The translations under genes were made by a program, and so were the position numbers. The notes beneath the pieces are model-generated. The model searched no databases. It had not been told where the DNA came from and worked only from the letters and a program-made list of their open reading frames with translations. A stretch of DNA of 64,000 nucleotides from Sciscionella marina DSM 45152. GTDB taxonomy: Bacteria > Actinomycetota > Actinomycetes > Mycobacteriales > Pseudonocardiaceae. Positions 1 through 64,000 of the stretch are shown here, in pieces (the first letter of the stretch is position 1; each line of letters begins with the position of its first letter). Location of the stretch: contig NZ_KB905436.1 of the NCBI RefSeq assembly GCF_000379465.1, positions 86,508 through 150,507 of the forward strand, written 5' to 3'.

Positions 1-203
1 TCACCCAAGCCCACCACATCCAACACCACGCCAACGGCGGACTCACCACCGAAGACAACATGGTGCTCCTGTGCTCCCACCACCACACCCTCATCCACCA
101 CACCAACTGGAAAGTCCGCATAAACCACGGAAAACCCGAATTCACCCCACCCGAATACCGGCCATTCATTCGTACGGGAACGAGTGGTGCTCGTGCGCGA
201 TGA
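1..203 (+). CDS. HNH endonuclease, C-terminal fragment (DUF222/13E12-type), cut by window edge
   Basis: The frame starting at base 3 is open to a TGA at 201-203 and gives 66 residues of the end of a protein whose start lies outside the window. It contains AHHIQHHANGG, then a segment NMVLLC followed by HHH and a His/Trp-rich tail, which is the metal-binding HNH fold at the end of actinobacterial DUF222/13E12-repeat proteins. These are chromosomal, often multicopy nucleases of uncertain role. The first His pair would be the HNH general base region. The gene is convergent with, and overlaps by 38 bases, the NTF2-like gene on the other strand. Confidence 0.75.
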   Translation, partial: TQAHHIQHHANGGLTTEDNMVLLCSHHHTLIHHTNWKVRINHGKPEFTPPEYRPFIRTGTSGARAR

Positions 204-561
204 ACCAGCGCCCACTCTCCTTGCGCAGGCCGAAAGTGAGCCGCAAGCGGTTGTCCGGATTCGCGGCGAGCTCATCCGGCGTGCCGCAACGCAATAGGGC
301 GTGCGCGAAGGCGACCTCGGAGCCCGCGGTGACCTCCAGCGTGACGAGCTCGAACTTCGCGCCGCTCGCCTGCCAATCGAAGAACGGCGGCCAGGTCCGT
401 TGGTACGCCTCGATTCCGCGCACCCCGTCGTAGGGCGGTGGCACATCGAACATGACGATGTCCTCGGCGTGCCCGGCGAGCACGGTCTCCAGATCACCAC
501 CGTGCACCGCGATGACCCAGTGCCGGATCAGTTCCCGGATCTGCCGCTCATCCTCGCCCAT
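166..561 (-). CDS. NTF2-like / SnoaL-type small protein (SgcJ/EcaC family)
   Basis: A 131-residue protein with the cone-shaped alpha+beta fold pattern of the NTF2 superfamily: helical N-terminus (RQIRELIRHWVIAVHGGDLE), then D-IVMFDVPPP, a YQRTW helix, and a C-terminal strand pair with RKESGRWFIAHEHHS. That order is typical of YybH/SgcJ-like proteins, which are either small enzymes or ligand-binding proteins; the substrate cannot be inferred. ATG start. It lies 36 bases after the MFS gene on the same strand, so it may be the last gene of the operon that starts near 7350. Confidence 0.8.
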   Translation of the reverse strand: MGEDERQIRELIRHWVIAVHGGDLETVLAGHAEDIVMFDVPPPYDGVRGIEAYQRTWPPFFDWQASGAKFELVTLEVTAGSEVAFAHALLRCGTPDELAANPDNRLRLTFGLRKESGRWFIAHEHHSFPYE

Positions 562-597
562 CGCGTTCCTCCCGCCGGAGCAGCAGCGTACCCGGGG

Positions 598-1866
598 TCA
601 GCGCACCGCGCGAACAGCGAGAACCACGGCCCCGCCCGCGAGGGTGACCAGCGCGGACAGCGCGAACAGCACCGGATAGCTGTGCACGGTGCCGAGCACG
701 GCCGCGGCGATCACCGGGGCGACCACCTGGGGAAGAGAGTTGGCGATGTTGATCAGGCCGAGGTCCTTGGCACGATCCGAGGCGGCGGGCAGGATCTGGG
801 TGAGCACGGCGGGAGCCGCCGCCCAGTAGGTGCCGAAACCGACGCCGAGCAGCGGGGCGGCGGCCAGCGAAGCGGTCCAGCTGGGCGAACACACGAGCAG
901 GATCGCGGCGATCGCCATGACCACGGCGGAACCGAGCACGAACGGTTTGCGCCGGCCGCTGCGATCCGAAGCCATTCCGCACACCACCGCGCCGATCGCC
1001 AGCGCGGCGCCGTAGAGCGCCATGAGGATCAGCAGGCCGGTCTGCGGATCCCGGTAGTGCACGGCATCGGAGAGGAAATACAGCAGGTACAGGGTGCCGA
1101 TCGCATTGCCGAGGTTGATCAGGAAATGCATCACCCAGCCCCAGCCGAAATCCGGGTGCGCACGCGGGGAAATCCACATCCCGCGCAGCGTGGCGAACAA
1201 CGACTGACCGGGCCGGAAGCGTTTCGGCAGCTGATCGTCCGGTGTGCACAGGGTGAACGCGCACGCCCCGACGACCACGAGCAACGCGCAGGCCGCATAA
1301 CCGGGTGCCAATCCGGTGACGAGCACGGTGACCACGAGCGCGCCGATCACGGTGCCGAGCATCTGACTGATCCCGGTCAGCCCGCCCAGTCTGCCGCGCT
1401 GCTCGCGGGGAACCCGGTCAGCGAGCGCAGCGGTGAGCGTGGCGAGCATGCCGTTCAGCCCAGCCTGGACCAGGCACCAGCCCAGGATCATCACCACGGT
1501 GTTCGGCGCGATCGCCAGCACGCCGAGACCGGCGGCGCCGAACAGCGCACCGGCGAGCGTCCACGGATGCCGCCGCCCCCAGCGCGCCGTGGTGCGATCG
1601 GAGAGCGTGCCGATCAGCGGGTTCGCCACCAGCGCCACGGCCGCACCGATCCCCATCACCAGGGAAAGGGTGAGCGCCTTGCCACTCGGGTCGAGTGCGG
1701 CCGACTGCTCGGGCAGCAGCACCTGGATCGGCGCATAGAAGGCCAGCCACAGACCGAGGTTCGCCAGGAACAGCAGACCGATCCAGCCCGCGCGCACCTC
1801 GCGGACCGGTTCGGCCAGCGCGGCCGGTAACCGCTCGGTCCCGGTGCCGTTCGTCGCCGCGTTCAT
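598..1866 (-). CDS. MFS transporter, GPH/SLC45-like sugar carrier
   Basis: A 422-residue integral membrane protein with about 12 hydrophobic segments and the MFS loop motif GTLSDRTTARWGRRHPW between TM2 and TM3, which resembles the glycoside/sucrose carriers of the GPH and SLC45 groups; a second G-MASDRSGRRKPF loop lies in the middle. Its ATG overlaps the stop of the GH1 gene (ATGA at 1863-1866), so the two are translated together. I infer uptake of the glucoside that the GH1 enzyme hydrolyses, or export/uptake of the sugar product. An upstream in-frame start would run into the GH1 coding region and was not used. Confidence 0.88.
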   Translation of the reverse strand: MNAATNGTGTERLPAALAEPVREVRAGWIGLLFLANLGLWLAFYAPIQVLLPEQSAALDPSGKALTLSLVMGIGAAVALVANPLIGTLSDRTTARWGRRHPWTLAGALFGAAGLGVLAIAPNTVVMILGWCLVQAGLNGMLATLTAALADRVPREQRGRLGGLTGISQMLGTVIGALVVTVLVTGLAPGYAACALLVVVGACAFTLCTPDDQLPKRFRPGQSLFATLRGMWISPRAHPDFGWGWVMHFLINLGNAIGTLYLLYFLSDAVHYRDPQTGLLILMALYGAALAIGAVVCGMASDRSGRRKPFVLGSAVVMAIAAILLVCSPSWTASLAAAPLLGVGFGTYWAAAPAVLTQILPAASDRAKDLGLINIANSLPQVVAPVIAAAVLGTVHSYPVLFALSALVTLAGGAVVLAVRAVR

Positions 1867-3188
1867 TCCCGGCCGCCGAGAAAACCCCGCAACCAGTGAT
1901 AGGAGTCCTTCGGCGTGCGCCGCTGGCTCGCGTAGTCCACGTGCACGAGGCCGAACCGGGGCGCGTACCCCTTGGACCACTCGAAATTGTCCAGCAGCGA
2001 CCAGACGAGATAGCCGCGCACATCCACGCCGGCGTCCATCGCCTCGCGCAGCGCGCCCAGATGCGCGTCGAGGAACGCGATCCGGTGCTCATCCGCGATC
2101 CGCCCGTCCGCATCGGGCTCGTCCACCCCGCTGCACCCGTTCTCGGTGAGGTACACCGGCGGAAGCACAGGCCCGACCCGTTCGCGCAGCGCGACGAGGA
2201 ACTCCCGCAAACCGTCCGGGACGATCGGGGAATCGTTGTTGGTACGCGGATACCCCTCGATCGGCGGCAGATCGAACGGCAGCGGGCTGCCCTCCGCGGG
2301 CGCCGCGGCCCCCTGCGGTTCGTAGTAGTTGACCCCGTAGAAATCCAGCGGCGCCGCGATCACCGGCAGATCCTCGGCGCACCCCTCAGGCAGATACGGC
2401 AGCAGTTCCTCCGGATACCCGCCGAGCAGCACCGGATCCGAGAACAACCGGTTGATCAACGCGTCCAGCACCCCGGCCGCGGCGTGATCGGCCGCGCCGT
2501 CCCCGAGCGCCCAGATCGGCGAATGGTTGTTCGCCGTACCGACCGCGCGCGCACCGGCCGAACGCAGCGCCCCGACCGCAAGCCCGTGCGCCAGATGCTG
2601 GTGGCACGCGGCGGGAAGGGCACCGAAGAGCAAGGTTTTCCCCGGTGCGTACTCCCCCGTCGCGTACCCGTACAGCGTCTCCACCATCGGTTCGTTGAGC
2701 GGGATCCACTTGCCGACCCGATCGGCGAGCCGTGCCCCCACGACCGCCGCGTACTCCGCGAACCGGTACGCCGTCTCCCGGTTCAGCCAACCGCCCGCGT
2801 CCTCCAACGGTTGGGGTGTGTCCCAGTGGTAGAGCGTGCACACCGGTTCGATCCCGGCCGCGCACAACCGGTCGACCAGCCGGTCGTAGAAATCCAGGCC
2901 CGCCGCGTTGACCCGCGCGGAACCCTGCGGGCACACCCGCGGCCAGGCCACCGAGAACCGGTAGGCCCCTGCCCCAAGCCCGGAGAGCAGTTCCAGATCG
3001 CTCTCCCAACGGTGGTAGTGATCGCAGGCGATGTCCGCGCTCGCCCCGTCCGCGATCTTGCCCGGCGTGGCGCAGAAGGTGTCCCACACCGAGGGGCCGC
3101 GCCCGTCCTCGCGCACCGCACCCTCGATTTGGAAGGCCGAGGTCGACACGCCCCACAGGAAATCCGGTGGAAAATCCGCGCGCCTCAC
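1863..3188 (-). CDS. beta-glucosidase, glycoside hydrolase family 1
   Basis: A 441-residue GH1 enzyme that should hydrolyse beta-linked glucosides or galactosides with retention. It has the N-terminal signature FPPDFLWGVSTSAFQIEGA, acid/base glutamate in LNEP (about E166), nucleophile glutamate in YLTENG (about E349) and the C-terminal W-SLLDNFEW and FGLVHVDY motifs. No signal peptide, so it is cytoplasmic, acting on an imported substrate. The GTG at 3186-3188 overlaps the TGA of the acylase gene (GTGA) and puts the start 5 residues before the conserved FPPDFLWG; a more distal start would add 37 residues inside the acylase frame. The next gene is a sugar-type MFS. Confidence 0.93.
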   Translation of the reverse strand: MRRADFPPDFLWGVSTSAFQIEGAVREDGRGPSVWDTFCATPGKIADGASADIACDHYHRWESDLELLSGLGAGAYRFSVAWPRVCPQGSARVNAAGLDFYDRLVDRLCAAGIEPVCTLYHWDTPQPLEDAGGWLNRETAYRFAEYAAVVGARLADRVGKWIPLNEPMVETLYGYATGEYAPGKTLLFGALPAACHQHLAHGLAVGALRSAGARAVGTANNHSPIWALGDGAADHAAAGVLDALINRLFSDPVLLGGYPEELLPYLPEGCAEDLPVIAAPLDFYGVNYYEPQGAAAPAEGSPLPFDLPPIEGYPRTNNDSPIVPDGLREFLVALRERVGPVLPPVYLTENGCSGVDEPDADGRIADEHRIAFLDAHLGALREAMDAGVDVRGYLVWSLLDNFEWSKGYAPRFGLVHVDYASQRRTPKDSYHWLRGFLGGRE

Positions 3189-6037
3189 GGGTGCCCCGTG
3201 AACTGGACGACCTGCTGATATGTCGGGCGGTTCTGCCAGGTGATCTTGCCGTCGGTCACCCCGCCCATCGGGCGGTGGATGATCGAGTCGGCGCACCACT
3301 GCTGCCCGGCCCTGCAGTCCTCGTCGGCGGGATAGACCTCCTCCGGTGACTGGGACACCGCCTTGGCGAGCGTGTCCAGCAGCGTCTTCCGGCAGCCGCC
3401 GAGATCCCCGGAACCGCAGTACTTCTGGTCAAGCGGGCCGGAAACCGGTTCACCGAGCACCGCGCGCAGGTCCTTGTCCACATAGGACCACCAGCCGAAC
3501 TGGAAGGCCGAGCCCTTGTGCGGCTGATCCTCGTTGGCGCCCGCAGAGCCGTGTTTCTCCCCGGCCTGACCACCCGATGGGGACTCGTTGAGCTGCAATG
3601 CACTGGTCATCGCGCTGAACAGCGGTGCGCCCATGCCATCCTTGAACTCCGCCGTGGTCAGCAGCGGCCACCACGCGTCCATGACCCGGATCGCGTCGGC
3701 GTTCGCGTAAACCTGGCTGCCCTTCTTCGTCTCCACCCGTTTGGCACCGTCACGCTGCCACTGCCGCAGCTTCTCGACGGCCTCGCGCAGCGCGGGATCG
3801 GTCACCGGGGCGGAATCGATCACCTTCAGCAGCTTCGGCAGCACATCCTCGCCGCGCAGATCGGTCACCGAGGCATCCGCCATGGCTTTGACCAGGTCCG
3901 CACGGCTGATCGGGCGCCCACCGCGCACCAGTGCCCGCACCCGGTCCTCGAGCAGGTTCGAGCGGTACACGCTGCCGTCCCCGAATCCCGGCGAGGTGTA
4001 CTCGGCGGCGGGCTTGTTGTTCCAGGAGATGTAGTAGTCCTGGTCGATCGAACGGGGGTGCTCGGCGAAACCGGTCGTCTGCGAGGTGTTGGTATCCGGA
4101 TTCCAGCCGCGCCACTCATAGCGCTTGTCCGCCGTGATCGGCAGGTTCGGGTCCACAGTGGACGGACGGGCCGGGTTGTCCCCGGAGTTGTAGTAGGCGG
4201 TGTGCTGATCGTTGGCGTAGAACCAGTTGAAGGTGTAGTTCACCTTCGCGGCCGCACGCTGGAAATCCTGTGGCGTGCGCATCTGCGCCGGATCGTTGAA
4301 CTTGCCGAAACCGATGATCGAGTCCGCCTCGTGCCTATAGCTCGACCGCTGGCTGGCATAGGCGACCGGGTTGCCGCCGATCGTGGCCCGATGGGTGACC
4401 AGACCGTACTTCGTCCGGTACATGACGAGCTTGTACGAGCCCTCCGGGGTGGAATCGGCGATCGTGGGCTTCCAGGAATCCGCGCGCTCCAGGCGCTCCA
4501 TCGGCACACAGCGATCACCGTCCAGGTAGTGATCGGATTCCTTGGTCACCGGGGAACCGTCCGGTTCGCACAACCGCAGCGCGAAGGTGTCGGTGACATC
4601 TTGGGACGCGGATGTGGCGCTCCAGGAATAATTCTCGCCCCTGCCGAGCTCGACGTAGAAGCTCACCCCGGCGAAGGCGGCGCCCCGGGAATGAATGCCC
4701 GGGCCGTCGAGTTCTTCCAGCATCAGCAGTTGCGGGGCGAAATATCCGGTCTGCGGGCCGAAAACGGCGATCGGGTGGCCGTCGTCGGTGTGCTTTCCGT
4801 TCACCACGAGCGCATTGGACATCCCGTGTTTGGCGGAAAGCAGATTCCCGGGCAGCACTCCCCGATCGAAGATGCCCTTGGCCGCGTTGCGGTTTCCGTT
4901 GCCGCGGGTCCTCGCCCGGGTTTTCGCGTCCGTGCTCGCCCGCTGCGCCGCGGCCTCCGGTTTCTCCACCGCCGAGCCGGTCGGATCGTAGATTTCCTGC
5001 TGCGCTCGCACCGATCCCGGATCGGGCATCGCCACACCCTCGGGTTTCGCGGGGCTCGCGCTGTACGGGAACTTCTGTCCATCGTGGACGGTCAGATTCG
5101 CCTCCGGATCGTTCTCCTCCCGCAAGGAGCGCCACACCGCGGCACCGCGTTCGCGCCCATAGCGCTGCTCGGCGGCCTGCTTCACCAGTGCGGAGGTCAC
5201 TTCTCCGCCACCACCGCTGCCGAACAGTGCGCCGACCACGCTGGCGATGGCGACCAGATCGGTCGCCTTGAACGGTTTGATGGTCCCGGCATTGGTGATC
5301 GGGTCGATGTGCCCGGTCAGGTCGTATTCCCCGGGAAAGTTCCGCTGTTCGTGCGCCTTCGCCGCGTAGGCGTTGATCCCGTCCAGGTAGGCGTCGATGT
5401 CCCCGAGCGCCCGTTTGCCGTCCGGCCCGCTGTTCGCGATCGTGTCGACCTGGCGTTGCAGATCCTTCTCGGTGTACGGGGCCGCGGCCCAGAACGTCTG
5501 CTCGAGCTGGCGGTTCGCGGCCGCCCCACCGGCGAAGCTGCTCAGCTCACCGCGCCCGACATGGCGGAACAGGTCCATCAGCCACAACCGGTCCTGCCCC
5601 GCGGCGTACCCGGCGCCGTATTCGGTTCCCTCCCGCGTGGTCCCCTTGATGTGCGGGATCCCGCGCGCCTTGTCCCTGGTGATCGTGACGTCCGCACGCG
5701 GCCGCTGCACGCTCGCCACCTTGTCCTGGGACACCCCGAAGGAGGCGTCGTTGAAGTAGTTCTCGATGGTGGAGTTCGTCAGGCCCTGATAGTCACTGGC
5801 CAGGTTGCCGTATTCGGCGAGCTGATCATCGGTGTGCGCGGGCCGGGTGCCGAACAGCTTGTTGCCGAGGATGTCGGCGAGCGTGGCGTTCCCGTTCTCC
5901 CCTGGCGGCAGAATGTCCGAGCACTGCCCGCCGCAGTAATCACCGGATTCCTTCGGCGCGGCGACCGCGGAACCCGAGCCGAACGCGAGTGCGGTGACCG
6001 CCGTCAGGGTCACGAGTACCCGAATGGATCGATGCAT
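3185..6037 (-). CDS. secreted penicillin acylase family protein (Ntn hydrolase, peptidase family S45)
   Basis: A 950-residue preproprotein. Residues 1-27 form a Sec signal peptide ending AVA, then mature sequence. The family is cleaved autocatalytically; the new N-terminal Ser of the beta chain is about S407 in HGMSNALVVNGK, preceded by a spacer rich in Arg/Ala/Gly (about 360-395). Later hallmarks include WSATSASQDVTD and FNWFYANDQHTAYYNSG. Known members hydrolyse penicillins, acyl-homoserine lactones or N-acyl amino acids and peptides; the substrate here is unknown. At 950 residues it is longer than most relatives (about 750-850), with a long stretch between signal and alpha chain. It starts 15 bases after the flavoenzyme gene and overlaps the GH1 gene, so it is within one operon. 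Confidence 0.92.
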   Translation of the reverse strand: MHRSIRVLVTLTAVTALAFGSGSAVAAPKESGDYCGGQCSDILPPGENGNATLADILGNKLFGTRPAHTDDQLAEYGNLASDYQGLTNSTIENYFNDASFGVSQDKVASVQRPRADVTITRDKARGIPHIKGTTREGTEYGAGYAAGQDRLWLMDLFRHVGRGELSSFAGGAAANRQLEQTFWAAAPYTEKDLQRQVDTIANSGPDGKRALGDIDAYLDGINAYAAKAHEQRNFPGEYDLTGHIDPITNAGTIKPFKATDLVAIASVVGALFGSGGGGEVTSALVKQAAEQRYGRERGAAVWRSLREENDPEANLTVHDGQKFPYSASPAKPEGVAMPDPGSVRAQQEIYDPTGSAVEKPEAAAQRASTDAKTRARTRGNGNRNAAKGIFDRGVLPGNLLSAKHGMSNALVVNGKHTDDGHPIAVFGPQTGYFAPQLLMLEELDGPGIHSRGAAFAGVSFYVELGRGENYSWSATSASQDVTDTFALRLCEPDGSPVTKESDHYLDGDRCVPMERLERADSWKPTIADSTPEGSYKLVMYRTKYGLVTHRATIGGNPVAYASQRSSYRHEADSIIGFGKFNDPAQMRTPQDFQRAAAKVNYTFNWFYANDQHTAYYNSGDNPARPSTVDPNLPITADKRYEWRGWNPDTNTSQTTGFAEHPRSIDQDYYISWNNKPAAEYTSPGFGDGSVYRSNLLEDRVRALVRGGRPISRADLVKAMADASVTDLRGEDVLPKLLKVIDSAPVTDPALREAVEKLRQWQRDGAKRVETKKGSQVYANADAIRVMDAWWPLLTTAEFKDGMGAPLFSAMTSALQLNESPSGGQAGEKHGSAGANEDQPHKGSAFQFGWWSYVDKDLRAVLGEPVSGPLDQKYCGSGDLGGCRKTLLDTLAKAVSQSPEEVYPADEDCRAGQQWCADSIIHRPMGGVTDGKITWQNRPTYQQVVQFTGHP
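4151..4163. repeat. 13-base palindrome GTCCACAGTGGAC, copy 1
   Basis: Exact copy of GTCCAC-W-GTGGAC inside the acylase gene. The same 13-mer is found at 11093, 12036 and 63290. Function unknown; see the finding on the repeated palindrome. Confidence 0.7.
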
Positions 6038-6052
6038 GCCGTGCCTGCCCTT

Positions 6053-7351
6053 TCAGCCGAGAACCCGGTCCAGATACGGATTGCCGAACCGCTTTTCCGG
6101 ATCGACCTCCTTGCGTACCCGGAGGAAATCGTCGAATCGCGGATAACGCGCCCGCAGGTGTTCGGCGTCCAATTCGTGCATCTTCCCCCAGTGCGGCCGC
6201 CCGCCGACCGAACCGGCGATCGCGGCGAACGCGGCGAAGTACTCCCGATAGGACATGCCGAGGAACTGGTGCACCGCGATGTACGCCGAATCCCGGCCAT
6301 AGGCGGTGGAAAGCCAGATATCATCGGCCGCGGTGACCCGCACCTCGACCGGGAACGCCACCGGGGACTCGAGTTTCGGCACCAGCGCGCGGAGTTGGGT
6401 CAGCACCTCGGTCACCGATTCGCGCGGCACCGCGAACTCCGATTCCACGAACCGCACCGATCGCTTCGTCACGAAGACCTTGTGCGAATAATCGCTGTAC
6501 TCGCGCGGGGAAAGCAGTGCCGAGGACAACCGGCCGAGCGGGGTGACCAGCCGCGGTATCGCGCGGCCCGTCCGGCACAGCGCGCCGAACGCGAAGTTCT
6601 CCGTGACCTCGTAATCCACGAAGCTCCTGATCCTGCCCAACGGTTCGGGAACGCTGCCCCGCGGCAGTCTGTTGTTGCGCTTGACAAGGGCATTGCGCCC
6701 GTACGGGAACCAGTAGAACTCGAAGTGGTCTTCGGCGAGCGCGGACTCGGTGAACCCGTCCAGCACCTCCTCGAGCGGTTCCGGCCGTTCCCGCGCGTGC
6801 AGCACGAAAGCCGGTTCACAGCGCAGGGTCACCGCGGTGAGCACACCGAGCGCGCCGAGCCCGACCCGTGCCGCGGCGAACAGTTCCGGGTTCTCCGCTG
6901 CGGAGCAGTGCACCGGCGATCCGTCCGCGAGCACCAGCTCGAGCCCGGTCACCTGGGTGGCCAGCCCGCCGAGCCGCGCCCCGGTCCCGTGGGTTCCGGT
7001 GGAGATCGCTCCGGCGATGGTCTGTGCGTCGATATCGCCGAGGTTGGTCATCGCCAGCCCGAGCGCGTCGAGTTCCCGGTTCAGCGTGCGCAGCGTGGTT
7101 CCCGCGCGGACGGTGACGGTTCCGGTTTCCGGGTCCGCGGCACTGATCCCGGTCAGCGCGCCCAGATCGAGCGCGTCTTCCTCGGTGGCGGCGATCGCGG
7201 TGAAGGAATGTCCGCTGCCGCGGGCGCGCACCCGGGCACCTCCGGACGCGGCGGAGCGCACCGCGGCGGCGACCTCCTCGACGTCGCGCGGCGTGTGCAC
7301 CCGTTTCGGGCTGACGGCAACGGTGCCCGCCCAATTGGTCCATCGGGTCAT
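6053..7351 (-). CDS. D-arabinono-1,4-lactone oxidase family FAD-dependent oxidoreductase
   Basis: A 432-residue VAO-fold flavoprotein: FAD-binding N-terminal half with VHTPRDVEEV and RARGSGHSF (the GHS histidine is the covalent FAD site in sugar/alditol oxidases of this group), SGTHGTG, and a C-terminal ALO domain ending with HWGKMHELDA, YPRFDDFLRVRKEVDP and RFGNPYLDRV. Family members oxidise aldonolactones or alditols with O2. The ATG at 7351 is preceded by a G-rich GGTGG; an in-frame GTG nine bases upstream is the alternative. It heads the operon with the acylase, GH1 and MFS genes and is divergent from a PLP deaminase/aldolase gene, a pairing I recognise as common in actinomycetes. Confidence 0.9.
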   Translation of the reverse strand: MTRWTNWAGTVAVSPKRVHTPRDVEEVAAAVRSAASGGARVRARGSGHSFTAIAATEEDALDLGALTGISAADPETGTVTVRAGTTLRTLNRELDALGLAMTNLGDIDAQTIAGAISTGTHGTGARLGGLATQVTGLELVLADGSPVHCSAAENPELFAAARVGLGALGVLTAVTLRCEPAFVLHARERPEPLEEVLDGFTESALAEDHFEFYWFPYGRNALVKRNNRLPRGSVPEPLGRIRSFVDYEVTENFAFGALCRTGRAIPRLVTPLGRLSSALLSPREYSDYSHKVFVTKRSVRFVESEFAVPRESVTEVLTQLRALVPKLESPVAFPVEVRVTAADDIWLSTAYGRDSAYIAVHQFLGMSYREYFAAFAAIAGSVGGRPHWGKMHELDAEHLRARYPRFDDFLRVRKEVDPEKRFGNPYLDRVLG

Positions 7352-7363
7352 CCACCGCACAGT

Positions 7364-7382
7364 ATATGAAACTATTTCACAT
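7364..7382. promoter_or_regulatory. imperfect palindrome in divergent promoter region (candidate operator)
   Basis: ATATGAAA-CTA-TTTCACAT; 7 of 8 positions pair and the inner TGAAA/TTTCA is perfect. It is one of very few AT-rich stretches here and occupies the 60-base gap between the flavoenzyme start (7351) and the deaminase/aldolase start (7412), so one bound protein could control both. The binder is not known. Confidence 0.45.
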
Positions 7383-7411
7383 TTCTAGCCCCATTTGCGT
7401 ACGGTGATCCT

Positions 7412-8602
7412 ATGACCCCTCACGACTTGGACCTGGCGACCGCGCAGCTCGATCCGCCCTTCGCCGCCGTGGACCTCGCGGCCTTCGAGGCCAATGCCGC
7501 CGATCTGGTCCGCCGCGCGAACGGAAAACCGTTGCGCCTGGTCAGCAAGTCCGTGCGGTGCCGGGCACTGCTCGAACGGGTGCTCGCCGGAACCGGTTTC
7601 CACGGGCTCATGTGCTACTCGCTGCGCGAGGCACTCTGGCACGCCGAGCTCGGCACGAGCCAGGACATCGTGGTCGCCTATCCGAGCGTGGACCGCGGGG
7701 CGCTGCGCGAACTCGCCGCGCGGGAACCCGCCCGCGGCTCGATCACCATCATGATCGATTCGCCCGCGCATCTCGACCTGATCGACACCGCGCTCGGCCG
7801 GGATCATCCGCGCATCCGGGTCTGCCTGGAACTGGACGCCTCCTGGCGCCCGCTGCCCGCACTGTCCGCGCTGCACGTGGGTACCCGCCGCTCACCGGTC
7901 TTCCGCCCGCGCCAGGCCGCCGATCTGGCCGAGAACGTGTTGTCCCGCAAGGGGTTCAGTCTCGTCGGGCTGATGGCCTACGAGGGACAGATCGCCGGAC
8001 TGCAGGACCGGATCGGCGCCCGGTTCCGCGATGGGCTGATCACCTGGATGCAGCGCCGTTCGGCCGCCGAACTCGCCGAGCGCCGCGCCGAGGCGGTACG
8101 CGCGGTGCGTGCACTCACCGAGCTCGAGTTCGTCAACGGCGGCGGCAGCGGCAGCGTGGAGAGCACCGCGGCCGAGCCCGCGGTCACCGAGATCGCCGCG
8201 GGATCGGCACTGCTCGGGCCCGCGCTGTTCGACGGGTATTCCCGGTTCCGGCCACGGCACGCCGCCCTGTTCGCGCTGCCCGTAGTGCGCCGCCCGAACC
8301 GGCGGATCGCCACTCTGTTCGCGGGTGGCTACCACGCCTCCGGGGCCGCGGGCGCGTCCCGGCTTCCACTCCCCGCGCTGCCCGAGGGCCTTTCGCTGAC
8401 CCCGATCGAGGGAGCAGGCGAGGTGCAGACCCCGGTGACCGGGGCGGCCGCGCGCGGGTTGCGGCTCGGCGACCGGGTCTGGCTGCGCCACGCCAAGGCG
8501 GGCGAGCTCGCCGAACGGTTCACCGAATACCAGCTGATCCGCGGGGACCGGGTGGTGCAGGTGGTGCCGACCTATCGCGGCGAGGGCAAGGCCTTCGGTT
8601 AG
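7412..8602 (+). CDS. amino acid deaminase/aldolase, fold type III PLP protein (alanine racemase-like N-domain)
   Basis: A 396-residue protein with an alanine-racemase-like barrel: strand FAAVDLAAFEANA, then LRLVSKSVRC, where K46 is the expected PLP Schiff-base lysine, followed by FHGLMCYSLREA, IVVAYPSVDR, VCLELDASWRP and FVNGGGSGS. A C-terminal beta domain (about 270-396) ends with YQLIRGDRVVQVVPTYRGEG. It belongs to the group annotated as amino acid deaminase/aldolase, related to D-threonine aldolase and D-serine dehydratase; the true substrate is unproven. ATG start with no strong Shine-Dalgarno. Divergent from the flavoenzyme gene. Confidence 0.85.
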   Translation: MTPHDLDLATAQLDPPFAAVDLAAFEANAADLVRRANGKPLRLVSKSVRCRALLERVLAGTGFHGLMCYSLREALWHAELGTSQDIVVAYPSVDRGALRELAAREPARGSITIMIDSPAHLDLIDTALGRDHPRIRVCLELDASWRPLPALSALHVGTRRSPVFRPRQAADLAENVLSRKGFSLVGLMAYEGQIAGLQDRIGARFRDGLITWMQRRSAAELAERRAEAVRAVRALTELEFVNGGGSGSVESTAAEPAVTEIAAGSALLGPALFDGYSRFRPRHAALFALPVVRRPNRRIATLFAGGYHASGAAGASRLPLPALPEGLSLTPIEGAGEVQTPVTGAAARGLRLGDRVWLRHAKAGELAERFTEYQLIRGDRVVQVVPTYRGEGKAFG

Positions 8603-8615
8603 CTGATCAGCTAAC
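8598..8615. terminator. perfect 18-bp palindrome covering both stop codons of convergent genes
   Basis: GTTAGCTGATCAGCTAAC is a perfect 9+9 palindrome. Its left arm carries the TAG of the plus-strand PLP gene (8600-8602) and its right arm the TAG of the minus-strand TetR gene (8611-8613). Flanking TTCGG (8594-8598) and CCGAA (8618-8622) can extend the structure with a small bulge. There is no T-run, so a bidirectional terminator role is an inference. Confidence 0.5.
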
Positions 8616-9237
8616 TGCCGAATTTGCCCGCGAGATAACCTTTGACCAGCGTCTTGGTCTCCGCGACGATGCGCTCCTCACCGGCTGGGTCCCTGCGGAA
8701 AGCCAGTTTCAGCAGGGCATCGGCGGCCTCGTTGACCACGGTGAGCGTCAGCCGCAGTTCCTCGATCGGGACATCCACGTGTTCGGCGATGCGTTCGGTG
8801 AGCGCGTCCACGAGCACGGCGTTGTTGTCCCGGTTCTCGTCGAGCAGCTGCAGGTCGACCACGTCCCCGAAGTGCACCCGGGCGAATCCGGGGACCTCCC
8901 GGTGCATGTGCAGATACACGTCGAGCACCGAGCCGACGACATCCCACCAGTGGGTGTGATCGACCGCGTCCAGCGCCTCGGCGGCCCGGGTCACGAACCA
9001 GTCCATATTGCGTTTGGTCAGCGCCTGCACCACGGCACGCTTGTCCGGGAAGAACTGGTACAGCGAACCGACCGCGACCCCGGCCCGTTTGGCGATGGCG
9101 GTGGTGCTCAGCTGCTCGTAGCCGACCTCGCCGAGCAGATCGGCGCAGGCGTCGAGCATCCGGCCGACGCGTTCGGTGCTGCGCTGCTGGACGGGGCTGC
9201 GCCGCAGTGGACCCGCGTGCACGGTTCCGCCCTCCAC
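8611..9237 (-). CDS. TetR/AcrR family transcriptional regulator
   Basis: A 208-residue repressor. Residues about 18-63 form the TetR HTH: RMLDACADLLGEVGYEQLST, AIAKRAGVAVGSLYQFFPDK. The rest is an all-helical ligand domain with no recognisable effector signature. GTG start at 9235-9237 with AAGGTG seven bases upstream. It is convergent with the PLP gene, sharing a palindrome over both stops, and faces away from the GatB/YqeY gene 32 bases upstream in the same direction. Target unknown. Confidence 0.9.
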   Translation of the reverse strand: MEGGTVHAGPLRRSPVQQRSTERVGRMLDACADLLGEVGYEQLSTTAIAKRAGVAVGSLYQFFPDKRAVVQALTKRNMDWFVTRAAEALDAVDHTHWWDVVGSVLDVYLHMHREVPGFARVHFGDVVDLQLLDENRDNNAVLVDALTERIAEHVDVPIEELRLTLTVVNEAADALLKLAFRRDPAGEERIVAETKTLVKGYLAGKFGS

Positions 9238-9269
9238 AAGAGCACCTTTCTGTTCGACCGGCCCCGATC

Positions 9270-9635
9270 CTACCGCGTCCGGCCGGATGTGGGCTCGTCC
9301 AGGAGCCGCTGCAGCACCGCTGCCTCGGCGCGCAGCCGCCCGGCGTGTTCCTGCTGCGTGGCCTCGGTCAGGCCGGCCGCGGTGGCGAGCCGTTCCTCGG
9401 CCTCGGCGCGCACGATCTCGGTGATCCGGTCCTCGTCGAGTTCCCGCCGGGCCACCTCGGTCGCGCCGACCCCGACCGGTGCCTGTTCGAGCGCCATTCC
9501 CCGGGTCTCGGCGACCGGCACCGCTTCGGCGTTGTCCAGCGCGCCGAGCGTGGCGCGCAGGACGCTGACCGCGACCCGGTCACGAGCACGCATCGCCTCG
9601 GGAAGGGCCTGCCGCATTCGCTCACGTAGGGACAT
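9270..9635 (-). CDS. GatB/YqeY domain-containing protein
   Basis: A 121-residue small helical protein: SLRERMRQALPEAMRARDRV followed by LRATLGALDNAEA and a C-terminal helical bundle RRELDEDRITEIVRAEAEER. This matches the YqeY family, whose fold is related to the tRNA-binding tail of GatB; a role in translation or stress is suggested for the family but not established. The ATG at 9635 gives the standard YqeY N-terminus; an upstream start at 9677 would add 14 residues overlapping the amidohydrolase gene. It follows the amidohydrolase with 38 bases between. Confidence 0.85.
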   Translation of the reverse strand: MSLRERMRQALPEAMRARDRVAVSVLRATLGALDNAEAVPVAETRGMALEQAPVGVGATEVARRELDEDRITEIVRAEAEERLATAAGLTEATQQEHAGRLRAEAAVLQRLLDEPTSGRTR

Positions 9636-9673
9636 GGCGGCGATCCTAAGGACCGCGCGGCGAACCGGGCAAT

Positions 9674-11353
9674 TCAAATACCACGGCCGATTCGGTAATG
9701 CAGCGCACCGTTTTCGTAGACCGGTTCGCCGCCGATCACGGTCGCCCCGATCCCGATCCCGGAGAGCCGATCGGGCGCTACGGTGAACGGATCCGCGTCC
9801 AGCACCACGAAATCGGCGAGCTTTCCCCGTTCCAGGCTGCCCTTGTCCCGTTCGGTGTGCTCGGCATAGGCGGATCCGAGGGTGTAGGCCCGCAGCGCCT
9901 GCGCCACCTCGATCGCCTCGTCCGCGCCGAAGGCCACCCCGCTGTCCGTGCGCCGGTTGACCATGTCGTGGATGCCGAGCAGCGGCGCCGCGGCGACCAC
10001 GGGACTGTCCGAGCTACCCGGGAGCACACTGCCCGCGTCGAGGAAGGACCGCAGCCGGTAGGCACTCCCGGCCCGCCGCACGCCGAGCGCTTCGAGCATT
10101 CCGTCGCCGAGTTCCCCGATGAACCGGCCCTGCGGAACCGGGATCACACCGAGTTCGGCGATCCGGGCCACCTGCTCCGGCGAGGTCAGCCCGCAGTGCT
10201 CGATGCGATGGCGCGCGTCCGGCCGGGCCACGGTGCGCTGCGCCTCGGCATAGGCATCGAGCACCTCCTGCACGGCGGCATCCCCGATCGCGTGGGTGGC
10301 GATCTGCCAGCCGAAGCGGTGCGCGCGCAGGATCAGCTCGCGCAGCTCGATCGCGGGCTGCTGCAGAAATCCGCTGTTGCCCGGTTCTCCTTGGTAGTGC
10401 TCGCACATCGCAGCGGTGCGCCTGATCAGCGAACCGTCGGAGAACACCTTGACCGGCCCGATCCGCACCCGGTCGTCACCGAATCCACTGCGCAGCCCCA
10501 GATCCAGGCCGAACCACGGTTCCGCCGCAGCACCGCCCGGTTCGAAGGCACCCGCCTCGTGCAGTGCCGCGGCGATCGGCATCAGCGTGGCGCGCTGGCG
10601 CAGTTTACCGCTCCTGCTCGCCTCGGTGAACGCGGCGAGATCGGCCGCCCCGTTCCCGGCGAGCCCGCCGCTGCCGATTCCCGGTTCGGCGAAGCTGGTG
10701 ATCCCCTCGGCGGCGGCGACCTCGCTGCCGATCCGGATCGCCTCGACGAAGTCCGCGAAGGCGTACGGACGCAGCAGCGCGTGCACGAGCTCCTGGGCAC
10801 GCTCGGCGAGCAATCCGTCCGGGATCCCTTGCGCGTCGCGGGAAACCGAGCCACCGTCCACATCGGGCACCGTGCCGGGATCCGGGAACCCCATGCGCGC
10901 GAAGGCCGTGGAGTTCGCCACTCCCATGTGCCCCGAACAGTGCCCGAGCCACACCGGGTGGCCACCGGCGACCGCGTCGAGCCGGGACCGATCCGGATGC
11001 GCCCCGGTCTTGTTCTGGTCGTAGCCCGACCCGAGGATCCATTGCCCCGCAGGGGTTTGCGCGGCACGGGCGGCGACCGCGGCGTAGATGTCGTCCACTG
11101 TGGACACCGCGACGGGGCGCAGGTCGAGCTGGCGCAGCCGCTGCCCGCGCATGCTCAGGTGCTGGTGCGCGTCGTTGAACCCGGGCACGACCGGCGCGCC
11201 CGCCAGATCGATCACCCGTTCGGCACGAACCCCGTCCAGTTCCTCGTCCAGCCCGGCGATCCGCCCGTGCAGCACGCCGATCCGGTTCGCCTGCGGGCGC
11301 GCCGGGTCGAGGGTGTGGAACCGTCCGTTGCCGAAGATGGTGTCGATCAGCAC
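9674..11353 (-). CDS. amidohydrolase family 3 (YtcJ-like)
   Basis: A 559-residue metal-dependent hydrolase. Near residue 60, PGFNDAHQHLSMRG carries the HxH metal motif; later GSGYDQNKTG, RIGPVKVFSDGSL, W-IATHAIGDAAV (metal His), HRIEHCGL and SSDSPVV (metal Asp) follow the YtcJ order, and the end has YAEHTERDKGSLERGKLADFVVLD. Substrate unknown; relatives hydrolyse N-acyl or formamide-type compounds. GTG start. The DinB gene ends 10 bases upstream, suggesting one transcript. A second, only distantly similar YtcJ-like gene is present at 41832. Confidence 0.9.
   Translation of the reverse strand: MLIDTIFGNGRFHTLDPARPQANRIGVLHGRIAGLDEELDGVRAERVIDLAGAPVVPGFNDAHQHLSMRGQRLRQLDLRPVAVSTVDDIYAAVAARAAQTPAGQWILGSGYDQNKTGAHPDRSRLDAVAGGHPVWLGHCSGHMGVANSTAFARMGFPDPGTVPDVDGGSVSRDAQGIPDGLLAERAQELVHALLRPYAFADFVEAIRIGSEVAAAEGITSFAEPGIGSGGLAGNGAADLAAFTEASRSGKLRQRATLMPIAAALHEAGAFEPGGAAAEPWFGLDLGLRSGFGDDRVRIGPVKVFSDGSLIRRTAAMCEHYQGEPGNSGFLQQPAIELRELILRAHRFGWQIATHAIGDAAVQEVLDAYAEAQRTVARPDARHRIEHCGLTSPEQVARIAELGVIPVPQGRFIGELGDGMLEALGVRRAGSAYRLRSFLDAGSVLPGSSDSPVVAAAPLLGIHDMVNRRTDSGVAFGADEAIEVAQALRAYTLGSAYAEHTERDKGSLERGKLADFVVLDADPFTVAPDRLSGIGIGATVIGGEPVYENGALHYRIGRGI
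11093..11105. repeat. 13-base palindrome GTCCACTGTGGAC, copy 2
   Basis: Exact copy of the GTCCAC-W-GTGGAC palindrome, within the amidohydrolase gene. Confidence 0.7.
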
Positions 11354-11363
11354 CTAGCTCACC

Positions 11364-11882
11364 TCAGAACCCCGTATGGCCGTCGATGCGTTCGCGGATC
11401 AGGTCGGCGTGCCCGTCGTGGCGCGCGTACTCCGCGATCATGTGCGTGTAGATCCAGCGCAGCGTGACGGCACCGCCCAGGGCCGCGCACGGGATCCGCG
11501 CGTCCCGCTCGGCGCCCGCGCAGTTGCGTTCGGCCACGGCGATCTCCTCGGTCCAGATCCGCCGCGCCTGCTCGAAGGTGCTGTCCTCGGTGAACGCGAA
11601 ACCGCCGTCGCGCCCCTCCGGATCGGCCCGCTCGTCGTAGATCGGCGGGGCGTCCTCGCCGGTGAGTACCCGGCGGAACCAGTTGCGCTCCACCTCGGCG
11701 AGATGGCGCACCAGCCCGAGCAGGCTCAGCGCGGAGGGCTCGACGGCGGCGGTGCGCAGCTGCGCCTCGCTCAGGCCGGCGCATTTCTCGGCAAGGGTTA
11801 CCCGGTAGAAGGTCAGCCAGCCCGCGAGGGTGGCGCGCTCGTCCCCGACCGGTGGTGGCATCGTCCGCGTATCCGTGGTCAT
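11364..11882 (-). CDS. DinB/DUF664 family protein (thiol transferase fold)
   Basis: A 172-residue four-helix-bundle protein. The metal-binding histidines of the DinB fold are visible: H in LLGLVRHLAEVERNWF, then H in LRWIYTHMIAEYARHDGHAD. Actinobacterial members of this DUF664 group are often mycothiol-dependent S-transferases for detoxification, but a specific activity cannot be assigned. ATG start 30 bases after the preceding esterase-like gene; the amidohydrolase gene follows at 10 bases. Confidence 0.87.
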   Translation of the reverse strand: MTTDTRTMPPPVGDERATLAGWLTFYRVTLAEKCAGLSEAQLRTAAVEPSALSLLGLVRHLAEVERNWFRRVLTGEDAPPIYDERADPEGRDGGFAFTEDSTFEQARRIWTEEIAVAERNCAGAERDARIPCAALGGAVTLRWIYTHMIAEYARHDGHADLIRERIDGHTGF

Positions 11883-11912
11883 GTCCGCGATCCTTCCACC
11901 CGCCTCGGACAG

Positions 11913-13055
11913 TCAGCGCACCGCGAGCGCGATGAACTGGGTGACCTGAGTATCGGAAAAGTTGTTGTCGCTGACCAGGATCAGGCTGCGTTCCCCACCC
12001 GGCAGCTTCGGCCCCCAGGTCATCCCCTCCACGTTGTCCACTGTGGACAACGGGAGGTCGGAGAGGTCGGCGAGCAGGTGTTTGCGCACCGGGACGAGGT
12101 GCCGGGCCGCGCCCAGCGACGGCTCGTGCCACACGTTCGTGGCCCCGGCCGTATCGATGGCGAAGATCCGGATCTTGTTGCCCACCCCGGTGACGAAGGA
12201 GCGTTCCATCACCAGGAACCGGGTCGGGTCGGCCGGATCCACCGCGAGCACCGAGGAGATCCCGGTGGTGGTGAAGCCGGAGGAGGGTTCGGGCGCGGCG
12301 AACACCTTCTCCTCCGGGTAGGCGAACTGCGCGAGCACGGGACCGGTGCGCGATTGCAAGGTCAGCCTGGTCAGCGCACCGTGCTCGGTGTTCGCCTCCG
12401 GGCCGTCCTGCAGCTCGGGTGCCTCGACCGAGGTGAGGATGAGCGAGCCGAACCCGGCATAGCCGATCCCCTCGATGCCGAGGTTCTGCCGTGGCCCGCG
12501 ATCCGGGCGCATCCGCTCGTTGTCCGGGATGGGCAGGTCCCGCAGGTGGTTCCCGGAGCGGTCGGCGAGGCGCAGCGAGGGGTCGATGCGAGTGTCGGCG
12601 GTGCGCTCACCCTCCTGGGACCACACGTAGTTCCCGGTCCACGGATCGACGCGCAGTTCCTCGGGGTCGATGGTCTGCTCGTTCTGCGGCAGGCCGGGAT
12701 CGTTGTCCTTCAGCGCGGGATAGGTCTTCCCGTCCGGGCGGCGCAGCGGCTCGGTCCCGGTGAACTCGACCGGGCCGATCCCGCGCTCGGTCACCGGGAA
12801 CCGCGCCGTGTAGAACCGGGCGGGCTGCTTCTCCGAGCGGTCATCGCAGATCATCGCGTACCCGCCGGTGCGCGGGTCGTGGTCGATGCTGGAGAGCCCG
12901 CCGACCGTGGTTCCCCGGTAGCTCAGCCCGTTCGGCACGATCCGTTCCCCGAGCAGGCGCACTCCCGGCGCCGCGTCCGCGGCCGGAGCGGCCAGGAGTG
13001 TGCAGAACAGTCCGCCGAGCAGCGGGAGCGCGAACGCGCGCCGGACCATACCCAT
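11913..13055 (-). CDS. secreted esterase-like phytase-domain protein
   Basis: A 380-residue protein with a signal peptide (residues 1-28, ending APAADA) and a six-bladed beta-propeller-like region matching the family called esterase-like activity of phytase: GGLSSIDHDPRTGGYAMICDD, IDPEELRVDPWTGNYVWSQEG, LGIEGIGYAGFGSLIL, and VEGMTWGPKLPGGERSLILVSDNN. Members are exported and their natural substrate is usually unknown. ATG at 13055, with a second in-frame ATG two codons later. First gene of a possible four-gene run ending with the YqeY gene. Confidence 0.85.
   Translation of the reverse strand: MGMVRRAFALPLLGGLFCTLLAAPAADAAPGVRLLGERIVPNGLSYRGTTVGGLSSIDHDPRTGGYAMICDDRSEKQPARFYTARFPVTERGIGPVEFTGTEPLRRPDGKTYPALKDNDPGLPQNEQTIDPEELRVDPWTGNYVWSQEGERTADTRIDPSLRLADRSGNHLRDLPIPDNERMRPDRGPRQNLGIEGIGYAGFGSLILTSVEAPELQDGPEANTEHGALTRLTLQSRTGPVLAQFAYPEEKVFAAPEPSSGFTTTGISSVLAVDPADPTRFLVMERSFVTGVGNKIRIFAIDTAGATNVWHEPSLGAARHLVPVRKHLLADLSDLPLSTVDNVEGMTWGPKLPGGERSLILVSDNNFSDTQVTQFIALAVR
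12034..12050. repeat. palindrome GTCCACTGTGGAC, copy 3, extended to 17-19 bases
   Basis: TTGTCCACTGTGGACAA, palindromic over at least 17 bases (19 when the flanking G and C are counted), contains the 13-mer at 12036-12048 within the phytase-like gene. It is the longest of the four copies. Confidence 0.7.
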
Positions 13056-13156
13056 GCCGAGTATCCGACCACGATCGCGGGCGGATTACCACCGCCAGGT
13101 GCGTCCGGTGATCCACCGCCATCGCGAGCGGGAGCGATCGGCAAGGCGGACGACGA

Positions 13157-13177
13157 GCCCGCACGGGAGGTGCGGGC
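13157..13177. terminator. hairpin GCCCGCAC-GGGAG-GTGCGGGC in intergenic DNA
   Basis: Perfect 8-bp arms with a 5-base loop, in the 210-base gap between the esterase-like gene and the ABC-2-type gene, about 90 bases past the stop of the latter. It may terminate that minus-strand transcript. No T-tract follows. The rest of the gap shows no gene I can support. Confidence 0.35.
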
Positions 13178-13265
13178 GAGGAGGACAACGCCGCGCTGGC
13201 ACGCCGCGGCACGTCGCCGACCTCGCAGCGCGGCAGGCTACGGAGTCGTCCGGCGTGCCCGTGCC

Positions 13266-14600
13266 CTAGCCGAGTACGAAATCCTGCCGACCCGGCGCTC
13301 CCTCGCTGACCACCGTGCGCCGGACCATGGGCGCCTTACCCGGGGCGGAAGCGACCAGGTCCACGAAGTCCTCGGGCAGCCCGGTCACCGCATAGCGCCC
13401 GTCGTGATCGGTCGTGGTGCGCACCAGCTGACGGCCGCGGTGGTTGAGCACGGTGACCGCGGCCCCGGGAACCGGATGCCCGTCGTGTGCGTGCACCGTG
13501 CCCACCATCATCGGCTCGGGCCCGGCGAAGCCACGCGCGCCCGCGGGGATCGCGGTCGGCTCCGGCATCTCGATGACCGGGTCCTCGATCGGTGGTTCGG
13601 CCGCACCGTCCGGCTCGACCGCCTTGGCCTTGTGCCGCTGCCACAGCGCATGCCCGCCGATCAGCGCGGCACCGAGCAGCACCCAGGCACCGAGCACGAG
13701 CATCGGCCTCGTCATGCCGACCCCGTCGAAGTAGAACAGCCCGCGCATGGCCTCGATCGCGTTCCCCATCGGCATGAAGGGATGCAGCGCGCGGAAGAAG
13801 CCGGGCACCATCTGGATCGGGATGGCACCGCCACTGGAGGGCATGCTGAGCAGGATGAACAGGCCCATCGCCACTCCGGGGAAGAACTGTTTCGCGATCG
13901 GGACCAGCCCGAAGGCGGTGAGCGCGATCCCCTCGACGAGCAGGAAGGCGATGCCGATCGCGGCGGGATCGTTCGGCACCACATCCATGGCGAGCCCGAC
14001 GTAGAACGCGACGATGCTGGCGAACACACCCCAGCCGAGCAACACCAATACCTTCGCCCGCCTGCTCAGGCTCACCGCTCGCTGCAGCATCATCACCACG
14101 ATGTAGCCGGGGATGTTCCAGACCAGGATCAGGTAGAACAGCCCGGTCCCCATGGTGTCCCCGGGCGCCGTAGGCGCGAGGTCGGTGGTGGCCAGCGGAT
14201 GCCCGGCGGCGAACGGGGTGAACGCCTTGGTCAGCACCGATTCGAGCATGTACCCGTTGGCCTTGGTCACGTACAGCATCGGGTGCGCGGAATCGGGCAC
14301 GAAGGCGGCGATCGCGTCCCGGTCCAGCACTTGTTCGCGCGCCGCAGTGCCGTCGGCGACCTGCTCGATGTCGAAAGCGCCCGGCATGGCGTGTTCGAGC
14401 GCCTGGCCGACCTGACCGGCGGCCGGACCCGCGACCGCGACGGGGACCTGGTGCGGGCTCGGCGAGTGGAACGGCAGCAGGTAGCACACCAGGAACCCGG
14501 TCATGAAGAACAGCGGGAACCACAGATGCTCGGCGAGCGTGCGCACCAGAGATGTCTTCGGTGTCTCGGTCTCGGTCTGCTCGTCTGTTTGGTCCGCCAT
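13266..14600 (-). CDS. ABC-2/DUF3533-type membrane protein with C-terminal carboxypeptidase-regulatory-like domain
   Basis: A 444-residue membrane protein. A first TM segment near 28-45 (FPLFFMTGFLVCYLLPF) is followed by an external region of about 120 residues, then five or six TM segments between about 150 and 320, the layout of YhgE/DUF3533 ABC-2-like permease subunits. Residues about 360-444 form a soluble beta domain (PMMVGTVHAHDGHPVPGAAV, RTTTDHDGRYAVTGLPEDF) matching carboxypeptidase-regulatory-like folds. This fusion is unusual. No ATPase gene is adjacent. ATG at 14600, divergent from a TetR gene across a 60-base gap with a clear operator-like repeat. Confidence 0.82.
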   Translation of the reverse strand: MADQTDEQTETETPKTSLVRTLAEHLWFPLFFMTGFLVCYLLPFHSPSPHQVPVAVAGPAAGQVGQALEHAMPGAFDIEQVADGTAAREQVLDRDAIAAFVPDSAHPMLYVTKANGYMLESVLTKAFTPFAAGHPLATTDLAPTAPGDTMGTGLFYLILVWNIPGYIVVMMLQRAVSLSRRAKVLVLLGWGVFASIVAFYVGLAMDVVPNDPAAIGIAFLLVEGIALTAFGLVPIAKQFFPGVAMGLFILLSMPSSGGAIPIQMVPGFFRALHPFMPMGNAIEAMRGLFYFDGVGMTRPMLVLGAWVLLGAALIGGHALWQRHKAKAVEPDGAAEPPIEDPVIEMPEPTAIPAGARGFAGPEPMMVGTVHAHDGHPVPGAAVTVLNHRGRQLVRTTTDHDGRYAVTGLPEDFVDLVASAPGKAPMVRRTVVSEGAPGRQDFVLG

Positions 14601-14620
14601 GTCCACCACCCTAACTCTTT

Positions 14621-14634
14621 TTGCACTCATGCAA
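14621..14634. promoter_or_regulatory. TTGCA-CTCA-TGCAA operator-like inverted repeat
   Basis: Perfect 5-base arms with a 4-base spacer in the 60-base gap between the divergent ABC-2-type gene and TetR gene. TetR repressors commonly bind such repeats in their own divergent promoters, so this is the likely autoregulatory site. Confidence 0.55.
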
Positions 14635-14660
14635 CTTTGCAGGGGTGTAAAATTATTCCC

Positions 14661-15275
14661 ATGACGAACGAGGCGATGACGAACGAGTCGGCGCCCAAGC
14701 AGGCCGGGCTCCGGGAGCGCAAGAAGGAGGCCACCCGGGAAACGCTGCGCCGCACCGCGATCCGCCTGTTCCGCGAGCGCGGGCCGGAGCACGTCACCAT
14801 CGAGGACATCTGCGCCGAGGCGGGCGTCTCCCCGCGCACCTTCTTCAACTACTTCACCACCAAAGAGCAGACGGTCGCCGCGCTCGACGTCCCACCGGAG
14901 ACGCTGCGCGCCCGGATCGTGGCCCGACCGGCCGACGAGGACCCGGTCACCGCGCTGTACACGGTGTTCGCCGAACAGCTCGCCGCCTTCGCGGAGAGCC
15001 CCACCTGGCGCGAGCGGGCCCTGCTGCTGCGCGAACACCCCGAGCTGATCGCCAAGTTCGCCAGCGCGAGCCAGGCCATGGAGTTCGCCGTGATCAACGC
15101 GATCGCCGAGCGGATCGGGCGCGGTCAACGAGACCTGTACACGCGCACCGTCGGCGGAGCCGTGCTCAGCGCCTACCGGGCCGCGGTCGGCAGCTGGCAT
15201 CCCGGCACCGACGCCGCGGCCCCGACCGCCCTGTTCGAGGAAGCGATCACACTCCTGCAGCGTGGACTACCGTAA
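14661..15275 (+). CDS. TetR/AcrR family transcriptional regulator
   Basis: A 204-residue repressor. HTH at about residues 18-65: GLRERKKEATRETLRRTAIR, then TIEDICAEAGVSPRTFFNYF and TTKEQTVAAL. This resembles the FNYF-type TetR regulators of membrane exporters. The C-terminal helical domain is unassigned. The ATG at 14661 is used; the repeated MTNEAMTNE offers a second ATG five codons on. It is divergent from the ABC-2-type gene, which I infer it represses. The next gene starts 43 bases downstream. Confidence 0.9.
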   Translation: MTNEAMTNESAPKQAGLRERKKEATRETLRRTAIRLFRERGPEHVTIEDICAEAGVSPRTFFNYFTTKEQTVAALDVPPETLRARIVARPADEDPVTALYTVFAEQLAAFAESPTWRERALLLREHPELIAKFASASQAMEFAVINAIAERIGRGQRDLYTRTVGGAVLSAYRAAVGSWHPGTDAAAPTALFEEAITLLQRGLP

Positions 15276-15331
15276 ACTTCCCTATAATTCGCTTGGTAGG
15301 GATTGTTACGGTAGTTTCATGATCTACCGTA
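15267..15331. promoter_or_regulatory. three CTACCGTA motifs around a TATAAT promoter and the start codon
   Basis: CTACCGTA occurs at 15267-15274 and 15324-15331, and inverted as TACGGTAG at 15307-15314. The second and third copies form an 8-bp perfect inverted repeat whose loop contains the ATG (15319) of the alpha/beta hydrolase. The first copy overlaps the last codons of the TetR gene and sits just upstream of the -10 box. This looks like a multi-site repressor region or an RNA hairpin masking the start. Confidence 0.5.
15283..15288 (+). promoter_or_regulatory. TATAAT -10 element of the alpha/beta hydrolase gene
   Basis: A perfect TATAAT in an otherwise GC-rich setting, 31 bases upstream of the ATG at 15319. 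I see no convincing -35; transcription would begin near 15295, between CTACCGTA motif copies. Confidence 0.5.
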
Positions 15332-16161
15332 GTGCAGTCGGAGAGCGACTGATCCAGGAGCAGTACCGCCGCGCACTGGCCCACTGGCCGGTCGAGCACG
15401 AACAGCTGCGCCTGCCCACCCCCGAGGGCGAGACCTTCGTGATCGCCTCCGGACCCGCCGATGCGCCGCCGCTGATCCTGCTGCACGGTTCCGGAAGCGA
15501 CTCCACGCAGTGGCTGGACCGGATCCCGGAGTTCGCCGCCCGGTTCCGCAGTTACACCGTGGACATCCTCGGTGAACCGGGCGGCAGCGCGCCGAACCGG
15601 CCACCACTGGACTCGGACCGGTACGCGGTCTGGCTGGACGCGGTGCTCGACGAGCTCGGCGTGCGCGGTGCCCGGTTCATGGGCATCTCGCTCGGCGGAT
15701 GGATGGCACTCGACTACGCCACCCGGCGCCCGGACCGGGTCACCCGGCTCGCCCTGTGCTGCCCGATCGGCATCGGGAACCAGCGCACGGCGCTCCTGGC
15801 CAAGGCACTGCTGCTGAACCTGTTCGGCGAGCGGGGCAAACGCGCCTCGATGCGCGGCATGCTCGGCCCGGCGCTGGGCGAGATGGATCCGGCAGCGCGT
15901 GCGGCGGTGTTCGAGCGGGTGCGGCTGGTCAACGAGAACTACCGGTACCGCGTCCTGCCGCCGGTTTTCGGGGACGACACCCTGCGCAGGCTGAGTATGC
16001 CGGTCGGGGTCATCGCCGGGACCGAGGACGCCATGGTGGACTCCGCGGCGACCAAACGGCGGCTCGAGGCCGCGGTGCCGCACGCGCAGGTACAGCTACT
16101 GCCCGGCATCGGTCACTTCGTGCCCGCCCAGCTCAGTGCGGAGCTGGAGTTCCTGAGCTGA
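15319..16161 (+). CDS. alpha/beta hydrolase
   Basis: A 280-residue alpha/beta-hydrolase. The oxyanion motif LILLHGSGSDS (about residues 53-63), the nucleophile elbow GISLGG (Ser about 121), an acidic residue in GVIAGTEDAMVD and the terminal His in LPGIGHFVPAQL make a full catalytic set. Cytoplasmic, no signal peptide. Substrate unknown; the sequence is like lactone or carboxylester hydrolases. The ATG at 15319 was chosen over a GTG at 15262 that lies within the TetR coding sequence. Its 3' end overlaps the convergent APC permease gene by 29 bases. Confidence 0.85.
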   Translation: MIYRSAVGERLIQEQYRRALAHWPVEHEQLRLPTPEGETFVIASGPADAPPLILLHGSGSDSTQWLDRIPEFAARFRSYTVDILGEPGGSAPNRPPLDSDRYAVWLDAVLDELGVRGARFMGISLGGWMALDYATRRPDRVTRLALCCPIGIGNQRTALLAKALLLNLFGERGKRASMRGMLGPALGEMDPAARAAVFERVRLVNENYRYRVLPPVFGDDTLRRLSMPVGVIAGTEDAMVDSAATKRRLEAAVPHAQVQLLPGIGHFVPAQLSAELEFLS

Positions 16162-17521
16162 CCGGGGCGGCATCCTCGTCCTCGGCCTCCTCGATCCCGA
16201 GCGAGCCGACCGGCCTGCGGAATCCCCTGGTGAGCACGGCAAGGTAGATCACGCCGATGCCGCACCAGACCAGCCCGGCGATGAGCGCATCGGCGTGCAG
16301 GAAGTACCAGAGGATCCCGGTGAGCGCGGCCCCGATCAGCGGCAGCACCAGATAGCGGAACAGATCCGGGGCCGTCTTGTACCGGCGCTGGCGCACCACG
16401 TAGTGCGCGATCACCGACAGGTTGACGAAGGTGAACGCGATCAGCGCGCCGAAGTTGATCATCGAGGAGACCAGCTCCAGGCTCGGCCCGATCGCGAGCA
16501 GCGAGACGGCCCCGGTGAGCAGCACGGGGAACAGCGGGGTGCGGAACTTCGGGTGGATGTAACCGAACAGCCGCTTCGGGGCGAGCACCCCGTTGCGCCC
16601 CATCACGTGCAGCAGCCGGGACACGCTGGCGTGCGAGGCGAGCCCGGATGCGACGGTCGCGGCGAAGGCGCAGGCGATGAACAGGATCTGGAACACCTTG
16701 CCGCCGACCAGGAACCCGATCTCGGGCAGCGTGTCATCGGAGTTCGCGAAGTGAGTGCCGTTCGGGAAGGCCAGCTGGGTGAACCAGGCGCCGAGGAAGA
16801 AGATCACGCCCCCGATCAGCACGGTCAGCAGGATCGCCCGTGGCATGACCCGCTGATCCTTGGCCTCCTCGCTGTACATGGTCACCGCGTCGAAGCCGAT
16901 GAAGGAGAACGCGACCACGGTGGTCCCGGCGAGTACCGCGGGCGTGGTCACCCCCTGGTGCCACAGCGGCTGGGCGGACACCAGGGTGCCCTCGCCCATC
17001 CCGGCGAGCAGTTCCTTCGCGGTGAGCACCAGGAAGACCACGATCAGCACCGAGGCGAAAACCACGAGCACGGTGTTCAGCCGGGAGGTGGACCGCATGC
17101 TCCACACGTTCACCCCGGTCACGCAGCCGACATAGGCGAGCACCCAGATCCAGGAGGGCACCGAGGGGAACAGGGAGACCAGGTAGATCCGGATCAGTAC
17201 CGCGTTGACCAGCGGCAGCAGCAGATAGTCCAGCAGCGCCGACCAGCCGACGAGGAAACCGAGCGCCGGATGCATGGTCCGCCGCGTATAGGTGTACGCC
17301 GATCCGGCGCTGGAGAAGACCCGGACCATCTTGCCGTAGCTCAGCGCGGTGAACAGCATGACGACCAGGGCGACCAGGTAGGCGGTCGGCACCACCCCGA
17401 AGGTGTCCCCGGAGACGATGCCGAAGGTGTCGAACACCGTCGTCGGGGTCATGTATCCGAGCCCGAGTGCGACGATCGCCCACAGTCCCAGTGAACGTTT
17501 CAGGGTGCTCCGCTGCGCCAT
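16133..17521 (-). CDS. APC family amino acid/polyamine permease (PuuP-like)
   Basis: A 462-residue permease with 12 hydrophobic segments. The first segment GLWAIVALGLGYMTPTTVFD and the sequence FSFIGFDAVTMYSEEAKDQRVMPRAI (TM6 and following loop) are typical of APC transporters, and the overall pattern resembles putrescine importers of the PuuP/YeeF type. No enzyme neighbour fixes the substrate. The ATG at 17521 has the purine-rich GGAGG stretch 13 bases upstream, an unusually long spacing, and a hairpin in the leader. Convergent overlap with the hydrolase gene. Confidence 0.88.
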   Translation of the reverse strand: MAQRSTLKRSLGLWAIVALGLGYMTPTTVFDTFGIVSGDTFGVVPTAYLVALVVMLFTALSYGKMVRVFSSAGSAYTYTRRTMHPALGFLVGWSALLDYLLLPLVNAVLIRIYLVSLFPSVPSWIWVLAYVGCVTGVNVWSMRSTSRLNTVLVVFASVLIVVFLVLTAKELLAGMGEGTLVSAQPLWHQGVTTPAVLAGTTVVAFSFIGFDAVTMYSEEAKDQRVMPRAILLTVLIGGVIFFLGAWFTQLAFPNGTHFANSDDTLPEIGFLVGGKVFQILFIACAFAATVASGLASHASVSRLLHVMGRNGVLAPKRLFGYIHPKFRTPLFPVLLTGAVSLLAIGPSLELVSSMINFGALIAFTFVNLSVIAHYVVRQRRYKTAPDLFRYLVLPLIGAALTGILWYFLHADALIAGLVWCGIGVIYLAVLTRGFRRPVGSLGIEEAEDEDAAPVSSGTPAPH

Positions 17522-17537
17522 GCGTCCGCCTATTCCT

Positions 17538-17579
17538 CCTCGGCAGGCTTCCCGATAACGGGAACCAATAAAGCCGAAG
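17538..17579 (-). promoter_or_regulatory. structured 5' leader overlapping the ribosome-binding region of the APC permease
   Basis: On the minus strand CUUCGGC (17573-17579) can pair with GCCGAGG (17538-17544), enclosing a TTCCCG-TTAT-CGGGAA hairpin (17549-17564). The outer arm overlaps the AGGAGG purine run (17535-17540), so pairing would mask ribosome access. It does not match a riboswitch class I can name. Confidence 0.35.
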
Positions 17580-17693
17580 AGGAAAGCTCACGTCAATAGT
17601 TCTGGCAACTATTTTCGTTGCGAACATGTTTCCCGGCCACGAAATCAGGTGGCAAATACTCAGAGTGGTGCGATATAAGTAGAAGCGCTACGG

Positions 17694-18977
17694 TCAGTTG
17701 TGGTCGCTGGCCGCCGGTTCGGGAAGCGGGCTGGACCGGTAGGCGCGCGCCCAGGCGACGGTGATCACCAGTGCGATCGCGGCGCTGACCACCCCGGCGA
17801 TCGCGATCGAGGTCCCCGTCGCGACGATCCCGGCCACCAGTCCGGCGAGCGTGGGGCCGAGGCCGTTCGCGGTCTGCAGGATCGCCGTGTTCACCCCGAT
17901 GACCCGCGCGCGATCCTGCTCCGGGGACAGCTGCGCGATCAGCGCGACCGCGTACATGGTGTAGATGGAGGACAGCGCACCGGCGATCGCGAACAGCACC
18001 ACCGAGACCCACAGGCCCAGCGGGAGGAACACCGGGATGAGGGCGACCGAGGCCCCGACCGCGGCCGGGCCGAGCAGCTGCGGATGCTTCGACTCGGGCA
18101 CCAGCCTGCCGAACACGAACGCGCCGAGCGCGGCCCCGAGCGGCGCGGCCGCCTGGATCAGCGCCACTGCCCAGGTGCCTTCGCGCAGCTGTTCCACGAA
18201 GGGCGCGGCCATCCCCTCCGGGACGATATGGAACAGGTTCAGCGCGAGCACCGCGGCGAGCACGAGCAGCCGCCTGTCGTGCGCGAGCGCGGTGAACCCC
18301 CTGGTCAGCCCGCGGCCGCTGAGCGCGCGCTCACCCTCGCGCGGCCGGGCCGGGCGCGGGGTGGTTGCCAGCACCAGGAACGCGGCGACCACGAAGGTGC
18401 CCGCGTCGAACAGCAGCCCGCCGACCGGGGTCAGGAAGAAGACCGTGGTGCCGCCGAGGGCGAACCCGGCCAGCTGCGCGATCTGGCTGGACACCGTGCG
18501 CAGCGACATGCCGAGGATGTACTGCCGCCCGGCGAGCAGATCCGGGATGAGTGCCTGCTCGGCGGCCTTGAACGGGCCGAGGAACATCGAGGAGCCCGCC
18601 ACCAGCACACACAGCAGCCACAGCGGCATCCCCGGCACGACCACCAGGCCGACCAGAATCGCGCGCGCCAGATTGCACACGAACATGACGGTGCGCCGCG
18701 GGTAGTGATCGGCGAACCCGGCGAGGAACAGGCTGCCGAACAGGGTCGGCAGGAAGGTCAGCCCGTAGGTGAGTCCGGTGATCGCGGCCGAGTCCGTCCG
18801 GGCGAAGACCAGTACGGAGAGTGCGACTCTGGTCAGCTGGTCCCCACCGACCGAGAGGACCTCGGCTATCCACAGATACCGGAAGTCGCGCACGGCGAGC
18901 ACCCCGAGGTAGCTCTCCCCTCGCCCCTGTTGGCCCACACCTGCTCCTTCGGGTGATTGACGCGCAGTATCGGGCAC
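17694..18977 (-). CDS. MFS transporter (drug-efflux-like)
   Basis: A 427-residue MFS protein: a soluble N-terminus of about 25 residues, then YLGVLAVRDFRYLWIAEVLS, the TM2-3 loop GFADHYPRRTVM and about 12 hydrophobic segments. The family is the enterobactin-exporter/macrolide-efflux-like group without a fixed substrate. It is in the same direction as the APC permease but 172 bases away. An upstream region of about 90 bases separates its start from the divergent methyltransferase gene. Confidence 0.87.
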   Translation of the reverse strand: MPDTARQSPEGAGVGQQGRGESYLGVLAVRDFRYLWIAEVLSVGGDQLTRVALSVLVFARTDSAAITGLTYGLTFLPTLFGSLFLAGFADHYPRRTVMFVCNLARAILVGLVVVPGMPLWLLCVLVAGSSMFLGPFKAAEQALIPDLLAGRQYILGMSLRTVSSQIAQLAGFALGGTTVFFLTPVGGLLFDAGTFVVAAFLVLATTPRPARPREGERALSGRGLTRGFTALAHDRRLLVLAAVLALNLFHIVPEGMAAPFVEQLREGTWAVALIQAAAPLGAALGAFVFGRLVPESKHPQLLGPAAVGASVALIPVFLPLGLWVSVVLFAIAGALSSIYTMYAVALIAQLSPEQDRARVIGVNTAILQTANGLGPTLAGLVAGIVATGTSIAIAGVVSAAIALVITVAWARAYRSSPLPEPAASDHN

Positions 18978-19065
18978 ACCATAGGACAGTCACGATCGGC
19001 CGGTGGCCGCCCACGGGAAAATTGGGCCAGACAGAGCAATCAGTCGCTGCCGTAGAGTGCCCGAT

Positions 19066-19911
19066 GTGCCTCTGAAGGTCGATGCCACGAACACCGGACA
19101 GCTGCGCTCCTGGGACGGCGAGGGCGGCGATTACTGGGTCGCGAATGCGGACCGGCTCGACGCCGGAGTCGCCGGATACCACGGTCAGCTCCTGGATCGC
19201 GCGGACATCGCGCCGGGCTCCGCGGTACTGGACATCGGCTGCGGCAGCGGGCAGACCAGCAGGGACGCCGCCCGGCGCGCACCAGGCGGCACGGTGCTCG
19301 GGGTCGACCTCTCGGCTCGCATGCTCGACCGGGCCCGCACCCTCGCCGAGCGGGAGGGCCTGCGCAACGTCACCTTCGAACAGCACGACGCCCAGGTTCA
19401 CGAGCTCGGGGTGCAGCGTTTCGACCGGGCGCTGAGCCGCAACGGGGCGATGTTCTTCGGCGAGCCGCACACCGCGTTCGGCAATATCGCCTGCTCCCTG
19501 CGTCCTGGTGCCAAGCTCACGCTGCTGAGCTGGCAGCCCTTCGAGCGCAACGAGTGGCTGCATGCGCTGTGGTCCGCGCTCGACATGGGCCGCGATCTGG
19601 CTCCGCCCCCGGCGAACGCACCCGGCCCCTTCGGGCTGAGCGAGCCGGACCGGATCCGCGCGGTGCTCGAGCCCGCCGGGTTCACCGAAGTGCGGATCAC
19701 ACCGGTCAGCGAGCCCATGTACTACGGCAGGGATGTGGACGACGCGTTCACCTTCGTCGTCGGACAGCGCGCCGGACTGCTCGAGGGCCTGGACGAGCAG
19801 GCGAGGGCGGCCGCGCTCGACCGGCTGCGTGCCGACCTGGCCGCGCACCTGAGCGCGGAGGGCGTCCACTACGGTTCGGCCGCCTGGTTCACCGAGGCTC
19901 TTCGCGGCTGA
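19066..19911 (+). CDS. class I SAM-dependent methyltransferase
   Basis: A 281-residue methyltransferase. Motif I, VLDIGCGSGQTSR, followed by VLGVDLSARMLDRAR, defines the SAM-binding Rossmann core; FDRALSRNGAMFF is motif IV and AKLTLLSWQPF a later strand. Closest in outline to UbiE/COQ5-type small-molecule methyltransferases; the acceptor is unknown. The GTG at 19066 is taken as start (VPLKVDATNTGQLR); a GTG at 19057 is possible. Divergent from the MFS gene with about 88 bases between. Confidence 0.86.
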   Translation: MPLKVDATNTGQLRSWDGEGGDYWVANADRLDAGVAGYHGQLLDRADIAPGSAVLDIGCGSGQTSRDAARRAPGGTVLGVDLSARMLDRARTLAEREGLRNVTFEQHDAQVHELGVQRFDRALSRNGAMFFGEPHTAFGNIACSLRPGAKLTLLSWQPFERNEWLHALWSALDMGRDLAPPPANAPGPFGLSEPDRIRAVLEPAGFTEVRITPVSEPMYYGRDVDDAFTFVVGQRAGLLEGLDEQARAAALDRLRADLAAHLSAEGVHYGSAAWFTEALRG

Positions 19912-19927
19912 GATTGCCGGAGTACCG

Positions 19928-20431
19928 GTGTCCACCACGGCAACCGATCGCCAGAAGTCCCCGGCCGGGATGGTGCTCACCTTGATCCGGCCCGGCCACG
20001 CGGTCGGCCTCGCCGCTCTGGTCCCGCTCGGTGACCTCGCCGAACGCCGCAGACTGCTGGCCGTACTGGAGGCCGCGGCCGTGCTCGCCGGGGCGGCCTC
20101 GGTGGTCGCGCAGATCATCGTGTCCTTCGCCGCGCACCTCGCCGAACCATGCGAGCAGGCCGGTGCGCGCAGAACCCGTGCTACGGCTGCCGCCCTGTTC
20201 CCGGAGCGAGGCCGCCGTCCTGATCATCGCCGTCTCCTGGCTGCTGATGGGTCTCGGCGGGCACAGTGTGCTGGCGCTCGTGCTCGGGGTGGTGCTGGTG
20301 TATCGGCGGTTCGGCTGGACCGGGGTGTGCGCGCTCGACGGGCCTTCGCGGTGTTCGCCCTGCTCGTCCGGTGCGCCGCCGGATTCATATCGGGCTCCGC
20401 ACTTTTCGGACTCCGCGATTCCGGAAAATGA
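19928..20431 (+). pseudogene. MFS transporter pseudogene, internally deleted and frameshifted
   Basis: Pieces of an MFS protein appear in order but in different frames. Frame one has GHAVGLAALVPLGDLAERRR (TM2 and loop) and then, too soon, SVVAQIIVSFAAHLA (a TM4 stretch). Another frame carries VSWLLMGLGGHSVLALVLG (a mid-protein TM region) and FGWTGVCAL, and the first frame resumes with AFAVFALLVR, which reads as the last TM. At least two deletions and two frame changes explain this; a live MFS needs about 400 codons and only about 170 remain. The 576-base gap between the methyltransferase and the monooxygenase holds this remnant and otherwise nothing I can support. Confidence 0.75.
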
Positions 20432-20454
20432 ATTCCACGATAAGGGAACGTATT

Positions 20455-20474
20455 GCCGGGTAGGTTTTCCCGGC
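20455..20474. promoter_or_regulatory. GCCGGG-N8-CCCGGC inverted repeat upstream of the DszA-like gene
   Basis: Perfect 6-base arms 14 bases before the GTG start at 20488. It may be an operator, or an RNA hairpin close to the ribosome site. No clear Shine-Dalgarno is visible between it and the start. Confidence 0.35.
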
Positions 20475-20487
20475 GCACCCTGAATCC

Positions 20488-21864
20488 GTGCCGGAACCAT
20501 TGCGCTTCGCCGCGTTCGTCATGAACACCACCTCGCATATCCTGCACGGCGCCTGGCGGCTTCCCGAGGCCCGCCAGCACCGGTTCACCGAACTCGACCA
20601 CTGGATCGGCCTCGCCCAGGAACTCGAGGCCGCGCGGTTCGACCACATTTTCTTCGCGGATGTGGTCGGGCTCTATCACGATTACCGGTCTTCCTGGCGG
20701 AAATTCGTGGAGTCCGGATTGCAGATTCCGAGCAACGATCCCACGGTCATCGCCTCCGCGATCGCGCACGCCACCACCGATATCGGTATCGCGCTCACCA
20801 GTTCCATCCTGCAGGAGCACCCGTTCAACTTCGCCCGCAAGATGTCCACTTTGGACCATGCGAGCGGCGGCCGGATCGCGTGGAACATCGTGACCAGTCT
20901 TTCCCCCAATGCCTGGCGCAATTTCGGCTATGCGGACATCACCGCGCACGACGAACGCTATGCCTGGGCCCAGGAATACGTGGATGTCACCTATAAACTC
21001 TGGGAGGGTTCCTGGGACGAGGGTGCGCTGGTGCAGGACAAGGAGTCCGGGATCCACGCCGATTTCGACCTCGTGCACAAGATCGACCACGAAGGACCGC
21101 GCTACCGGGTGGAGGGCCCGCATCTGGTCGCTCCTTCCCCGCAGCGCACCCCGGTGCTGTTCCAGGCGGGATCCTCACCCGCGGGTCGCCGGTTCGCCGC
21201 GCGCAATGCCGAGGCCCAGTTCATCAGCGCACCGAATCCGGCGGCGGCCCGGGACCTGATCGCCGAGACCCGGGAACTGGTGACCGAATACGGACGGCGC
21301 CCCGGCGATCTGCGGTTCTACCAAGGGCTTTCCTTCGTCATCGGGGACACCGAACACGAGGCCCGGCGCAAAGCCACCGAACTGGAGGAGTACCTGGATC
21401 CGGACGCGATGCTCGCGCACGCCGCGGGCGGGATCGGGATCGACCTCGGGCACTACGATCTGGACACCCCGCTCGGCGAGGTCGAAGCCGAGGGCTCACG
21501 CAGCCACCTGCGCTGGGTGCGCGAGGCGGTCGGCGACCGGGAACCGACGGTGCGCGATCTGGCCCGGTTGCGCAGCAGGGACAACCGCCTCGTCGGCACC
21601 CCGGAACAGATCGCGGGCGAACTCGAGCACTGGCGCGCGGCCGGGGTCGACGGGATCAACGTCATCAACACCACGATTCCCGGCTCCTACCGGGAATTCA
21701 TCGAACACCTCCGGCCGGTGTTGCTCGACCGCGGGCTCGCACGTGCCGAGTACGAGCCGGGAACCACGAGGCGCAAACTCACCGGTTCCGATCTACTCGA
21801 CCAGCGCCATCCGGCCGCCGCATACCGGGGCGCGTTCGCCACCGTGACGACAGGAGCAGCATGA
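20488..21864 (+). CDS. FMN-dependent monooxygenase, NtaA/SnaA/DszA family
   Basis: A 458-residue bacterial-luciferase-like flavin monooxygenase that needs reduced FMN from a partner reductase. The N-terminus FAAFVMNTTSHILHGAWR, then FDHIFFADVVGLY, EHPFNFARKMSTLDHASGGR followed by WNIVTS, and PVLFQAGSSPAGRRFAARNA are the signatures of this family, which includes dibenzothiophene-sulfone, nitrilotriacetate and pristinamycin monooxygenases. GTG start. Its stop overlaps the next start (ATGA at 21861-21864), so it is co-translated with the DszC/SfnB-like gene. Together they probably oxidise an organosulfur or similar compound; the flavin reductase is not adjacent. Confidence 0.88.
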   Translation: MPEPLRFAAFVMNTTSHILHGAWRLPEARQHRFTELDHWIGLAQELEAARFDHIFFADVVGLYHDYRSSWRKFVESGLQIPSNDPTVIASAIAHATTDIGIALTSSILQEHPFNFARKMSTLDHASGGRIAWNIVTSLSPNAWRNFGYADITAHDERYAWAQEYVDVTYKLWEGSWDEGALVQDKESGIHADFDLVHKIDHEGPRYRVEGPHLVAPSPQRTPVLFQAGSSPAGRRFAARNAEAQFISAPNPAAARDLIAETRELVTEYGRRPGDLRFYQGLSFVIGDTEHEARRKATELEEYLDPDAMLAHAAGGIGIDLGHYDLDTPLGEVEAEGSRSHLRWVREAVGDREPTVRDLARLRSRDNRLVGTPEQIAGELEHWRAAGVDGINVINTTIPGSYREFIEHLRPVLLDRGLARAEYEPGTTRRKLTGSDLLDQRHPAAAYRGAFATVTTGAA

Positions 21865-23033
21865 CCACCATCGCGGTACCCGGGCTCGAGGAACTGCTCG
21901 GCTGGCTCGCCGAGAACGCTAGCGAGGACAAGAACCCGCACGAACAGATCGACCGGGTGCGGACCGCGCGGATCGGCGCGCTCATCCTGCCGGTCGCCGA
22001 CGGTGGGCCGGGCGCCTCGACCAAGGAACTGCTCGCGCTCGCGATCCGGCTCGCCGAGGCCGATCCGAACGTCGCGCACATCCTGCGCGCACATTTCGCC
22101 CACGTGCATCAGGTACTGCGGTTGCCCGCGGGCGCGGTGCGACAGCGGTGGATCGAGGAGATCCGGGCCGGGAAACTGTTCGGCAACGCGACCAGCGAAC
22201 AGGGCGGCACCCAGGCCGGTTCCTACCGGTTCGCCACCCGGCTCACCGAGACCGCGAACGGCACGGTGCTCGACGGAAAGAAGTTCTACAGCACCGGAAC
22301 CCTGTTCGCCGACCTGATCGCGGTCACCGCGCAGTACGGAACCGAAGGCAGTGCCACGGTTTTCGTGCCCACCGACCGGGAAGGCGTGAGCCTGCTCGAC
22401 GACTGGGACGGGATCGGGCAGAACCGCACCGGGACCGGGACCACCGTTTTCGACAACGTCGCCGTATATCCCGAAGAAATCGTCAGCGTCCGGGAAAACC
22501 GGGAGCAGCCCGCGAACACCGATGCCGCACTGCTGCAACTGTATCTGCAAGCGGTGATGACCGGAATTCTGCGCAATGTGGTCACCGATGCGAGAACCCT
22601 GGTGCTCGGCCGCACCCGCTCCTTCGAGCACGCGCCCGCGGAATTGCCCGCGCGGGACCCGATCCTGCACGAGACCATCGGAGAACTCGCCAGCACGGCC
22701 TACATCGCAGAGGCGGCGGTCCTCGCCGCGGCCGGGGAAATCGATACCGCGTATCTGGGTGAACAACACGGCAATCCCGATCCGGCCGCCTTCGCCGCCG
22801 CATCCCTGGCCGCCGGCAAGGTCAAGGTGCACATCGACCGGGCCGCCGTGGCTGCCGCGAGCGCGCTGTTCGACGTCGGCGGCGCCTCCGCGGCCACCCG
22901 CAGCCGCGCACTGGACCGGCACTGGCGCAATATCCGCACCCTCACCACACACAACCCGACCGCTTACAAGGCCGCCGCGATCGGGGATTCGGTGCTGAAC
23001 GGAACCCCGCTGCCCACCAACGGCTACTTCTGA
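21861..23033 (+). CDS. acyl-CoA-dehydrogenase-fold flavin monooxygenase (DszC/SfnB-like)
   Basis: A 390-residue protein with the acyl-CoA dehydrogenase fold used as an FMN-dependent monooxygenase in DszC and SfnB: helical N-domain, NATSEQGG beta-domain entry, LDGKKFYSTGTLFADLIAV, GIGQNRTGTGTTVFDNV and the C-terminal helical domain ending DRHWRNIRTLTTHNP (the conserved His-rich end of the DszC group). No acyl-CoA catalytic Glu is evident. It starts inside the stop of the DszA-like gene. I infer organosulfur assimilation, but nitrogen or aromatic monooxygenation is possible. Confidence 0.84.
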   Translation: MTTIAVPGLEELLGWLAENASEDKNPHEQIDRVRTARIGALILPVADGGPGASTKELLALAIRLAEADPNVAHILRAHFAHVHQVLRLPAGAVRQRWIEEIRAGKLFGNATSEQGGTQAGSYRFATRLTETANGTVLDGKKFYSTGTLFADLIAVTAQYGTEGSATVFVPTDREGVSLLDDWDGIGQNRTGTGTTVFDNVAVYPEEIVSVRENREQPANTDAALLQLYLQAVMTGILRNVVTDARTLVLGRTRSFEHAPAELPARDPILHETIGELASTAYIAEAAVLAAAGEIDTAYLGEQHGNPDPAAFAAASLAAGKVKVHIDRAAVAAASALFDVGGASAATRSRALDRHWRNIRTLTTHNPTAYKAAAIGDSVLNGTPLPTNGYF

Positions 23034-23070
23034 GCGCGGCGGGATCGCTCGTGGTTCTCGCCCGGTATCG

Positions 23071-23808
23071 TCAAGCCTTGCGCAGCGAGTCCAGGTACTC
23101 CCGCAGGATCCGGGTGGTGTCCCCGGACTCCCAGAATTCGAGCACCGCGGGATCGTCGCCGGACCGGTCGGCATCGATGCGTTCCCGCGCGGGCCGCTGC
23201 AGCTGCCGCTTGGCGAAGGCGAACACCTCGGGCCGGGTGCCGCCGAGTGCGCCCGCGCGGCGCACTGCCTCGGACTGCAATTGCTCCGGTTCCAGGATCT
23301 CGTGCACCAGCCCGATCGACACGGCCTGTCCGGGACCGAGCCGGGCGGCCTCGAGCACCATCGCGTGCACCGCGGGGCCGACCGCGTGCCGCATGATCTC
23401 CAGGGGCACCGTGGGGAACGGCACCCCCGCGGCGAGTTCGGTGAGCCCGATGGTGCCGCCGGACATCAGCCGCACATCGCAGGCGGCCGCCAGCACGCAG
23501 CCACCGGCGAGCGCGTGCCCGTTCACCGCGGCCACCACAGGGCTCGGGTGTTCGAACAGCCGCCGGCCCGCGCGGCTGAGCGCGGGAAGGAACTCCCGCA
23601 CGTAGCCGGGACCGCCCTCGACGATCCGTTTCAAGTCCACCCCGGCCGAGAAGGACCGACCGTTCCCGGTCAGCACGACCGCGCGGGCCCCGGCGACCGC
23701 GTCGAGCGCGTCCGGGATGGCCGTGAGCAGTTCCAGGTCCAGCGCGTTCACCGGTCCGTGGTTCAGGGTGAGTACGGCGACGCCGTCGTGGTCCGTGGTC
23801 TCGATCAT
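23071..23808 (-). CDS. enoyl-CoA hydratase/isomerase family protein
   Basis: A 245-residue crotonase. Oxyanion-hole pieces VLTGNGRSFSAGVDLKRI and AAVNGHALAGGCVLAAACD are present, and FPTVPLEIMRHAVG follows. The usual pair of catalytic Glu residues is not clear, so hydratase versus isomerase or another crotonase reaction cannot be chosen. The ATG at 23808 places VAVLTLNHGPVNALDLELL near the N-terminus, as usual; an upstream start at 23841 adds 11 residues. Convergent with the DszC-like gene. The YczE gene lies 45 bases upstream on the same strand. Confidence 0.85.
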   Translation of the reverse strand: MIETTDHDGVAVLTLNHGPVNALDLELLTAIPDALDAVAGARAVVLTGNGRSFSAGVDLKRIVEGGPGYVREFLPALSRAGRRLFEHPSPVVAAVNGHALAGGCVLAAACDVRLMSGGTIGLTELAAGVPFPTVPLEIMRHAVGPAVHAMVLEAARLGPGQAVSIGLVHEILEPEQLQSEAVRRAGALGGTRPEVFAFAKRQLQRPARERIDADRSGDDPAVLEFWESGDTTRILREYLDSLRKA

Positions 23809-23853
23809 TCCGCGATCCTCGCCGATCCGGGGCCCGGGCACCAGGGTGAGCTT

Positions 23854-24495
23854 CTAGTCACCGGTAAGCCGGACCGTGGTGAACCGCAGGAAGTACTGCA
23901 CCATCGGGCCCATCACCAGAGCGATCACCAGCGTCCCGAGGCCGACCGTGCCCCCGAGCAGCCAGCCCGCGGTGAGCACGAGCACCTCGATCGCGGTGCG
24001 CACCATCCAGACCGGTTTCCCGGTGACCCGCACGGCACCGGTCATCAGCCCGTCCCGCGGACCGGAACCGAACCGCGCGCCGAGATAGACCGCATCGGCG
24101 AAGGTCAGCATCAGCAGCCCGATGATGTAGTAGCCGAGCTGCATCGTGAACGTGTGCACGGCGGGAATGACCAGCGCCGACACATCCGCGGCCGTCCCGA
24201 CGAGCAGCACGTTCAGGAAGGTGCCGAGGCCGGGCAGTTCGCGCAGCGGGATCCAGAACACCAGCACCACGACCGCGATCAGGTTCGTCACCAGGCCGAA
24301 GCTCAGCCCGGTCTTCTGGCTGAGCCCTTCGGAGAGCGCGGTCCAGCTCGCGGCACCGAGCTCGGAGTGCACCAGGAAGGTGAGCGAGGTTCCATAGCCG
24401 AACAGGCCGAGCAGCAGTTGCGGGACACGCAGGCACTTCTTTTCGGCGCGCAGCTGTTCGACGGCCGTCATCCGGCGCGCCACGGTACTGGTCAT
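23854..24495 (-). CDS. YczE/YitT-type membrane protein
   Basis: A 213-residue protein with five hydrophobic segments: LLLGLFGYGTSLTFLV, LVTNLIAVVVLVFWIPL, LGYYIIGLLMLTFADAVYL, and two more near 165-205. GARFGSGPRDGLMTGAV is the conserved YczE motif. The function of YczE proteins is unproven. Divergent from the MocR gene at 24539, the standard YczE-YczR pairing of actinomycetes. ATG start, with the operator-like repeats between the two genes. Confidence 0.85.
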   Translation of the reverse strand: MTSTVARRMTAVEQLRAEKKCLRVPQLLLGLFGYGTSLTFLVHSELGAASWTALSEGLSQKTGLSFGLVTNLIAVVVLVFWIPLRELPGLGTFLNVLLVGTAADVSALVIPAVHTFTMQLGYYIIGLLMLTFADAVYLGARFGSGPRDGLMTGAVRVTGKPVWMVRTAIEVLVLTAGWLLGGTVGLGTLVIALVMGPMVQYFLRFTTVRLTGD

Positions 24496-24512
24496 GCTCC
24501 CATCCTCGGAGA

Positions 24513-24541
24513 CATCTGGAGTTGATTAAAAGGTCCAGATG
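24513..24541. promoter_or_regulatory. CATCTGGA-N13-TCCAGATG inverted repeat between yczE-like and MocR genes
   Basis: Perfect 8-base arms. The right arm ends on the ATG of the MocR gene (24539-24541), and an outer pair CTCCCATC (24497-24504) with GATGGGAG (24538-24545) nests around it. The AT-rich GATTAAAA in the spacer looks like a -10 box about ten bases before the ATG. This suggests a leaderless MocR transcript and autoregulation. Confidence 0.5.
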
Positions 24542-25957
24542 GGAGAACCTGGCCCGGTGCGAACCAGCAGCCACACCCTCGCGCGCCTGCTCGGGGACTG
24601 GTCCTCCGGGCCCCGCGCAGCGCACCGGCGGCTCACCAAGCTGATCCGGCTGCTCATCCTCGACGGGCGGTTGCCGCTGGACACAGCCATGCCAGGGGAA
24701 CGGGATCTGGCCGGGGCGCTCGGAATCAGCCGGACCACGGTGGCCACCGCCTATGCCGCGCTGCGCGAGCAGGGCTATCTCAGCTCCGAGGACCGCGCGC
24801 GCAGCCGCACTCGGGTTCCGTCACCAAGCGCGTCCAGAGTCACCCCGGAGACCGCGGAGGCCGGGCGCGAACTGATCGATTTCGCGCACGCCGCCCCGCC
24901 CGCACCCGGTGAAGCGCTGCACCGGGCCTACACCAGGGCACTGGATCAGCTCCCCCGACACCTGCCACGGCATGGGTACACCCTGACCGGACTGCCCGAA
25001 CTGCGCGCCGCGGTCGCCCGCCGCTACACCGAGCGCGGGCTGCCGAGCAGCGCCGAACAGATCCTGGTCACCAACGGCGCGCAGCACGGGCTCGCGCTCA
25101 TCGCCCGCACCCTGCTGCGCCCGCGGGACACCGTGGTGCTCGACCATCCCACCTATCCGCACGCGCTGCATGCCTTCCGCAGCACCAAATGCCGCATCCT
25201 CCCGGTGCCGCTCGCCGAACACGGCTGGGATCTCGACCAGCTCGGCGCGGCGACCCGCTCCGCGGCCATGGCCTATCTGATCCCGGACTTCCACAACCCG
25301 ACCGGGTTGTGCCTGCCCGGACCGGAGCGTGCGCGGCTGCGTCCCGGCTGCCCGGTGATCGTGGACGAGACCATGGCCGAGCTCGCCATCGACTCCGAGG
25401 CACCGCCCCCGCTTGCCGCCTACCACCGCGAGGTGATCAGCCTCGGTTCCGCGGACAAGACCTTCTGGGGCGGGCTGCGCATCGGCTGGGTGCGTGCCGA
25501 TCCGGGTCTGATCGCCCGGCTCGGCCAGGCGCGCACCGCGACCGATCTCGGCACCCCGCTGGTCGAACAGCTCGCCTGCGCCGAACTGCTCGAGGACATC
25601 CACACGATCCTGCCGGGCCGGATCGCCGATCTGCGCGGCCACCGCGATCATCTGCTCGCCCTGCTCGCCGAGCGGTTGCCCGACTGGCGCGTGCGCGAAC
25701 CGAGCGGCGGGCTCTCCGTCTGGGCAAGGCTCCCCGAACCGGTCAGCTCCGCACTGGCCGCCGTGGCACCGGAATTCGGCGTGCACCTCGCCGCGGGGCC
25801 CCGGTTCGGTGTCGGCGGCGCGTTCGAACGCCACCTCCGGCTGCCCTACACGCTCGATCCCGCCACCATGCGCGCGGGCGTGGACGGGATCGTGGCCGCG
25901 CTCGCCGCGGTGCGGACCGGGCGCCGCGTGAAGGCGGACGAGCCCGCGCCGTTCTGA
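24539..25957 (+). CDS. MocR-family regulator (GntR HTH fused to aminotransferase-like PLP domain), YczR-like
   Basis: A 472-residue fusion. Residues about 25-95 form a GntR winged helix (RLLILDGRLPLDTAMPGERD, ALGISRTTVATAYAALREQG). Residues about 110-460 are a fold type I PLP domain with TNGAQHGLALIARTLL, PDFHNPTG, IVDETMAEL and SLGSADKTFWGGLRIGW, where the Lys of SADK is the PLP anchor. Members sense PLP or a PLP adduct and control an adjacent divergent gene, here the YczE-like protein. The ATG is probably leaderless. Alternative start: GTG at 24557. Confidence 0.9.
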   Translation: MGEPGPVRTSSHTLARLLGDWSSGPRAAHRRLTKLIRLLILDGRLPLDTAMPGERDLAGALGISRTTVATAYAALREQGYLSSEDRARSRTRVPSPSASRVTPETAEAGRELIDFAHAAPPAPGEALHRAYTRALDQLPRHLPRHGYTLTGLPELRAAVARRYTERGLPSSAEQILVTNGAQHGLALIARTLLRPRDTVVLDHPTYPHALHAFRSTKCRILPVPLAEHGWDLDQLGAATRSAAMAYLIPDFHNPTGLCLPGPERARLRPGCPVIVDETMAELAIDSEAPPPLAAYHREVISLGSADKTFWGGLRIGWVRADPGLIARLGQARTATDLGTPLVEQLACAELLEDIHTILPGRIADLRGHRDHLLALLAERLPDWRVREPSGGLSVWARLPEPVSSALAAVAPEFGVHLAAGPRFGVGGAFERHLRLPYTLDPATMRAGVDGIVAALAAVRTGRRVKADEPAPF

Positions 25958-25961
25958 ACCG

Positions 25962-27365
25962 TCACACCCGGCTGGGCACCGGTTCCCCGGCAACCGCGGG
26001 CAGCTCCCTGCGGAACCGGCGGATCAACAGGACCGCGGTGGCACCGAAACCACCGCACAGGCCGAGCCACACCCCGGGACCGCCCATGCCGAAACCGTAG
26101 GCACACAACAACATCAGCGGGACACCGAGCAGCCAGTAGCCGACCAGCGTTATCCGGAACCCGCTCTTCGTGTCGCCGAGCCCGCGCAGCAGGCCGACGT
26201 TGATGTTCTGTGCTCCCTTGAAGAACTGGTGCGCGATCGCGAAGAACAGCAGGGTGTGCGCCACCGCACGCACCTCGGCTCCGTCCCCCGCGCGCAGGAA
26301 CGGCCCGAGCACCGGACCGGGAATCACCAGGTACACCACGGCGATCAGGGACATGAGGGCCGCGGAAAGGCGCAGCGCCCGGCCCGCGACCTGCCCCGCC
26401 TTCGCCCGCTCGCCCTTGCCGAGTTCGGCGCTGACCAGGATCGAGGAACCCTGGGAAAGGCCGATGTTGAGCTGATAGACGATATAGGCGAGCTGGTTGA
26501 CCACGTTGTGCGCGGCCAGCGCTGCCGGGCCGAAGCCACCCATCAGCAGGGTGGCGACCGAGGTGATCCCGGCCTCGGATCCGTAGGTGAGGCAGATCGG
26601 GATACCGAGCCGGAGCACCTCGCGCACCGTGCGCGCCTCGGCCAGCCAGCCGCGCACCGAGAGCAGCCCGGTCAACTGGGTGTCCCGGCGCACGATCGCG
26701 AGGAAGGCGAGGAAGTTCAGCACCTGCACCACGGTGGTCGCCAGCCCGACCCCCGCGATCCCGATCACCGGGAATCCGAACCAGCCGTACAGGAAAGCCC
26801 CGTCCAGCACGATGTTCACCGCGATCGAGGCGATGGTGACCCACAGCAGCGAGCCCGGCCGCCGCATGCCGACCGCGAACTGGCGCAGCACATTGAGCCA
26901 CAGCATGGGAATCAGCCCCGGCGCCAGGGCGGCGATCGTCGGCCGGGCCAGCGCGAGCACGCCCGCGTCCTGACCGAACCAGGTGAGTGCGTAGCTGAGC
27001 GCGATGAGCAGCAGCGCGCCGAGCAGTCCGACGAACGTGGCGACCAGGAACGAGGCACGCACCACGCCGCGCACCTCCTGGCGTGCCTGCTCGTCGAGCT
27101 CCCCCGCACCGCGCGCGGTACCGCGTCCGGCTGCGGAGGCGACCAGGTTCCCGACCGCGGTCACCACACCCACGCACATCGTCCGCAGCTGGTTGTACAG
27201 CGTGATGGCGAGCCCGCCCGCGGCGACCGCCTGCACGCTGAGGAAGCCCATCATGGTCAGGTCGGTGGTGGTGAGCGCGACCTGGGCGAGCTGAATTCCG
27301 GCGATGGGCACGGCGACCGCGAGCAGCGGCCGGTACCCACGCACCGCCTTGCGCGGATCGATCAC
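25962..27365 (-). CDS. MATE family efflux transporter
   Basis: A 467-residue membrane protein with 12 hydrophobic segments and MATE landmarks: VAVPIAGIQLAQVALTTTDL in the first segment, GVGLATTVVQVLNFLAFLA, and the mid-protein LGIPICLTYGSEAGITSV that starts the second half. Start is the GTG at 27363-27365, overlapping the stop of the SbnA-like gene (GTGA). It is therefore the fourth cistron of the operon and probably exports the small product made by the three enzymes upstream, which is the main functional clue. The multidrug label alone would be too generic. Confidence 0.88.
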   Translation of the reverse strand: MIDPRKAVRGYRPLLAVAVPIAGIQLAQVALTTTDLTMMGFLSVQAVAAGGLAITLYNQLRTMCVGVVTAVGNLVASAAGRGTARGAGELDEQARQEVRGVVRASFLVATFVGLLGALLLIALSYALTWFGQDAGVLALARPTIAALAPGLIPMLWLNVLRQFAVGMRRPGSLLWVTIASIAVNIVLDGAFLYGWFGFPVIGIAGVGLATTVVQVLNFLAFLAIVRRDTQLTGLLSVRGWLAEARTVREVLRLGIPICLTYGSEAGITSVATLLMGGFGPAALAAHNVVNQLAYIVYQLNIGLSQGSSILVSAELGKGERAKAGQVAGRALRLSAALMSLIAVVYLVIPGPVLGPFLRAGDGAEVRAVAHTLLFFAIAHQFFKGAQNINVGLLRGLGDTKSGFRITLVGYWLLGVPLMLLCAYGFGMGGPGVWLGLCGGFGATAVLLIRRFRRELPAVAGEPVPSRV

Positions 27366-28477
27366 CGTACCCCCGTTTTCGCGGCGTCCCGCACCGTCAC
27401 CGGATCGGCACGCGGTATCGGGACCGGGCCCGCATGACCGGCGAGCATCCGCTCCACCTCCTGCTCCGCCTCCGGATCGAGCAGGCCACGGGCCCGCATC
27501 CAGTCGTCGTCGAAGATGGTGTCCAGATACTTCTCCCCGGCGTCACAGACGATGGTGACCACCGTGCTGCGCGGGGGAAGCGCCGCGAGCCTGCGCAGCG
27601 CCACGTGCACCGCCCCGCCCGCGGTTCCCCCGATCAGCAGCCCGGTGTGCCCGGCGAGCATCCGGACCGTGGCGAACGCGTCCGCATCGGAGACCTGGAC
27701 GCCCTCGTCGATGAGCGCGTAGTCGATATTGCTGCCCAGCGGGAACCCTTCCGGATTCCCTCCCCCGGTCTGCCAGTACTCCCCGCCACCTGGGCCGAAA
27801 ATGGCCGAACCGGCCGGTTCCACCCCGACCGTGCTGACCCGGGAACCGAGCCTGCGCAGTTCCCGCGCGGTGCCACAGAGCGAACCGCCGGTGCCGACCG
27901 AGCTGATCAGATAGTCCACATCGCCGAAGACATCGGTGAGCAGTTCGTGCGCCAGATTGCGGTAGCCCTCCTGGTTTCCCGGGTTGTTGTGCTGATCCGG
28001 GCGGTAGGCGTTCTCCTCGGCGGCGGCGAGCTCATTGGCGATCCGTTTGCGCTCCAGGGTTTGCGGGCCGCCGGTGCCCTCGGCATAGACCAGCCGCGCG
28101 CCGAGTGCGGCCATGGCCCGCAGTTTGTCCTTCGAGGCGTGCCCGTCCACCACGGCGGTGAACCGGTAACCGCGTTCGATGGCGGCCACCGCGATACCGA
28201 GCCCGGTGTTGCCCGAGGTCGGTTCGATGATGTGCCCGCCGGGCCGCAGTTCGCCCGCTCGTTCGGCCTCGATGAGCATCTGCTCGGCCATCCGCACCTT
28301 CGCCGAACCGGTCGGGTTGAACTGCTCGAGTTTCAGCAACAGCCTGCTCCCGGTTTCGGTGGTACACAGCTGGAAAAGCGGGGTGTGCCCGATCAGTTCG
28401 GACACCCGGGACACGATGCGTTCACCTCGCCGGTACGGCACGCTCATAACGCGATCCAGCCTCTCTTCGGGGTTCAT
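27362..28477 (-). CDS. SbnA-like PLP synthase (cysteine synthase fold), N-(2-amino-2-carboxyethyl)-L-glutamate synthase candidate
   Basis: A 371-residue fold type II PLP enzyme. VSELIGHTPLFQL starts the fold, K60 in FNPTGSAKVRMAE is the PLP lysine, EPTSGNTGLGIA (about 86-97) binds the substrate carboxylate, and SVGTGGSLCGTARELR binds phosphate. Cysteine synthases have Asp after the lysine (KDR); here it is Val. Next to SbnB-like and decarboxylase genes, the likely reaction is O-phosphoserine plus glutamate to ACEGA, as in staphyloferrin B precursor synthesis. ATG at 28477; MSVPYRRGER ten codons later is the alternative. Confidence 0.8.
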   Translation of the reverse strand: MNPEERLDRVMSVPYRRGERIVSRVSELIGHTPLFQLCTTETGSRLLLKLEQFNPTGSAKVRMAEQMLIEAERAGELRPGGHIIEPTSGNTGLGIAVAAIERGYRFTAVVDGHASKDKLRAMAALGARLVYAEGTGGPQTLERKRIANELAAAEENAYRPDQHNNPGNQEGYRNLAHELLTDVFGDVDYLISSVGTGGSLCGTARELRRLGSRVSTVGVEPAGSAIFGPGGGEYWQTGGGNPEGFPLGSNIDYALIDEGVQVSDADAFATVRMLAGHTGLLIGGTAGGAVHVALRRLAALPPRSTVVTIVCDAGEKYLDTIFDDDWMRARGLLDPEAEQEVERMLAGHAGPVPIPRADPVTVRDAAKTGVR

Positions 28478-28520
28478 GACCTTCGGTTTGTCATCACCTG
28501 CGGTGGGCACGGCCCACGGG

Positions 28521-29867
28521 TCAGGAAAGCGGACGTTCGATCCGCCACCGGGCGCGCTCGTTCTCGGTCGAGACCACGATCCTGGCCGGCAGCGGGAGCT
28601 GGTGGAACTCGGTTTCGTTCTTGTCCATCTGATAGCCGGCGGTGTTCGGGTACACCAGCAGATCACCGGGCCGGGGCGCACGCGGGAACGCGATCTTGCG
28701 CCAGCTCAGCATGTCGTAGTCCAGGCAGCTCGAACCGCCGACACAGGCCGAGACCGGTTCACCCGGCCCGGATTCCGGCCACAGCACCGGATCCGGCAGG
28801 TATTCGCTGCCCTTCCACTGTTCCGAGATGCTCATGCTCAGCCCGGCGACGGTGACGATCCCGTAGTCCTGCCGCGGTTTGTAGCCCTGCACCGGGAACA
28901 CAGAGAACCCGCAGCCGTCCAGCAAGGCACGCCCCGGTTCGAGCAGCAGCCGGGTCCCGGTCTCCCGCAGCCGCGCGGCCAGCCCGTCGGTGTCCAGGAT
29001 CGCGGCCAGCATCCGCGAACCGGTCGGCTCCGAATGATACGGATAGAAATGGGTGAACTGTTTTCCTGCATGGAACAGCTCCGCGAGAGACCGGGAGTCC
29101 TCGGCTTCCCGCTGGAATCGCTCCCAGTCCGCACTGTCCAGGTAATCGACCGCGAATCCGCCGCCGATCGAGATCGAGTCCGCGGGCAGTCCCGCGGCGC
29201 GCGCCGCGCGGCAGCGTTCGATCAGCTCGGCGGCCAGCGCGGCACGCGGGGCCACTTCGTAACCGTTGAGGTGAAAGGAAAAACCCTCTATCCGGAGGGC
29301 GTCTCCGGCCGCGACGCAGCGCCGGATCGCCTCGCCGAGCTCGTCCCCGGTGAACCCGAACCGGCTGTGCGGATTGGTTTCCGGCAGCACCCGCAGCAGG
29401 ATCCGCGGCGTTCCCGCGGTTTCGGCGAGCGCGCACACCCGGTCCAGTTCGTCGAGCGCGTCCACCGCGAGCAGCGCACCGTGCCGTGCCGCGAGCCAGA
29501 CCAGTCGATCGCTCTTGGCCGCTCCGGTCACCACGATCTCGTGCCCGCGGATACCGTGCGCGAGGGCTTCGGCGAATTCCGGGACGCTGGCCACATCCAC
29601 CCCGGTATCGGTCCGGGTGCATTCCTCGAGCCAGCAACCGGACTTGTTCGCCTTCTTACCGAAATACACTCGTCCGGGAACCTGGTACTCGGCGAGCACC
29701 CGGCGGAATCCGGCGGCGTTCTCCGCGAACCGCGCGGGATGCAGCACATGGAACGGCCCGCCGACGGCGTGCGCCATGTCCCCGAGCGGACCGCCGGGCC
29801 CGCGCACCCGCTCGACCCATTCCGGTTCCACGGCGGGCAGCCGCAGCTGCGCGTCGATCAGGTCCAC
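28521..29867 (-). CDS. fold type III PLP decarboxylase (SbnH/diaminopimelate decarboxylase family)
   Basis: A 448-residue group IV decarboxylase. The barrel has FHVLHPARFAEN, VYFGKKANKS (PLP lysine K72 by alignment to the VKAN motif), FSFHLNGYE (His199), SIGGGFAVDY (235-242) and LLLEPGRALLDGCG (Glu310), and the beta domain has VGGSSCLDYDML with Cys381, the residue that acts from the other subunit. Family members decarboxylate diaminopimelate, ornithine or, as SbnH, citryl-diaminopropionate. GTG start overlaps the SbnB-like stop by 10 bases. I infer it removes the carboxylate of diaminopropionate or a conjugate. Confidence 0.85.
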   Translation of the reverse strand: MDLIDAQLRLPAVEPEWVERVRGPGGPLGDMAHAVGGPFHVLHPARFAENAAGFRRVLAEYQVPGRVYFGKKANKSGCWLEECTRTDTGVDVASVPEFAEALAHGIRGHEIVVTGAAKSDRLVWLAARHGALLAVDALDELDRVCALAETAGTPRILLRVLPETNPHSRFGFTGDELGEAIRRCVAAGDALRIEGFSFHLNGYEVAPRAALAAELIERCRAARAAGLPADSISIGGGFAVDYLDSADWERFQREAEDSRSLAELFHAGKQFTHFYPYHSEPTGSRMLAAILDTDGLAARLRETGTRLLLEPGRALLDGCGFSVFPVQGYKPRQDYGIVTVAGLSMSISEQWKGSEYLPDPVLWPESGPGEPVSACVGGSSCLDYDMLSWRKIAFPRAPRPGDLLVYPNTAGYQMDKNETEFHQLPLPARIVVSTENERARWRIERPLS

Positions 29868-30838
29868 AGGCGCACCCGCTGACCACGGCCTGCCTCGATC
29901 GCCCGGTTCGCCAGGGCGTGCGCGACCGGGATGTCGGTGATGATCATTCCACTGGAGAAGGCGAAAACACGGTCCTGCGGGGAATTCCGTGCCGGTGCCT
30001 GCCCGGCGAGCACCGCGGGGAACTCGGCGTCGATCCGCGCCGAACCCTGGCCGTCATCGAACCGGGAACCGGTGACCCCGAGCTGCCCCTCACTGGTCGC
30101 GATCGCGTAGTCCGCCTCGGCGAGCGCGGCGGAATCGACTCCCTTGCTGGACACCGAGATCAGCAGGCCGCCCGGCTTGAGCCAGCCGGTGCGCACCTTC
30201 GGATGCGCGGCCCGGCCCGAGGCGGCAACCACGATATCGGCTTCCGCCGCCGCTACGGGCACATCCTCGACCACCTCGATCTCCCGGTCCGGGAAATACT
30301 GCGCGAGCCTGGCGTGGCTTTCCCGCATTCCGTCCGGATGGGTGCCGTAGAGCATGAGGCGGCTCAGCCCCGGAAGCGTGGCCACCAGATAGGGCAACGT
30401 GTTCCGGCCCTGGATTCCGGTGCCGATCATCAGCACCGAGCTCGCCTCCGGTTTCGCGCAGGCCTCGGCGATGAGCGCGGTGGTAGCCGGGGTGCGCGAG
30501 GCACCGACCCGTTCGCAGTCCATCAGCGCGAACGGCATTCCGGTGCGGTCGTCATAAAGGCTGATCGTCGTATAGTATTTGTCCGGACTTTCGGTGCCCT
30601 GCCGGTACGAAGTCTTGAATCCGAGCGTTTCGATACCGCCGTCATAGCCGAGCATCGAATAGGAGACCGAATCCCGTTGCCGATCGGGAAGCGGCATCAT
30701 CAATTTCGTCGGACAGCGGGAATCCCCGTTCGCGAAGGCGAGATACCCCCTGCGCACCGCCGATATGACCGTTTCCGGGCTGATCTCGACCTCCGCGAGA
30801 TCACTGCGGCTGAGTACATGGAATTCGGGCTGGGTCAT
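29858..30838 (-). CDS. SbnB-like ornithine cyclodeaminase/mu-crystallin family dehydrogenase
   Basis: A 326-residue NAD-binding protein: N-terminal FHVLSRSDLAEVEISPETV, a CPTKLMMPLPDR substrate loop, then the Rossmann motif VLMIGTGIQGRNTLPYL, and C-terminal GWLKPGGLLISVSSKGVD and SSGMIITDIPVAHAL. Within the family it fits SbnB, which oxidatively cleaves ACEGA to L-2,3-diaminopropionate and 2-oxoglutarate. First gene of the operon. ATG at 30838; a TTG fifteen bases upstream is possible. A good promoter lies 55-85 bases upstream. Confidence 0.84.
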   Translation of the reverse strand: MTQPEFHVLSRSDLAEVEISPETVISAVRRGYLAFANGDSRCPTKLMMPLPDRQRDSVSYSMLGYDGGIETLGFKTSYRQGTESPDKYYTTISLYDDRTGMPFALMDCERVGASRTPATTALIAEACAKPEASSVLMIGTGIQGRNTLPYLVATLPGLSRLMLYGTHPDGMRESHARLAQYFPDREIEVVEDVPVAAAEADIVVAASGRAAHPKVRTGWLKPGGLLISVSSKGVDSAALAEADYAIATSEGQLGVTGSRFDDGQGSARIDAEFPAVLAGQAPARNSPQDRVFAFSSGMIITDIPVAHALANRAIEAGRGQRVRLWT

Positions 30839-30894
30839 CGAGCTGTCTCGCAATCCTGCGTCGGCGGCCTGACTGGGAATACCAATGAGACCGG

Positions 30895-30923
30895 TTTATA
30901 CCCGAGAAGATTCACATAGACAA
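30895..30923 (-). promoter_or_regulatory. promoter of the diaminopropionate-type operon
   Basis: On the minus strand TTGTCT (30918-30923) and TATAAA (30895-30900) are separated by exactly 17 bases, an excellent vegetative-type promoter for this genome. Transcription would begin near 30888, giving a leader of about 50 bases. No iron box or Zur box is visible around it. Confidence 0.65.
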
Positions 30924-31019
30924 AGGGAACTATGCGCAGATATTGATCTGTTTCAAGAATCCATTGTGGACAGCGGAGCACCGGCCGCGCGGTGCAGCGA
31001 ACGGGCGGGAACACCGTCG

Positions 31020-31465
31020 CGGATCCGAGTGGATCCCGAGCAGGAAACCCCGGATCAGGGCGGCCGGATCCCCGATAGCGGTGTGCGCGGGGAATTCCCC
31101 GCCCTCGACGCCGCGCTGAACACCGGCCACGTTGCATGCCCGGTCGGCGGCCGCGACCGGCGAACGCGCCCGTTCATCGTCCTCGCCCGCGGGCCCGACC
31201 GTCACGGAGCGCGCGATCAGGCAGCCCTTCGGATGTGCGGTATCACACTGACTATCGCTCGAACCGTGCAGCAGCCCGGCGAGCACCGCACGCGCGGAGA
31301 GGTTTCGTCCCCGGTGATCTCGGTGATCCTGCCCGGACCGGCGATGTTGTGCTCGACCGCGCGCCCGAACAGGCCCTCCCTGTAGCCGAACGCACCGCAT
31401 GGCCGCCTCGAGCACGGTCGGCTGTCGGTGGTCCGTTGCCGCGATGTCCGCGCCGAACGCCCGCA
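31020..31465 (-). pseudogene. TetR-family regulator pseudogene lacking its DNA-binding helices
   Basis: On the minus strand a frame reading VLEAAMRC runs straight into FGYREGLFGRAVEH. In an intact TetR about 25-30 residues of HTH lie between these segments, so the HTH has been lost. The ligand domain continues in a different frame with LLHGSSDSQCDTAHPKGCLI, ARSVTVGPAGED and GEFPAHTAIGDPAALIRG then FLLGI, so there is also a frameshift. The 721 bases between the SbnB-like gene and the response regulator hold the operon promoter, this remnant and about 95 bases before 31560 in which I see nothing. Confidence 0.7.
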
Positions 31466-31559
31466 CGCTGCTCACACTGCTCACGCTGTTCGCGGTGGCC
31501 GCCGGCCGCCGGGCCACCTTCCCCGGCGGGCGGTGAGCCACTTCGGTTAGCGTGGTCTG

Positions 31560-32255
31560 GTGTCCCAGTTGCTGTTGGTCGAAGACGATGCCGTACTCGC
31601 CGAAGCCCTGTCCGGTGCGCTGCGCGGGCTCGGCCATTCGGTCACCGTCGCGGGCAGCGGTGAACGGGCGCTGACGGCCCTGTTCGAAGAGGGTGCCGCC
31701 GCCGATCTGGTGCTGTTGGATGTGATGCTGCCCGGGATCGACGGTTTCGAGGTGTGCCGGCGGATCCGCGCCCGCGGTTCGGTTCCGGTGATCCTGCTGA
31801 CCGCGCGCGGGGACCCGATCGACGTGGTCGCCGGGCTGGAGGGTGGGGCCGATGACTACGTGGTGAAACCGGCCGAGCCACGGGTGCTGGACGCGCGGGT
31901 GAAGACCGTGCTGCGCCGGGCGACGCTCGCCCAGCCCGCGGATTCCGCGCAGCGGGTGTTCACCCTCGGCGAGCTCAGCGTGGACCGGGCCGCGATGGTG
32001 GTCACCAACAACGGCTCCGAGGTGCACCTGACCCCGACCGAACTGCGGCTGCTGCTCGAATTCGTGGACCACTTCGGCCAGGTGCTGAGCCGCCAGGCGC
32101 TGCTGCGCCGGGTCTGGGACTACGGGTACACCGGCGATTCGCGGCTGGTGGACGCGGCCGTGGCCCGGTTGCGCGCCAAGATCGAACCGGACCCGGCCAA
32201 TCCGGTCCTGCTGCGCACCGCGCGGGGGATCGGCTACCGGCTGGCCAAACCGTGA
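31560..32255 (+). CDS. OmpR-family response regulator
   Basis: A 231-residue regulator. Receiver domain 1-115 with acidic pair VEDD (8-10), phosphoacceptor D54 in LVLLDVMLPGIDGFE, the switch Thr in ILLTARGD and Lys in DDYVVKPAEP. The winged-helix domain (about 130-228) has VHLTPTELRLLLEF and RLVDAAVARLRAKIE, TARGIGYRL. GTG start at 31560. Its stop overlaps the kinase start (GTGA at 32252-32255), so they form one operon. The target is unknown; the PAP2 gene downstream may be co-regulated. Confidence 0.93.
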   Translation: MSQLLLVEDDAVLAEALSGALRGLGHSVTVAGSGERALTALFEEGAAADLVLLDVMLPGIDGFEVCRRIRARGSVPVILLTARGDPIDVVAGLEGGADDYVVKPAEPRVLDARVKTVLRRATLAQPADSAQRVFTLGELSVDRAAMVVTNNGSEVHLTPTELRLLLEFVDHFGQVLSRQALLRRVWDYGYTGDSRLVDAAVARLRAKIEPDPANPVLLRTARGIGYRLAKP

Positions 32256-33676
32256 CGTGGCGCCCCGGACTGCGCGCGAGCATCGCCCTGATCCTGGTAC
32301 TGACCACCGTGGGCGCGACCGCCGCGATGGGGTTCGCGGTGTACCACCTGCAGGCCGGGTCCGCGCGGGACCGGTTCGTGAACTCCGCGCTGATCGGGTT
32401 CCGCTCCGATATCCGCCAGGCCACCCAGTACCGTGCCCCGTGCGACCTCGGGCCCGCGGACTGCCGGGCGTATTCGCTGGACAGCTACATGTCCGGGCGA
32501 CTCGGCATCACCTGGGCGCTCGTCGACCTCATCCCGGGAACGAAACGAACCTCCGGCAAGCGGGACGGTCACTACCTCCCATCCATGGGCCGCACCGGCA
32601 TGCGCGCCGGCCAGCTCCCGGTCGCCGAGATCGACCGGGCACTGGCCGCGAACGGCGCCCCGGTGACCTACTCCTACCGGGACGGTAACGGCAGCTATTT
32701 CGTGGTTGCGGGCAAGGCCACAGGCGGTTTCGTGCTCGCCGAGTTCTACAGCACCGGCCAGCTCGACCGCGAGGTCTCCCGACTGCGGGGGCAACTGCTG
32801 CTGATCGCCGCCGCCGTCACCGTGGTGGCCGCCGTGATCGGGATCCTGGCCGCGCGCCGGATCCAGCGCCCGGTGCGCACCGCGGCCACGGCGGCGCGCC
32901 GACTCGGTGCGGGCGCCCTGGACACCCGGCTCGAGGTACACGGCAGCGATGAGCTGGCCGAGCTCGCCGGTTCCTTCAACACCATGGCGCAGCGGCTCGG
33001 TGAATCCATCGAGGAACTGCGCCGCAAGGACATCCAGCAGCGCCGCTTCGTCGCCGATGTGGCCCACGATCTGCGCACCCCGATGGCCTCGCTGCTCGCG
33101 CTCACCGAGAACCTGGACAACCCCGATACGCGGGAACGTTCGCTCGAACTGCTCGACACCCAGATCCGGCGGTTGAGCGCACTCGTCGAGGATCTGCTGG
33201 AGATCTCCCGGTTCGACGCGGGGGTCGCGGAATTCCGGCCCGAGCCGATCGATCTCACCGAGCTGGTGACCGATGCCGCCGAGCTCACCGAGGCCGGGGT
33301 CACCATCGACTCGGTGGGACGGACCGCGCTGCACGGTGACCCGCGCAGGCTGCACACCATCGTGCGCAATCTGCTGGCCAACGCGAAGGCGCACGGCGCG
33401 CCGCCGATCACGGTGACCATCGACGGCAGCGCCGCCGAACAGGTGAGCGTGACCGTCGCCGACTCCGGGCCGGGGATCCCCGAGGAACTGACCGGCGTGC
33501 TCTTCGACCGGTTCGTCCGCGGCGACCGCACCCGCAGCCACACCGAGGGCAGTGGCCTCGGCCTGGCCATCGCCGGGGAGAACGCCGCGCTGCACGGAGG
33601 CCGGATCACCGTGCACAACGCGCCGGGCGCGGTGTTCACCCTCACCGTGGCACGCCGGATTGCGACAGAACCATGA
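32252..33676 (+). CDS. sensor histidine kinase
   Basis: A 474-residue membrane kinase. TM1 about 9-31 and TM2 about 181-203 flank an external domain of about 150 residues with a Cys pair near 64 and 71 that could form a disulfide. HAMP at about 200-252, then HisKA with phosphoacceptor H272 in VADVAHDLRTP, N box NLLANAKAHG, G1 VADSGPGIPEEL, F box FDRFVRGD and G2 GSGLGLAI. The N box reads NLLANAKAHG instead of the usual N-N pattern, as in some actinobacterial kinases. Same operon as the response regulator; signal unknown. Confidence 0.92.
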   Translation: MTWRPGLRASIALILVLTTVGATAAMGFAVYHLQAGSARDRFVNSALIGFRSDIRQATQYRAPCDLGPADCRAYSLDSYMSGRLGITWALVDLIPGTKRTSGKRDGHYLPSMGRTGMRAGQLPVAEIDRALAANGAPVTYSYRDGNGSYFVVAGKATGGFVLAEFYSTGQLDREVSRLRGQLLLIAAAVTVVAAVIGILAARRIQRPVRTAATAARRLGAGALDTRLEVHGSDELAELAGSFNTMAQRLGESIEELRRKDIQQRRFVADVAHDLRTPMASLLALTENLDNPDTRERSLELLDTQIRRLSALVEDLLEISRFDAGVAEFRPEPIDLTELVTDAAELTEAGVTIDSVGRTALHGDPRRLHTIVRNLLANAKAHGAPPITVTIDGSAAEQVSVTVADSGPGIPEELTGVLFDRFVRGDRTRSHTEGSGLGLAIAGENAALHGGRITVHNAPGAVFTLTVARRIATEP

Positions 33677-33722
33677 CAATCCACGAACGCGATCGACACA
33701 TCCCGCGCCTAACCTCGCCGGT

Positions 33723-34592
33723 ATGGACCTGACCGAGCACCGGACGCGACCCACACCGTGGCACGGCGACCGGGCGAGCACCGGTGGCCGCCGGGAGCTG
33801 CTCATCGGGGCGCTCGCCTATCTGCTCGCCTTCGCGGTCACCTATCTGGCCTTCGTGTACACCGCGGCCGGGCAGCGGCTGGACGGGCGGCTGCTCTCCG
33901 GTACGGCGAACGGACCCTACGATCACGGGGACGGCATCGCCGAGCAGTTGCTCGGCGCCATGAGCCACCCCTTCGTCATCGGCCTCGCGCTCGCCGCGGT
34001 GCTCGTGCTCGGGCTGGTTTCCCGGCGCCCGCGCGCCGGGCTCCTCGGCCTCGGTGTCGCCGCGGGGACGGTGCTGCTCGCCGAGGGACTCAAGGAGGTG
34101 CTCATCCGGCCGGACATCGGCGTCACCGATTCCTCGACGCACAACAGCTTCCCCGGCGGGCACACCAGCGCCGCGATCGGTGTCACCCTCGGCCTGCTGC
34201 TCGCCGCCGCGCCCCGGGCCAGGGTCTGGATCGCCCTGCCCGCCACGGTCGCCGTCACATTCATCGCCTCGGGCACCACGATGGCCGGCTGGCACCGGAT
34301 CAGTGACACCATCGGGGCCTGCCTGCTCGCCGCCGCGCTGTGCTGTCTCACCGCGCTTGTCCTGTGCGGCCGCGGCGGCACCTCCCGGGACGCCGCGTTC
34401 ACCGTGGGACACGGGATGTTCGTGCTCGCCACCCCGCCGCTGATCCTGCTCGCGGTCTCGGCACTGCCCGCGGAGTTCAGCACCACCACGCTCATCCTCG
34501 GCACCGCGGTGACCGTCGCGCTCACCATCACCTCGGTGCTCGCCACGCTGCGCTGTGTGGAAAGCACCGCAACACCGCGCATTCCTCGTTGA
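33723..34592 (+). CDS. PAP2 family phosphatase, membrane-bound
   Basis: A 289-residue protein with about six hydrophobic segments. The three-part PAP2 active site is seen as KEVLIRPDIGVTD (motif 1, K-x6-RP-like), SFPGGHTSAA (motif 2, with catalytic His) and GWHRISDTIG (motif 3, with nucleophile His). Family members dephosphorylate lipid phosphates such as undecaprenyl pyrophosphate or phosphatidic acid phosphates, with the active site outside the membrane. It starts 46 bases after the kinase, so the three genes are probably one unit concerned with the cell envelope. Confidence 0.88.
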   Translation: MDLTEHRTRPTPWHGDRASTGGRRELLIGALAYLLAFAVTYLAFVYTAAGQRLDGRLLSGTANGPYDHGDGIAEQLLGAMSHPFVIGLALAAVLVLGLVSRRPRAGLLGLGVAAGTVLLAEGLKEVLIRPDIGVTDSSTHNSFPGGHTSAAIGVTLGLLLAAAPRARVWIALPATVAVTFIASGTTMAGWHRISDTIGACLLAAALCCLTALVLCGRGGTSRDAAFTVGHGMFVLATPPLILLAVSALPAEFSTTTLILGTAVTVALTITSVLATLRCVESTATPRIPR

Positions 34593-34617
34593 CAGGCACG
34601 GCATTACGTTTGTAATG
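34589..34617 (+). promoter_or_regulatory. promoter with overlapping CATTAC-GTTT-GTAATG operator for the TetR gene at 34626
   Basis: TTGACA (34589-34594) and TGTAAT (34611-34616) are 16 bases apart. A perfect 6-base inverted repeat, CATTAC-N4-GTAATG (34602-34617), covers the -10 box and ends 9 bases before the GTG start. This is a textbook layout for autorepression by a TetR protein. The -35 box lies in the last codons of the PAP2 gene. Confidence 0.65.
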
Positions 34618-34625
34618 TCGCTTGG

Positions 34626-35201
34626 GTGAACCGCGAAGCCGACCGCGTTCGGCCACCAGGCGATGCCAAGCGCGCACTCCAGCGCGCCACGGTCGAGGTG
34701 GTCGCGCGCGAGGGGATTCGCGGGCTCACCTATCGGGCGGTCGCGCGCGCGGCCGGATTCACCACCGGCGCGGTGCAGCACCATTTCTCCTCCATCGACG
34801 ATCTGCTGCGCTCCTCGCTGGACTGGGTACTCGAGGAGAGCACGGAGAACGGGCTGCTCGGCGCGCGCACCGGGGTTTTCGCGGACGGGGCCGATGTGCG
34901 CAACCGGTTCGCCGAGAGCGCGGACATCCAGATCTTCCAGTACCGGCTGGTCGTGGAATCGGCGCGCCGTCCGGAACTGCGCGTGGGCGTGCAACGACTG
35001 TACGACAGCTATTTCGGGGCCGTGGCCAAGGATCTCGCCGCCGCGGGCACACCGGAGATCGACGGCCTGCCCGCACTGGTCTATTACGCGCTCGACGGAA
35101 TGTTCCTGCATCAGGTCGCCGATCCGCATGCGGATCCGGCGGCGGCACTGGACGCGCTTCGCGCCCTGCTCAACGCCGAAAGCACCGAGAAGAACAACTG
35201 A
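34626..35201 (+). CDS. TetR/AcrR family transcriptional regulator
   Basis: A 191-residue repressor. HTH at about 12-58: AKRALQRATVEVVAREGIRG, LTYRAVARAAGFTTGAVQHHF, SSIDDLL. The C-terminal domain is of the TetR_C_6-like, BetI-related kind (RLVVESARRPELRVGVQRLY). The GTG at 34626 is placed 9 bases after the inverted repeat that it probably binds. It is followed 200 bases later by the MarR-type operator and the aldehyde dehydrogenase operon, which it need not control. Confidence 0.88.
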   Translation: MNREADRVRPPGDAKRALQRATVEVVAREGIRGLTYRAVARAAGFTTGAVQHHFSSIDDLLRSSLDWVLEESTENGLLGARTGVFADGADVRNRFAESADIQIFQYRLVVESARRPELRVGVQRLYDSYFGAVAKDLAAAGTPEIDGLPALVYYALDGMFLHQVADPHADPAAALDALRALLNAESTEKNN

Positions 35202-35303
35202 CCGGTCCCACCTCCCACGTACCCTTTCCCCGGGGCGCGGGTGCCAGCTTGCGCGATTTTCCTTGTGTGCCAACACTTTTGCGAGTACCGAGTTCGAATT
35301 AAG

Positions 35304-35320
35304 TGTTGACTAAATCAACA
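35304..35320. promoter_or_regulatory. MarR-type operator TGTTGA-N5-TCAACA upstream of the ALDH operon (site 1)
   Basis: TGTTGACTAAATCAACA, perfect 6-base arms. The same arms occur at 44865 and 45382, on either side of the MarR gene. A TTGACT -35 lies within it. The operator is 82 bases upstream of the ATG at 35403; the preceding 100 bases after the TetR stop show nothing else. Confidence 0.65.
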
Positions 35321-35402
35321 GATGGCCGCAGAATCTTTCCAGAATCTCCGGCTCGCCCCTTCGGTGTCCGCAGCCGAATACCTTGATGCGAAAGGCTTTC
35401 CG

Positions 35403-36833
35403 ATGACCGATTCCGCCACCCTGCTGATCGACGGCCGCTGGCATTCCGCGCCCACCGGTTTCGAGGTCCTCGACCCGGCCAGCCTCGAGGTGATCGGTAC
35501 CGCGGCGGATGCCGATGCCGGGCAGGCCCGCACCGCGCTCGATGCCGCGGCCGCCGCGTCCCGTGGCTGGGCGGACACCGATCCGGAGACCCGCGGCGAT
35601 CACCTGCGCGCGGCGGCCACCGAGATCCGGGCCCGGCGCGCGGAACTCGCGGCGCTGCTCAGCGCGGAGAACGGCAAACCGCTCGCCGAAGCCGCCGGGG
35701 AACTGGGCAGCGCCGCGCGGATGCTGGACTGGGCCGCCGAGGAGGGACGCCGCGCCTACGGCCGGGTCACCCCGTCCACCGCCGCGGGACCGGGACTCGT
35801 CCTGCGCAGTCCGGTCGGACCGGTACTCGCCATCACCCCATGGAATTTCCCGGCGAGCATGCTCATCCGCAAGGTCGGGCTCGCCCTTGCCGCGGGTTGC
35901 CCGGTGATCGCGAAGCCCGCCGAGCAGACCCCGCTGATCGCCACCGCGCTGCTCGGGATCCTGCAGGAAACCGGGCTGCCTGCGGGAGTGCTGCAATCGC
36001 TGACCACGGCCCGGCCCGCGGAACTGGTGGACGCCCTGCTCGCCGATCGCAGGCTGCGCAAGCTCAGCTTCACCGGCTCCACCGAGGTCGGCCTCGGACT
36101 GTTGCGCCGCACGGAGAACACGCTGCGCCGGATGTCGCTGGAGCTCGGCGGGCACTCCCCGGCCATCGTGTTCCCGGACGCGGATCTCGAGGCGGCAGCG
36201 GCGGGCGTGGTCGCCGCGAAGTTCTTCAACGCCGGGCAGAGCTGCATCGCGGTGAACCGGCTCTACGTGCACGAAAGCATCCGGGACGAACTGCTCGCGC
36301 TGATCGAGAAGAAAACCAGCGCGCTGCGGGTCGGGCGCGGGGACACCGGAAACAGTGACATCGGCCCGCTGATCGACGAGGCGGGCTCGGCCAAGGTGCG
36401 CCGCCAGGTGACCGAGGCAGTCGGCTCGGGCGCGAAGGTGCTGACCGGAGGGGAACCCGCGGAAACGGGGCTGCGCGGGCATTTCTTCACGCCAACGGTG
36501 CTCGTGGACATCACCCCCGAAATGCTGATCTCCCGCGAGGAGACCTTCGGCCCGGTGCTCGCGGTGTCCACGTTCAGCACCGAGGAAGAGGTGATCGAAC
36601 TGGCCAACGCGACCGAGTACGGGTTGGCCGCCTATGTGTTCGGCACCGAGCTGCGCCGGATCTGGCGAGTACTGGACCGGCTCGAGTTCGGAGTGTTCGG
36701 GGTGAACGATCCGGCCCCGGTCCGCCCGGAACTTCCCTTCGGCGGCCAGAAGAACTCCGGCCAGGAACGCGAGGGCGGCAGCGAGGGAATCGAGGCATAC
36801 ACCGAGACCAAGGCCGTGGCGCTGCGCTTCTAG
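35403..36833 (+). CDS. NAD(P)-dependent aldehyde dehydrogenase (succinate-semialdehyde-type)
   Basis: A 476-residue ALDH. ITPWNFPA (N148), KPAEQTPL (cofactor site), FTGSTEVG, LELGG (general base E247) and FNAGQSC (nucleophile C281) are all present, and PFGGQKNSGQEREGG closes the fold. Similar in pattern to semialdehyde dehydrogenases GabD/SSADH. First gene of an operon with a class III transaminase 21 bases downstream, so the pair should convert an omega-amino compound via its aldehyde to the acid. ATG at 35403 was chosen over one at 35322 inside the operator region. Confidence 0.9.
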   Translation: MTDSATLLIDGRWHSAPTGFEVLDPASLEVIGTAADADAGQARTALDAAAAASRGWADTDPETRGDHLRAAATEIRARRAELAALLSAENGKPLAEAAGELGSAARMLDWAAEEGRRAYGRVTPSTAAGPGLVLRSPVGPVLAITPWNFPASMLIRKVGLALAAGCPVIAKPAEQTPLIATALLGILQETGLPAGVLQSLTTARPAELVDALLADRRLRKLSFTGSTEVGLGLLRRTENTLRRMSLELGGHSPAIVFPDADLEAAAAGVVAAKFFNAGQSCIAVNRLYVHESIRDELLALIEKKTSALRVGRGDTGNSDIGPLIDEAGSAKVRRQVTEAVGSGAKVLTGGEPAETGLRGHFFTPTVLVDITPEMLISREETFGPVLAVSTFSTEEEVIELANATEYGLAAYVFGTELRRIWRVLDRLEFGVFGVNDPAPVRPELPFGGQKNSGQEREGGSEGIEAYTETKAVALRF

Positions 36834-36854
36834 GCCGAGCGAAAGGAATCATCG

Positions 36855-38126
36855 ATGACCAGTCTCGCCGAACTCGACAAGCGAACCCTGATCCACCCGC
36901 ACAGCGTGGTCGGCTCGCCCGCCGAACCACTCGTGCTCGATCGCGGCAGCGGCGCCCTGCTGTGGGACACCGAGGGCCGGGAGTACATCGACGGCACCTG
37001 CGGGCTGTGGCAGTGCCCGGTCGGGCATGGGCGCGCGGAACTCGCCTCGGTCGCCGCCGAACAGATCGCCCGCCTGGAGTTCTTCTCCTCCTTCGGCGAC
37101 TACTCCAACACCCCCGCCATCCGGCTGGCCGAACGGTTGCTTTCCCTGGCACCGAACGGAATCGAGCGGGTGTTCCTCACCAACGGTGGTTCCGAGGGCA
37201 ACGAGACCGCGATCAAACTCGCCCGGCTGGCCCATCACCACGCCGGTGCCCCGGAACGCACGGTGATCCTCGCGCGCAGCGGCGGATACCACGGCATGGG
37301 CGGCGGATCCCTTGCCGCGACCGGAATCGACGGGCTGCGCGCCGGATTCGGCCCGCTGCTGCCCGATGTGGAGTGGCTGGAAAAACCGCACGGCATCGAG
37401 CACGGCCCGGACGCGACCGAACACCTCGTCGCCGAACTGGAGCGGCGCATCGCGGAGATCGGCGCGCACCGGATCGCCGCGTTCATCGGGGAACCGGTGC
37501 TCGGCGTCGGCGGAATGGTGCCGCCACCGGAGGGTTACTGGCCGCGGGTGCAGGAAGTGTTGCGCCGAAACGGGATCCTGCTCATCGCAGACGAGATCGT
37601 GACCGCGTTCGGCCGCACCGGGCACTGGTTCGGCAGCGAGTACTTCGGCATCGAACCGGACATGATCGTCACCGCGAAAGGCCTCACGAGCGGCTACATC
37701 CCGATGGGCGCGGTGCTGATCGGCGAACGGGTACTCGAGCTCGCCGGGGGCGCCACCTTCCTGCACGGCTTCACCTACAACGGCCACCCGGTCGGCGCGG
37801 CGGTCGCACTGGCCAATATCGGCATCATCGAGCGGGAGAACCTGTGCGAACGGGCCCGAGTGCTCGGTGCCCGGCTGCGCGCACGCCTGGACCCGCTCAC
37901 CGAACTGTCGCATGTGCGCGAGGTCCGCGGGGTCGGGCTGATGCTCGGTATCGAGTTCGGCGAAACCCCGGCGGCCCCGGTGCAGTCCGGCTGCCGCGCG
38001 GACGGGGTCGTGGTGCGGGCCTCGGGCACCAGCATCGTGCTGTCCCCGCCGCTGGTGATCACCGAGGAACAGCTCGACACCCTGGCCGATGTGCTCTGCC
38101 GCCACGTCACCGCGGCAGCCGGCTGA
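36855..38126 (+). CDS. class III omega-aminotransferase
   Basis: A 423-residue PLP transaminase. ADEIVTAFGRTG contains D246 that contacts the pyridine nitrogen, and K275 in IVTAKGLTSGYIPMGA binds PLP. FLTNGGSEGNETAIK and YHGMGGGS fix the phosphate and substrate site. The sequence resembles putrescine-, beta-alanine- or taurine-type aminotransferases; amine donor unknown. Starts 21 bases after the ALDH gene with AAAGGAA upstream, and precedes the solute-binding protein gene by 12 bases. Confidence 0.9.
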   Translation: MTSLAELDKRTLIHPHSVVGSPAEPLVLDRGSGALLWDTEGREYIDGTCGLWQCPVGHGRAELASVAAEQIARLEFFSSFGDYSNTPAIRLAERLLSLAPNGIERVFLTNGGSEGNETAIKLARLAHHHAGAPERTVILARSGGYHGMGGGSLAATGIDGLRAGFGPLLPDVEWLEKPHGIEHGPDATEHLVAELERRIAEIGAHRIAAFIGEPVLGVGGMVPPPEGYWPRVQEVLRRNGILLIADEIVTAFGRTGHWFGSEYFGIEPDMIVTAKGLTSGYIPMGAVLIGERVLELAGGATFLHGFTYNGHPVGAAVALANIGIIERENLCERARVLGARLRARLDPLTELSHVREVRGVGLMLGIEFGETPAAPVQSGCRADGVVVRASGTSIVLSPPLVITEEQLDTLADVLCRHVTAAAG

Positions 38127-38138
38127 AGGGGGAAAACC

Positions 38139-39179
38139 GTGCCACGCCGGACATCGACGCTGCTGTCTGCGGTCACGATCCTCGCCCTCGTCACGGGATG
38201 CGCCGTCTCCGAGGGCGGGGCCAACTCCCTGGTGTTCGTCTCCTACGGGCATGGCGCCTATCAGACCGGTCAGCGCACCGCCTGGCTCGAGCCGTATCAG
38301 AAGGAGACCGGGACGACGGTCACCATCGACGGGCCGACCAGCAACGCGAAGCTCAAGGCCATGGTCGAGGCGGGCAAGGTCGGCTGGGATGTCGTGGACA
38401 CCGATGCCTCGGCGGCCGCCCAGGCCTGCGGCAGCCTGCTCGAACCGGTCGACATGGGCGCGCAGGCGCGGGACTTCCCGCCCGGAACGCTGACCGAATG
38501 CGGTGTCCCGGACGCGTTCTTCGGTATGACGCTGATGTACGACGCCAAGGTCTACGGCGAGCATCCGCCGCGCAGCCTGGCCGATTTCTTCGATCCGGAC
38601 CGGTTTCCCGGGCGGCGGATCGTGTACGGGGGCGATCCCAGTGTCGGGACGCTGGAAACGGCACTGCTCGCGGACGGGGTGCCACGCGACCGGCTCTATC
38701 CGCTCGATGTGCCCCGCGCCCTGCGGATGTACGACCGGATCCGGCCGGAGCTGACCATCAGCAGCACCTACGGCGATCAGCAGCAGCGGATGGCGGGCGG
38801 ACAGGCCGATATGGCCCTGATCGTCAGTGCGCGCGCCTACTCGCTGCTCGCGGACGGGGCGGACTGGAAGGTGGTGCCCGGGGTGCCGATCCCGGTCACC
38901 TGGGATGTGCTCGTGGTACCCAAGGGAACCCGGCGCAGCGAACAGGCCAAGCAGCTGATCCGGTACGTCTGCACGCCTGCGCGTTCGGCCGCCTTCGCCG
39001 AGCTCTCCGGTGCCGGGCCCGCGAACAAGGCGGCGAAACCACGGTTTCCCGCCAAGGCACGGCAACTCGACTTCTGGGGCGCCGACATGGCGGACCGGCG
39101 GGTGCTCAGCAATGTGCGGTGGTGGGCGGCCAATCGCACCTGGGTGGCCAAGGCCTGGTCGGATTGGACGACCGGATGA
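38139..39179 (+). CDS. polyamine-type ABC transporter solute-binding lipoprotein (PotD-like)
   Basis: A 346-residue exported lipoprotein. A 20-residue signal ends with the lipobox LVTGC (Cys21), then the binding fold: VFVSYGHGAYQTGQRTAWLE, GKVGWDVVDTDA, GMTLMYDAKVYGEHPP and WDVLVVPKGTRRSEQAK. This is the cluster of polyamine/spermidine-type extracellular solute-binding proteins (PotD/PotF). The Trp/Asp residues that hold polyamines in PotD are not plainly conserved, so a different positively charged amine or opine-like ligand is possible. GTG start. First of the four transport genes. Confidence 0.85.
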   Translation: MPRRTSTLLSAVTILALVTGCAVSEGGANSLVFVSYGHGAYQTGQRTAWLEPYQKETGTTVTIDGPTSNAKLKAMVEAGKVGWDVVDTDASAAAQACGSLLEPVDMGAQARDFPPGTLTECGVPDAFFGMTLMYDAKVYGEHPPRSLADFFDPDRFPGRRIVYGGDPSVGTLETALLADGVPRDRLYPLDVPRALRMYDRIRPELTISSTYGDQQQRMAGGQADMALIVSARAYSLLADGADWKVVPGVPIPVTWDVLVVPKGTRRSEQAKQLIRYVCTPARSAAFAELSGAGPANKAAKPRFPAKARQLDFWGADMADRRVLSNVRWWAANRTWVAKAWSDWTTG

Positions 39180-40036
39180 CCGCGATACGCCCGGCGGGGA
39201 AACCCCGCGCCCGCGCGCACTGGCTGCTGCTGCCCGCCGCCGCGGTGCTGCTCGTCGTCTTCTTCTACCCGCTGGCCACGATCCTGTGGCGGAGCATCGC
39301 CGAACCGGAGTTCGGCCCCGGCAACTATCTCGCGGTGCTCGGCGATGCGGTCGCGCTGCGCGTCGTGCTGCGCACCCTGGGAACCGCGCTGATCATCACC
39401 GCGGTCACGCTGCTGATCGCCTATCCCTATGCCTACGCGATGACCCTTGTCGGGCGGCGGGCGCGCGGACTGCTCACCCTGCTGGTGCTGATGCCGTTCT
39501 GGACCAGCCTGATGGCCCGCAACTTCGCCTGGTACGTCCTCGAACAGCGTGGCGGGGTGATCGAGCGGGCCTTCGCGGCCATCGGCATCCACGGGGTCAC
39601 GCTGCTCGGTTCGGTCGCCGGGGTGACGGTGGCGATGGTGCAGGTGATGCTGCCGTTCATGGTGCTGCCGCTGCAGAACGCGATGCTCGGCATCGACCGG
39701 GGCCTGCTGCACGCCGCGGGCAGTCTCGGCGCGCCGCGCCCGACCGCCTTCCTGCGGATCTATCTGCCGCTGTCCATGCCCGGGGTGCTCTCCGGGGTCT
39801 CGGTGGTGTTCATCATGTCGCTCGGCTTCTACATCACCCCCGCGCTGCTCGGCACCCCGCAGCAGGCGCTGGTCGCCCAGGTGATCGGCACCCGGGTCAA
39901 CGATCTGCTCGACTTTCCCGGGGCGGGCGCGCTCGGTGCCGTGCTGCTGGTGATCACCCTGGTGGTGCTCGCCCTGCTCGGCAGGGTCGCCGGTCCGGTC
40001 GGGGCCAGTATGACCGGAGGTGGGGACCGTGGGTGA
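39176..40036 (+). CDS. ABC transporter permease (PotB-like)
   Basis: A 286-residue permease with six hydrophobic segments. The EAA loop appears as GSLGAPRPTAFLRIYLPLSMPG, which is the site for the ATPase. Its ATG overlaps the stop of the binding-protein gene (ATGA at 39176-39179). FVFFYPLATILWRSI-type N-terminal TM as in PotB. An open frame continues far upstream but only as out-of-frame shadow of the transaminase gene. Confidence 0.9.
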   Translation: MTAIRPAGKPRARAHWLLLPAAAVLLVVFFYPLATILWRSIAEPEFGPGNYLAVLGDAVALRVVLRTLGTALIITAVTLLIAYPYAYAMTLVGRRARGLLTLLVLMPFWTSLMARNFAWYVLEQRGGVIERAFAAIGIHGVTLLGSVAGVTVAMVQVMLPFMVLPLQNAMLGIDRGLLHAAGSLGAPRPTAFLRIYLPLSMPGVLSGVSVVFIMSLGFYITPALLGTPQQALVAQVIGTRVNDLLDFPGAGALGAVLLVITLVVLALLGRVAGPVGASMTGGGDRG

Positions 40037-40817
40037 GCGCACGCTCGGCTGGGGACTGCGGCTGTGGGTGACCCTCGTCGGCCTGCTGCTGGTCGCACCG
40101 ACCCTGATCGTGATCCCGATGAGTTTCGGCGCCGGGTCCACCTTCCGGTTCCCGCCGGAACACTGGTCGCTGCACTGGTACGCGGAATTCTTCACCAGCA
40201 AGCAGTGGCTCGCCTCGCTCGCGAATTCGCTCCAGGTCGGGCTGCTCGCCGCGGCACTGGCCACGGTGCTCGGCACGGCGGCCGCGTTCGGCATCGACCG
40301 CGCCCGGTTCCGGGCCCGCGGGGTGCTGCGGCAGCTGTTGATGGCACCGATGATCCTGCCCGGCATCGTGGTGGCGGTCGCGATCTACGGGGTGTTCCTG
40401 CGCTGGCAGCTCAACGGAACCATGCTCGGTTTCGTGCTCGCGCACACCGTGCTCGGGGTGCCGTTCGTGATCACATCGGTGCAGACCAGCCTCGCGCACT
40501 ACGACCCGACCATGGAGAAGGCCGCCGCCTGCCTCGGCGCGGGCCGGTTCAGCACACTGCGCCGGATCGTGCTCCCGCTCATCGCGCCCGGCTGCGTCTC
40601 CGGTTTCGTGTTCGCCTTCGCCACCTCCTTCGACGAGGTGGTGATCGCGCTTTTCCTGCAGACACCGGACATCAAGACGCTGCCGGTGAAGATGTACGAG
40701 TCCATCGTCCTGGAGATCGATCCCACGATCGCGGCCGCCTCCAGCCTCATCGTCGTACTGACCACGGTTCTGCTGCTCGTGCCGCAGTTCCTCCGCCGAC
40801 GGAGCCACCATGACTGA
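40029..40817 (+). CDS. ABC transporter permease (PotC-like)
   Basis: A 262-residue permease, six TM segments, with an EAA loop AACLGAGRFSTLRRIVLPLIAPG and SGFVFAFATSFDEVVIALFL in the C-terminal part, typical of PotC. The GTG at 40029 has GGAGG eight bases upstream (40016-40020) and overlaps the previous gene by 8 bases. A GTG at 40020 is an alternative start. Confidence 0.88.
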   Translation: MGERTLGWGLRLWVTLVGLLLVAPTLIVIPMSFGAGSTFRFPPEHWSLHWYAEFFTSKQWLASLANSLQVGLLAAALATVLGTAAAFGIDRARFRARGVLRQLLMAPMILPGIVVAVAIYGVFLRWQLNGTMLGFVLAHTVLGVPFVITSVQTSLAHYDPTMEKAAACLGAGRFSTLRRIVLPLIAPGCVSGFVFAFATSFDEVVIALFLQTPDIKTLPVKMYESIVLEIDPTIAAASSLIVVLTTVLLLVPQFLRRRSHHD

Positions 40818-41835
40818 ACCGATGACCGGAATCGCCACCACGCAGGTGACCAAGGCCTATCCGGGAAGCGAACGCCCCGCCGTGGACGATGTGTCGCTGC
40901 ACATCGCGGACGGGGAGTTCATGACCTTCCTCGGTCCTTCCGGATCGGGCAAGACCACGATGCTGTCCATGATCGCGGGTTTCACCCCGCTTTCCGCGGG
41001 CTCGATCACCGTGGACGGGCGCGAGATCTCCCGGCTCAAACCGCATCGGCGCGATCTCGGCGTGGTCTTCCAGCAGTACGCGCTGTTCCCGCATCTTTCG
41101 GTCGCGCGCAATGTGGCCTTCGGGCTGACCCAGCGCAAGCGGCCGAAGGCGGAGATCGACCGGCGGGTCGGCGAGGTGCTGGAGATGGTGGGGCTTTCCG
41201 GGGTGCGCGAACGGTTTCCCCGCCAGCTCTCCGGTGGCCAGCAGCAGCGGGTCGCGCTCGCCCGCGCGGTCGCCTACGAACCGCGCGCGCTACTGCTGGA
41301 CGAACCCCTCGCGGCACTGGACAAACGGCTGCGCGACCAGTTGCAGCGCGAGATCGCGCACATGCACCGGGAACTGGGCATGACCTTCCTGTTCGTCACC
41401 CACGACCAGCAGGAGGCGCTGACCCTCTCGGACCGGATCGCGGTGTTCAACGAGGGCCGCATCGAACAGCTGGGTACCCCCGCGGAACTCTACGAGCGCC
41501 CGGGCACCCTGTTCGTGGCCCAGTTCCTCGGCGAGTCCAATGCCCTGCGGCTGCGCCCCGGCGAGGTGACGATCGTGCGCCCGGAACGGGTCACCCTGCA
41601 CACCGGCACCGAATCCGTGGCCGCCGGGCAGCAGCGCAGGAGCGCCACGGTGACCGATGTCGTCTACGTCGGTGACCACAGCCGGATCTGGTTGCGCTAT
41701 GCCGATGGCGCACGTGGCTGCGCGGTGCTCGGCGCCGGGACCACGCATGAGCACCGGCCGGGCAGCGAGGTGGTCGTGGCCTGGCATCCCGAACACGAGG
41801 CCGTCGTCCCGGACGCCGAGGGGAACCCGAAATGA
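40810..41835 (+). CDS. ABC transporter ATP-binding protein (PotA-like)
   Basis: A 341-residue ATPase with Walker [10 protein letters not shown] (K48), Q loop [12 protein letters not shown], signature [14 protein letters not shown], Walker [12 protein letters not shown] and switch [17 protein letters not shown]-terminal TOBE-like beta domain (about 235-341) is typical of PotA/polyamine and molybdate importers. It overlaps the PotC-like gene by 8 bases and the amidohydrolase gene by 4. Confidence 0.93.
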
Positions 41836-43460
41836 CAGAGGAACTGTTGCTGCGCGGTGGATCGGTGCGCACCCTCGACCCGGAGTCCGGTACCGCCGAG
41901 GCGCTACTGATCCGCGGGGACCGGGTGCACACCGTCGGTACGGACCGGGTCGTGACCGCCGCGGCCGGGCCCGCTGCCCGGGTGGTCGATCTGGACGGCG
42001 CCACGGTGGTGCCCGGGATCAACGACGCGCACCTGCACCTGATCTGGCATGCCCTTTCCGGTCCGGAGTTCTGCGTGAACCTGACCGCGGCCGGAAACCT
42101 GGAAGCGGTGGCCACGGCACTGGGTACCGCACCGCCCGGCGAATGGGTGCTCGGCCGCGGCTGGCGGGAGACGAGCATCGCCGAGTTCGCCGAGGGGACC
42201 GCGCGGGTGAACCGGCACTGGCTGGACACGGTCACCGGTGACCGGCCCGCACTGTTGCACCACGCCTCGGCCCATTCGGTGTGGTGCAACAGCTCCGCGC
42301 TGCGCCGGGCCGGGATCACCGCGGCCACCCCGGATCCGCCCGCGGGCGAGATCGTGCGCGACGAGCACGGGGAACCGACCGGGCTGCTGCTGGAATCCGC
42401 GCAGGACTTGGTGAAACGCCTGCTCCCGCAACCGGGGCGGGCGCAACGGCTGGATGCGATCGCCGCGACGATGGCGCGGCTGAACCGGATCGGTGTCACC
42501 AGCGTCACCGATCCGATGGTCACCCCCGAGCTGTGGCAGGACTACCGGGAACTGCACGCGACAGGCCGGCTCACCCTGCGGATCTGCGCGCTGCTGCACT
42601 GGGAGGAACCGGCCACGGACAGCGCGGACGGACTGCGGCGCGCACTCGACGGGCCGCTGCCGCGAGAACACGACGAACTGCTCGGCGTCGGCGGGATCAA
42701 ACTCTTCGCCGACGGGGTGCCCACCCATGGCACGGCGTGGATGTACCGGCCCTATTCCGGTGGCGGGCACGGGAATCTGGTCACCGCGGGCGCCGATTCC
42801 GCGCAGCGGGTCCGCGAACTGCACGCGCTGATCCGGCTCGCGCACCGCAGGCGGATCCGGGTGCAGGTGCACGTGACCGGGGACCGCGCGGCGGACGCGG
42901 TGGTGGACGCCATCGAAGCCGCCGAGGCAGCGACCACCAAAGACCACTGGCCCGATGCCCGGCATGTGCTCATCCACGGCACCTTCCTGTCCCCGGATGT
43001 GCACGAACGCTTGGCGCGCCATGGAATCGGGGTGATCACCAGCTCGCTGATGCGCACCTACAGCGGCCCCTCGATGGTGCGCACCCTCGGCGAGCGGCAA
43101 TGGGCTGACGCCTTTCCCGCGCGCGCCTTGCTGGACACCGGGGTGCCGACGGCGGACAGTTCGGACGCCCCGGTCACCGATCCGGACTGGCGGCGCGGGC
43201 TGGCCACGTTCACCGGGGTGCCTGGGCCGAATCCGTTCGCCGCACCCGCCGCCCGGCTCACCCGCGAGGAGGGCCTGCGGCTGTGGACGAGCGGGCCCGC
43301 CTGGATGGAGAAGACCGAGCGGCACAAGGGAACCCTGGCACCCGGCCGGTTCGCGGATCTGGCCGTGCTCGACGGCGATCCGGTCACCGCGACGGGCGCG
43401 GAACTGCTGGAGCTGCGCTCGGTGCTGACGGTGCTCGGCGGCCGCGTGGTGGCCGGATGA
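41832..43460 (+). CDS. amidohydrolase family 3 (YtcJ-like), last gene of the uptake operon
   Basis: A 542-residue metal hydrolase. PGINDAHLHLIWHA holds the HxH motif, GGIKLFADGVPTHG the metal-bridging Lys/neighbour, RVQVHVTGDRAADAVVD and DARHVLIHGTFL the metal His residues, and TADSSDAPVTDP the metal Asp. No signal peptide. In this context it may cleave an amide or carbamoyl/formyl group from the imported amine before transamination. The start overlaps the ATPase stop. It converges with the MFS gene at 43463. Confidence 0.88.
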   Translation: MTEELLLRGGSVRTLDPESGTAEALLIRGDRVHTVGTDRVVTAAAGPAARVVDLDGATVVPGINDAHLHLIWHALSGPEFCVNLTAAGNLEAVATALGTAPPGEWVLGRGWRETSIAEFAEGTARVNRHWLDTVTGDRPALLHHASAHSVWCNSSALRRAGITAATPDPPAGEIVRDEHGEPTGLLLESAQDLVKRLLPQPGRAQRLDAIAATMARLNRIGVTSVTDPMVTPELWQDYRELHATGRLTLRICALLHWEEPATDSADGLRRALDGPLPREHDELLGVGGIKLFADGVPTHGTAWMYRPYSGGGHGNLVTAGADSAQRVRELHALIRLAHRRRIRVQVHVTGDRAADAVVDAIEAAEAATTKDHWPDARHVLIHGTFLSPDVHERLARHGIGVITSSLMRTYSGPSMVRTLGERQWADAFPARALLDTGVPTADSSDAPVTDPDWRRGLATFTGVPGPNPFAAPAARLTREEGLRLWTSGPAWMEKTERHKGTLAPGRFADLAVLDGDPVTATGAELLELRSVLTVLGGRVVAG

Positions 43461-43462
43461 GC

Positions 43463-44803
43463 TCACCGATCGGCGGCCTCACGCAGCGCGCGAGCGGGAA
43501 TGCCGAGCAGCAGGAGCACCCCGCCGAGCACGACGACGGCCGCGCTGATCTGCAGGCCGAGATCGAGGGTTCCGGTGGTGGTGCGGATCCAGCCGAGCAG
43601 CGCGGGACTGGTGGCCGCGGCGAACGAGCCCATCGTGGTGACCATGGCGATCCCGCTGGCCGCGCCCGGGCCGGACAGATAGATCGAGGGAATCGAGTAG
43701 AACACGGTGAGCCCGCAGTAGTGCGCCGCCGTCATCAGCGTCAGCAGCACGATCACCAGATACGGGTTGCCGTCCGCGAACGAGAGACCGACAAGGCAGG
43801 CGGCGGCGAAGAACTCCGCGCCAGCCGCATGCCAGCGCCGTTCCAGGGTGCGGTCGGAATGCCTGCCGAACAACAGCATCACGACCATGCCGAGGATCGG
43901 CGGGATCGCGGCGAGCAGCCCGATATCGAGCACATCACCGACCCCGGAACTGTTGATGATCAGCGGCGTCCAGAACGAGACCGCGTTGGCGAGCGTGTAG
44001 CAGCCACAGGACACGAGCCCGAGCACGTAGACCCGCGGATCGCGCAGCGCGCGCAGCAGCCCGGAATGCTTGCTGCCCGCGCCCTTGCGTTCCTGATCGG
44101 CGGCAAGATCCAGGGCGATGGCCCGCCGCTGCGCCTCGCTCAGCCAGCCCGCCTCGGCCGGTTTGTCCCGGAAGAACACCAGGACCAGCACCCCCAGCAG
44201 TACCGGAGGGACGGCCTCGACGACGAACAGCCACTGCCAGTCGTGCAGGCCGAGCGCACCGCCGAAGGTGTGCATCACCCAGCCGGAGACCGGCGGGCCG
44301 AGAATGCCGGACAGCGGGACACCGAGGAAGAACAGCGCGGTCATCCGGGTGCGCCGCGCCGAGGGGAACCACTGCGCGAGGTAGTAGAGCGCGCCGGGGA
44401 AGAACCCGGCCTCGGCGACACCGAGCAGAAACCGCGCGCCGTAGAACAGTTCCGGTGTCGTGGCGAGCGCGGTCAGCGCGGTCACCACACCCCAGGAGAT
44501 CATGATGCGCACCAGGGTTTTGCGCGCCCCGATCCTGGCGAGCAGCATATTGCTCGGTACCTCGAAGATGATGAAGCCGACGAAGAACAGCCCGACGGCG
44601 AGCCCGTAGACTCCCTCGCTGAACCCGAGGTCGGCCTTCAACCGGACCTGGGCGATGCCCACATTGGTGCGGTCGACGAAGCTCACCACGTAGCAGGCGA
44701 GCAGCAAGGGCATGACCCGCCACGCGACCTTCCGGTAGAGCGCGGCGCGCGGCACTCCCGCGGCGACACGGTCACCCTGTCCCTCGTGCGAAATCGACGT
44801 CAC
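43463..44803 (-). CDS. MFS transporter, anion:cation symporter (ACS) family
   Basis: A 446-residue MFS protein with 12 TM segments. KVAWRVMPLLLACYVVSFVD and NVGIAQVRLKADLGFSE are the hallmark N-terminus of the ACS family (tartrate, 4-hydroxyphenylacetate, glucarate carriers), with FFLGVPLSGILGPPVSG in TM5. It should import an organic acid anion. The GTG at 44803 has GGAG seven bases upstream; an earlier start would extend into the operator. Site 2 of the MarR-type operator lies 62 bases upstream. Confidence 0.87.
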   Translation of the reverse strand: MTSISHEGQGDRVAAGVPRAALYRKVAWRVMPLLLACYVVSFVDRTNVGIAQVRLKADLGFSEGVYGLAVGLFFVGFIIFEVPSNMLLARIGARKTLVRIMISWGVVTALTALATTPELFYGARFLLGVAEAGFFPGALYYLAQWFPSARRTRMTALFFLGVPLSGILGPPVSGWVMHTFGGALGLHDWQWLFVVEAVPPVLLGVLVLVFFRDKPAEAGWLSEAQRRAIALDLAADQERKGAGSKHSGLLRALRDPRVYVLGLVSCGCYTLANAVSFWTPLIINSSGVGDVLDIGLLAAIPPILGMVVMLLFGRHSDRTLERRWHAAGAEFFAAACLVGLSFADGNPYLVIVLLTLMTAAHYCGLTVFYSIPSIYLSGPGAASGIAMVTTMGSFAAATSPALLGWIRTTTGTLDLGLQISAAVVVLGGVLLLLGIPARALREAADR

Positions 44804-44864
44804 TGTCTCACTCCAGAATCGGCGGACTGGCACACCCGGCTGCGGCACCGAGTCTCTGCCGCGG

Positions 44865-44881
44865 TGTTGTTAATGTCAACA
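44865..44881. promoter_or_regulatory. MarR-type operator TGTTGT-N5-TCAACA between divergent MFS and MarR genes (site 2)
   Basis: TGTTGTTAATGTCAACA with the flanks GGTGTTG/CAACACC gives 7-base arms; one position differs from the other two sites. On the minus strand TTGACA, a perfect -35, lies in it and can serve the MFS gene. It is 47 bases upstream of the MarR start. Confidence 0.65.
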
Positions 44882-44927
44882 CCCGGTCTTGCGGCGGAAC
44901 CCCGGGGCGGTGACCTAGAATCACCGG

Positions 44928-45380
44928 ATGAACACCCCGCTCTCCATCTCCGAGCTGCTCTCCTACCGGATGCACCGGGTGGCGAACGCGATCTCACGCA
45001 GCGCGGCCGCCAGGTACCGCAGGGAGTTCGACGTCAGCCTCGGCGAGTGGCGCACCCTCGCCCTGCTCGGCGAGGACTCGCCGTTGACCCTGAACCGGCT
45101 CGCCGGGCGCGCCGGACTGGACAAGGCGCAGATGAGCAGGGTGGTGGCCAAGCTGGACGAGCGCGGTCTGCTGGACCGCGAGTCCGGAGCGGGCCGCAGC
45201 ACGCGGCTGTCGTTGAGCCGCAAGGGCAAGACCGTCTACCAGGGGCTGATCGACGCGGCCAACGAGCGCAACGACGCCTTCCTCGCCTGCCTGACCGAAC
45301 AGGAACGCGCGGCGCTGGACTCGGCGCTGGACAAACTCGGCAAGCTCGCCAAGGCACTGGAGAGTCAGCAACCCTCCTGA
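44928..45380 (+). CDS. MarR family transcriptional regulator
   Basis: A 150-residue winged-helix repressor: LGEWRTLALLGEDSPLTLNR, LAGRAGLDKAQMSRVVAKLD, ERGLLDRE and SLSRKGKTVYQGL give the wHTH with its wing and dimer helix. It is flanked by two copies of the same palindrome, 44865 on its left and 45382 only one base after its stop, which are probably its own binding sites. Small molecules sensed by MarR proteins are usually acids or CoA thioesters; the acyl-CoA operon downstream fits that. Confidence 0.93.
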   Translation: MNTPLSISELLSYRMHRVANAISRSAAARYRREFDVSLGEWRTLALLGEDSPLTLNRLAGRAGLDKAQMSRVVAKLDERGLLDRESGAGRSTRLSLSRKGKTVYQGLIDAANERNDAFLACLTEQERAALDSALDKLGKLAKALESQQPS

Positions 45381-45381
45381 G

Positions 45382-45398
45382 TGTTGACAATATCAACA
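45382..45398. promoter_or_regulatory. MarR-type operator TGTTGA-N5-TCAACA before the acyl-CoA operon (site 3)
   Basis: TGTTGACAATATCAACA, perfect 6-base arms extended by G and C to 7. It begins one base after the MarR stop and contains the -35 box TTGACA. Confidence 0.7.
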
Positions 45399-45411
45399 CA
45401 TTCGGGATACT
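45384..45411 (+). promoter_or_regulatory. promoter TTGACA-16-GATACT of the acyl-CoA operon
   Basis: TTGACA at 45384-45389 and GATACT at 45406-45411. Start of transcription would fall near 45418, 13 bases before the AGGAGG at 45430-45435 that serves the ATG at 45443. The operator covers the -35, so repression by MarR would be direct. Confidence 0.6.
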
Positions 45412-45442
45412 TCTGGGGCAACCGTTCCCAGGAGGTACTCCG

Positions 45443-46369
45443 ATGGCGGATCGCGTGACGATCTGCGAATGCTTCGCCCGCGACGGGTTGCAGCACGAGC
45501 CGCGCACCGTGCCGACGGCGACCAAACTCGAACTGCTCGACGCGTTCACCGCGGCCGGGTTCCGCCGGATCGAGGCGACCAGCTACAGCCACCCAGGACA
45601 CGTCCCCGCCTTCGCCGACGCCGGTGCGGTGCTCGCCGGGCTGCCGAAGCGCGAAGGCGTCGCGTACAAGGCGACCTGCCCCAATCCGCACGCGGTGCGG
45701 CGCGCACTCGCCGACCTGGACGCGGGCCGTGGCGCCGAGGAACTGAGTTTCCTCGTCTCGGCGACGGAAGGGCACACCGAACGCAATCTGCGCACCGACC
45801 GGGCCACCCAGTGGCAGCGGGTCGCCGAGATGACCCGGCTCGCCGAGGGCAGGTTCACCCTCGTCGGCGTGGTGTCGGTGGCCTTCGGCTGCCCGTTCGA
45901 GGGTGCGGTCGATCCCGGATCGGTGGTCGCGGACATCCGCGCGTTCGCCGAACTCGGTGCCGGACTGATCACCCTCGGGGACACCATCGGTGCCGCGAAC
46001 CCGCGTACCGTCGCGGATCTGTACCGGCGCATCGAGCGCGCCGGGATCACCGTTCCGGTGGTGGCGCATCTGCACAACACCCGGGGCACCGCACTGGCCA
46101 ACTGTGTCGCCGCGCTGGACGCGGGCTGCCGGCATTTCGATTCGGCCTTCGGCGGGGTCGGCGGGCACCCGGCGAAGATCGCCTACGGGCAGGGCCTCAC
46201 CGGGAACGCTTGCACCGAAGACCTGGTCGCGCTGTTCGAGTCGATGAGGATCGAGACCGGGCTCGATCCGGACCTGCTCGCCGCGGCTTCGGTGCGCTGC
46301 GAGCAGGCGCTCGGCCGTGAGCTCTACAGCATGATCGCCAAGACCAGGAAAGAAGGCATGCATGCCTGA
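45443..46369 (+). CDS. hydroxymethylglutaryl-CoA lyase-like protein (HMGL/DRE-TIM family)
   Basis: A 308-residue TIM barrel. CECFARDGLQHE at the N-terminus carries the DRE-type metal/catalytic residues, HLHNTRGTAL gives a metal His-x-His, and GVGGHPAKIAYGQGLTGN aligns to the HMG-CoA lyase active-site loop, which is normally GLGGCP with a catalytic Cys. Here the Cys position is His. It may therefore act on another 3-hydroxy-3-methyl or 4-carbon acyl-CoA or be altered in mechanism. Perfect AGGAGG seven bases before the ATG. First gene of the six-gene operon. Confidence 0.85.
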   Translation: MADRVTICECFARDGLQHEPRTVPTATKLELLDAFTAAGFRRIEATSYSHPGHVPAFADAGAVLAGLPKREGVAYKATCPNPHAVRRALADLDAGRGAEELSFLVSATEGHTERNLRTDRATQWQRVAEMTRLAEGRFTLVGVVSVAFGCPFEGAVDPGSVVADIRAFAELGAGLITLGDTIGAANPRTVADLYRRIERAGITVPVVAHLHNTRGTALANCVAALDAGCRHFDSAFGGVGGHPAKIAYGQGLTGNACTEDLVALFESMRIETGLDPDLLAAASVRCEQALGRELYSMIAKTRKEGMHA

Positions 46370-47093
46370 GGTACTGCACACCGAGGACGAGGACGGGGTG
46401 CGCGTGCTCCGGCTGAACCGGCCGGAGAAACTGAACGCGCTCAACACCGAACTGACCCGGGCGCTGCACGACGCGCTGGTCGAGGCCGACCGCTCCGATG
46501 ACGTGCGCGCCGTGGTGCTCGCCGGGGCCGGGCGGGGATTCTGCGCGGGGGCCGACCTCTCCGAGTTCGGGCAGCTGACCCCGGAGAATCCGGCCGCCGT
46601 GCTCGAGCGCGCGGAACTGACCAGCCGCACCCAGTCACTGCTGCGCGAGCTGTCCACCCCGGTGGTCTCCCTCGTGCAGGGCGCGGCCATGGGCGGCGGC
46701 GCCGGGCTGGCGATCGGCGCCGATATGACCGTGGTGGCCGAGGATGTGAAATTCGGTTACCCCGAGCTGCGCCACTCCATCGTGCCCGCGGTCGTGCTCA
46801 CCGGACTGCAGCGCCAGCTCGGACCCAAGCTGGCCTTCGAACTGATCAGCCTCGGCCGGGTACTGAACGGCGCGGAGATGCTCGAGTTCGGCCTGGCCAA
46901 CCGGGTCACCGAGGCGGAAGGGCTGCTCACCGAGGGACTCGCGATCGCGCGCAGCTGGGCGCAGGCGAGCCCGCTGGCGATGGCCACCACGAAACGGCTC
47001 TTCCACCGGGTCGCCGATCTGCCCTATGCCGAGGCGATGCGGGCCGGGCAGGATGTCAACGTGATCATGCGCGGGTTCCGGGAGAGCCGATGA
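46362..47093 (+). CDS. enoyl-CoA hydratase/isomerase family protein (1)
   Basis: A 243-residue crotonase: VLRLNRPEKLNALNTELTRA, GAGRGFCAGADLSEFG (oxyanion hole), LVQGAAMGGGAGLAIGADM, and GYPELRHSIVPAVVLTGLQR. A Glu typical of hydratases is seen in the ELRHS region but its pair is not clear. The start overlaps the lyase gene by 8 bases. Confidence 0.88.
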   Translation: MPEVLHTEDEDGVRVLRLNRPEKLNALNTELTRALHDALVEADRSDDVRAVVLAGAGRGFCAGADLSEFGQLTPENPAAVLERAELTSRTQSLLRELSTPVVSLVQGAAMGGGAGLAIGADMTVVAEDVKFGYPELRHSIVPAVVLTGLQRQLGPKLAFELISLGRVLNGAEMLEFGLANRVTEAEGLLTEGLAIARSWAQASPLAMATTKRLFHRVADLPYAEAMRAGQDVNVIMRGFRESR

Positions 47094-48277
47094 AACCCTT
47101 GTCCGGCATCACGATCCTGGATTTCTCCCGGGTACTCGCCGCCCCGCTGGCCACCCAGACCCTCGCCGAGCTCGGCGCGACCGTGGTCAAGGTGGAGCGC
47201 CCGGGCCGCGGCGACGAGTCCCGTGGCTGGGAACCCCGGCTGCCCGCGGGAGAGAGCGCGTACTTCTTCGCGTTCAACCGGGGGAAGCGCTCGATCACCC
47301 TGGATCTCAAGTCCGCGCGCGGCCGGGAACTGGCCGCCGGGCTCGCCGCCAAGGCCGATGTGCTGGTGGAGAACTTCCTGCCGGGCACCCTGGACAAACT
47401 CGGCCTCGGCTACGAAACGCTTTCCGCGGTCAATCCCGGCCTCGTCTACGTGTCCAACACCGGATTCGGGCAGGACGGGCCGTACCGTGACCGCAAGGGT
47501 TACGACACGATTTTCCAGGCACTGTCCGGGATCATGCACCTGACCGGGCATCCGGACGCCCCACCGGCCAAGGCCGGTGTTCCCGTCTCGGATCTGGCTT
47601 CCGGGCTGTGGACCACGATCGCGGTGCTCACCGGGCTGCTCGGCAGGGCGAACTCCGGAAAGGGCACGCAGCTGGATGTGGCCATGATGGACGTTCAGCT
47701 GAGCCTGCTCGCGCTGGCCGCGGCCCGGCTGTTCGCCTACGAGGAGGACCCCGTCCGGCAGGGCACCCAGCATCCCGGCCGGGTGCCCTCGGCCGCGTTC
47801 CAGTGCCGCGACGGCCGCTGGCTGCACCTGAGCGCGAGCGACCAGCACTGGGTTCCGCTGTGTGAGGTGCTCGGGCTCACCGAACTCGGCGCCGATCCGG
47901 GGCTCGCGGACAACCGCGGCAGACTCGGCCAGCGCGAGCGGGTGCTCGGCGCGCTGCGGGCCGCGTTCGCGCAACGGCCGCGCCCGGAACTCACCGCGGC
48001 GCTGCGGGCCAGGGAGGTCCCGGTCGGCGAGGTCAACTCCGTGCGGGAAGCACTCGAGGACCCGAACACCGTGGCCCGCGGCATGGTCGGGCATTTCGAA
48101 CACCCCGCCGAAGGGCGGTTTCCCGCGCTGCGCACACCGTTGCGGCTGAGCGGTTTCGCGGATCCGGAACCCGGCACACCACCGGGACTGGGCGCCGATA
48201 CCGAATCCGTGCTCGCCGAATACCTCGGGCTGCCCGAGACCGAGATCGCGGCACTGCGCAGGGAAGAGGTGATCTGA
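47090..48277 (+). CDS. CaiB/BaiF family CoA transferase (class III)
   Basis: A 395-residue CoA transferase: LSGITILDFSRVLAAPLATQ, ERPGRGDESRGWEP, FFAFNRGKRSITLDL, GRELAAGLAAKADVLVENF and the active-site region GYDTIFQALSGIMHLTG with the nucleophilic Asp in GYD. These enzymes move CoA from a donor such as succinyl-CoA to a carboxylic acid substrate. It overlaps the preceding crotonase gene by 4 bases. Confidence 0.9.
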   Translation: MKPLSGITILDFSRVLAAPLATQTLAELGATVVKVERPGRGDESRGWEPRLPAGESAYFFAFNRGKRSITLDLKSARGRELAAGLAAKADVLVENFLPGTLDKLGLGYETLSAVNPGLVYVSNTGFGQDGPYRDRKGYDTIFQALSGIMHLTGHPDAPPAKAGVPVSDLASGLWTTIAVLTGLLGRANSGKGTQLDVAMMDVQLSLLALAAARLFAYEEDPVRQGTQHPGRVPSAAFQCRDGRWLHLSASDQHWVPLCEVLGLTELGADPGLADNRGRLGQRERVLGALRAAFAQRPRPELTAALRAREVPVGEVNSVREALEDPNTVARGMVGHFEHPAEGRFPALRTPLRLSGFADPEPGTPPGLGADTESVLAEYLGLPETEIAALRREEVI

Positions 48278-48279
48278 GG

Positions 48280-49029
48280 GTGGAACCGGTGCTGGTGCAC
48301 AGGAACGCGGGTGTGGCCGAGGTGCGGCTGAACCGCCCCCGGGCGCGCAATGCGGTGAACCTGCCGATGTGCCTCGCGCTGCGGGACACCTTCGCCGAAC
48401 TGGACGCCGATGAGGATGTCCACCTCGTCCTCGTCCGTGCCGAGGGGCCGGTGTTCTGCGCGGGTGCGGATCTCAAGGAGCGCAAAGGAAAGAACGAGTC
48501 CTGGGTGCGCAGGCGCCGGATCGCCTCGTTCGCCGCCTACGAGGCGATCGAACGCTGCGCCAAACCGGTGCTCGCCGCGGTGGACGGCCCGGTCGTCGGC
48601 TCCGGCGGGGAGATCGCGATGAGCTGCGATTTCGTACTCGCCTCGACGGCGGCGAGTTTCCGGTTCCCCGAACCGCACTGGGGCACGGTCGGTGCCACCC
48701 AGCGATTGCCCCGGGTCATCGGTGCACGGCGGGCCAAGGAACTGTTGTTCACCGGCCGCGTGCTCGGCGCCGCGGAGGCCGAACGCCTCGGCCTGGTGAC
48801 CCGGCTCGCCCCGGAAGCGGACTTCGAGGAACTGGTGCACGAGACGGTGCAGGCGATCCGCGCGGCGCCCCCACTCGCGCTGCGGCTGACCAAACAATCC
48901 GTCGACCTCGGTGCGGAAACCGAGCTGAGCACCGGGATCCGCATCGAGATGACCGCGATCGAGCGCAACCTCGCCGACGGCGGCTGGCGGCGCGGAGTCG
49001 AGGAATTCGCGGACCGGACGAAGGAGTGA
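48280..49029 (+). CDS. enoyl-CoA hydratase/isomerase family protein (2), methylglutaconyl-CoA-hydratase-like
   Basis: A 249-residue crotonase with VRLNRPRARNAVNLPM and FCAGADLKERKGKNES. The latter is the AUH/methylglutaconyl-CoA hydratase signature, which fits an HMG-CoA-lyase-like partner in the same operon, though the other leucine-degradation genes are absent. GTG start two bases after the CoA transferase stop. The two crotonases in the operon are not copies of each other. Confidence 0.87.
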   Translation: MEPVLVHRNAGVAEVRLNRPRARNAVNLPMCLALRDTFAELDADEDVHLVLVRAEGPVFCAGADLKERKGKNESWVRRRRIASFAAYEAIERCAKPVLAAVDGPVVGSGGEIAMSCDFVLASTAASFRFPEPHWGTVGATQRLPRVIGARRAKELLFTGRVLGAAEAERLGLVTRLAPEADFEELVHETVQAIRAAPPLALRLTKQSVDLGAETELSTGIRIEMTAIERNLADGGWRRGVEEFADRTKE

Positions 49030-49034
49030 GCGCC

Positions 49035-50612
49035 ATGGACCTGACCGGGATCTGTCCACTCACGACGGACGCGGCGCTGCGGCGGGCCGCGTTCGTCGCC
49101 GGGGAACTCGAAGCGGTGGTCGGCCCGCGGGGGCGGATCGGCTACGCGGAGCTGTCCGTGGAGGTCGCCCGGCTGCGTTCCGCTTTGTACGGCGCGGGAA
49201 TCCGGCGCGGTGATCACGTCGGGCTCTGCCTCGGCAACGGCCCGCGCTGGGTGGCCCTGTTCCTCGCGATCACCTCGCTCGGCGCGGTGACGATCCCGGT
49301 GAACACCCGGTTCAAGGCGGCCGAATTCGAGTACGCCCTGCGCCAGTCGGACATCCGGTTGCTGATCATGGCCGAACGGGTGCTCAGCTCGGAATTCACC
49401 GCGATGCTGCGGGAAATCTGCCCTGCGGTGGACACCAGGCTGCCGGATCCGAAGCTGCCGGAACTGCGCCAGGTCGTCGTGCTCGGCGGCGATGTCCCCG
49501 CGGGGGCGCGCAGCTGGGCGGATTTCCTGGCGGGCGCGCGCGAGGAGATCGCACCGTGCGCCGAACCCGGGGATGTCGCGCTCATCCAGTACACCTCGGG
49601 CACCACATCCTTTCCCAAAGGCGTGCTGCTCACCCACGAGAACATGTGCGCGGACGCGTTTTTCTCGGCGACCCGGATGGGACTGCGCGCGGGCGACCGA
49701 TTCTACAGCGGGCGGCCGTTCTTCCACGTCGCCGGGACCACCCTGTCGATCCTGGCCTGCCTGCAACAGTGCGCCACCCTGGTCACCGCGGAACGGTTCG
49801 AACCGGAGACGGCGCTGCGGCTGCTCGCCGAGGAAGGCTGCACGCACTTCGCGGGCAACGACACCATCGCGCTGATGCTGCTCAACCACCCGGACCGGGA
49901 GCGGTACCGGCTGCGGTTGCGCGGCGCCTGGCTGGCCGCATCGCCGACCGTGGTGCGCCGGGTGATCGAGGAACTGGGCGCGGCCGAGGCGGTGGTCGGC
50001 TACGGACTTTCCGAGGCCTCGCCGAACGTCGCCCAGTCGGCCTGGTGGGAGGACGAGGAACTGCGGGTGTCCGGTGCCATGGCCCCGGAACCCGGGGTCT
50101 CGGTCCGGTTGCGGGACGACGAGGCGGGGCCGCCGGGCGAGATCCTGGTGCGCGGGTGGAACGTGATGCGCGGCTACTACGCGATGCCGGAGCAGACCGC
50201 GGCCGCCGTGGACGCCGACGGCTGGCTGGCCACCGGTGATCTCGGCGAGCTGCGCACGGACGGCCGGCTGGTGTTCACCGGGCGGGCCAGGGAACTCATC
50301 CGGGTCGGCGGGGAGAACGTGGCCCCGGCCGAGATCGAGGCGGTGCTGCACCGGCATCCGGCGATCCGCCAGGCCGCGGTGGTCGGGGTGCCCGATGACC
50401 GGCTCGTCGAGGTCCCGTTCGCCTTCGTGGTGCTCAAACACGAGGTCGCCGAAGCGGACCTGCTCGACTGGTGCCGGGGCGAGCTGGCCCGGTTCAAGGT
50501 GCCCCGGCATCTGCGGATCGTCGATGACTTCGAAGGGATCGGCATGACCGCCAGCGCGAAGGTGCAGAAGAGCAGGCTCGCCGAGCACGCCGTCCGGATG
50601 CTGGCGCAGTGA
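49035..50612 (+). CDS. acyl-CoA synthetase (AMP-forming)
   Basis: A 525-residue ANL-superfamily ligase. P loop YTSGTTSFPKGVLLTH, VGYGLSEASPNVAQ (A5), WLATGDLGELRTDGRLVFTG (A7), RARELIRVGGENVAPAEIEAVL (A8 hinge) and KVQKSRL (A10 Lys near the end) are all present. It should activate a carboxylic acid to the CoA thioester. The ATG at 49035 has AGGAG 8 bases upstream; a GTG at 49026 is the overlap alternative. Part of the MarR operon. Confidence 0.92.
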   Translation: MDLTGICPLTTDAALRRAAFVAGELEAVVGPRGRIGYAELSVEVARLRSALYGAGIRRGDHVGLCLGNGPRWVALFLAITSLGAVTIPVNTRFKAAEFEYALRQSDIRLLIMAERVLSSEFTAMLREICPAVDTRLPDPKLPELRQVVVLGGDVPAGARSWADFLAGAREEIAPCAEPGDVALIQYTSGTTSFPKGVLLTHENMCADAFFSATRMGLRAGDRFYSGRPFFHVAGTTLSILACLQQCATLVTAERFEPETALRLLAEEGCTHFAGNDTIALMLLNHPDRERYRLRLRGAWLAASPTVVRRVIEELGAAEAVVGYGLSEASPNVAQSAWWEDEELRVSGAMAPEPGVSVRLRDDEAGPPGEILVRGWNVMRGYYAMPEQTAAAVDADGWLATGDLGELRTDGRLVFTGRARELIRVGGENVAPAEIEAVLHRHPAIRQAAVVGVPDDRLVEVPFAFVVLKHEVAEADLLDWCRGELARFKVPRHLRIVDDFEGIGMTASAKVQKSRLAEHAVRMLAQ

Positions 50613-51565
50613 TGACCGGTATTGCCACGAGCGTCACCCGGCTGCTCGGCATCGAACTGCCGATCGTCCAGGCGGGGATGTCCTGGGCTTCCTCGGCGTC
50701 ACCGCTGCCGCTCGCCGTCTCCCAGGCCGGTGGCCTCGGTGTGCTCGCCGCCGGCCCGATGCGCATCCCGGAACTGCGTGCCGCCGTACGCGAACTGCGG
50801 GCGGGCACCGAACGGCCGTTCGCGGTCAACCTTCCGCTCTACCGCAAGGGAGCCGAGGAGACCATGGATGTGCTTGCCGGGGAGGGAATCCCGGTGCTCA
50901 TCGCCTCCCAGGGCGGGCCGCGCCGCTACCTCGAGCGGTTCCACGCGGCGGGCACGGTCTGCCTGCACGTGGTCGCCAACCCGGAGCACGCGCGCAAAGC
51001 CGCCGATGCCGGGGCCGACGGGCTCGTCGTGGTCGGTGCCGAAGCCGGGGGCCATCCGCCGCCGGACATGGTCTCCACCCTGGTGATCGTGCGCGCCATC
51101 GCCAAGGCGGTGCCGGGAATCCCGCTCATCGCCTCCGGTGGCTTCGCCGACGGATCCGGGCTCGCCGCCGCGCTGTCCCTGGGCGCGGGCGCGGCACAAT
51201 TCGGCACCCGCTTCCTGCTCAGCGCCGAGGCGAACATCCATCCCGACTATCAGCGGGCCGTGCTCTCCGCAGCGCTCGGGGACGCCCAACCCATCGGCCG
51301 TGAGCTCGGCGTCATCCGCGCCCTGCCCAATTCCTTCACCCGCGCGATGACCGAGCTCGAACAGGACGGCACGAGCCTCGAACTCCGTAAGGCCCGGTTC
51401 GCCGAAGCCACCCTGAAGATGGCCGCCTTCGACGGGAACGTGCACGAGGGCAAGATCGAGGCCGGGCAGAGCGCGGGCCTCATCGACGAGGTCCGCCCGG
51501 CCGCCGAGGTCGTGCGCACCCTCGCCGAGGAATACCGCGCGGCAGTACGGGAACTACCGCGCTGA
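50612..51565 (+). CDS. nitronate monooxygenase / 2-nitropropane-dioxygenase family FMN protein
   Basis: A 317-residue FMN TIM barrel: LPIVQAGMSWASSASPLPLA, GGLGVLAAGPM, GADGLVVVGAEAGGHPPPDM (active-site loop, with His), IPLIASGGFADGSGLAAALSLGAG and TRFLLSAEANIH. This family includes nitronate monooxygenases and enoyl-reductase FabK-like enzymes; in an acyl-CoA operon an enoyl-CoA or flavin reductase role is as likely as nitronate oxidation. The ATG at 50612 shares the stop TGATG; a GTG at 50609 is the alternative. Last gene of the operon. Confidence 0.87.
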   Translation: MTGIATSVTRLLGIELPIVQAGMSWASSASPLPLAVSQAGGLGVLAAGPMRIPELRAAVRELRAGTERPFAVNLPLYRKGAEETMDVLAGEGIPVLIASQGGPRRYLERFHAAGTVCLHVVANPEHARKAADAGADGLVVVGAEAGGHPPPDMVSTLVIVRAIAKAVPGIPLIASGGFADGSGLAAALSLGAGAAQFGTRFLLSAEANIHPDYQRAVLSAALGDAQPIGRELGVIRALPNSFTRAMTELEQDGTSLELRKARFAEATLKMAAFDGNVHEGKIEAGQSAGLIDEVRPAAEVVRTLAEEYRAAVRELPR

Positions 51566-51599
51566 CCGGCCAACCGACCCGTTCCGTGGTCCTTTTCGG

Positions 51600-51895
51600 A
51601 CAGCTGCTCAGCTGTCGGCGGCATAGGCTTCGCGCAACAGTTCGGCGGCTTCCTCTCCACCTCCTCCACGGTGTGCAACACGAGGCGTACCGGCCTGTGG
51701 TCGCCGAGACGCGATCGCGGGTGGCAGGCCGGATCCGGGCGAAGGTGCGGCGCGGCCGACCAACGCCACGAAGGTCTTGCGCACCTGAACGGTGGCCTCG
51801 CCCAGGCCGTCCAGTCACCCGCGCGGTTCCGCCCCGGTACCGGGAGCTCGCTCACGGATCCCTGCGGCCCACACCTCAACGCCTGCCATGGCTAT
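51600..51895 (-). pseudogene. possible decayed gene in the 326-base gap after the nitronate-monooxygenase gene
   Basis: Bases 51566-51891 contain no intact gene. On the minus strand protein-like pieces lie in different frames: an ATG near 51889 starts MAGVEV-like sequence, LDGLGEATVQVRKTFVALV follows, then RLVLHTVEEVE and, in a third frame, EEAAELLREAYAADS before a stop. The last piece reads like the helical end of a small protein. I cannot name the family. It may be a frameshifted gene or chance coding-like composition. Confidence 0.25.
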
Positions 51896-52260
51896 CCGCG
51901 CTGATCCCCGCGCAGCCGGTCGAGCTGACGGCGGTCCCGCTTGGTGGGCCTGCCCGCCCCGCGTTCCCTGCGGGCGACCGGTGCGGTGTCCGCGGCCACC
52001 GGTTTGGGGGTTCGGTCGATCAGGCAGCCGACCGCGACCGAGGCACCCACGCGCTTCTGGATGACCCGGACCACCTCGACGATGACGGACCGGCCGTTGA
52101 TCCGGGCCCGCACCTCGTCACCCGGGGTGACCGTCGTACCGGCTTTGGCGGGCCGGCCGTTGATCTTGACATGCCCGCCCCGGCACGCGGCGGCGGCGAT
52201 CGGGCGGGTCTTCGCCAGCCGCACCGCCCAGAGCCAGCGATCGATACGGACGGATTCCAC
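51892..52260 (-). CDS. S4 domain RNA-binding protein (Hsp15-like)
   Basis: A 122-residue protein with an N-terminal S4 domain: VRIDRWLWAVRLAKTRPIA, GGHVKINGRPAKAGTTVTPGD, RINGRSVIVEVVRVI. The C-terminus is rich in Arg/Lys (RRERGAGRPTKRDRRQLDRLRG). Hsp15 relatives bind stalled 50S subunits with nascent peptidyl-tRNA. The GTG at 52260 puts the S4 fold at the start; upstream codons would not add conserved residues. Probably unlinked in function to its neighbours. Confidence 0.9.
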   Translation of the reverse strand: MESVRIDRWLWAVRLAKTRPIAAAACRGGHVKINGRPAKAGTTVTPGDEVRARINGRSVIVEVVRVIQKRVGASVAVGCLIDRTPKPVAADTAPVARRERGAGRPTKRDRRQLDRLRGDQRG

Positions 52261-52305
52261 CGGCCGACGATACGACGAAGACCGTCGGCCGCACAACGCG
52301 GGCGG

Positions 52306-53343
52306 CTACGTGTCGCCGGTCTCCCATGGCCGCACCGGGGCCGGGTTCTCCGGAATCTCCGCATAACCGCGGGAGCGGCGCGCGGCGCGCCCGATCATGC
52401 CGCGCACATCCGGGTACCCGGCCGCGGTCAGCACCTCGTCCAGCTCGCGCACGCATTCGGTGAGCATTTCCGGGCCGCGCAGCAGGATCGCGCTCGCCAG
52501 CTGCACCGCGCAGGCGCCGCTGAGCAGGAAGCGGGCGATATCGCTGCCGTCGCGCGCGCCGTTGGTGCCGATCAGCGGGGTGGCACCGGCGGTGAACGCC
52601 TTCGCTGCCCAGTACAGGCTCACCGGGAGCATGCCGGGCCCGCCGACCGCGCCCGCCGAGCCGAGTACCGGTACCCCGCTGTCGATATCCGGCCAGAACC
52701 CGGTGAATCGTCCGATCATGGTGACCGCATCCGCTCCGGACTCGCGTGCCGCGCGGGCCAGCGCCAGCGGATCATCGCTCTGTGCGGGCAGTTTCACGAT
52801 CAGCGGCGCATCCAGTCCGGCGCGGACCGTCCGTGTGTAGTGCGCGACCAGTTCCGGTCCGGTGAGCTGGCGTACCGCACCGGCTTCGCGGCCGTGCGGG
52901 GCGCCGACGTTCAGTTCCACCGCGGAGGTCACGGTGGCCAGTTCGCGCGCGATCCGGGCCGCGGGCTCGGCCTCGGCGACGGTGATGCTGCCGATCAGGT
53001 GCGCGCCAAGGGAATCGGCATGTGCGCGCACCCGTCCGAGCATGGCGAGCCAGTCGTCCAGGCTGTCCTGGGCGAGCCCGGATCGGCACAGCAGGCTCTC
53101 GGTGCCGGACTGGGATCCCCACTCGACCCGCGACCCCTCACGTCCGAGCAGGGCGTACTCGGCGATGTTCAGCTGGCGCGCGGCGGCCGGGGATTCGTTG
53201 ACCGATTTCGCCACCACCGCGCCTGCCCCGGCATCGAGGCAGGCGCGCAGGCCGTGTTCGTCGATGGTCGCCTCGCAGGAGGCCGCGATGACCGGGTTCT
53301 TCAGCGCGAGCGGCCCGATCGCGGTGGACAGGTCAGCGGTCAA
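52306..53343 (-). CDS. dihydroorotate-dehydrogenase-like FMN TIM-barrel protein lacking the catalytic cysteine
   Basis: A 345-residue class 1 DHOD/PreA-like barrel: KNPVIAASCEATIDEHGLRA, GAGAVVAKSVNESP, ELNVGAPHGREAGAVRQ, PLIVKLPAQSDD, VLGSAGAVGGPGMLP and PLIGTNGARDGSDI are the FMN- and substrate-site parts. In DHOD/DHPD enzymes the loop has NFSCPHG with a catalytic Cys; here NVGAPHG, so that Cys is Ala. It is unlikely to be the housekeeping pyrimidine enzyme. Overlaps the MFS gene upstream by 11 bases, and is the last of the divergent IclR cluster's minus-strand operon. Confidence 0.82.
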   Translation of the reverse strand: MTADLSTAIGPLALKNPVIAASCEATIDEHGLRACLDAGAGAVVAKSVNESPAAARQLNIAEYALLGREGSRVEWGSQSGTESLLCRSGLAQDSLDDWLAMLGRVRAHADSLGAHLIGSITVAEAEPAARIARELATVTSAVELNVGAPHGREAGAVRQLTGPELVAHYTRTVRAGLDAPLIVKLPAQSDDPLALARAARESGADAVTMIGRFTGFWPDIDSGVPVLGSAGAVGGPGMLPVSLYWAAKAFTAGATPLIGTNGARDGSDIARFLLSGACAVQLASAILLRGPEMLTECVRELDEVLTAAGYPDVRGMIGRAARRSRGYAEIPENPAPVRPWETGDT

Positions 53344-54646
53344 CGGTGCTCCCTCTCTGAAGCTGCTCCCCGGCCGGTTCGGCCGCGAGGTGATCGGTCC
53401 CGGTGCGATAGCGGATCACGAGCACGCAGGCACCGGACAGTACCGCCATGGCGGCCAGGTACAGCGCGACCGGCAGCGTCGCCCCGCCGCTGCTCAGCGC
53501 GACCGCGATCAGCGGGGCGATGCCACCGCCGAGGATCCCGGCGAGCTGGTAACACAGCGAGATCCCGGTGAACCGCACCGTGGCGGGGAACAGCGCGGCG
53601 GCGAAGGCGGGCAGCGGGCCGTAGATCAGCGAGCGGCCGATGTTGTAGAGGATCATGCCCAGCCACAGCAGCCCGACGATCCCGGTGTCGGCGAGGCTGA
53701 ACAGCGGTACGGCGAGCAGCGCGCTGACCACGGTTCCCGCGAGGATCACCGGGAGCCTGCCGCGTTTGTCGGCGAGCATGGCCGCCAGGGGCAGCGCCAG
53801 GATCTGGATCACCGCGACGAGCATGGTTCCGGTGAGCAGTTCGCCGGAGCTGTACCCGAGCTGTTTGGTGCCGTAGCTGGTGAGGAAGGTGGTGGACAGA
53901 TAGAAACCGGTCAGCGTGACCACCATCGCTCCGGTACCGAGCAGCACGGCGGCCCAGTGCTCGCGCAGCACCGTGCCCAGCGGCAGCCCGGCCGGTTTCG
54001 CGCGTTCCCCGGGCACCGGCTGCTCCTCGATGCGCGAACGGACGAACTGCCCGATGGCGATGAGGAAAACCGAGAGCAGGAACGGGATCCGCCAGCCCCA
54101 GCTGTGCATCCCCGGCCCGGAGATCGCCTGCACCACCGCGAAGACTCCGGCGGCGAGCAGCAGGCCGAGCGGCGAACCGATCTGGGTGAAGGAACCGTAG
54201 AAGGTCCGCCGGTTCGCCGGGGCCCGTTCCACGCTCAGCAGCGCGGCCCCGCCCCATTCCCCGCCGACCGCGATGCCCTGCAGAAAACGCAGCAGCACCA
54301 ACAGGATCGGGGCGGCCACGCCGATCGTGCCGTAGTCGGGAAGCAGCCCGATGAGGAAGGTGGAGCCGCCCATCATCAGCAGGGTCAGCATCAGCACGTA
54401 TTTGCGGCCGATGCGATCACCGAGGTGGCCGAACACGATGCCGCCGAGCGGCCGGGCGATGAACCCGATCGCGAACGTGGCGAACGCGGACAGCGTCTGC
54501 GCGATGGGGCTCAGCGAGGGGAAGAACAGGTCACCGAGCGCCAGCGCGGCCGCGGTGCCGTAGATGTAGAAGTCGTACCACTCGACCATGGTCCCGATCA
54601 GCGAGGCGAACGCGATCCGGCGCAGCTGTTTGGCATCGGTGCTCAC
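53333..54646 (-). CDS. MFS transporter, metabolite:H+ symporter (MHS) family
   Basis: A 437-residue carrier. MVEWYDFYIYGTAAALALGD, FGHLGDRIGRKYVLMLTLLM and LRFLQGIAVGGEWGGAALLS are the MHS family landmarks (shikimate, alpha-ketoglutarate, citrate carriers). It is the fourth gene of the minus-strand operon: its GTG overlaps the aldolase stop (GTGA at 54643-54646), and its end overlaps the DHOD-like start. A substrate that is an organic acid is likely. Confidence 0.88.
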   Translation of the reverse strand: MSTDAKQLRRIAFASLIGTMVEWYDFYIYGTAAALALGDLFFPSLSPIAQTLSAFATFAIGFIARPLGGIVFGHLGDRIGRKYVLMLTLLMMGGSTFLIGLLPDYGTIGVAAPILLVLLRFLQGIAVGGEWGGAALLSVERAPANRRTFYGSFTQIGSPLGLLLAAGVFAVVQAISGPGMHSWGWRIPFLLSVFLIAIGQFVRSRIEEQPVPGERAKPAGLPLGTVLREHWAAVLLGTGAMVVTLTGFYLSTTFLTSYGTKQLGYSSGELLTGTMLVAVIQILALPLAAMLADKRGRLPVILAGTVVSALLAVPLFSLADTGIVGLLWLGMILYNIGRSLIYGPLPAFAAALFPATVRFTGISLCYQLAGILGGGIAPLIAVALSSGGATLPVALYLAAMAVLSGACVLVIRYRTGTDHLAAEPAGEQLQRGSTVDR

Positions 54647-55380
54647 TCCACGCCCCTGAGCCGTTCCAGGAGGCCACCCGCCGCCTTGGCGAGCATTCCG
54701 GTGTCGTTCGAGACGAGCGCGAATCCGCAGCCGTCCTCGATGGCGGCGGCGACCGGCGGCGCGTCCCCGAAGGCGATCCCGCACGGTTTACCCGCCGCCT
54801 TCGCCTCCCGGATCGCGTGCCCGATCAGTTCCCGCACGGCTGCGTCGTCCGGGGTGGTGCCGAAGGAAAGGGAAAGATCCGCGGGACCGACGAACACGGC
54901 GTCCACATCGGACAGTGCGAGGATGTCCGCCGCCGAACGGATCGCCTGCTCGCTCTCCAGCTGCGGGATGCACAGCGGACGCTGCGCGTAGTACTCCGCC
55001 GCGGGCCGCAGTCCCCAGCGACCGGCTTTGCTCGTGCCGCCCGCGCCGCGCTCACCGTCCGGCGGAAACCGCATCGCCCGGCAGACCGCGCGCGCCTGCT
55101 CCGCGGTGTCCACTTTGGGCACGAGCAGCCCGTGGGCCCCGGCGTCCAGAATTTTCTGGATCATCGCCGGCGTGTGGTCGGGCACCCGGACGAGCGGGGT
55201 CAGCCCGAGCGCGGCCGCGCTGTTGACGATCCGGTAGGCGGTCTCCAGACTCAGCGGCGCGTGCTCCAGATCGACCACGACGAAGTCGAATCCCACGTGC
55301 GCGAGGATTTCCACCGGTTCCGGGGCGGGGATCTTCAGCCAGGTCCCGATCGGGACCTCCGCCCTGTCGAACATGCTCAT
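54643..55380 (-). CDS. HpcH/HpaI family aldolase
   Basis: A 245-residue class II-type 2-keto-3-deoxy-acid aldolase fold: GTWLKIPAPEPVEILAHVGF, FVVVDLEHAPLSLET, VRVPDHTPAMIQKILDAGAH and LVPKVDTAEQA carry the substrate/metal Arg and Glu, QLESEQAIRSA gives the metal Glu and DAVFVGPADLSLSFG the metal Asp. Known relatives cleave 4-hydroxy-2-oxo acids to pyruvate and an aldehyde. Third gene of the operon; ATG overlaps the cupin stop. Confidence 0.9.
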   Translation of the reverse strand: MSMFDRAEVPIGTWLKIPAPEPVEILAHVGFDFVVVDLEHAPLSLETAYRIVNSAAALGLTPLVRVPDHTPAMIQKILDAGAHGLLVPKVDTAEQARAVCRAMRFPPDGERGAGGTSKAGRWGLRPAAEYYAQRPLCIPQLESEQAIRSAADILALSDVDAVFVGPADLSLSFGTTPDDAAVRELIGHAIREAKAAGKPCGIAFGDAPPVAAAIEDGCGFALVSNDTGMLAKAAGGLLERLRGVE

Positions 55381-56231
55381 GGCTGCGGGTACTCCTCGGC
55401 GTTGAGCACCCAGCCCGGCTGCGCGGAGAAATCGGCGCGGGGCGGGGAGAAGATGTCGATGAGCTGATTACGCCCGGCCCCGGTCGCCGCCGTGGTGTGC
55501 ACGGTCGGCGGCGGGATCACCGCGATCGAGGGGCTGCCGACCGGGACGTGCTCGTCCGCGCGCCAGTTCCGCGAATCCGCCGTCCACGGGGTGCGGATGT
55601 GGTGCAGGAATTCGCCTTGCACGGCAAGGGAAAGCTGTTCGAAGTCATCGTGGTGATGCGGGGAGAGCCTTGCCGGGTCCCGAGGACCGTCACCGGGCGG
55701 GAGGAAGTTCACCATGAACGCGCGGGTGCGGAAGATGCGCCCGAACCTTTTCGGGTCCTCGGGAATTCCGGCCAGTGGATAGGCGCGCAACCGGTGCCCG
55801 CCCTCGGGTTCGGGCCACGGCCGCAGCGGCGCGACCCGGGGATGCGGTTCGGCGTAGGAGGCGGCGTTGGCGGTCTGCTCCGCCCAGCCGGGCTCATCGG
55901 CCTGGATCAGCCGCACCAGATCCCCCGCGCCGAGCGGGCGGATCTCGGCTTCTCCCGGCGGGATCGCGATCAGGCCCTGCCCGTGCAGGCTCACGGTATC
56001 TCCCTGCGCGCGCACCTCGGCCGCGGAGTCCTCGTGCACCAGCAGCAGCACGTGTTCGAAGCGCAGATTCCCGGACCAGGGCTCGTTGGTGCCGGACACG
56101 ATCACGTTCTGCCCGCGCACCGCCCATGGCCGCGCGGATCCGGTGAAATCGTGGTACTCGGGCGCGGCGATGGCCTCGGCCGAGGAATCCGAAGTGGACA
56201 GTGCGGAGCGCGGATCATCCTTGGTGTACAT
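55377..56231 (-). CDS. cupin-fold protein, function unassigned
   Basis: A 284-residue double-domain cupin. The C-terminal domain holds a clear metal site: LSPHHHDDFEQLSLAVQGEF with a His triplet, an Asp, and Gln/Glu, followed later by IPPPTVHTTAATG. The N-terminal half has RFEHVLLLVHED, HGQGLIAIPPGEAE. It is like sugar or keto-acid isomerases and dioxygenases but no specific family is certain. Located between the DUF6282 hydrolase and the aldolase in one operon. Confidence 0.8.
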   Translation of the reverse strand: MYTKDDPRSALSTSDSSAEAIAAPEYHDFTGSARPWAVRGQNVIVSGTNEPWSGNLRFEHVLLLVHEDSAAEVRAQGDTVSLHGQGLIAIPPGEAEIRPLGAGDLVRLIQADEPGWAEQTANAASYAEPHPRVAPLRPWPEPEGGHRLRAYPLAGIPEDPKRFGRIFRTRAFMVNFLPPGDGPRDPARLSPHHHDDFEQLSLAVQGEFLHHIRTPWTADSRNWRADEHVPVGSPSIAVIPPPTVHTTAATGAGRNQLIDIFSPPRADFSAQPGWVLNAEEYPQP

Positions 56232-56237
56232 GCGTGC

Positions 56238-57137
56238 TCACTCCAGCCCGAGCAGATAGGCCGGATTGTCACAGGTCATCAGCCGCAGTTCCTTCTCCGG
56301 GAGGCCGAGATCCAGCAGCGATCCGCACACCCGCAGATAGGCGTCCACCGGTTTGGGGTTCGAGGCCTGGCCGAGATCCGAGGAGATCACGGTGTGCTCC
56401 GGGCCGACCTTCTCGATCCAGTCGAGCAGGATCTTCGGGTCCCAGTGCATGTGCCCTTCCGGGTCGTACATGCCGACTTCGTGCTCGATGAACGCGCCCA
56501 GCCGCACGTAGTCGAGGCACTGCTCGGGTTCCGCACCGATCACGAAGTTCGGGTGGTTCACGATGAGCCTGCGGATTCCCTTGTCTCCCGCCGCTTCGAA
56601 CAGCGCCCGGATGTCCTCGGGGTACATGTGCCCACCGGAGAGCAGCGCCCCGGTCTCCGCGACCACGTCCAGGATCTCGAACACCTCGGGGCGCAGTTCC
56701 CCGTTCTCGCCGTGGATGTCGATGCGCTCGCAGGTCAGCGGCACGGTTTCGGTGGGGAATCCGTCGCCCGCGTGGTGGCATTCGATGTGCCTTCCCGAGG
56801 ACATCGTCGGGAACCAGACCACCTTGCCGCCCATCCGCAGCGACATCCGCACGGCGTGCGGGTTCAGCCCGCCGACGAAGCTGTTCAGCGCGATCCCGCC
56901 GTACACCTCGGTTTTCAGCTCACGCAGGCGCGGCGCCATGGCGAGCACATCCATGACCGTGTTGTGGTGATGGGATTTCACCACCATCGCCCGCATCCCG
57001 AGGCGCTCCTGCGCATCCCGGGCGGCCTCCACGTGGTCGAAGCGGCGGGGAAACGGGCTCGGCCCGGAGTGGCAGTGCAGATCGACGGCGCCCTTGAGCA
57101 CCGTGGCGACGGTATCGGTTTGAGACGACTCTGTCAT
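56238..57137 (-). CDS. DUF6282 family metal-dependent hydrolase-like protein
   Basis: A 299-residue amidohydrolase-type barrel. DLHCHSGPSPFPRR (HxH), AMVVKSHHHNT, GIALNSFVGGLNP, VWFPTMSSGRHIECHHAG, LIVNHPNFVIG and VISSDLGQASNP give a full set of potential metal ligands in amidohydrolase order. DUF6282 proteins have no assigned substrate. First gene of the minus-strand operon, 172 bases from the divergent MFS start, with candidate IclR sites between. Confidence 0.82.
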   Translation of the reverse strand: MTESSQTDTVATVLKGAVDLHCHSGPSPFPRRFDHVEAARDAQERLGMRAMVVKSHHHNTVMDVLAMAPRLRELKTEVYGGIALNSFVGGLNPHAVRMSLRMGGKVVWFPTMSSGRHIECHHAGDGFPTETVPLTCERIDIHGENGELRPEVFEILDVVAETGALLSGGHMYPEDIRALFEAAGDKGIRRLIVNHPNFVIGAEPEQCLDYVRLGAFIEHEVGMYDPEGHMHWDPKILLDWIEKVGPEHTVISSDLGQASNPKPVDAYLRVCGSLLDLGLPEKELRLMTCDNPAYLLGLE

Positions 57138-57153
57138 CGAACGCTCCTCCTTG

Positions 57154-57190
57154 ATGTTCGTATAGCAGGATGCATGTTCGCGATTCGAAC
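57154..57190. promoter_or_regulatory. candidate IclR operator region: two ATGTTCG direct repeats and GTTCG-N5-CGAAC
   Basis: ATGTTCG occurs at 57154-57160 and 57174-57180, exactly 20 bases apart, and the second forms a perfect inverted repeat GTTCG-CGATT-CGAAC (57176-57190). It lies about 17-53 bases upstream of the DUF6282 start and about 120 bases upstream of the divergent MFS gene. IclR proteins usually bind such regions in divergent promoters. Confidence 0.5.
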
Positions 57191-57308
57191 GTCAATATCG
57201 GATCCGGTCATTGCTTCCATAGAATTCCGCTCCTATCGTTCGCCATGGAGACTCTGTATTCGTAGTGTGAACATTCAATGGCGAGCTCACCGCAAGGAGT
57301 CAGAACCG

Positions 57309-58652
57309 ATGAACGAGCTCACGCGAAGTCCCGGAGCGGTCACCACCGACCAGAGCAAGGCGCGCACCGCGATCCGGGCGGGAGTGCTGGCCTACTTCGT
57401 CGACCAGTTCGACATCTATCTGCCGATCCTCGCGCTCGCCCCGGCGACCGCGTACTTTCAGTCGAAAGGGATCAGCGCGAGCGCGGCCGCACTGCTCGAC
57501 GCGTTCGTGTTCGCCTCGACACTGATCGCCCGCCCGCTCGGCGCCGCGATCTTCGGTCACTTCGCGGACACCAAGGGCAGGCGGAAATCCACCCTGGTCG
57601 CGGTGGCCGGGTTCGGCATCGCCACCGCGCTGATCGCCATGCTGCCCGGCTACGCGGAGATCGGCTTCGCCTCGGCGGGTTCGCTGATCGCACTGCGGTT
57701 CATCGGCGGCATCTTCCTCGGCGGCGAATACAGCACCGCGGTCCCCCTCGCCATGGAATGGAGCCCGCGATCGCGGCGCGGGCTGGTCTCGGGCTTGATC
57801 ACCTGCACCTCGCCCGGTTCCTACGCGCTCGCCGGTGCGCTGACCCTGCTGCTGCTCTCGGTCATGCCTTCGGCCGGTGTGGATTCCGCCTACGTGCAGT
57901 GGGGCTGGCGGATCCCGTTCGCGATCGGCGCGCTGCTCTCACTCGTGCTGTTCCGCTCCTATCTCAAGGAGGTCGACGAGCCGCCGACCACGCGCACCAG
58001 GCAGGGTTCCCCGCTGCTTCTGCTGCTGCGCGGGCGGCACCGGGCCGCGCTGCTGCAGATCTTCGTGCTGATGACCGGGGCCTGGCTGGCCACCAATGCG
58101 GGAATCGCGGTGCTGCCGGGGCTGCTCTCCTCGCACGTCGGGCTCAGCAGCGCGCAGGTCTCGATCGCGATGATGGTCGCCTCCGCGGTGGTCGCGGTGT
58201 GCTACCCGCTGTTCGGGATGCTGTCCCAACGGATCGGCCGCCGCCGCTTCTTCCTCGGCTACGGGGTGGCGGTGGTGGTGATCGGTGCTCCTTCCTATGT
58301 CCTGGCGATGAGCGTCAGCGCCCTCGGTCCGGTGATCCTGGCCTGCTGTCTGGTCGTGGTGTTCACCATCGGCACCTTCGGCCCGATCGCGGCCTATCTG
58401 ACCGAACGGTTTCCCTCCGAGGTGCGCGCGAGCGGCTACGGAGTCGGGTACAGCCTCGCGCTGATCCTGCCCGCGTTCTACGCGGTCTACCTGAACGGGC
58501 TCGGCACGGTGCTGCCCGCGCACCTCACCCCGGTGGTGCTCGTGGTCGTCGGCGGGCTGCTGATCAGCACCGGTGCCCTGCTCGGACCGGAAACCAGGCA
58601 TGTCGTGATGGAGCCGGAACACACCGCTACCGTTGAGCGAGGACACGAATGA
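57309..58652 (+). CDS. MFS transporter, MHS/sugar-porter type
   Basis: A 447-residue MFS protein with 12 TM segments, MHS-like motifs GHFADTKGRRKSTLVAVAGF, FIGGIFLGGEYSTAVPLAME (TM4) and FPSEVRASGYGVGYSLAL (TM11 entry). It should import a carboxylic acid, probably the substrate of the minus-strand operon. AAGGAG 11 bases before the ATG at 57309. The stop overlaps the IclR start (ATGA at 58649-58652). Confidence 0.88.
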   Translation: MNELTRSPGAVTTDQSKARTAIRAGVLAYFVDQFDIYLPILALAPATAYFQSKGISASAAALLDAFVFASTLIARPLGAAIFGHFADTKGRRKSTLVAVAGFGIATALIAMLPGYAEIGFASAGSLIALRFIGGIFLGGEYSTAVPLAMEWSPRSRRGLVSGLITCTSPGSYALAGALTLLLLSVMPSAGVDSAYVQWGWRIPFAIGALLSLVLFRSYLKEVDEPPTTRTRQGSPLLLLLRGRHRAALLQIFVLMTGAWLATNAGIAVLPGLLSSHVGLSSAQVSIAMMVASAVVAVCYPLFGMLSQRIGRRRFFLGYGVAVVVIGAPSYVLAMSVSALGPVILACCLVVVFTIGTFGPIAAYLTERFPSEVRASGYGVGYSLALILPAFYAVYLNGLGTVLPAHLTPVVLVVVGGLLISTGALLGPETRHVVMEPEHTATVERGHE

Positions 58653-59449
58653 CGAGGGAGCTCCCAGTGACGCGTGAGATCGAGGGATCGGTGTCCTCCG
58701 GCGACATTCAAGCGGTGAGCAGGGTCGGCCAGATCCTCGGCCTGTTCTCCGTCGAGAACCCCACCACCACGGTCGCCGAGGCCGCCGAACAGCTCGGCCT
58801 CAACCGCAGTACCACGCACCGCTACTTCACCTCCCTGGTCACCGCCGGACTGCTCGAACGCACAACGGAACCCTCGAGTTTCGAACCGGGCGGCCTGCTG
58901 CTCCAGCTCGGCGCGGCGGCGCTGGCCAGGCGGCGGGTGCTGGACATCGCGCCGCCGTTCCTGCGCAAGCTCTGCCAGTCCACCCACCTGACCACGGTGA
59001 TCAGCCTGTGGGGCTCGTCCGGGCCGGTGGTGTCCCGCACCGAGGAGGACAACACCCGATCGGTGCTGGTGACCGTGCGGGTGGGAACCCAACTGGGCCT
59101 GCGCTCGGCACAGGCGAAGATCTTCCTCACCCACCTGCCCGATCAGCTCCGGGTCGAGCGCCTGCTCGGCACGCTCTCCAGCGCCGAACGCGAGGAACTG
59201 GACACGGATCTGGAAGAGGTCCGGCGCACCGGCGTCGCGAGCGATCACCTCGCGGACTCCGGGATCACCGCACTGGCCACCGGCGTGTTCGACGAGTACG
59301 GCGTCTGCGCCACGATCGCCCTGGTCGGTACCGTGCGCACGCTTCCGCTGGACGAGGCCACGGCCATCCGGGAGGAGCTGATCCGCACGGCGGGCCAGAT
59401 CACCGAACGGATGGGCGGCACCGATCCGGTACCCGCTAGGACGGGGTGA
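58649..59449 (+). CDS. IclR family transcriptional regulator
   Basis: A 266-residue regulator. N-terminal wHTH (about 20-80): AVSRVGQILGLFSVENPTTT, AEAAEQLGLNRSTTHRYFTS, LVTAGLLER. The C-terminal GAF-like ligand domain (about 100-260) has LTTVISLWGSSGPVVSRTEE, GLRSAQAKIFLTHLP and a GITALATGVFDEYGVCATIAL strand pair. It is co-transcribed with the MFS gene and probably controls both it and the divergent operon. Convergent overlap of 14 bases with the ArsR-type gene. Confidence 0.92.
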   Translation: MTRELPVTREIEGSVSSGDIQAVSRVGQILGLFSVENPTTTVAEAAEQLGLNRSTTHRYFTSLVTAGLLERTTEPSSFEPGGLLLQLGAAALARRRVLDIAPPFLRKLCQSTHLTTVISLWGSSGPVVSRTEEDNTRSVLVTVRVGTQLGLRSAQAKIFLTHLPDQLRVERLLGTLSSAEREELDTDLEEVRRTGVASDHLADSGITALATGVFDEYGVCATIALVGTVRTLPLDEATAIREELIRTAGQITERMGGTDPVPARTG

Positions 59450-60449
59450 CCTGCTGATCCCGCGGCGCCCCGTGGTGCCGGGGGCGCAGCAGCCCGCTGC
59501 CGAGCGGGGTCACCGTGTGCCGCACCGCGGTACCCGTGCGCTGGGTGCTCAGCAGCCCGGCCGCACGGAGAATGCCCGCGTGATAACTGGCCGAAGCCGG
59601 GGAAACCGCGCACTGCCTGGCGAGTTCGGTCGTGGTGCAGCCGGGCCCGACGGCCATGAGCACCCTGGCACGGGTGGCGCCGAGCAGCGGGGTCAGCGCG
59701 GCGAGCCCGTCCTCGGAACCGGCCGCGGGCGCGCTCATCCGGGTCTGGGTGCGCACGATGGGGTACACGAGCACCGGGCTCAGCGTGTGATCGGCGAGGG
59801 TCGTCGGGCTGCCGTGACAGAAGAACGAGGGCACCAACCGCAATCCCCGGCCGTTGAGGTGCAGATCGCCGGACACGTGCGAACCGCGCAGTTCGAGGAC
59901 CGGAGCCCGCCAGGTCAGCGCGGAGTGCAGGGTGCGCAGCATTCCGCTGGTGCCGTCCCTGGCCATGTCCCGCACGGTGATCTCGCGGTCCTGGCGGATC
60001 TCGGCCTCGATCTGCGCCCAGTACGGCTCCAGCGCGGTGCGATAGTACCCGGCCAGGATGCGGATGAGCTCGGCGAGCGCGGCCCGGCAGCTGCTGGCCA
60101 GGAGTTCGGCCCACGCGGGCAAGGGGCGCTGCCTCGCGAGCAACCGCAGATCGGCCCGCACCCGCGATGGCGGGGTGCACAGTACGGCTTCCAGTCCCGC
60201 GGAGAGCCCCTTGCTGTCGTGCTCCGGGGTGAGGAAATCCGCCGAATACCCCTTCGGCGGTGCGAGGGCGAACAACCGCCGCACTTCCGGCACCCGCGGT
60301 ACCTGGGAGCGCCAGTGCCGGAACAGGGCCTCCTCACCGGTGCCCTGCAGTACGTGCAGGCTGAGCAACAGCTCCCACATCGGATCGGGCGCGGAAGCGA
60401 TGGTGAGCCGGGCCAGATCGTCGGTAGTGAAGTGAATGCGCAGCGTCAT
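59436..60449 (-). CDS. ArsR-type regulator with DUF5937 N-domain
   Basis: A 337-residue protein with a DUF5937 N-terminal domain of about 240 residues (MTLRIHFTTDDLARLTIASA, ALAELIRILAGYYRTALEPYW) and a C-terminal winged helix: LGATRARVLMAVGPGCTTTE, LARQCAVSPASASYHAGILR, AAGLLSTQRTGTAVRHT. This architecture is common in actinomycetes and usually lies next to secondary-metabolite or exporter genes. ATG at 60449, divergent from the lanthipeptide precursor gene across 229 bases, so it may regulate that cluster. Confidence 0.85.
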   Translation of the reverse strand: MTLRIHFTTDDLARLTIASAPDPMWELLLSLHVLQGTGEEALFRHWRSQVPRVPEVRRLFALAPPKGYSADFLTPEHDSKGLSAGLEAVLCTPPSRVRADLRLLARQRPLPAWAELLASSCRAALAELIRILAGYYRTALEPYWAQIEAEIRQDREITVRDMARDGTSGMLRTLHSALTWRAPVLELRGSHVSGDLHLNGRGLRLVPSFFCHGSPTTLADHTLSPVLVYPIVRTQTRMSAPAAGSEDGLAALTPLLGATRARVLMAVGPGCTTTELARQCAVSPASASYHAGILRAAGLLSTQRTGTAVRHTVTPLGSGLLRPRHHGAPRDQQVTPS

Positions 60450-60577
60450 CTTCGCAGACGAGTCCTCTCGGCTAAGGGCCGTTTCTCTTGTTTTTGAGAG
60501 GCAGTGCCGCCGATTCTAGCCGCCGGAACCGGCCCGGTGGTGCTGTTTTCCCCAAGCTGTGTGAACCGAACGGCACC

Positions 60578-60603
60578 AGCTTTTCGAGCGAGATGGAAAA
60601 GCT
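60578..60603. promoter_or_regulatory. AGCTTTTC-N10-GAAAAGCT inverted repeat between regulator and precursor gene
   Basis: Perfect 8-base arms, extended by CC/TGG with one bulge, in the gap between the DUF5937 regulator and the lanthipeptide precursor, 75 bases before the precursor ATG. It is the best operator candidate in this 229-base gap. A CCTCTC/GAGAGG pair (60464 and 60496) is weaker. Confidence 0.45.
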
Positions 60604-60678
60604 TGGCAGCGACGCTCCGGATGCCGACCATCGGTGCTCGTTCGATTCATTTCCCGGATTCAGCGTAAGGAGTTTTCC

Positions 60679-60843
60679 ATGACCGCTGCTCTCGAAACCC
60701 CGTCGGCACCTCGGCTGGACACCGAGCTCGATCATTTCGATCTCGATGCCCGCATCGTGCTCAATCCGGACGAGCTCCGCCCGGTCAACCTGAGCACGGA
60801 CACGCATCTGACCCAGTGCACGAGCTGCCCGACGATCTGTTGA
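60679..60843 (+). CDS. lanthipeptide precursor (class I, FxLD type)
   Basis: A 54-residue precursor. The leader holds FDLD at 20-23, the F-x-L-D box recognised by class I dehydratases, within an acidic context. The C-terminal part, VNLSTDTHLTQCTSCPTIC, has three Cys (47, 50, 54), the last residue of the protein being Cys, and seven Ser/Thr from position 39 on. These are the dehydration and ring partners. Cleavage is likely after ELRP (residues 32-35) but is not proven. AAGGAG (60667-60672) is six bases before the ATG at 60679; an upstream in-frame start at 60634 has no support. It is followed directly by lanB. Confidence 0.88.
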   Translation: MTAALETPSAPRLDTELDHFDLDARIVLNPDELRPVNLSTDTHLTQCTSCPTIC

Positions 60844-60866
60844 CGATCGGCTGACTCTGCTATCCG

Positions 60867-60910
60867 CGGTCATTTCTCCCGCCGTGTCCGCACGGTGGGA
60901 GAAATGACCG
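60867..60910 (+). terminator. 20-bp stem hairpin between the lanthipeptide precursor and lanB
   Basis: Arms 60867-60886 and 60891-60910 pair over 20 bp with one G-U wobble and a 4-base loop TCCG. It begins 24 bases after the precursor stop and ends 26 bases before the LanB ATG. No U-tract follows, so it is probably a partial terminator or an mRNA stabiliser/processing site that yields more precursor than enzyme. Confidence 0.7.
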
Positions 60911-60935
60911 GCCGCCTCGATCGGGATTGGTGGAG

Positions 60936-63900
60936 ATGTCCCTTTTTTCGGCCGGGAACACGATGTATCTGCGGGCCTCCGCGCTCCCGCGGGACCGAGC
61001 GGCCGGGCTCGTGCGCGTCCCCGATCCGGCCGAGGGGGACGAACCCGCCGCACTGACCGCGATCCTGCGCGAGAACACGGCCGATCCGGTGGTGCGGGAA
61101 GCACTCGAGGTGTCCAGCGATTCGCTCGCCGCGGTGCTGCGCCGGGTGGACGACGGCGAGCCGGTGGGGATCGGGCAACTCCGCCGCGCCACCTTCGCTG
61201 CCTGCCGCTATCTGCTGCGGATGACCGGAAGACCGACCCCGTTCGGGCTGCTGGCCGGGGTCGCGATCGGGCACTTCGCCGAACACGCCCGGGTCACCGG
61301 CACACCGGAGCACGGCAAACGGGTGCGCCCGGATGGTGAATGGCTCGGCACTCTGCTCGGTGACCTGGAAACCCGTCCCGAGGTGCTTCGTCACTTGCGG
61401 GTGTGCGTGAACGATCTCTGCTACGAGCGCGGCGGCCGGTTCGTACTCCCGTACACACCGATGGACAAGACGGCCGATTCCCGGACGAGCGAGAAATCGG
61501 TGCGCGCGACTCCCCCGGTACGGATCGCCATGGCCGCCGCACGGGAACCGATCATGGCGGGCGAGCTCACCGAACGCATCCGGGCCGCCTATCCGAACAC
61601 CGGCACCGCGCGCATCGCAGCGTTGCTGGCCGAGCTGGTCGCGCACGGGCTGCTGTGCACCGAACTGCCACCGCCACCCTATGAGACCGACCCGCTGACC
61701 CACGCGGTCACCGTGCTCGACCGGACACCGGCACCGGAAGCGGCGGGACTGCGCACCCTGGGGAAGCTGTTCGCGGAGTTCGCCGAGGCCCCGCCCGGTG
61801 CTGGGCGTGCGGCCTGCGCGGCGGCCCGGACCGCGGCACGGGAACTGCGCCCGGAAAGCACCGCCCCGCCGATGCAGGTGGATCTGCGCCTGGCCACCGA
61901 AATCGCGCTCCCGCACGGAATCGCGCGCGAGGCGGAGGCCGCGGCAACCGCGTTGCTCCGGATCTCACCGGCGGACGGGGTCCCCGGATATCTGGCCGAG
62001 TACCACGCGCATTTCCTGGACAGGTACGGAATCGGGGCGATCGTTCCGGTGACCGAAGTGCTCGATCCGGAACGCGGAATCGGCCCACCCGCGGGATATG
62101 TGCTCCCCGCGGAAAGCCGCCGGCGCCCGCCCGTTCCGGAGCCGGACACCGCGCGCGAGGAGCGGATCGGTGAGCTGGTTTTCCAGGCACTGCGCGGAGA
62201 CGACCGGATCCTGCTGGACGCGGACACGATCACCGCGCTCGAACCGGACGGTCCGCCCGCCCCACTCCCGGCGACCGTCGAACTGGCCTTCGGCCTGCAT
62301 GCCGAATCCACCGCGGCGCTCGACCGCGGCGATTTCCTGCTGCTGTTCGCCCCGGCCATGGGGCAGCACGCCGGGGCGATGCTCGGCCGGTTCGCCTACC
62401 TGTTCGAGGACGGAGCAGAACAGCTCGCCACGGTGCTGGCGGCCGAGTCCCGGGATTCGGCGACCGTGCAGCTCGCCTTCCAGCCCGCGGGTGGCCGGCT
62501 ATCGAACGTGACCAGGGTGCCCGCCGTGCTGGACCGGACCCTGACCATCGGCGGGTTCGCCGAGCGTGCCGCGGAATCCGTGCTCGGCCTGGACGAGATC
62601 GGAATCGTCGCCGAACCGGATGGGCTGCGCGTGGTGTCCCTGCGCGATCGGCGCCGGCTCACCGCGCTCACCCCGCACATGCTCGATCCGCGCAAGCGCG
62701 CCCCGAACGCGGCGCGGCTGCTCGGCGATATCAGCGCGGCAGCCACTCGCACCCTGCGGGCCTGGGACTGGGGTGCGCTGCAGTGCCTGCCACACCTGCC
62801 CCGCGTGCAGCACGGGCGCACGGTGCTGGCGCCCGCGAGCTGGCGCCCACCCGCGCGGCTCGTCGACGCGGTCCGGGAATCCGCGGACTGGGGACGCGAA
62901 CTGGACCGCTGGCGCGAACGGGCGGGCGTTCCGGAACATGTGCACGCCAAGCTCGCCGATCACAGCCTGCCGCTGGACCTGCGGGCTCCGCTGCATCGCC
63001 GGTTGTTCGCCGATGAACTGCGCCGCAAACCGGATCTCGTGGTCAGCGAGCCGATCGGGGACGGCGACTCCCCGTTCGGCTGGCTCGGCGGACACGCCAA
63101 CGAAATCGTGATCCCGCTCGCGGCGAACACTCCGGAACCGGTCACCCACGGTGGGCCGTGGACCCCGGCCAGTCCGCGTTCGGTCCGGGCACCCGGCGGA
63201 GACTGGCTCTATGCCAAGGTCTACAGCGGGCGGGCCAAGCACAACGAAATCCTCGCCGAACACCTCCCCCGGTTACTGGACTCCGTTCCGTCCACAGTGG
63301 ACCGTTGGTTTTTCGTCCGGTACACCGATCCGGAGGATCACTTGCGTATCCGCATGCACGGCGAGCCCGCATCCCTGAACCAGGATCTGTTGCCCGCACT
63401 GCATTCCTGGATGGCCGAGCTCCGTGCCGCCGGGCTGGCCCGGGTACTGGTGCTGGACACCTACGAACCGGAGATCGACCGCTACGGCGGCCCCGGAACG
63501 CTGGACGTGGCCGAGCACGTCTTCTGCGCGGACAGCAGAGCGGTGCTGGGGCTGCTTCGGTTGCCGGACGCCGAGGCCTGTCCGGACATCGTGCTCGGCG
63601 CCGTCGGTTTCGCCGATCTGCTGCGCTGCCTGGACTCGCGATGGGTGCACTGGTACGACGAGATCCCGATCGAGCACTACGACGGGATGTCCGCGCATGT
63701 GCGGCAGGCGGTGCAGCTGACCGAGGCCGTGCTGAACCGGGACGCGGGCGAGCCGGGTACGAGGATGGGGCAGGCTTTGGCGGGGCGCCGCCCGGTGTTC
63801 GCGCGGTACGGGGAACGCCTGCGCGCCGCGGAGCAGGACGAGCCACATTTCCGGGCCACGGTCAACAGCCTGCTGCACATGCACCACAATCGGCTGCTCG

Positions 63901-63992
63901 GCGGCGATCGGCAGACGGAGAACCGGGTGCACGCGGTGGCGAGCCGGATCGCCGCGCACTATCGGGGCCGGGCCGCGGCGGCGCGCTCGTGA
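60936..63992 (+). CDS. full-length LanB-type lantibiotic dehydratase
   Basis: A 1018-residue protein. N-terminal dehydratase domain (about 1-660): MYLRASALPRDRAAG, RRATFAACRYLLRMTGRPTPFG (tRNA-Glu-dependent glutamylation core), YLAEYHAHFLDRYG and GRFAYLFEDGAEQLATVLA. C-terminal SpaB_C/thiopeptide-type elimination domain from about 750: GGDWLYAKVYSGRAKHNEIL, RWFFVRYTDPEDHLRIRMHG, DTYEPEIDRYGGPGTLD. It glutamylates and eliminates Ser/Thr of the precursor. ATG at 60936; GTG and TTG codons just upstream are alternatives. The stop at 63990-63992 overlaps a GTG that begins the next gene. Confidence 0.93.
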   Translation: MSLFSAGNTMYLRASALPRDRAAGLVRVPDPAEGDEPAALTAILRENTADPVVREALEVSSDSLAAVLRRVDDGEPVGIGQLRRATFAACRYLLRMTGRPTPFGLLAGVAIGHFAEHARVTGTPEHGKRVRPDGEWLGTLLGDLETRPEVLRHLRVCVNDLCYERGGRFVLPYTPMDKTADSRTSEKSVRATPPVRIAMAAAREPIMAGELTERIRAAYPNTGTARIAALLAELVAHGLLCTELPPPPYETDPLTHAVTVLDRTPAPEAAGLRTLGKLFAEFAEAPPGAGRAACAAARTAARELRPESTAPPMQVDLRLATEIALPHGIAREAEAAATALLRISPADGVPGYLAEYHAHFLDRYGIGAIVPVTEVLDPERGIGPPAGYVLPAESRRRPPVPEPDTAREERIGELVFQALRGDDRILLDADTITALEPDGPPAPLPATVELAFGLHAESTAALDRGDFLLLFAPAMGQHAGAMLGRFAYLFEDGAEQLATVLAAESRDSATVQLAFQPAGGRLSNVTRVPAVLDRTLTIGGFAERAAESVLGLDEIGIVAEPDGLRVVSLRDRRRLTALTPHMLDPRKRAPNAARLLGDISAAATRTLRAWDWGALQCLPHLPRVQHGRTVLAPASWRPPARLVDAVRESADWGRELDRWRERAGVPEHVHAKLADHSLPLDLRAPLHRRLFADELRRKPDLVVSEPIGDGDSPFGWLGGHANEIVIPLAANTPEPVTHGGPWTPASPRSVRAPGGDWLYAKVYSGRAKHNEILAEHLPRLLDSVPSTVDRWFFVRYTDPEDHLRIRMHGEPASLNQDLLPALHSWMAELRAAGLARVLVLDTYEPEIDRYGGPGTLDVAEHVFCADSRAVLGLLRLPDAEACPDIVLGAVGFADLLRCLDSRWVHWYDEIPIEHYDGMSAHVRQAVQLTEAVLNRDAGEPGTRMGQALAGRRPVFARYGERLRAAEQDEPHFRATVNSLLHMHHNRLLGGDRQTENRVHAVASRIAAHYRGRAAAARS
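63290..63302. repeat. 13-base palindrome GTCCACAGTGGAC, copy 4
   Basis: Exact copy of GTCCAC-W-GTGGAC inside lanB. Confidence 0.7.
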
Positions 63993-64000
63993 CCGGGAGC
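63989..64000 (+). CDS. start of the next lanthipeptide-cluster gene, cut by window edge
   Basis: GTG at 63989-63991 overlaps the LanB stop (GTGA), followed by codons for Thr-Gly-Ser to the end. This tight overlap suggests translation continues into a co-transcribed gene, by family precedent a LanC cyclase or a methyltransferase, but only four codons are visible and no identity can be claimed. Confidence 0.35.

Follow-up and report, generated by a model that had tools for sequence, protein, structure and literature searches.

At the right edge of the 64,000-nucleotide stretch of the Sciscionella marina DSM 45152 genome that we analysed (the window; contig C57), we have identified a class I lanthipeptide operon with the gene order lanA-lanB-lanC (Table 1). 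Judged by its sequence, the locus is real and intact and follows ordinary biosynthetic logic, and we put the probability that it is a class I lanthipeptide operon, minimal yet complete, which works as follows at roughly 0.8. LanB would bind the FDLD box of the leader, glutamylate Ser and Thr residues of the core using glutamyl-tRNA and then eliminate glutamate to yield Dha and Dhb, to which LanC would add the core cysteines 47, 50 and 54, giving up to three (methyl)lanthionine rings. A hairpin between lanA and lanB would cause lanA to be transcribed in excess over lanBC, and release and export of the peptide would be carried out by host functions encoded outside the operon. Methylation of Asp would not be expected. 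Biosynthetic machinery of this type is well known; the core family is new, but of a known kind.

Table 1. Features of the lanthipeptide locus and its upstream neighbour (window coordinates).
Feature	Position	Strand	Description
ArsR/HTH_20-type regulator	59436..60449	-	337 aa, divergent from lanA
lanA ribosome-binding site	60667..60672	+	AAGGAG, read from sequence
lanA	60679..60843	+	54-aa precursor MTAALETPSAPRLDTELDHFDLDARIVLNPDELRPVNLSTDTHLTQCTSCPTIC
Intergenic hairpin	60867..60910	+	20-bp perfect stem, 4-base loop
lanB	60936..63992	+	full-length class I dehydratase, 1018 aa
lanC, first bases	63989..64000	+	GTG start overlapping lanB stop

The initial annotation had described a class I lanthipeptide locus running off the right edge, with a 54-residue precursor carrying an FDLD leader box, a fused full-length LanB behind it and a LanC likely further downstream, and all of this was borne out. 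The precursor frame is present, both dehydratase domains were found in the frame that follows it, and the contig runs on beyond the window edge, where the next gene past lanB is an intact lanC, the start of which overlaps the lanB stop by 4 bases. Since an intact lanC directly follows lanA and a full-length lanB, the locus is a minimal class I lanthipeptide operon. The three genes are colinear and adjacent in all three genomes found to carry the core, namely those of S. marina, Sciscionella sediminilitoris and a member of another family (G203). This arrangement is thus not due to chance, because the gene order is identical in S. sediminilitoris and in a genome of a different family.

The AAGGAG of lanA sits six bases upstream of its ATG. 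In the precursor, the FDLD box occupies residues 20-23 and the conserved core residues 38-54 (LSTDTHLTQCTSCPTIC), a border that was drawn by conservation and may differ from the true cleavage site. A Pfam search with LanA gave no match, and its sole NCBIfam match was to NF038155, "FDLD family class I lanthipeptide" (E 0.0025), at 18.5 bits, just short of the curated cut-off of 20 bits; the S. sediminilitoris orthologue reaches 17.3 bits against the same cut-off. The earlier suggestion that the core is unrecognised is supported. Our search of the literature on Sciscionella and lanthipeptides, lantibiotics or RiPPs showed no report of the peptide among the matches listed, though the precursor may already appear in supplementary tables, for instance in Additional File 2 of PMC7268733. 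One of the listed papers (PMC9864124) names Sciscionella once, in connection with ketosynthases. The core contains three cysteines (47, 50, 54), each closing a Thr-X-Cys triplet that G203 also has (TQC, T[S/N]C and T[I/L]C), and an uncommon arrangement of rings might arise from these triplets. Candidate ring maps are T42-C47, T45-C50 and T48-C54 on the one hand and rings within the TxC triplets on the other. With Asn in place of Ser49 in G203, a conserved role of this residue as ring donor is excluded. The calculated neutral monoisotopic mass of the unmodified full-length precursor is 5948.87, each dehydration would remove 18.011, and a peptide cleaved before N37 would give [M+H]+ values from 1883.81 (3 dehydrations) to 1811.77 (7 dehydrations).

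Both modifying enzymes retain their active-site residues. LanB is a single fused protein by its Pfam domains (Lant_dehydr_N 593 bits, Lant_dehydr_C 182 bits) and matches TIGR03891 at 195 bits. Alternative upstream starts exist at 60927 (TTG) and 60930, but translation probably begins at the ATG at 60936, which aligns with the G203 start, rather than at the TTG. The protein retains R95, R99, T101, D133, D316, R485, R806 and R849, and H981 was read from the alignment; all nine essential MadB residues listed in PMC12241602 are thereby matched. Its best PDB match is MibB (5ehk, 420 bits), and its closest paralogues accompany quite different cores. The stand-alone LanC (414 aa, L006:6497-7741, ending at G000:C57:151740) matches LANC_like at 139 bits and keeps the zinc and catalytic motifs FDLVSGL, NLGMAHG, RESWCYG and CHG. 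These contain the residues described for NisC and MadC in PMC9889658, namely Asp, His, Arg, Cys and the Cys-His pair.

In some small-molecule pathways, of the PEARL type, LanB homologues are employed together with carrier peptides, and LanA might likewise be a mere carrier. We regard this as very improbable, as the elimination domain of this LanB is complete and retains its catalytic residues, a LanC accompanies it, the precursor is conserved in its Cys/Thr-rich core, and no redox or other tailoring gene was recognised directly alongside.

Between the window and S. sediminilitoris, the core peptide is identical; lanA differs by three replacements, all within residues 7-13, and by silent substitutions in three codons (37, 50 and 54). 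The G203 operon shares the core pattern LSTDTHLTQCT[S/N]CPT[I/L]C, and in this comparison, which comprises three genomes, two of them from one genus, identity between window and G203 is 15/17 in the core versus 16/37 in the leader (Fisher p 0.003) and 574/995 in LanB (p 0.012 versus the core), LanB and LanC each being about 57% identical. In a LanB tree, the window, S. sediminilitoris and G203 group together (support 95/96). The conservation of the core is high yet not unique, because 17-residue windows as conserved as the core are also found in LanB (44 of 979) and LanC (20 of 396). A constraint on synonymous sites in the core is not claimed, since identical codons (11/15, versus 272/557 in LanB) gave p 0.07. 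Because 15 of 17 core residues are kept while LanB and LanC differ at more than 40% of their positions, a conserved target or role of the peptide is probable; that the core has changed less than most of the enzyme sequence around it suggests a fixed target, one worth identifying.

These data also bear on the idea that the operon is a silent remnant. It is true that no export or protease genes were recognised and that the dN/dS of lanC (0.38) is the highest among the nine genes compared. All three frames are intact in three genomes, however, the lan genes have dN/dS values of 0.23-0.38, i.e., below 1, and the core shows no amino-acid change between both Sciscionella species, such that we consider a remnant unlikely.

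For the region between lanA and lanB (60844-60935), the predicted fold has an energy of -50.9 kcal/mol (z -5.25), and none of 200 shuffled sequences was equally stable. In S. sediminilitoris, the stem is preserved by a double change from T-A to C-G, and G203 has a sequence-unrelated hairpin at the equivalent position (z -4.80), such that a strong lanA-lanB hairpin is present in both lineages. It is likely to be a partial terminator or a 3′-end stabiliser; a literature search for a lanA-lanB terminator precedent found none among the matches listed.

The gene divergent from lanA encodes a regulator with an HTH_20 domain (31.9 bits, cut-off 27) and a sub-threshold match to DUF5937 (26.3 bits, cut-off 27.1). 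An orthologue that is 97% identical lies at the equivalent place in S. sediminilitoris, and the regulator or its orthologue occurs in 3 of the 22 fetched loci of at least 8 kb (L006, L018 and L029), where L018 and L029 are one and the same place in S. sediminilitoris. A relative (37% identical) was found in one further locus (L060), about 5 kb from another lan locus, and none in the G203 stretch L059. It is possible that this protein regulates the cluster. Stretch L006 spans 19 kb and has 15 called genes, none of which was recognised as a dedicated leader protease or an ABC exporter.

The same 15 genes include no isoaspartate-type methyltransferase, which the initial annotation had suggested for the cluster, and the uncommon modified lanthipeptide that it envisaged is not supported. 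Its label "FxLD-type" thus holds for the leader box, but not for the methyltransferase-linked FxLD family: a TIGR04363 search with LanA gave no match at E up to 1, whereas precursors encoded at two further loci of this genome (on C16 and C79) match at 46-47 bits, and the window LanB is only 31-33% identical to the LanBs of two FxLD loci of the genome. Genome-wide, four methyltransferase genes exceed the TIGR04364 cut-off, on C16, C79 (two) and C25, and none on C57, where the only match, about 41 kb before lanA, reaches just 31.6 bits, far from the cut-off of 320. Since both kinds occur in one genome, an FxLD box in the leader is by itself no predictor of the Asp methylation branch.

One of these enzymes encoded elsewhere might still modify Asp41 in trans, giving aspartimide or isoaspartate as in the OlvA group. 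Asp41 is invariant across the three precursors, the genome has the four methyltransferase genes above the cut-off, and the Thr that follows Asp41 in the window core is among the residues that PMC13001092 names after the conserved Asp. That review, on the other hand, gives TXDGC as the core motif of lanthimiditides, which is absent here (the core reads STDTHLTQC), and describes RiPP methyltransferases as highly specific; together with the missing TIGR04363 match, this makes modification in trans improbable.

How widely the core occurs was assessed with a profile (A1) for which the three precursors served as input. Among 394 genomes of the class, three matches reached E 0.01 or better. One is the window itself; the other two are weak (G590, E 0.001; G675, E 0.007), and we reject them, as their surroundings gave no tblastn match to either LanB or LanC of the window. 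Among 390 Pseudonocardiaceae, four matches were obtained at E up to 0.001, two of them true and both in Sciscionella; the others (G792 and G080) are weak and lie inside long reading frames, presumably of LysR-type proteins. In these two scans, misses are possible, because 17 of about 20-45 first-look candidates were scored in most genomes listed. Three genomes of the G203 family yielded one match, G203 itself. Plasmids gave no lanA match and LanB relatives in 32 records, of which the 15 listed show no more than 36% identity, and there was no relative among the 25 viral stretches that fitted the search pattern. A scan of genome contigs for LanB, which is no census because it is based on exact short patterns, returned S. 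sediminilitoris (90%), a Lentzea (39%) and a Promicromonospora (33%), and a family-wide LanB search gave 10 of 200 genomes at E 1e-150, with none above 43% identity outside the genus.

A further question, compatible with our reading of a minimal, complete operon, concerns the role of the product, which may be a signal or developmental (morphogen-like) lanthipeptide and not an antibiotic. We consider this a real but minority possibility. On average, the core is better conserved than leader and enzymes, it lacks either lipid II motif, SxxxCTP(G/S)C or TxTxEC (PMC7268733), and no immunity or ABC export gene was recognised near the operon, though immunity genes were judged by inspection only; very limited core diversification is also reported for the class III subfamilies, including the one to which SapB belongs (PMC11251773). 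Against it, no developmental gene is linked. More tentative still is the fuller proposal in which STDTHLTQCTxCPTxC would act as a conserved lanthipeptide signal or developmental factor on an unchanging target, the three-gene operon would depend on the host for export and release, and the hairpin would set the lanA:lanBC stoichiometry. The locus is compact and intact, its core is well defined and conserved, and no more than two enzymes modify it, so the system should be easy to reconstitute.

Among known systems, the NF038155 family shares the FDLD leader box and a short Cys/Thr core with the window LanA, which nonetheless scores under its cut-off. Microbisporicin, the product of the MibB system, differs from the window locus in core and cluster content. 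The PIMT-linked FxLD systems (TIGR04363/TIGR04364; LanSA/PIMT; OlvA of Streptomyces olivaceus; lanthimiditides) are likewise actinobacterial and class I, with an F-x-L-D leader, LanB and LanC, but the window locus has no TIGR04363 match, TXDGC motif or methyltransferase. MadA/MadB/MadC (maddinglicin; PDB 9g04, 8byk) and NisB/NisC share LanB and LanC domains and catalytic residues with the window, and MadA also an FDLD box; maddinglicin and nisin, however, are Firmicute systems whereas the window operon is from an actinomycete, and SxxxCTP(G/S)C of nisin-type lipid II binders (PMC7268733) is absent from its core. SapT (spt cluster) is, according to PMC9011353, a class I morphogen from an actinomycete whose cluster likewise has no protease, which speaks for a developmental role of our peptide. 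The paper also reports that SptBa could not use the glutamyl-tRNA of E. coli. SapT has split LanB proteins with a divergent glutamyl lyase, and hydrophobic residues are said to be what is conserved in SapT- and SapB-related cores, whereas in the window LanB is a single fused protein with the canonical residues and the core is polar, which speaks against such a role.

The locus is a minimal class I lanthipeptide operon, lanA-lanB-lanC, with all three genes intact; such operons are already known, the core is new and conserved, and the product is a predicted lanthipeptide. The window occupies G000:C57:86508-150507 of an 8.54-Mb genome in 86 contigs. The initial annotation had described a 54-residue FDLD precursor followed by a LanB, which is borne out by the open reading frame, its ribosome-binding site and both dehydratase domains of LanB, and the LanC it expected beyond base 64000 lies directly after lanB. 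The start of lanB is probably the ATG at 60936, since the LanB of G203, a genome from another family, starts at the aligned position.

Features of the lan operon, its surroundings and related loci (unprefixed, window positions; G000, the window's genome; L, fetched stretches; L006 spans C57:144000-163000, and its position = window position minus 57492)
Feature	Position	Description
lanA	60679-60843	54 aa; FDLD at residues 20-23
Ribosome-binding site of lanA	6 bases upstream of ATG	AAGGAG
Hairpin	60867-60910	44 bases between lanA and lanB
lanB	60936 (probable start) to 63992 (stop)	both lantibiotic dehydratase domains (Pfam)
lanC	L006:6497-7741	414 aa; next gene after lanB, overlaps its stop
144-aa protein gene	L006:7864-8298	after lanC; no Pfam/NCBIfam match
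ScfR/RamB-type regulator		divergent, beyond 144-aa protein gene; Peptidase_M78 domain
Isocitrate lyase, malate synthase		beyond ScfR/RamB-type regulator, downstream side of lanC
Second MFS gene	5.5 kb after lanC	
Acyl-CoA-ligase-like protein, enoyl-CoA hydratase, sodium:solute symporter		further genes, downstream side of lanC
ArsR-type regulator		337 aa; divergent, upstream of lanA
IclR regulator		upstream side of lanA
MFS transporter, DUF6282 protein, HpcH/HpaI aldolase		upstream side of lanA; one no-match protein among them
C16 FxLD locus	G000:C16:11760-12971 with L007:7070-7249, 7354-10389, 10449-11660, 11702-12670	
C79 FxLD locus	G000:C79:267072-273918 (L008)	
C25 methyltransferase	G000:C25:51592-52788	
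C5 gene	G000:C5:148262-148756	232-aa frame
C54 sister locus	L009 (G000:C54:1-9184)	9-kb contig
Sister precursor candidate	L010:6265-6456 (-)	
ArsR-type relative	L060:2054-3049 (-)	

The only genus-mate in the genome set, S. sediminilitoris, carries the same locus; a 1000-base piece of lanB from S. sediminilitoris SE31 recurs there without a mismatch. Between the two species lanA has six changes, of which three are replacements (residues 7, 11 and 13) and the others synonymous (residues 37, 50 and 54), and 916/1019 LanB and 357/414 LanC residues are identical. An order-wide LanB search at E 1e-180 was positive in three of 200 genomes, namely the window's own, G203 (57% identical) and G359 (41%). 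In G203, lanA, lanB and lanC are colinear on one strand, and the core reads LSTDTHLTQCTNCPTLC, followed by YADD. Compared with the window, the core (residues 38-54) is identical at 15/17 positions, the leader at 16/37, LanB at 574/995 and LanC at 237/412 (Fisher test for the core, p 0.003 versus the leader and p 0.012 versus LanB, both to be taken as guides, the core border having been drawn after viewing the alignment). Equally conserved 17-residue windows number 44/979 in LanB and 20/396 in LanC; hence the core belongs to the most conserved 5% of stretches but does not surpass them. Across the order-, class- and family-level searches, this core was found in three genomes only. LanB_N matches at E 1e-30 occur in 96/200 family genomes, with at most five candidates scored per genome and some matches being pieces of one gene. 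The window's genome, with all seven candidates scored, has five; G017, G023 and G179 of the family search also have five, a loose comparison.

At like enzyme divergence, the predicted product is thus kept in the branch of the window and G203 but differs in a sister branch, whose LanBs (C54, C7 and S. sediminilitoris C23) are 50-54% identical to that of the window and go with different precursor candidates. In the LanB tree the fork joining these three has support 91/94 (not starred), that joining the six 100/100 (starred). The sister precursor candidates are divergent from lanB, with core ends TCNSECGLTRPGFPGC and SSCPEC[S/N]NPSWKC[T/S]PPFR[R/G], the latter being, as read from candidate precursors, a second uncharacterised core. 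Matching candidates, each divergent from lanB, occur in both Sciscionella species (L010, and L030 upstream of lanB). The C54 LanB/LanC locus (LanB 54% identical) likewise has a divergent precursor candidate, and genes near both contig ends read by eye like transposases.

Between lanA and lanB lies a perfect 20-bp stem (z -5.25; 0/200 shuffles as stable), preserved in S. sediminilitoris, where one T-A pair is replaced by C-G. The hairpin that G203 has at the same place is unrelated (main stem 16 bp, z -4.80). The sole strong second match of the stretch in the genome is its own reverse complement. We infer that the hairpin is likely a partial terminator or an mRNA stabiliser, raising lanA over lanBC.

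The initial annotation advised looking past the window's edge for protease, transporter and methyltransferase genes as well. The second MFS gene lies there, but no subtilisin-type protease, ABC exporter or PCMT-type methyltransferase is among the 14 L006 genes, on both sides of the edge, put to Pfam (15 called, the last a 55-aa fragment cut by the stretch end, with a simple, home-made caller that small or odd genes could escape). The 144-aa protein has a likely signal sequence (by eye) and is identical at 136/144 positions in S. sediminilitoris; no relatives were found in the other fetched loci. A Peptidase_M78 domain is usual in ScfR/RamB-type regulators. Upstream, the MFS transporter, DUF6282 and aldolase genes look like a catabolic cluster. 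Another lan locus has a relative of the ArsR-type regulator (37% identical) at a distance of some 5 kb from its LanB, a hint that this kind of regulator goes with lan genes. Unlike the window locus, four LanB/LanC loci of other genomes (L031, L032, L038 and L060; LanB 39-41% identical) have an ABC-type protein near the lan genes (Pfam ABC_tran; in L032 by clustering), and all but L038 a second LanC-like gene.

The initial annotation thus stood in its observation and in calling a class I locus with LanC; its methyltransferase branch did not, as the window locus is not in the METHYLTRANSFERASE branch. The FxLD methyltransferase profile TIGR04364 exceeds its cut-off at four places in this genome, C16, C79 (two) and C25. 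The C16 and C79 precursors match the FxLD precursor profile TIGR04363, whereas the window precursor does not and is missing TXDGC, the motif as given in PMC13001092. The window LanB is only 31-33% identical to the C16 and C79 LanBs, which split from the other 15 rows of the tree with support 100/100. C16 is a true FxLD locus: beside a TIGR04363 precursor and an FxLD methyltransferase it encodes LanB, LanC and a stand-alone lyase-domain protein that has Lant_dehydr_C only; in C79, two TIGR04364 methyltransferases flank precursor, LanB and LanC. Contig C25 is without a LanB_N match, and its methyltransferase could be part of a LanB-free, pamtide-like system or an orphan. The C5 gene (partial TIGR04364 match, 255.7 bits against a cut-off of 320, profile positions 3-167) is perhaps a truncated methyltransferase.

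Among characterised enzymes, LanB is a homologue of MibB (5ehk, 420 bits, the best-scoring), MadB (9g04, 247) and NisB (112). All residues listed as essential in the MadB paper (PMC12241602) are kept by alignment to MadB: R95, R99, T101, D133, D316 and R485 for glutamylation, R806 and R849 for elimination, and also H981. LanC matches MadC (8byk) and NisC and shares their zinc-ligand and acid/base motifs (PMC9889658). Because the characterised homologues do so, the FDLD of the leader would serve LanB binding, LanB would perform tRNA-dependent glutamylation and then elimination, and LanC would cyclise the dehydrated core. Conserved donors are Ser39, Thr40, Thr42, Thr45, Thr48 and Thr52; Ser49 is Asn in G203 and therefore no conserved donor. 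The three conserved Cys would allow up to three rings. Given the canonical lyase residues of LanB, and with no divergent lyase gene recognised in the locus, allo-MeLan of the SapT type (as described in PMC9011353) is not predicted. The SapT authors propose there that a protease outside the cluster removes the leader of SapT, and an extra-cluster protease acting on the window's leader would parallel this proposal.
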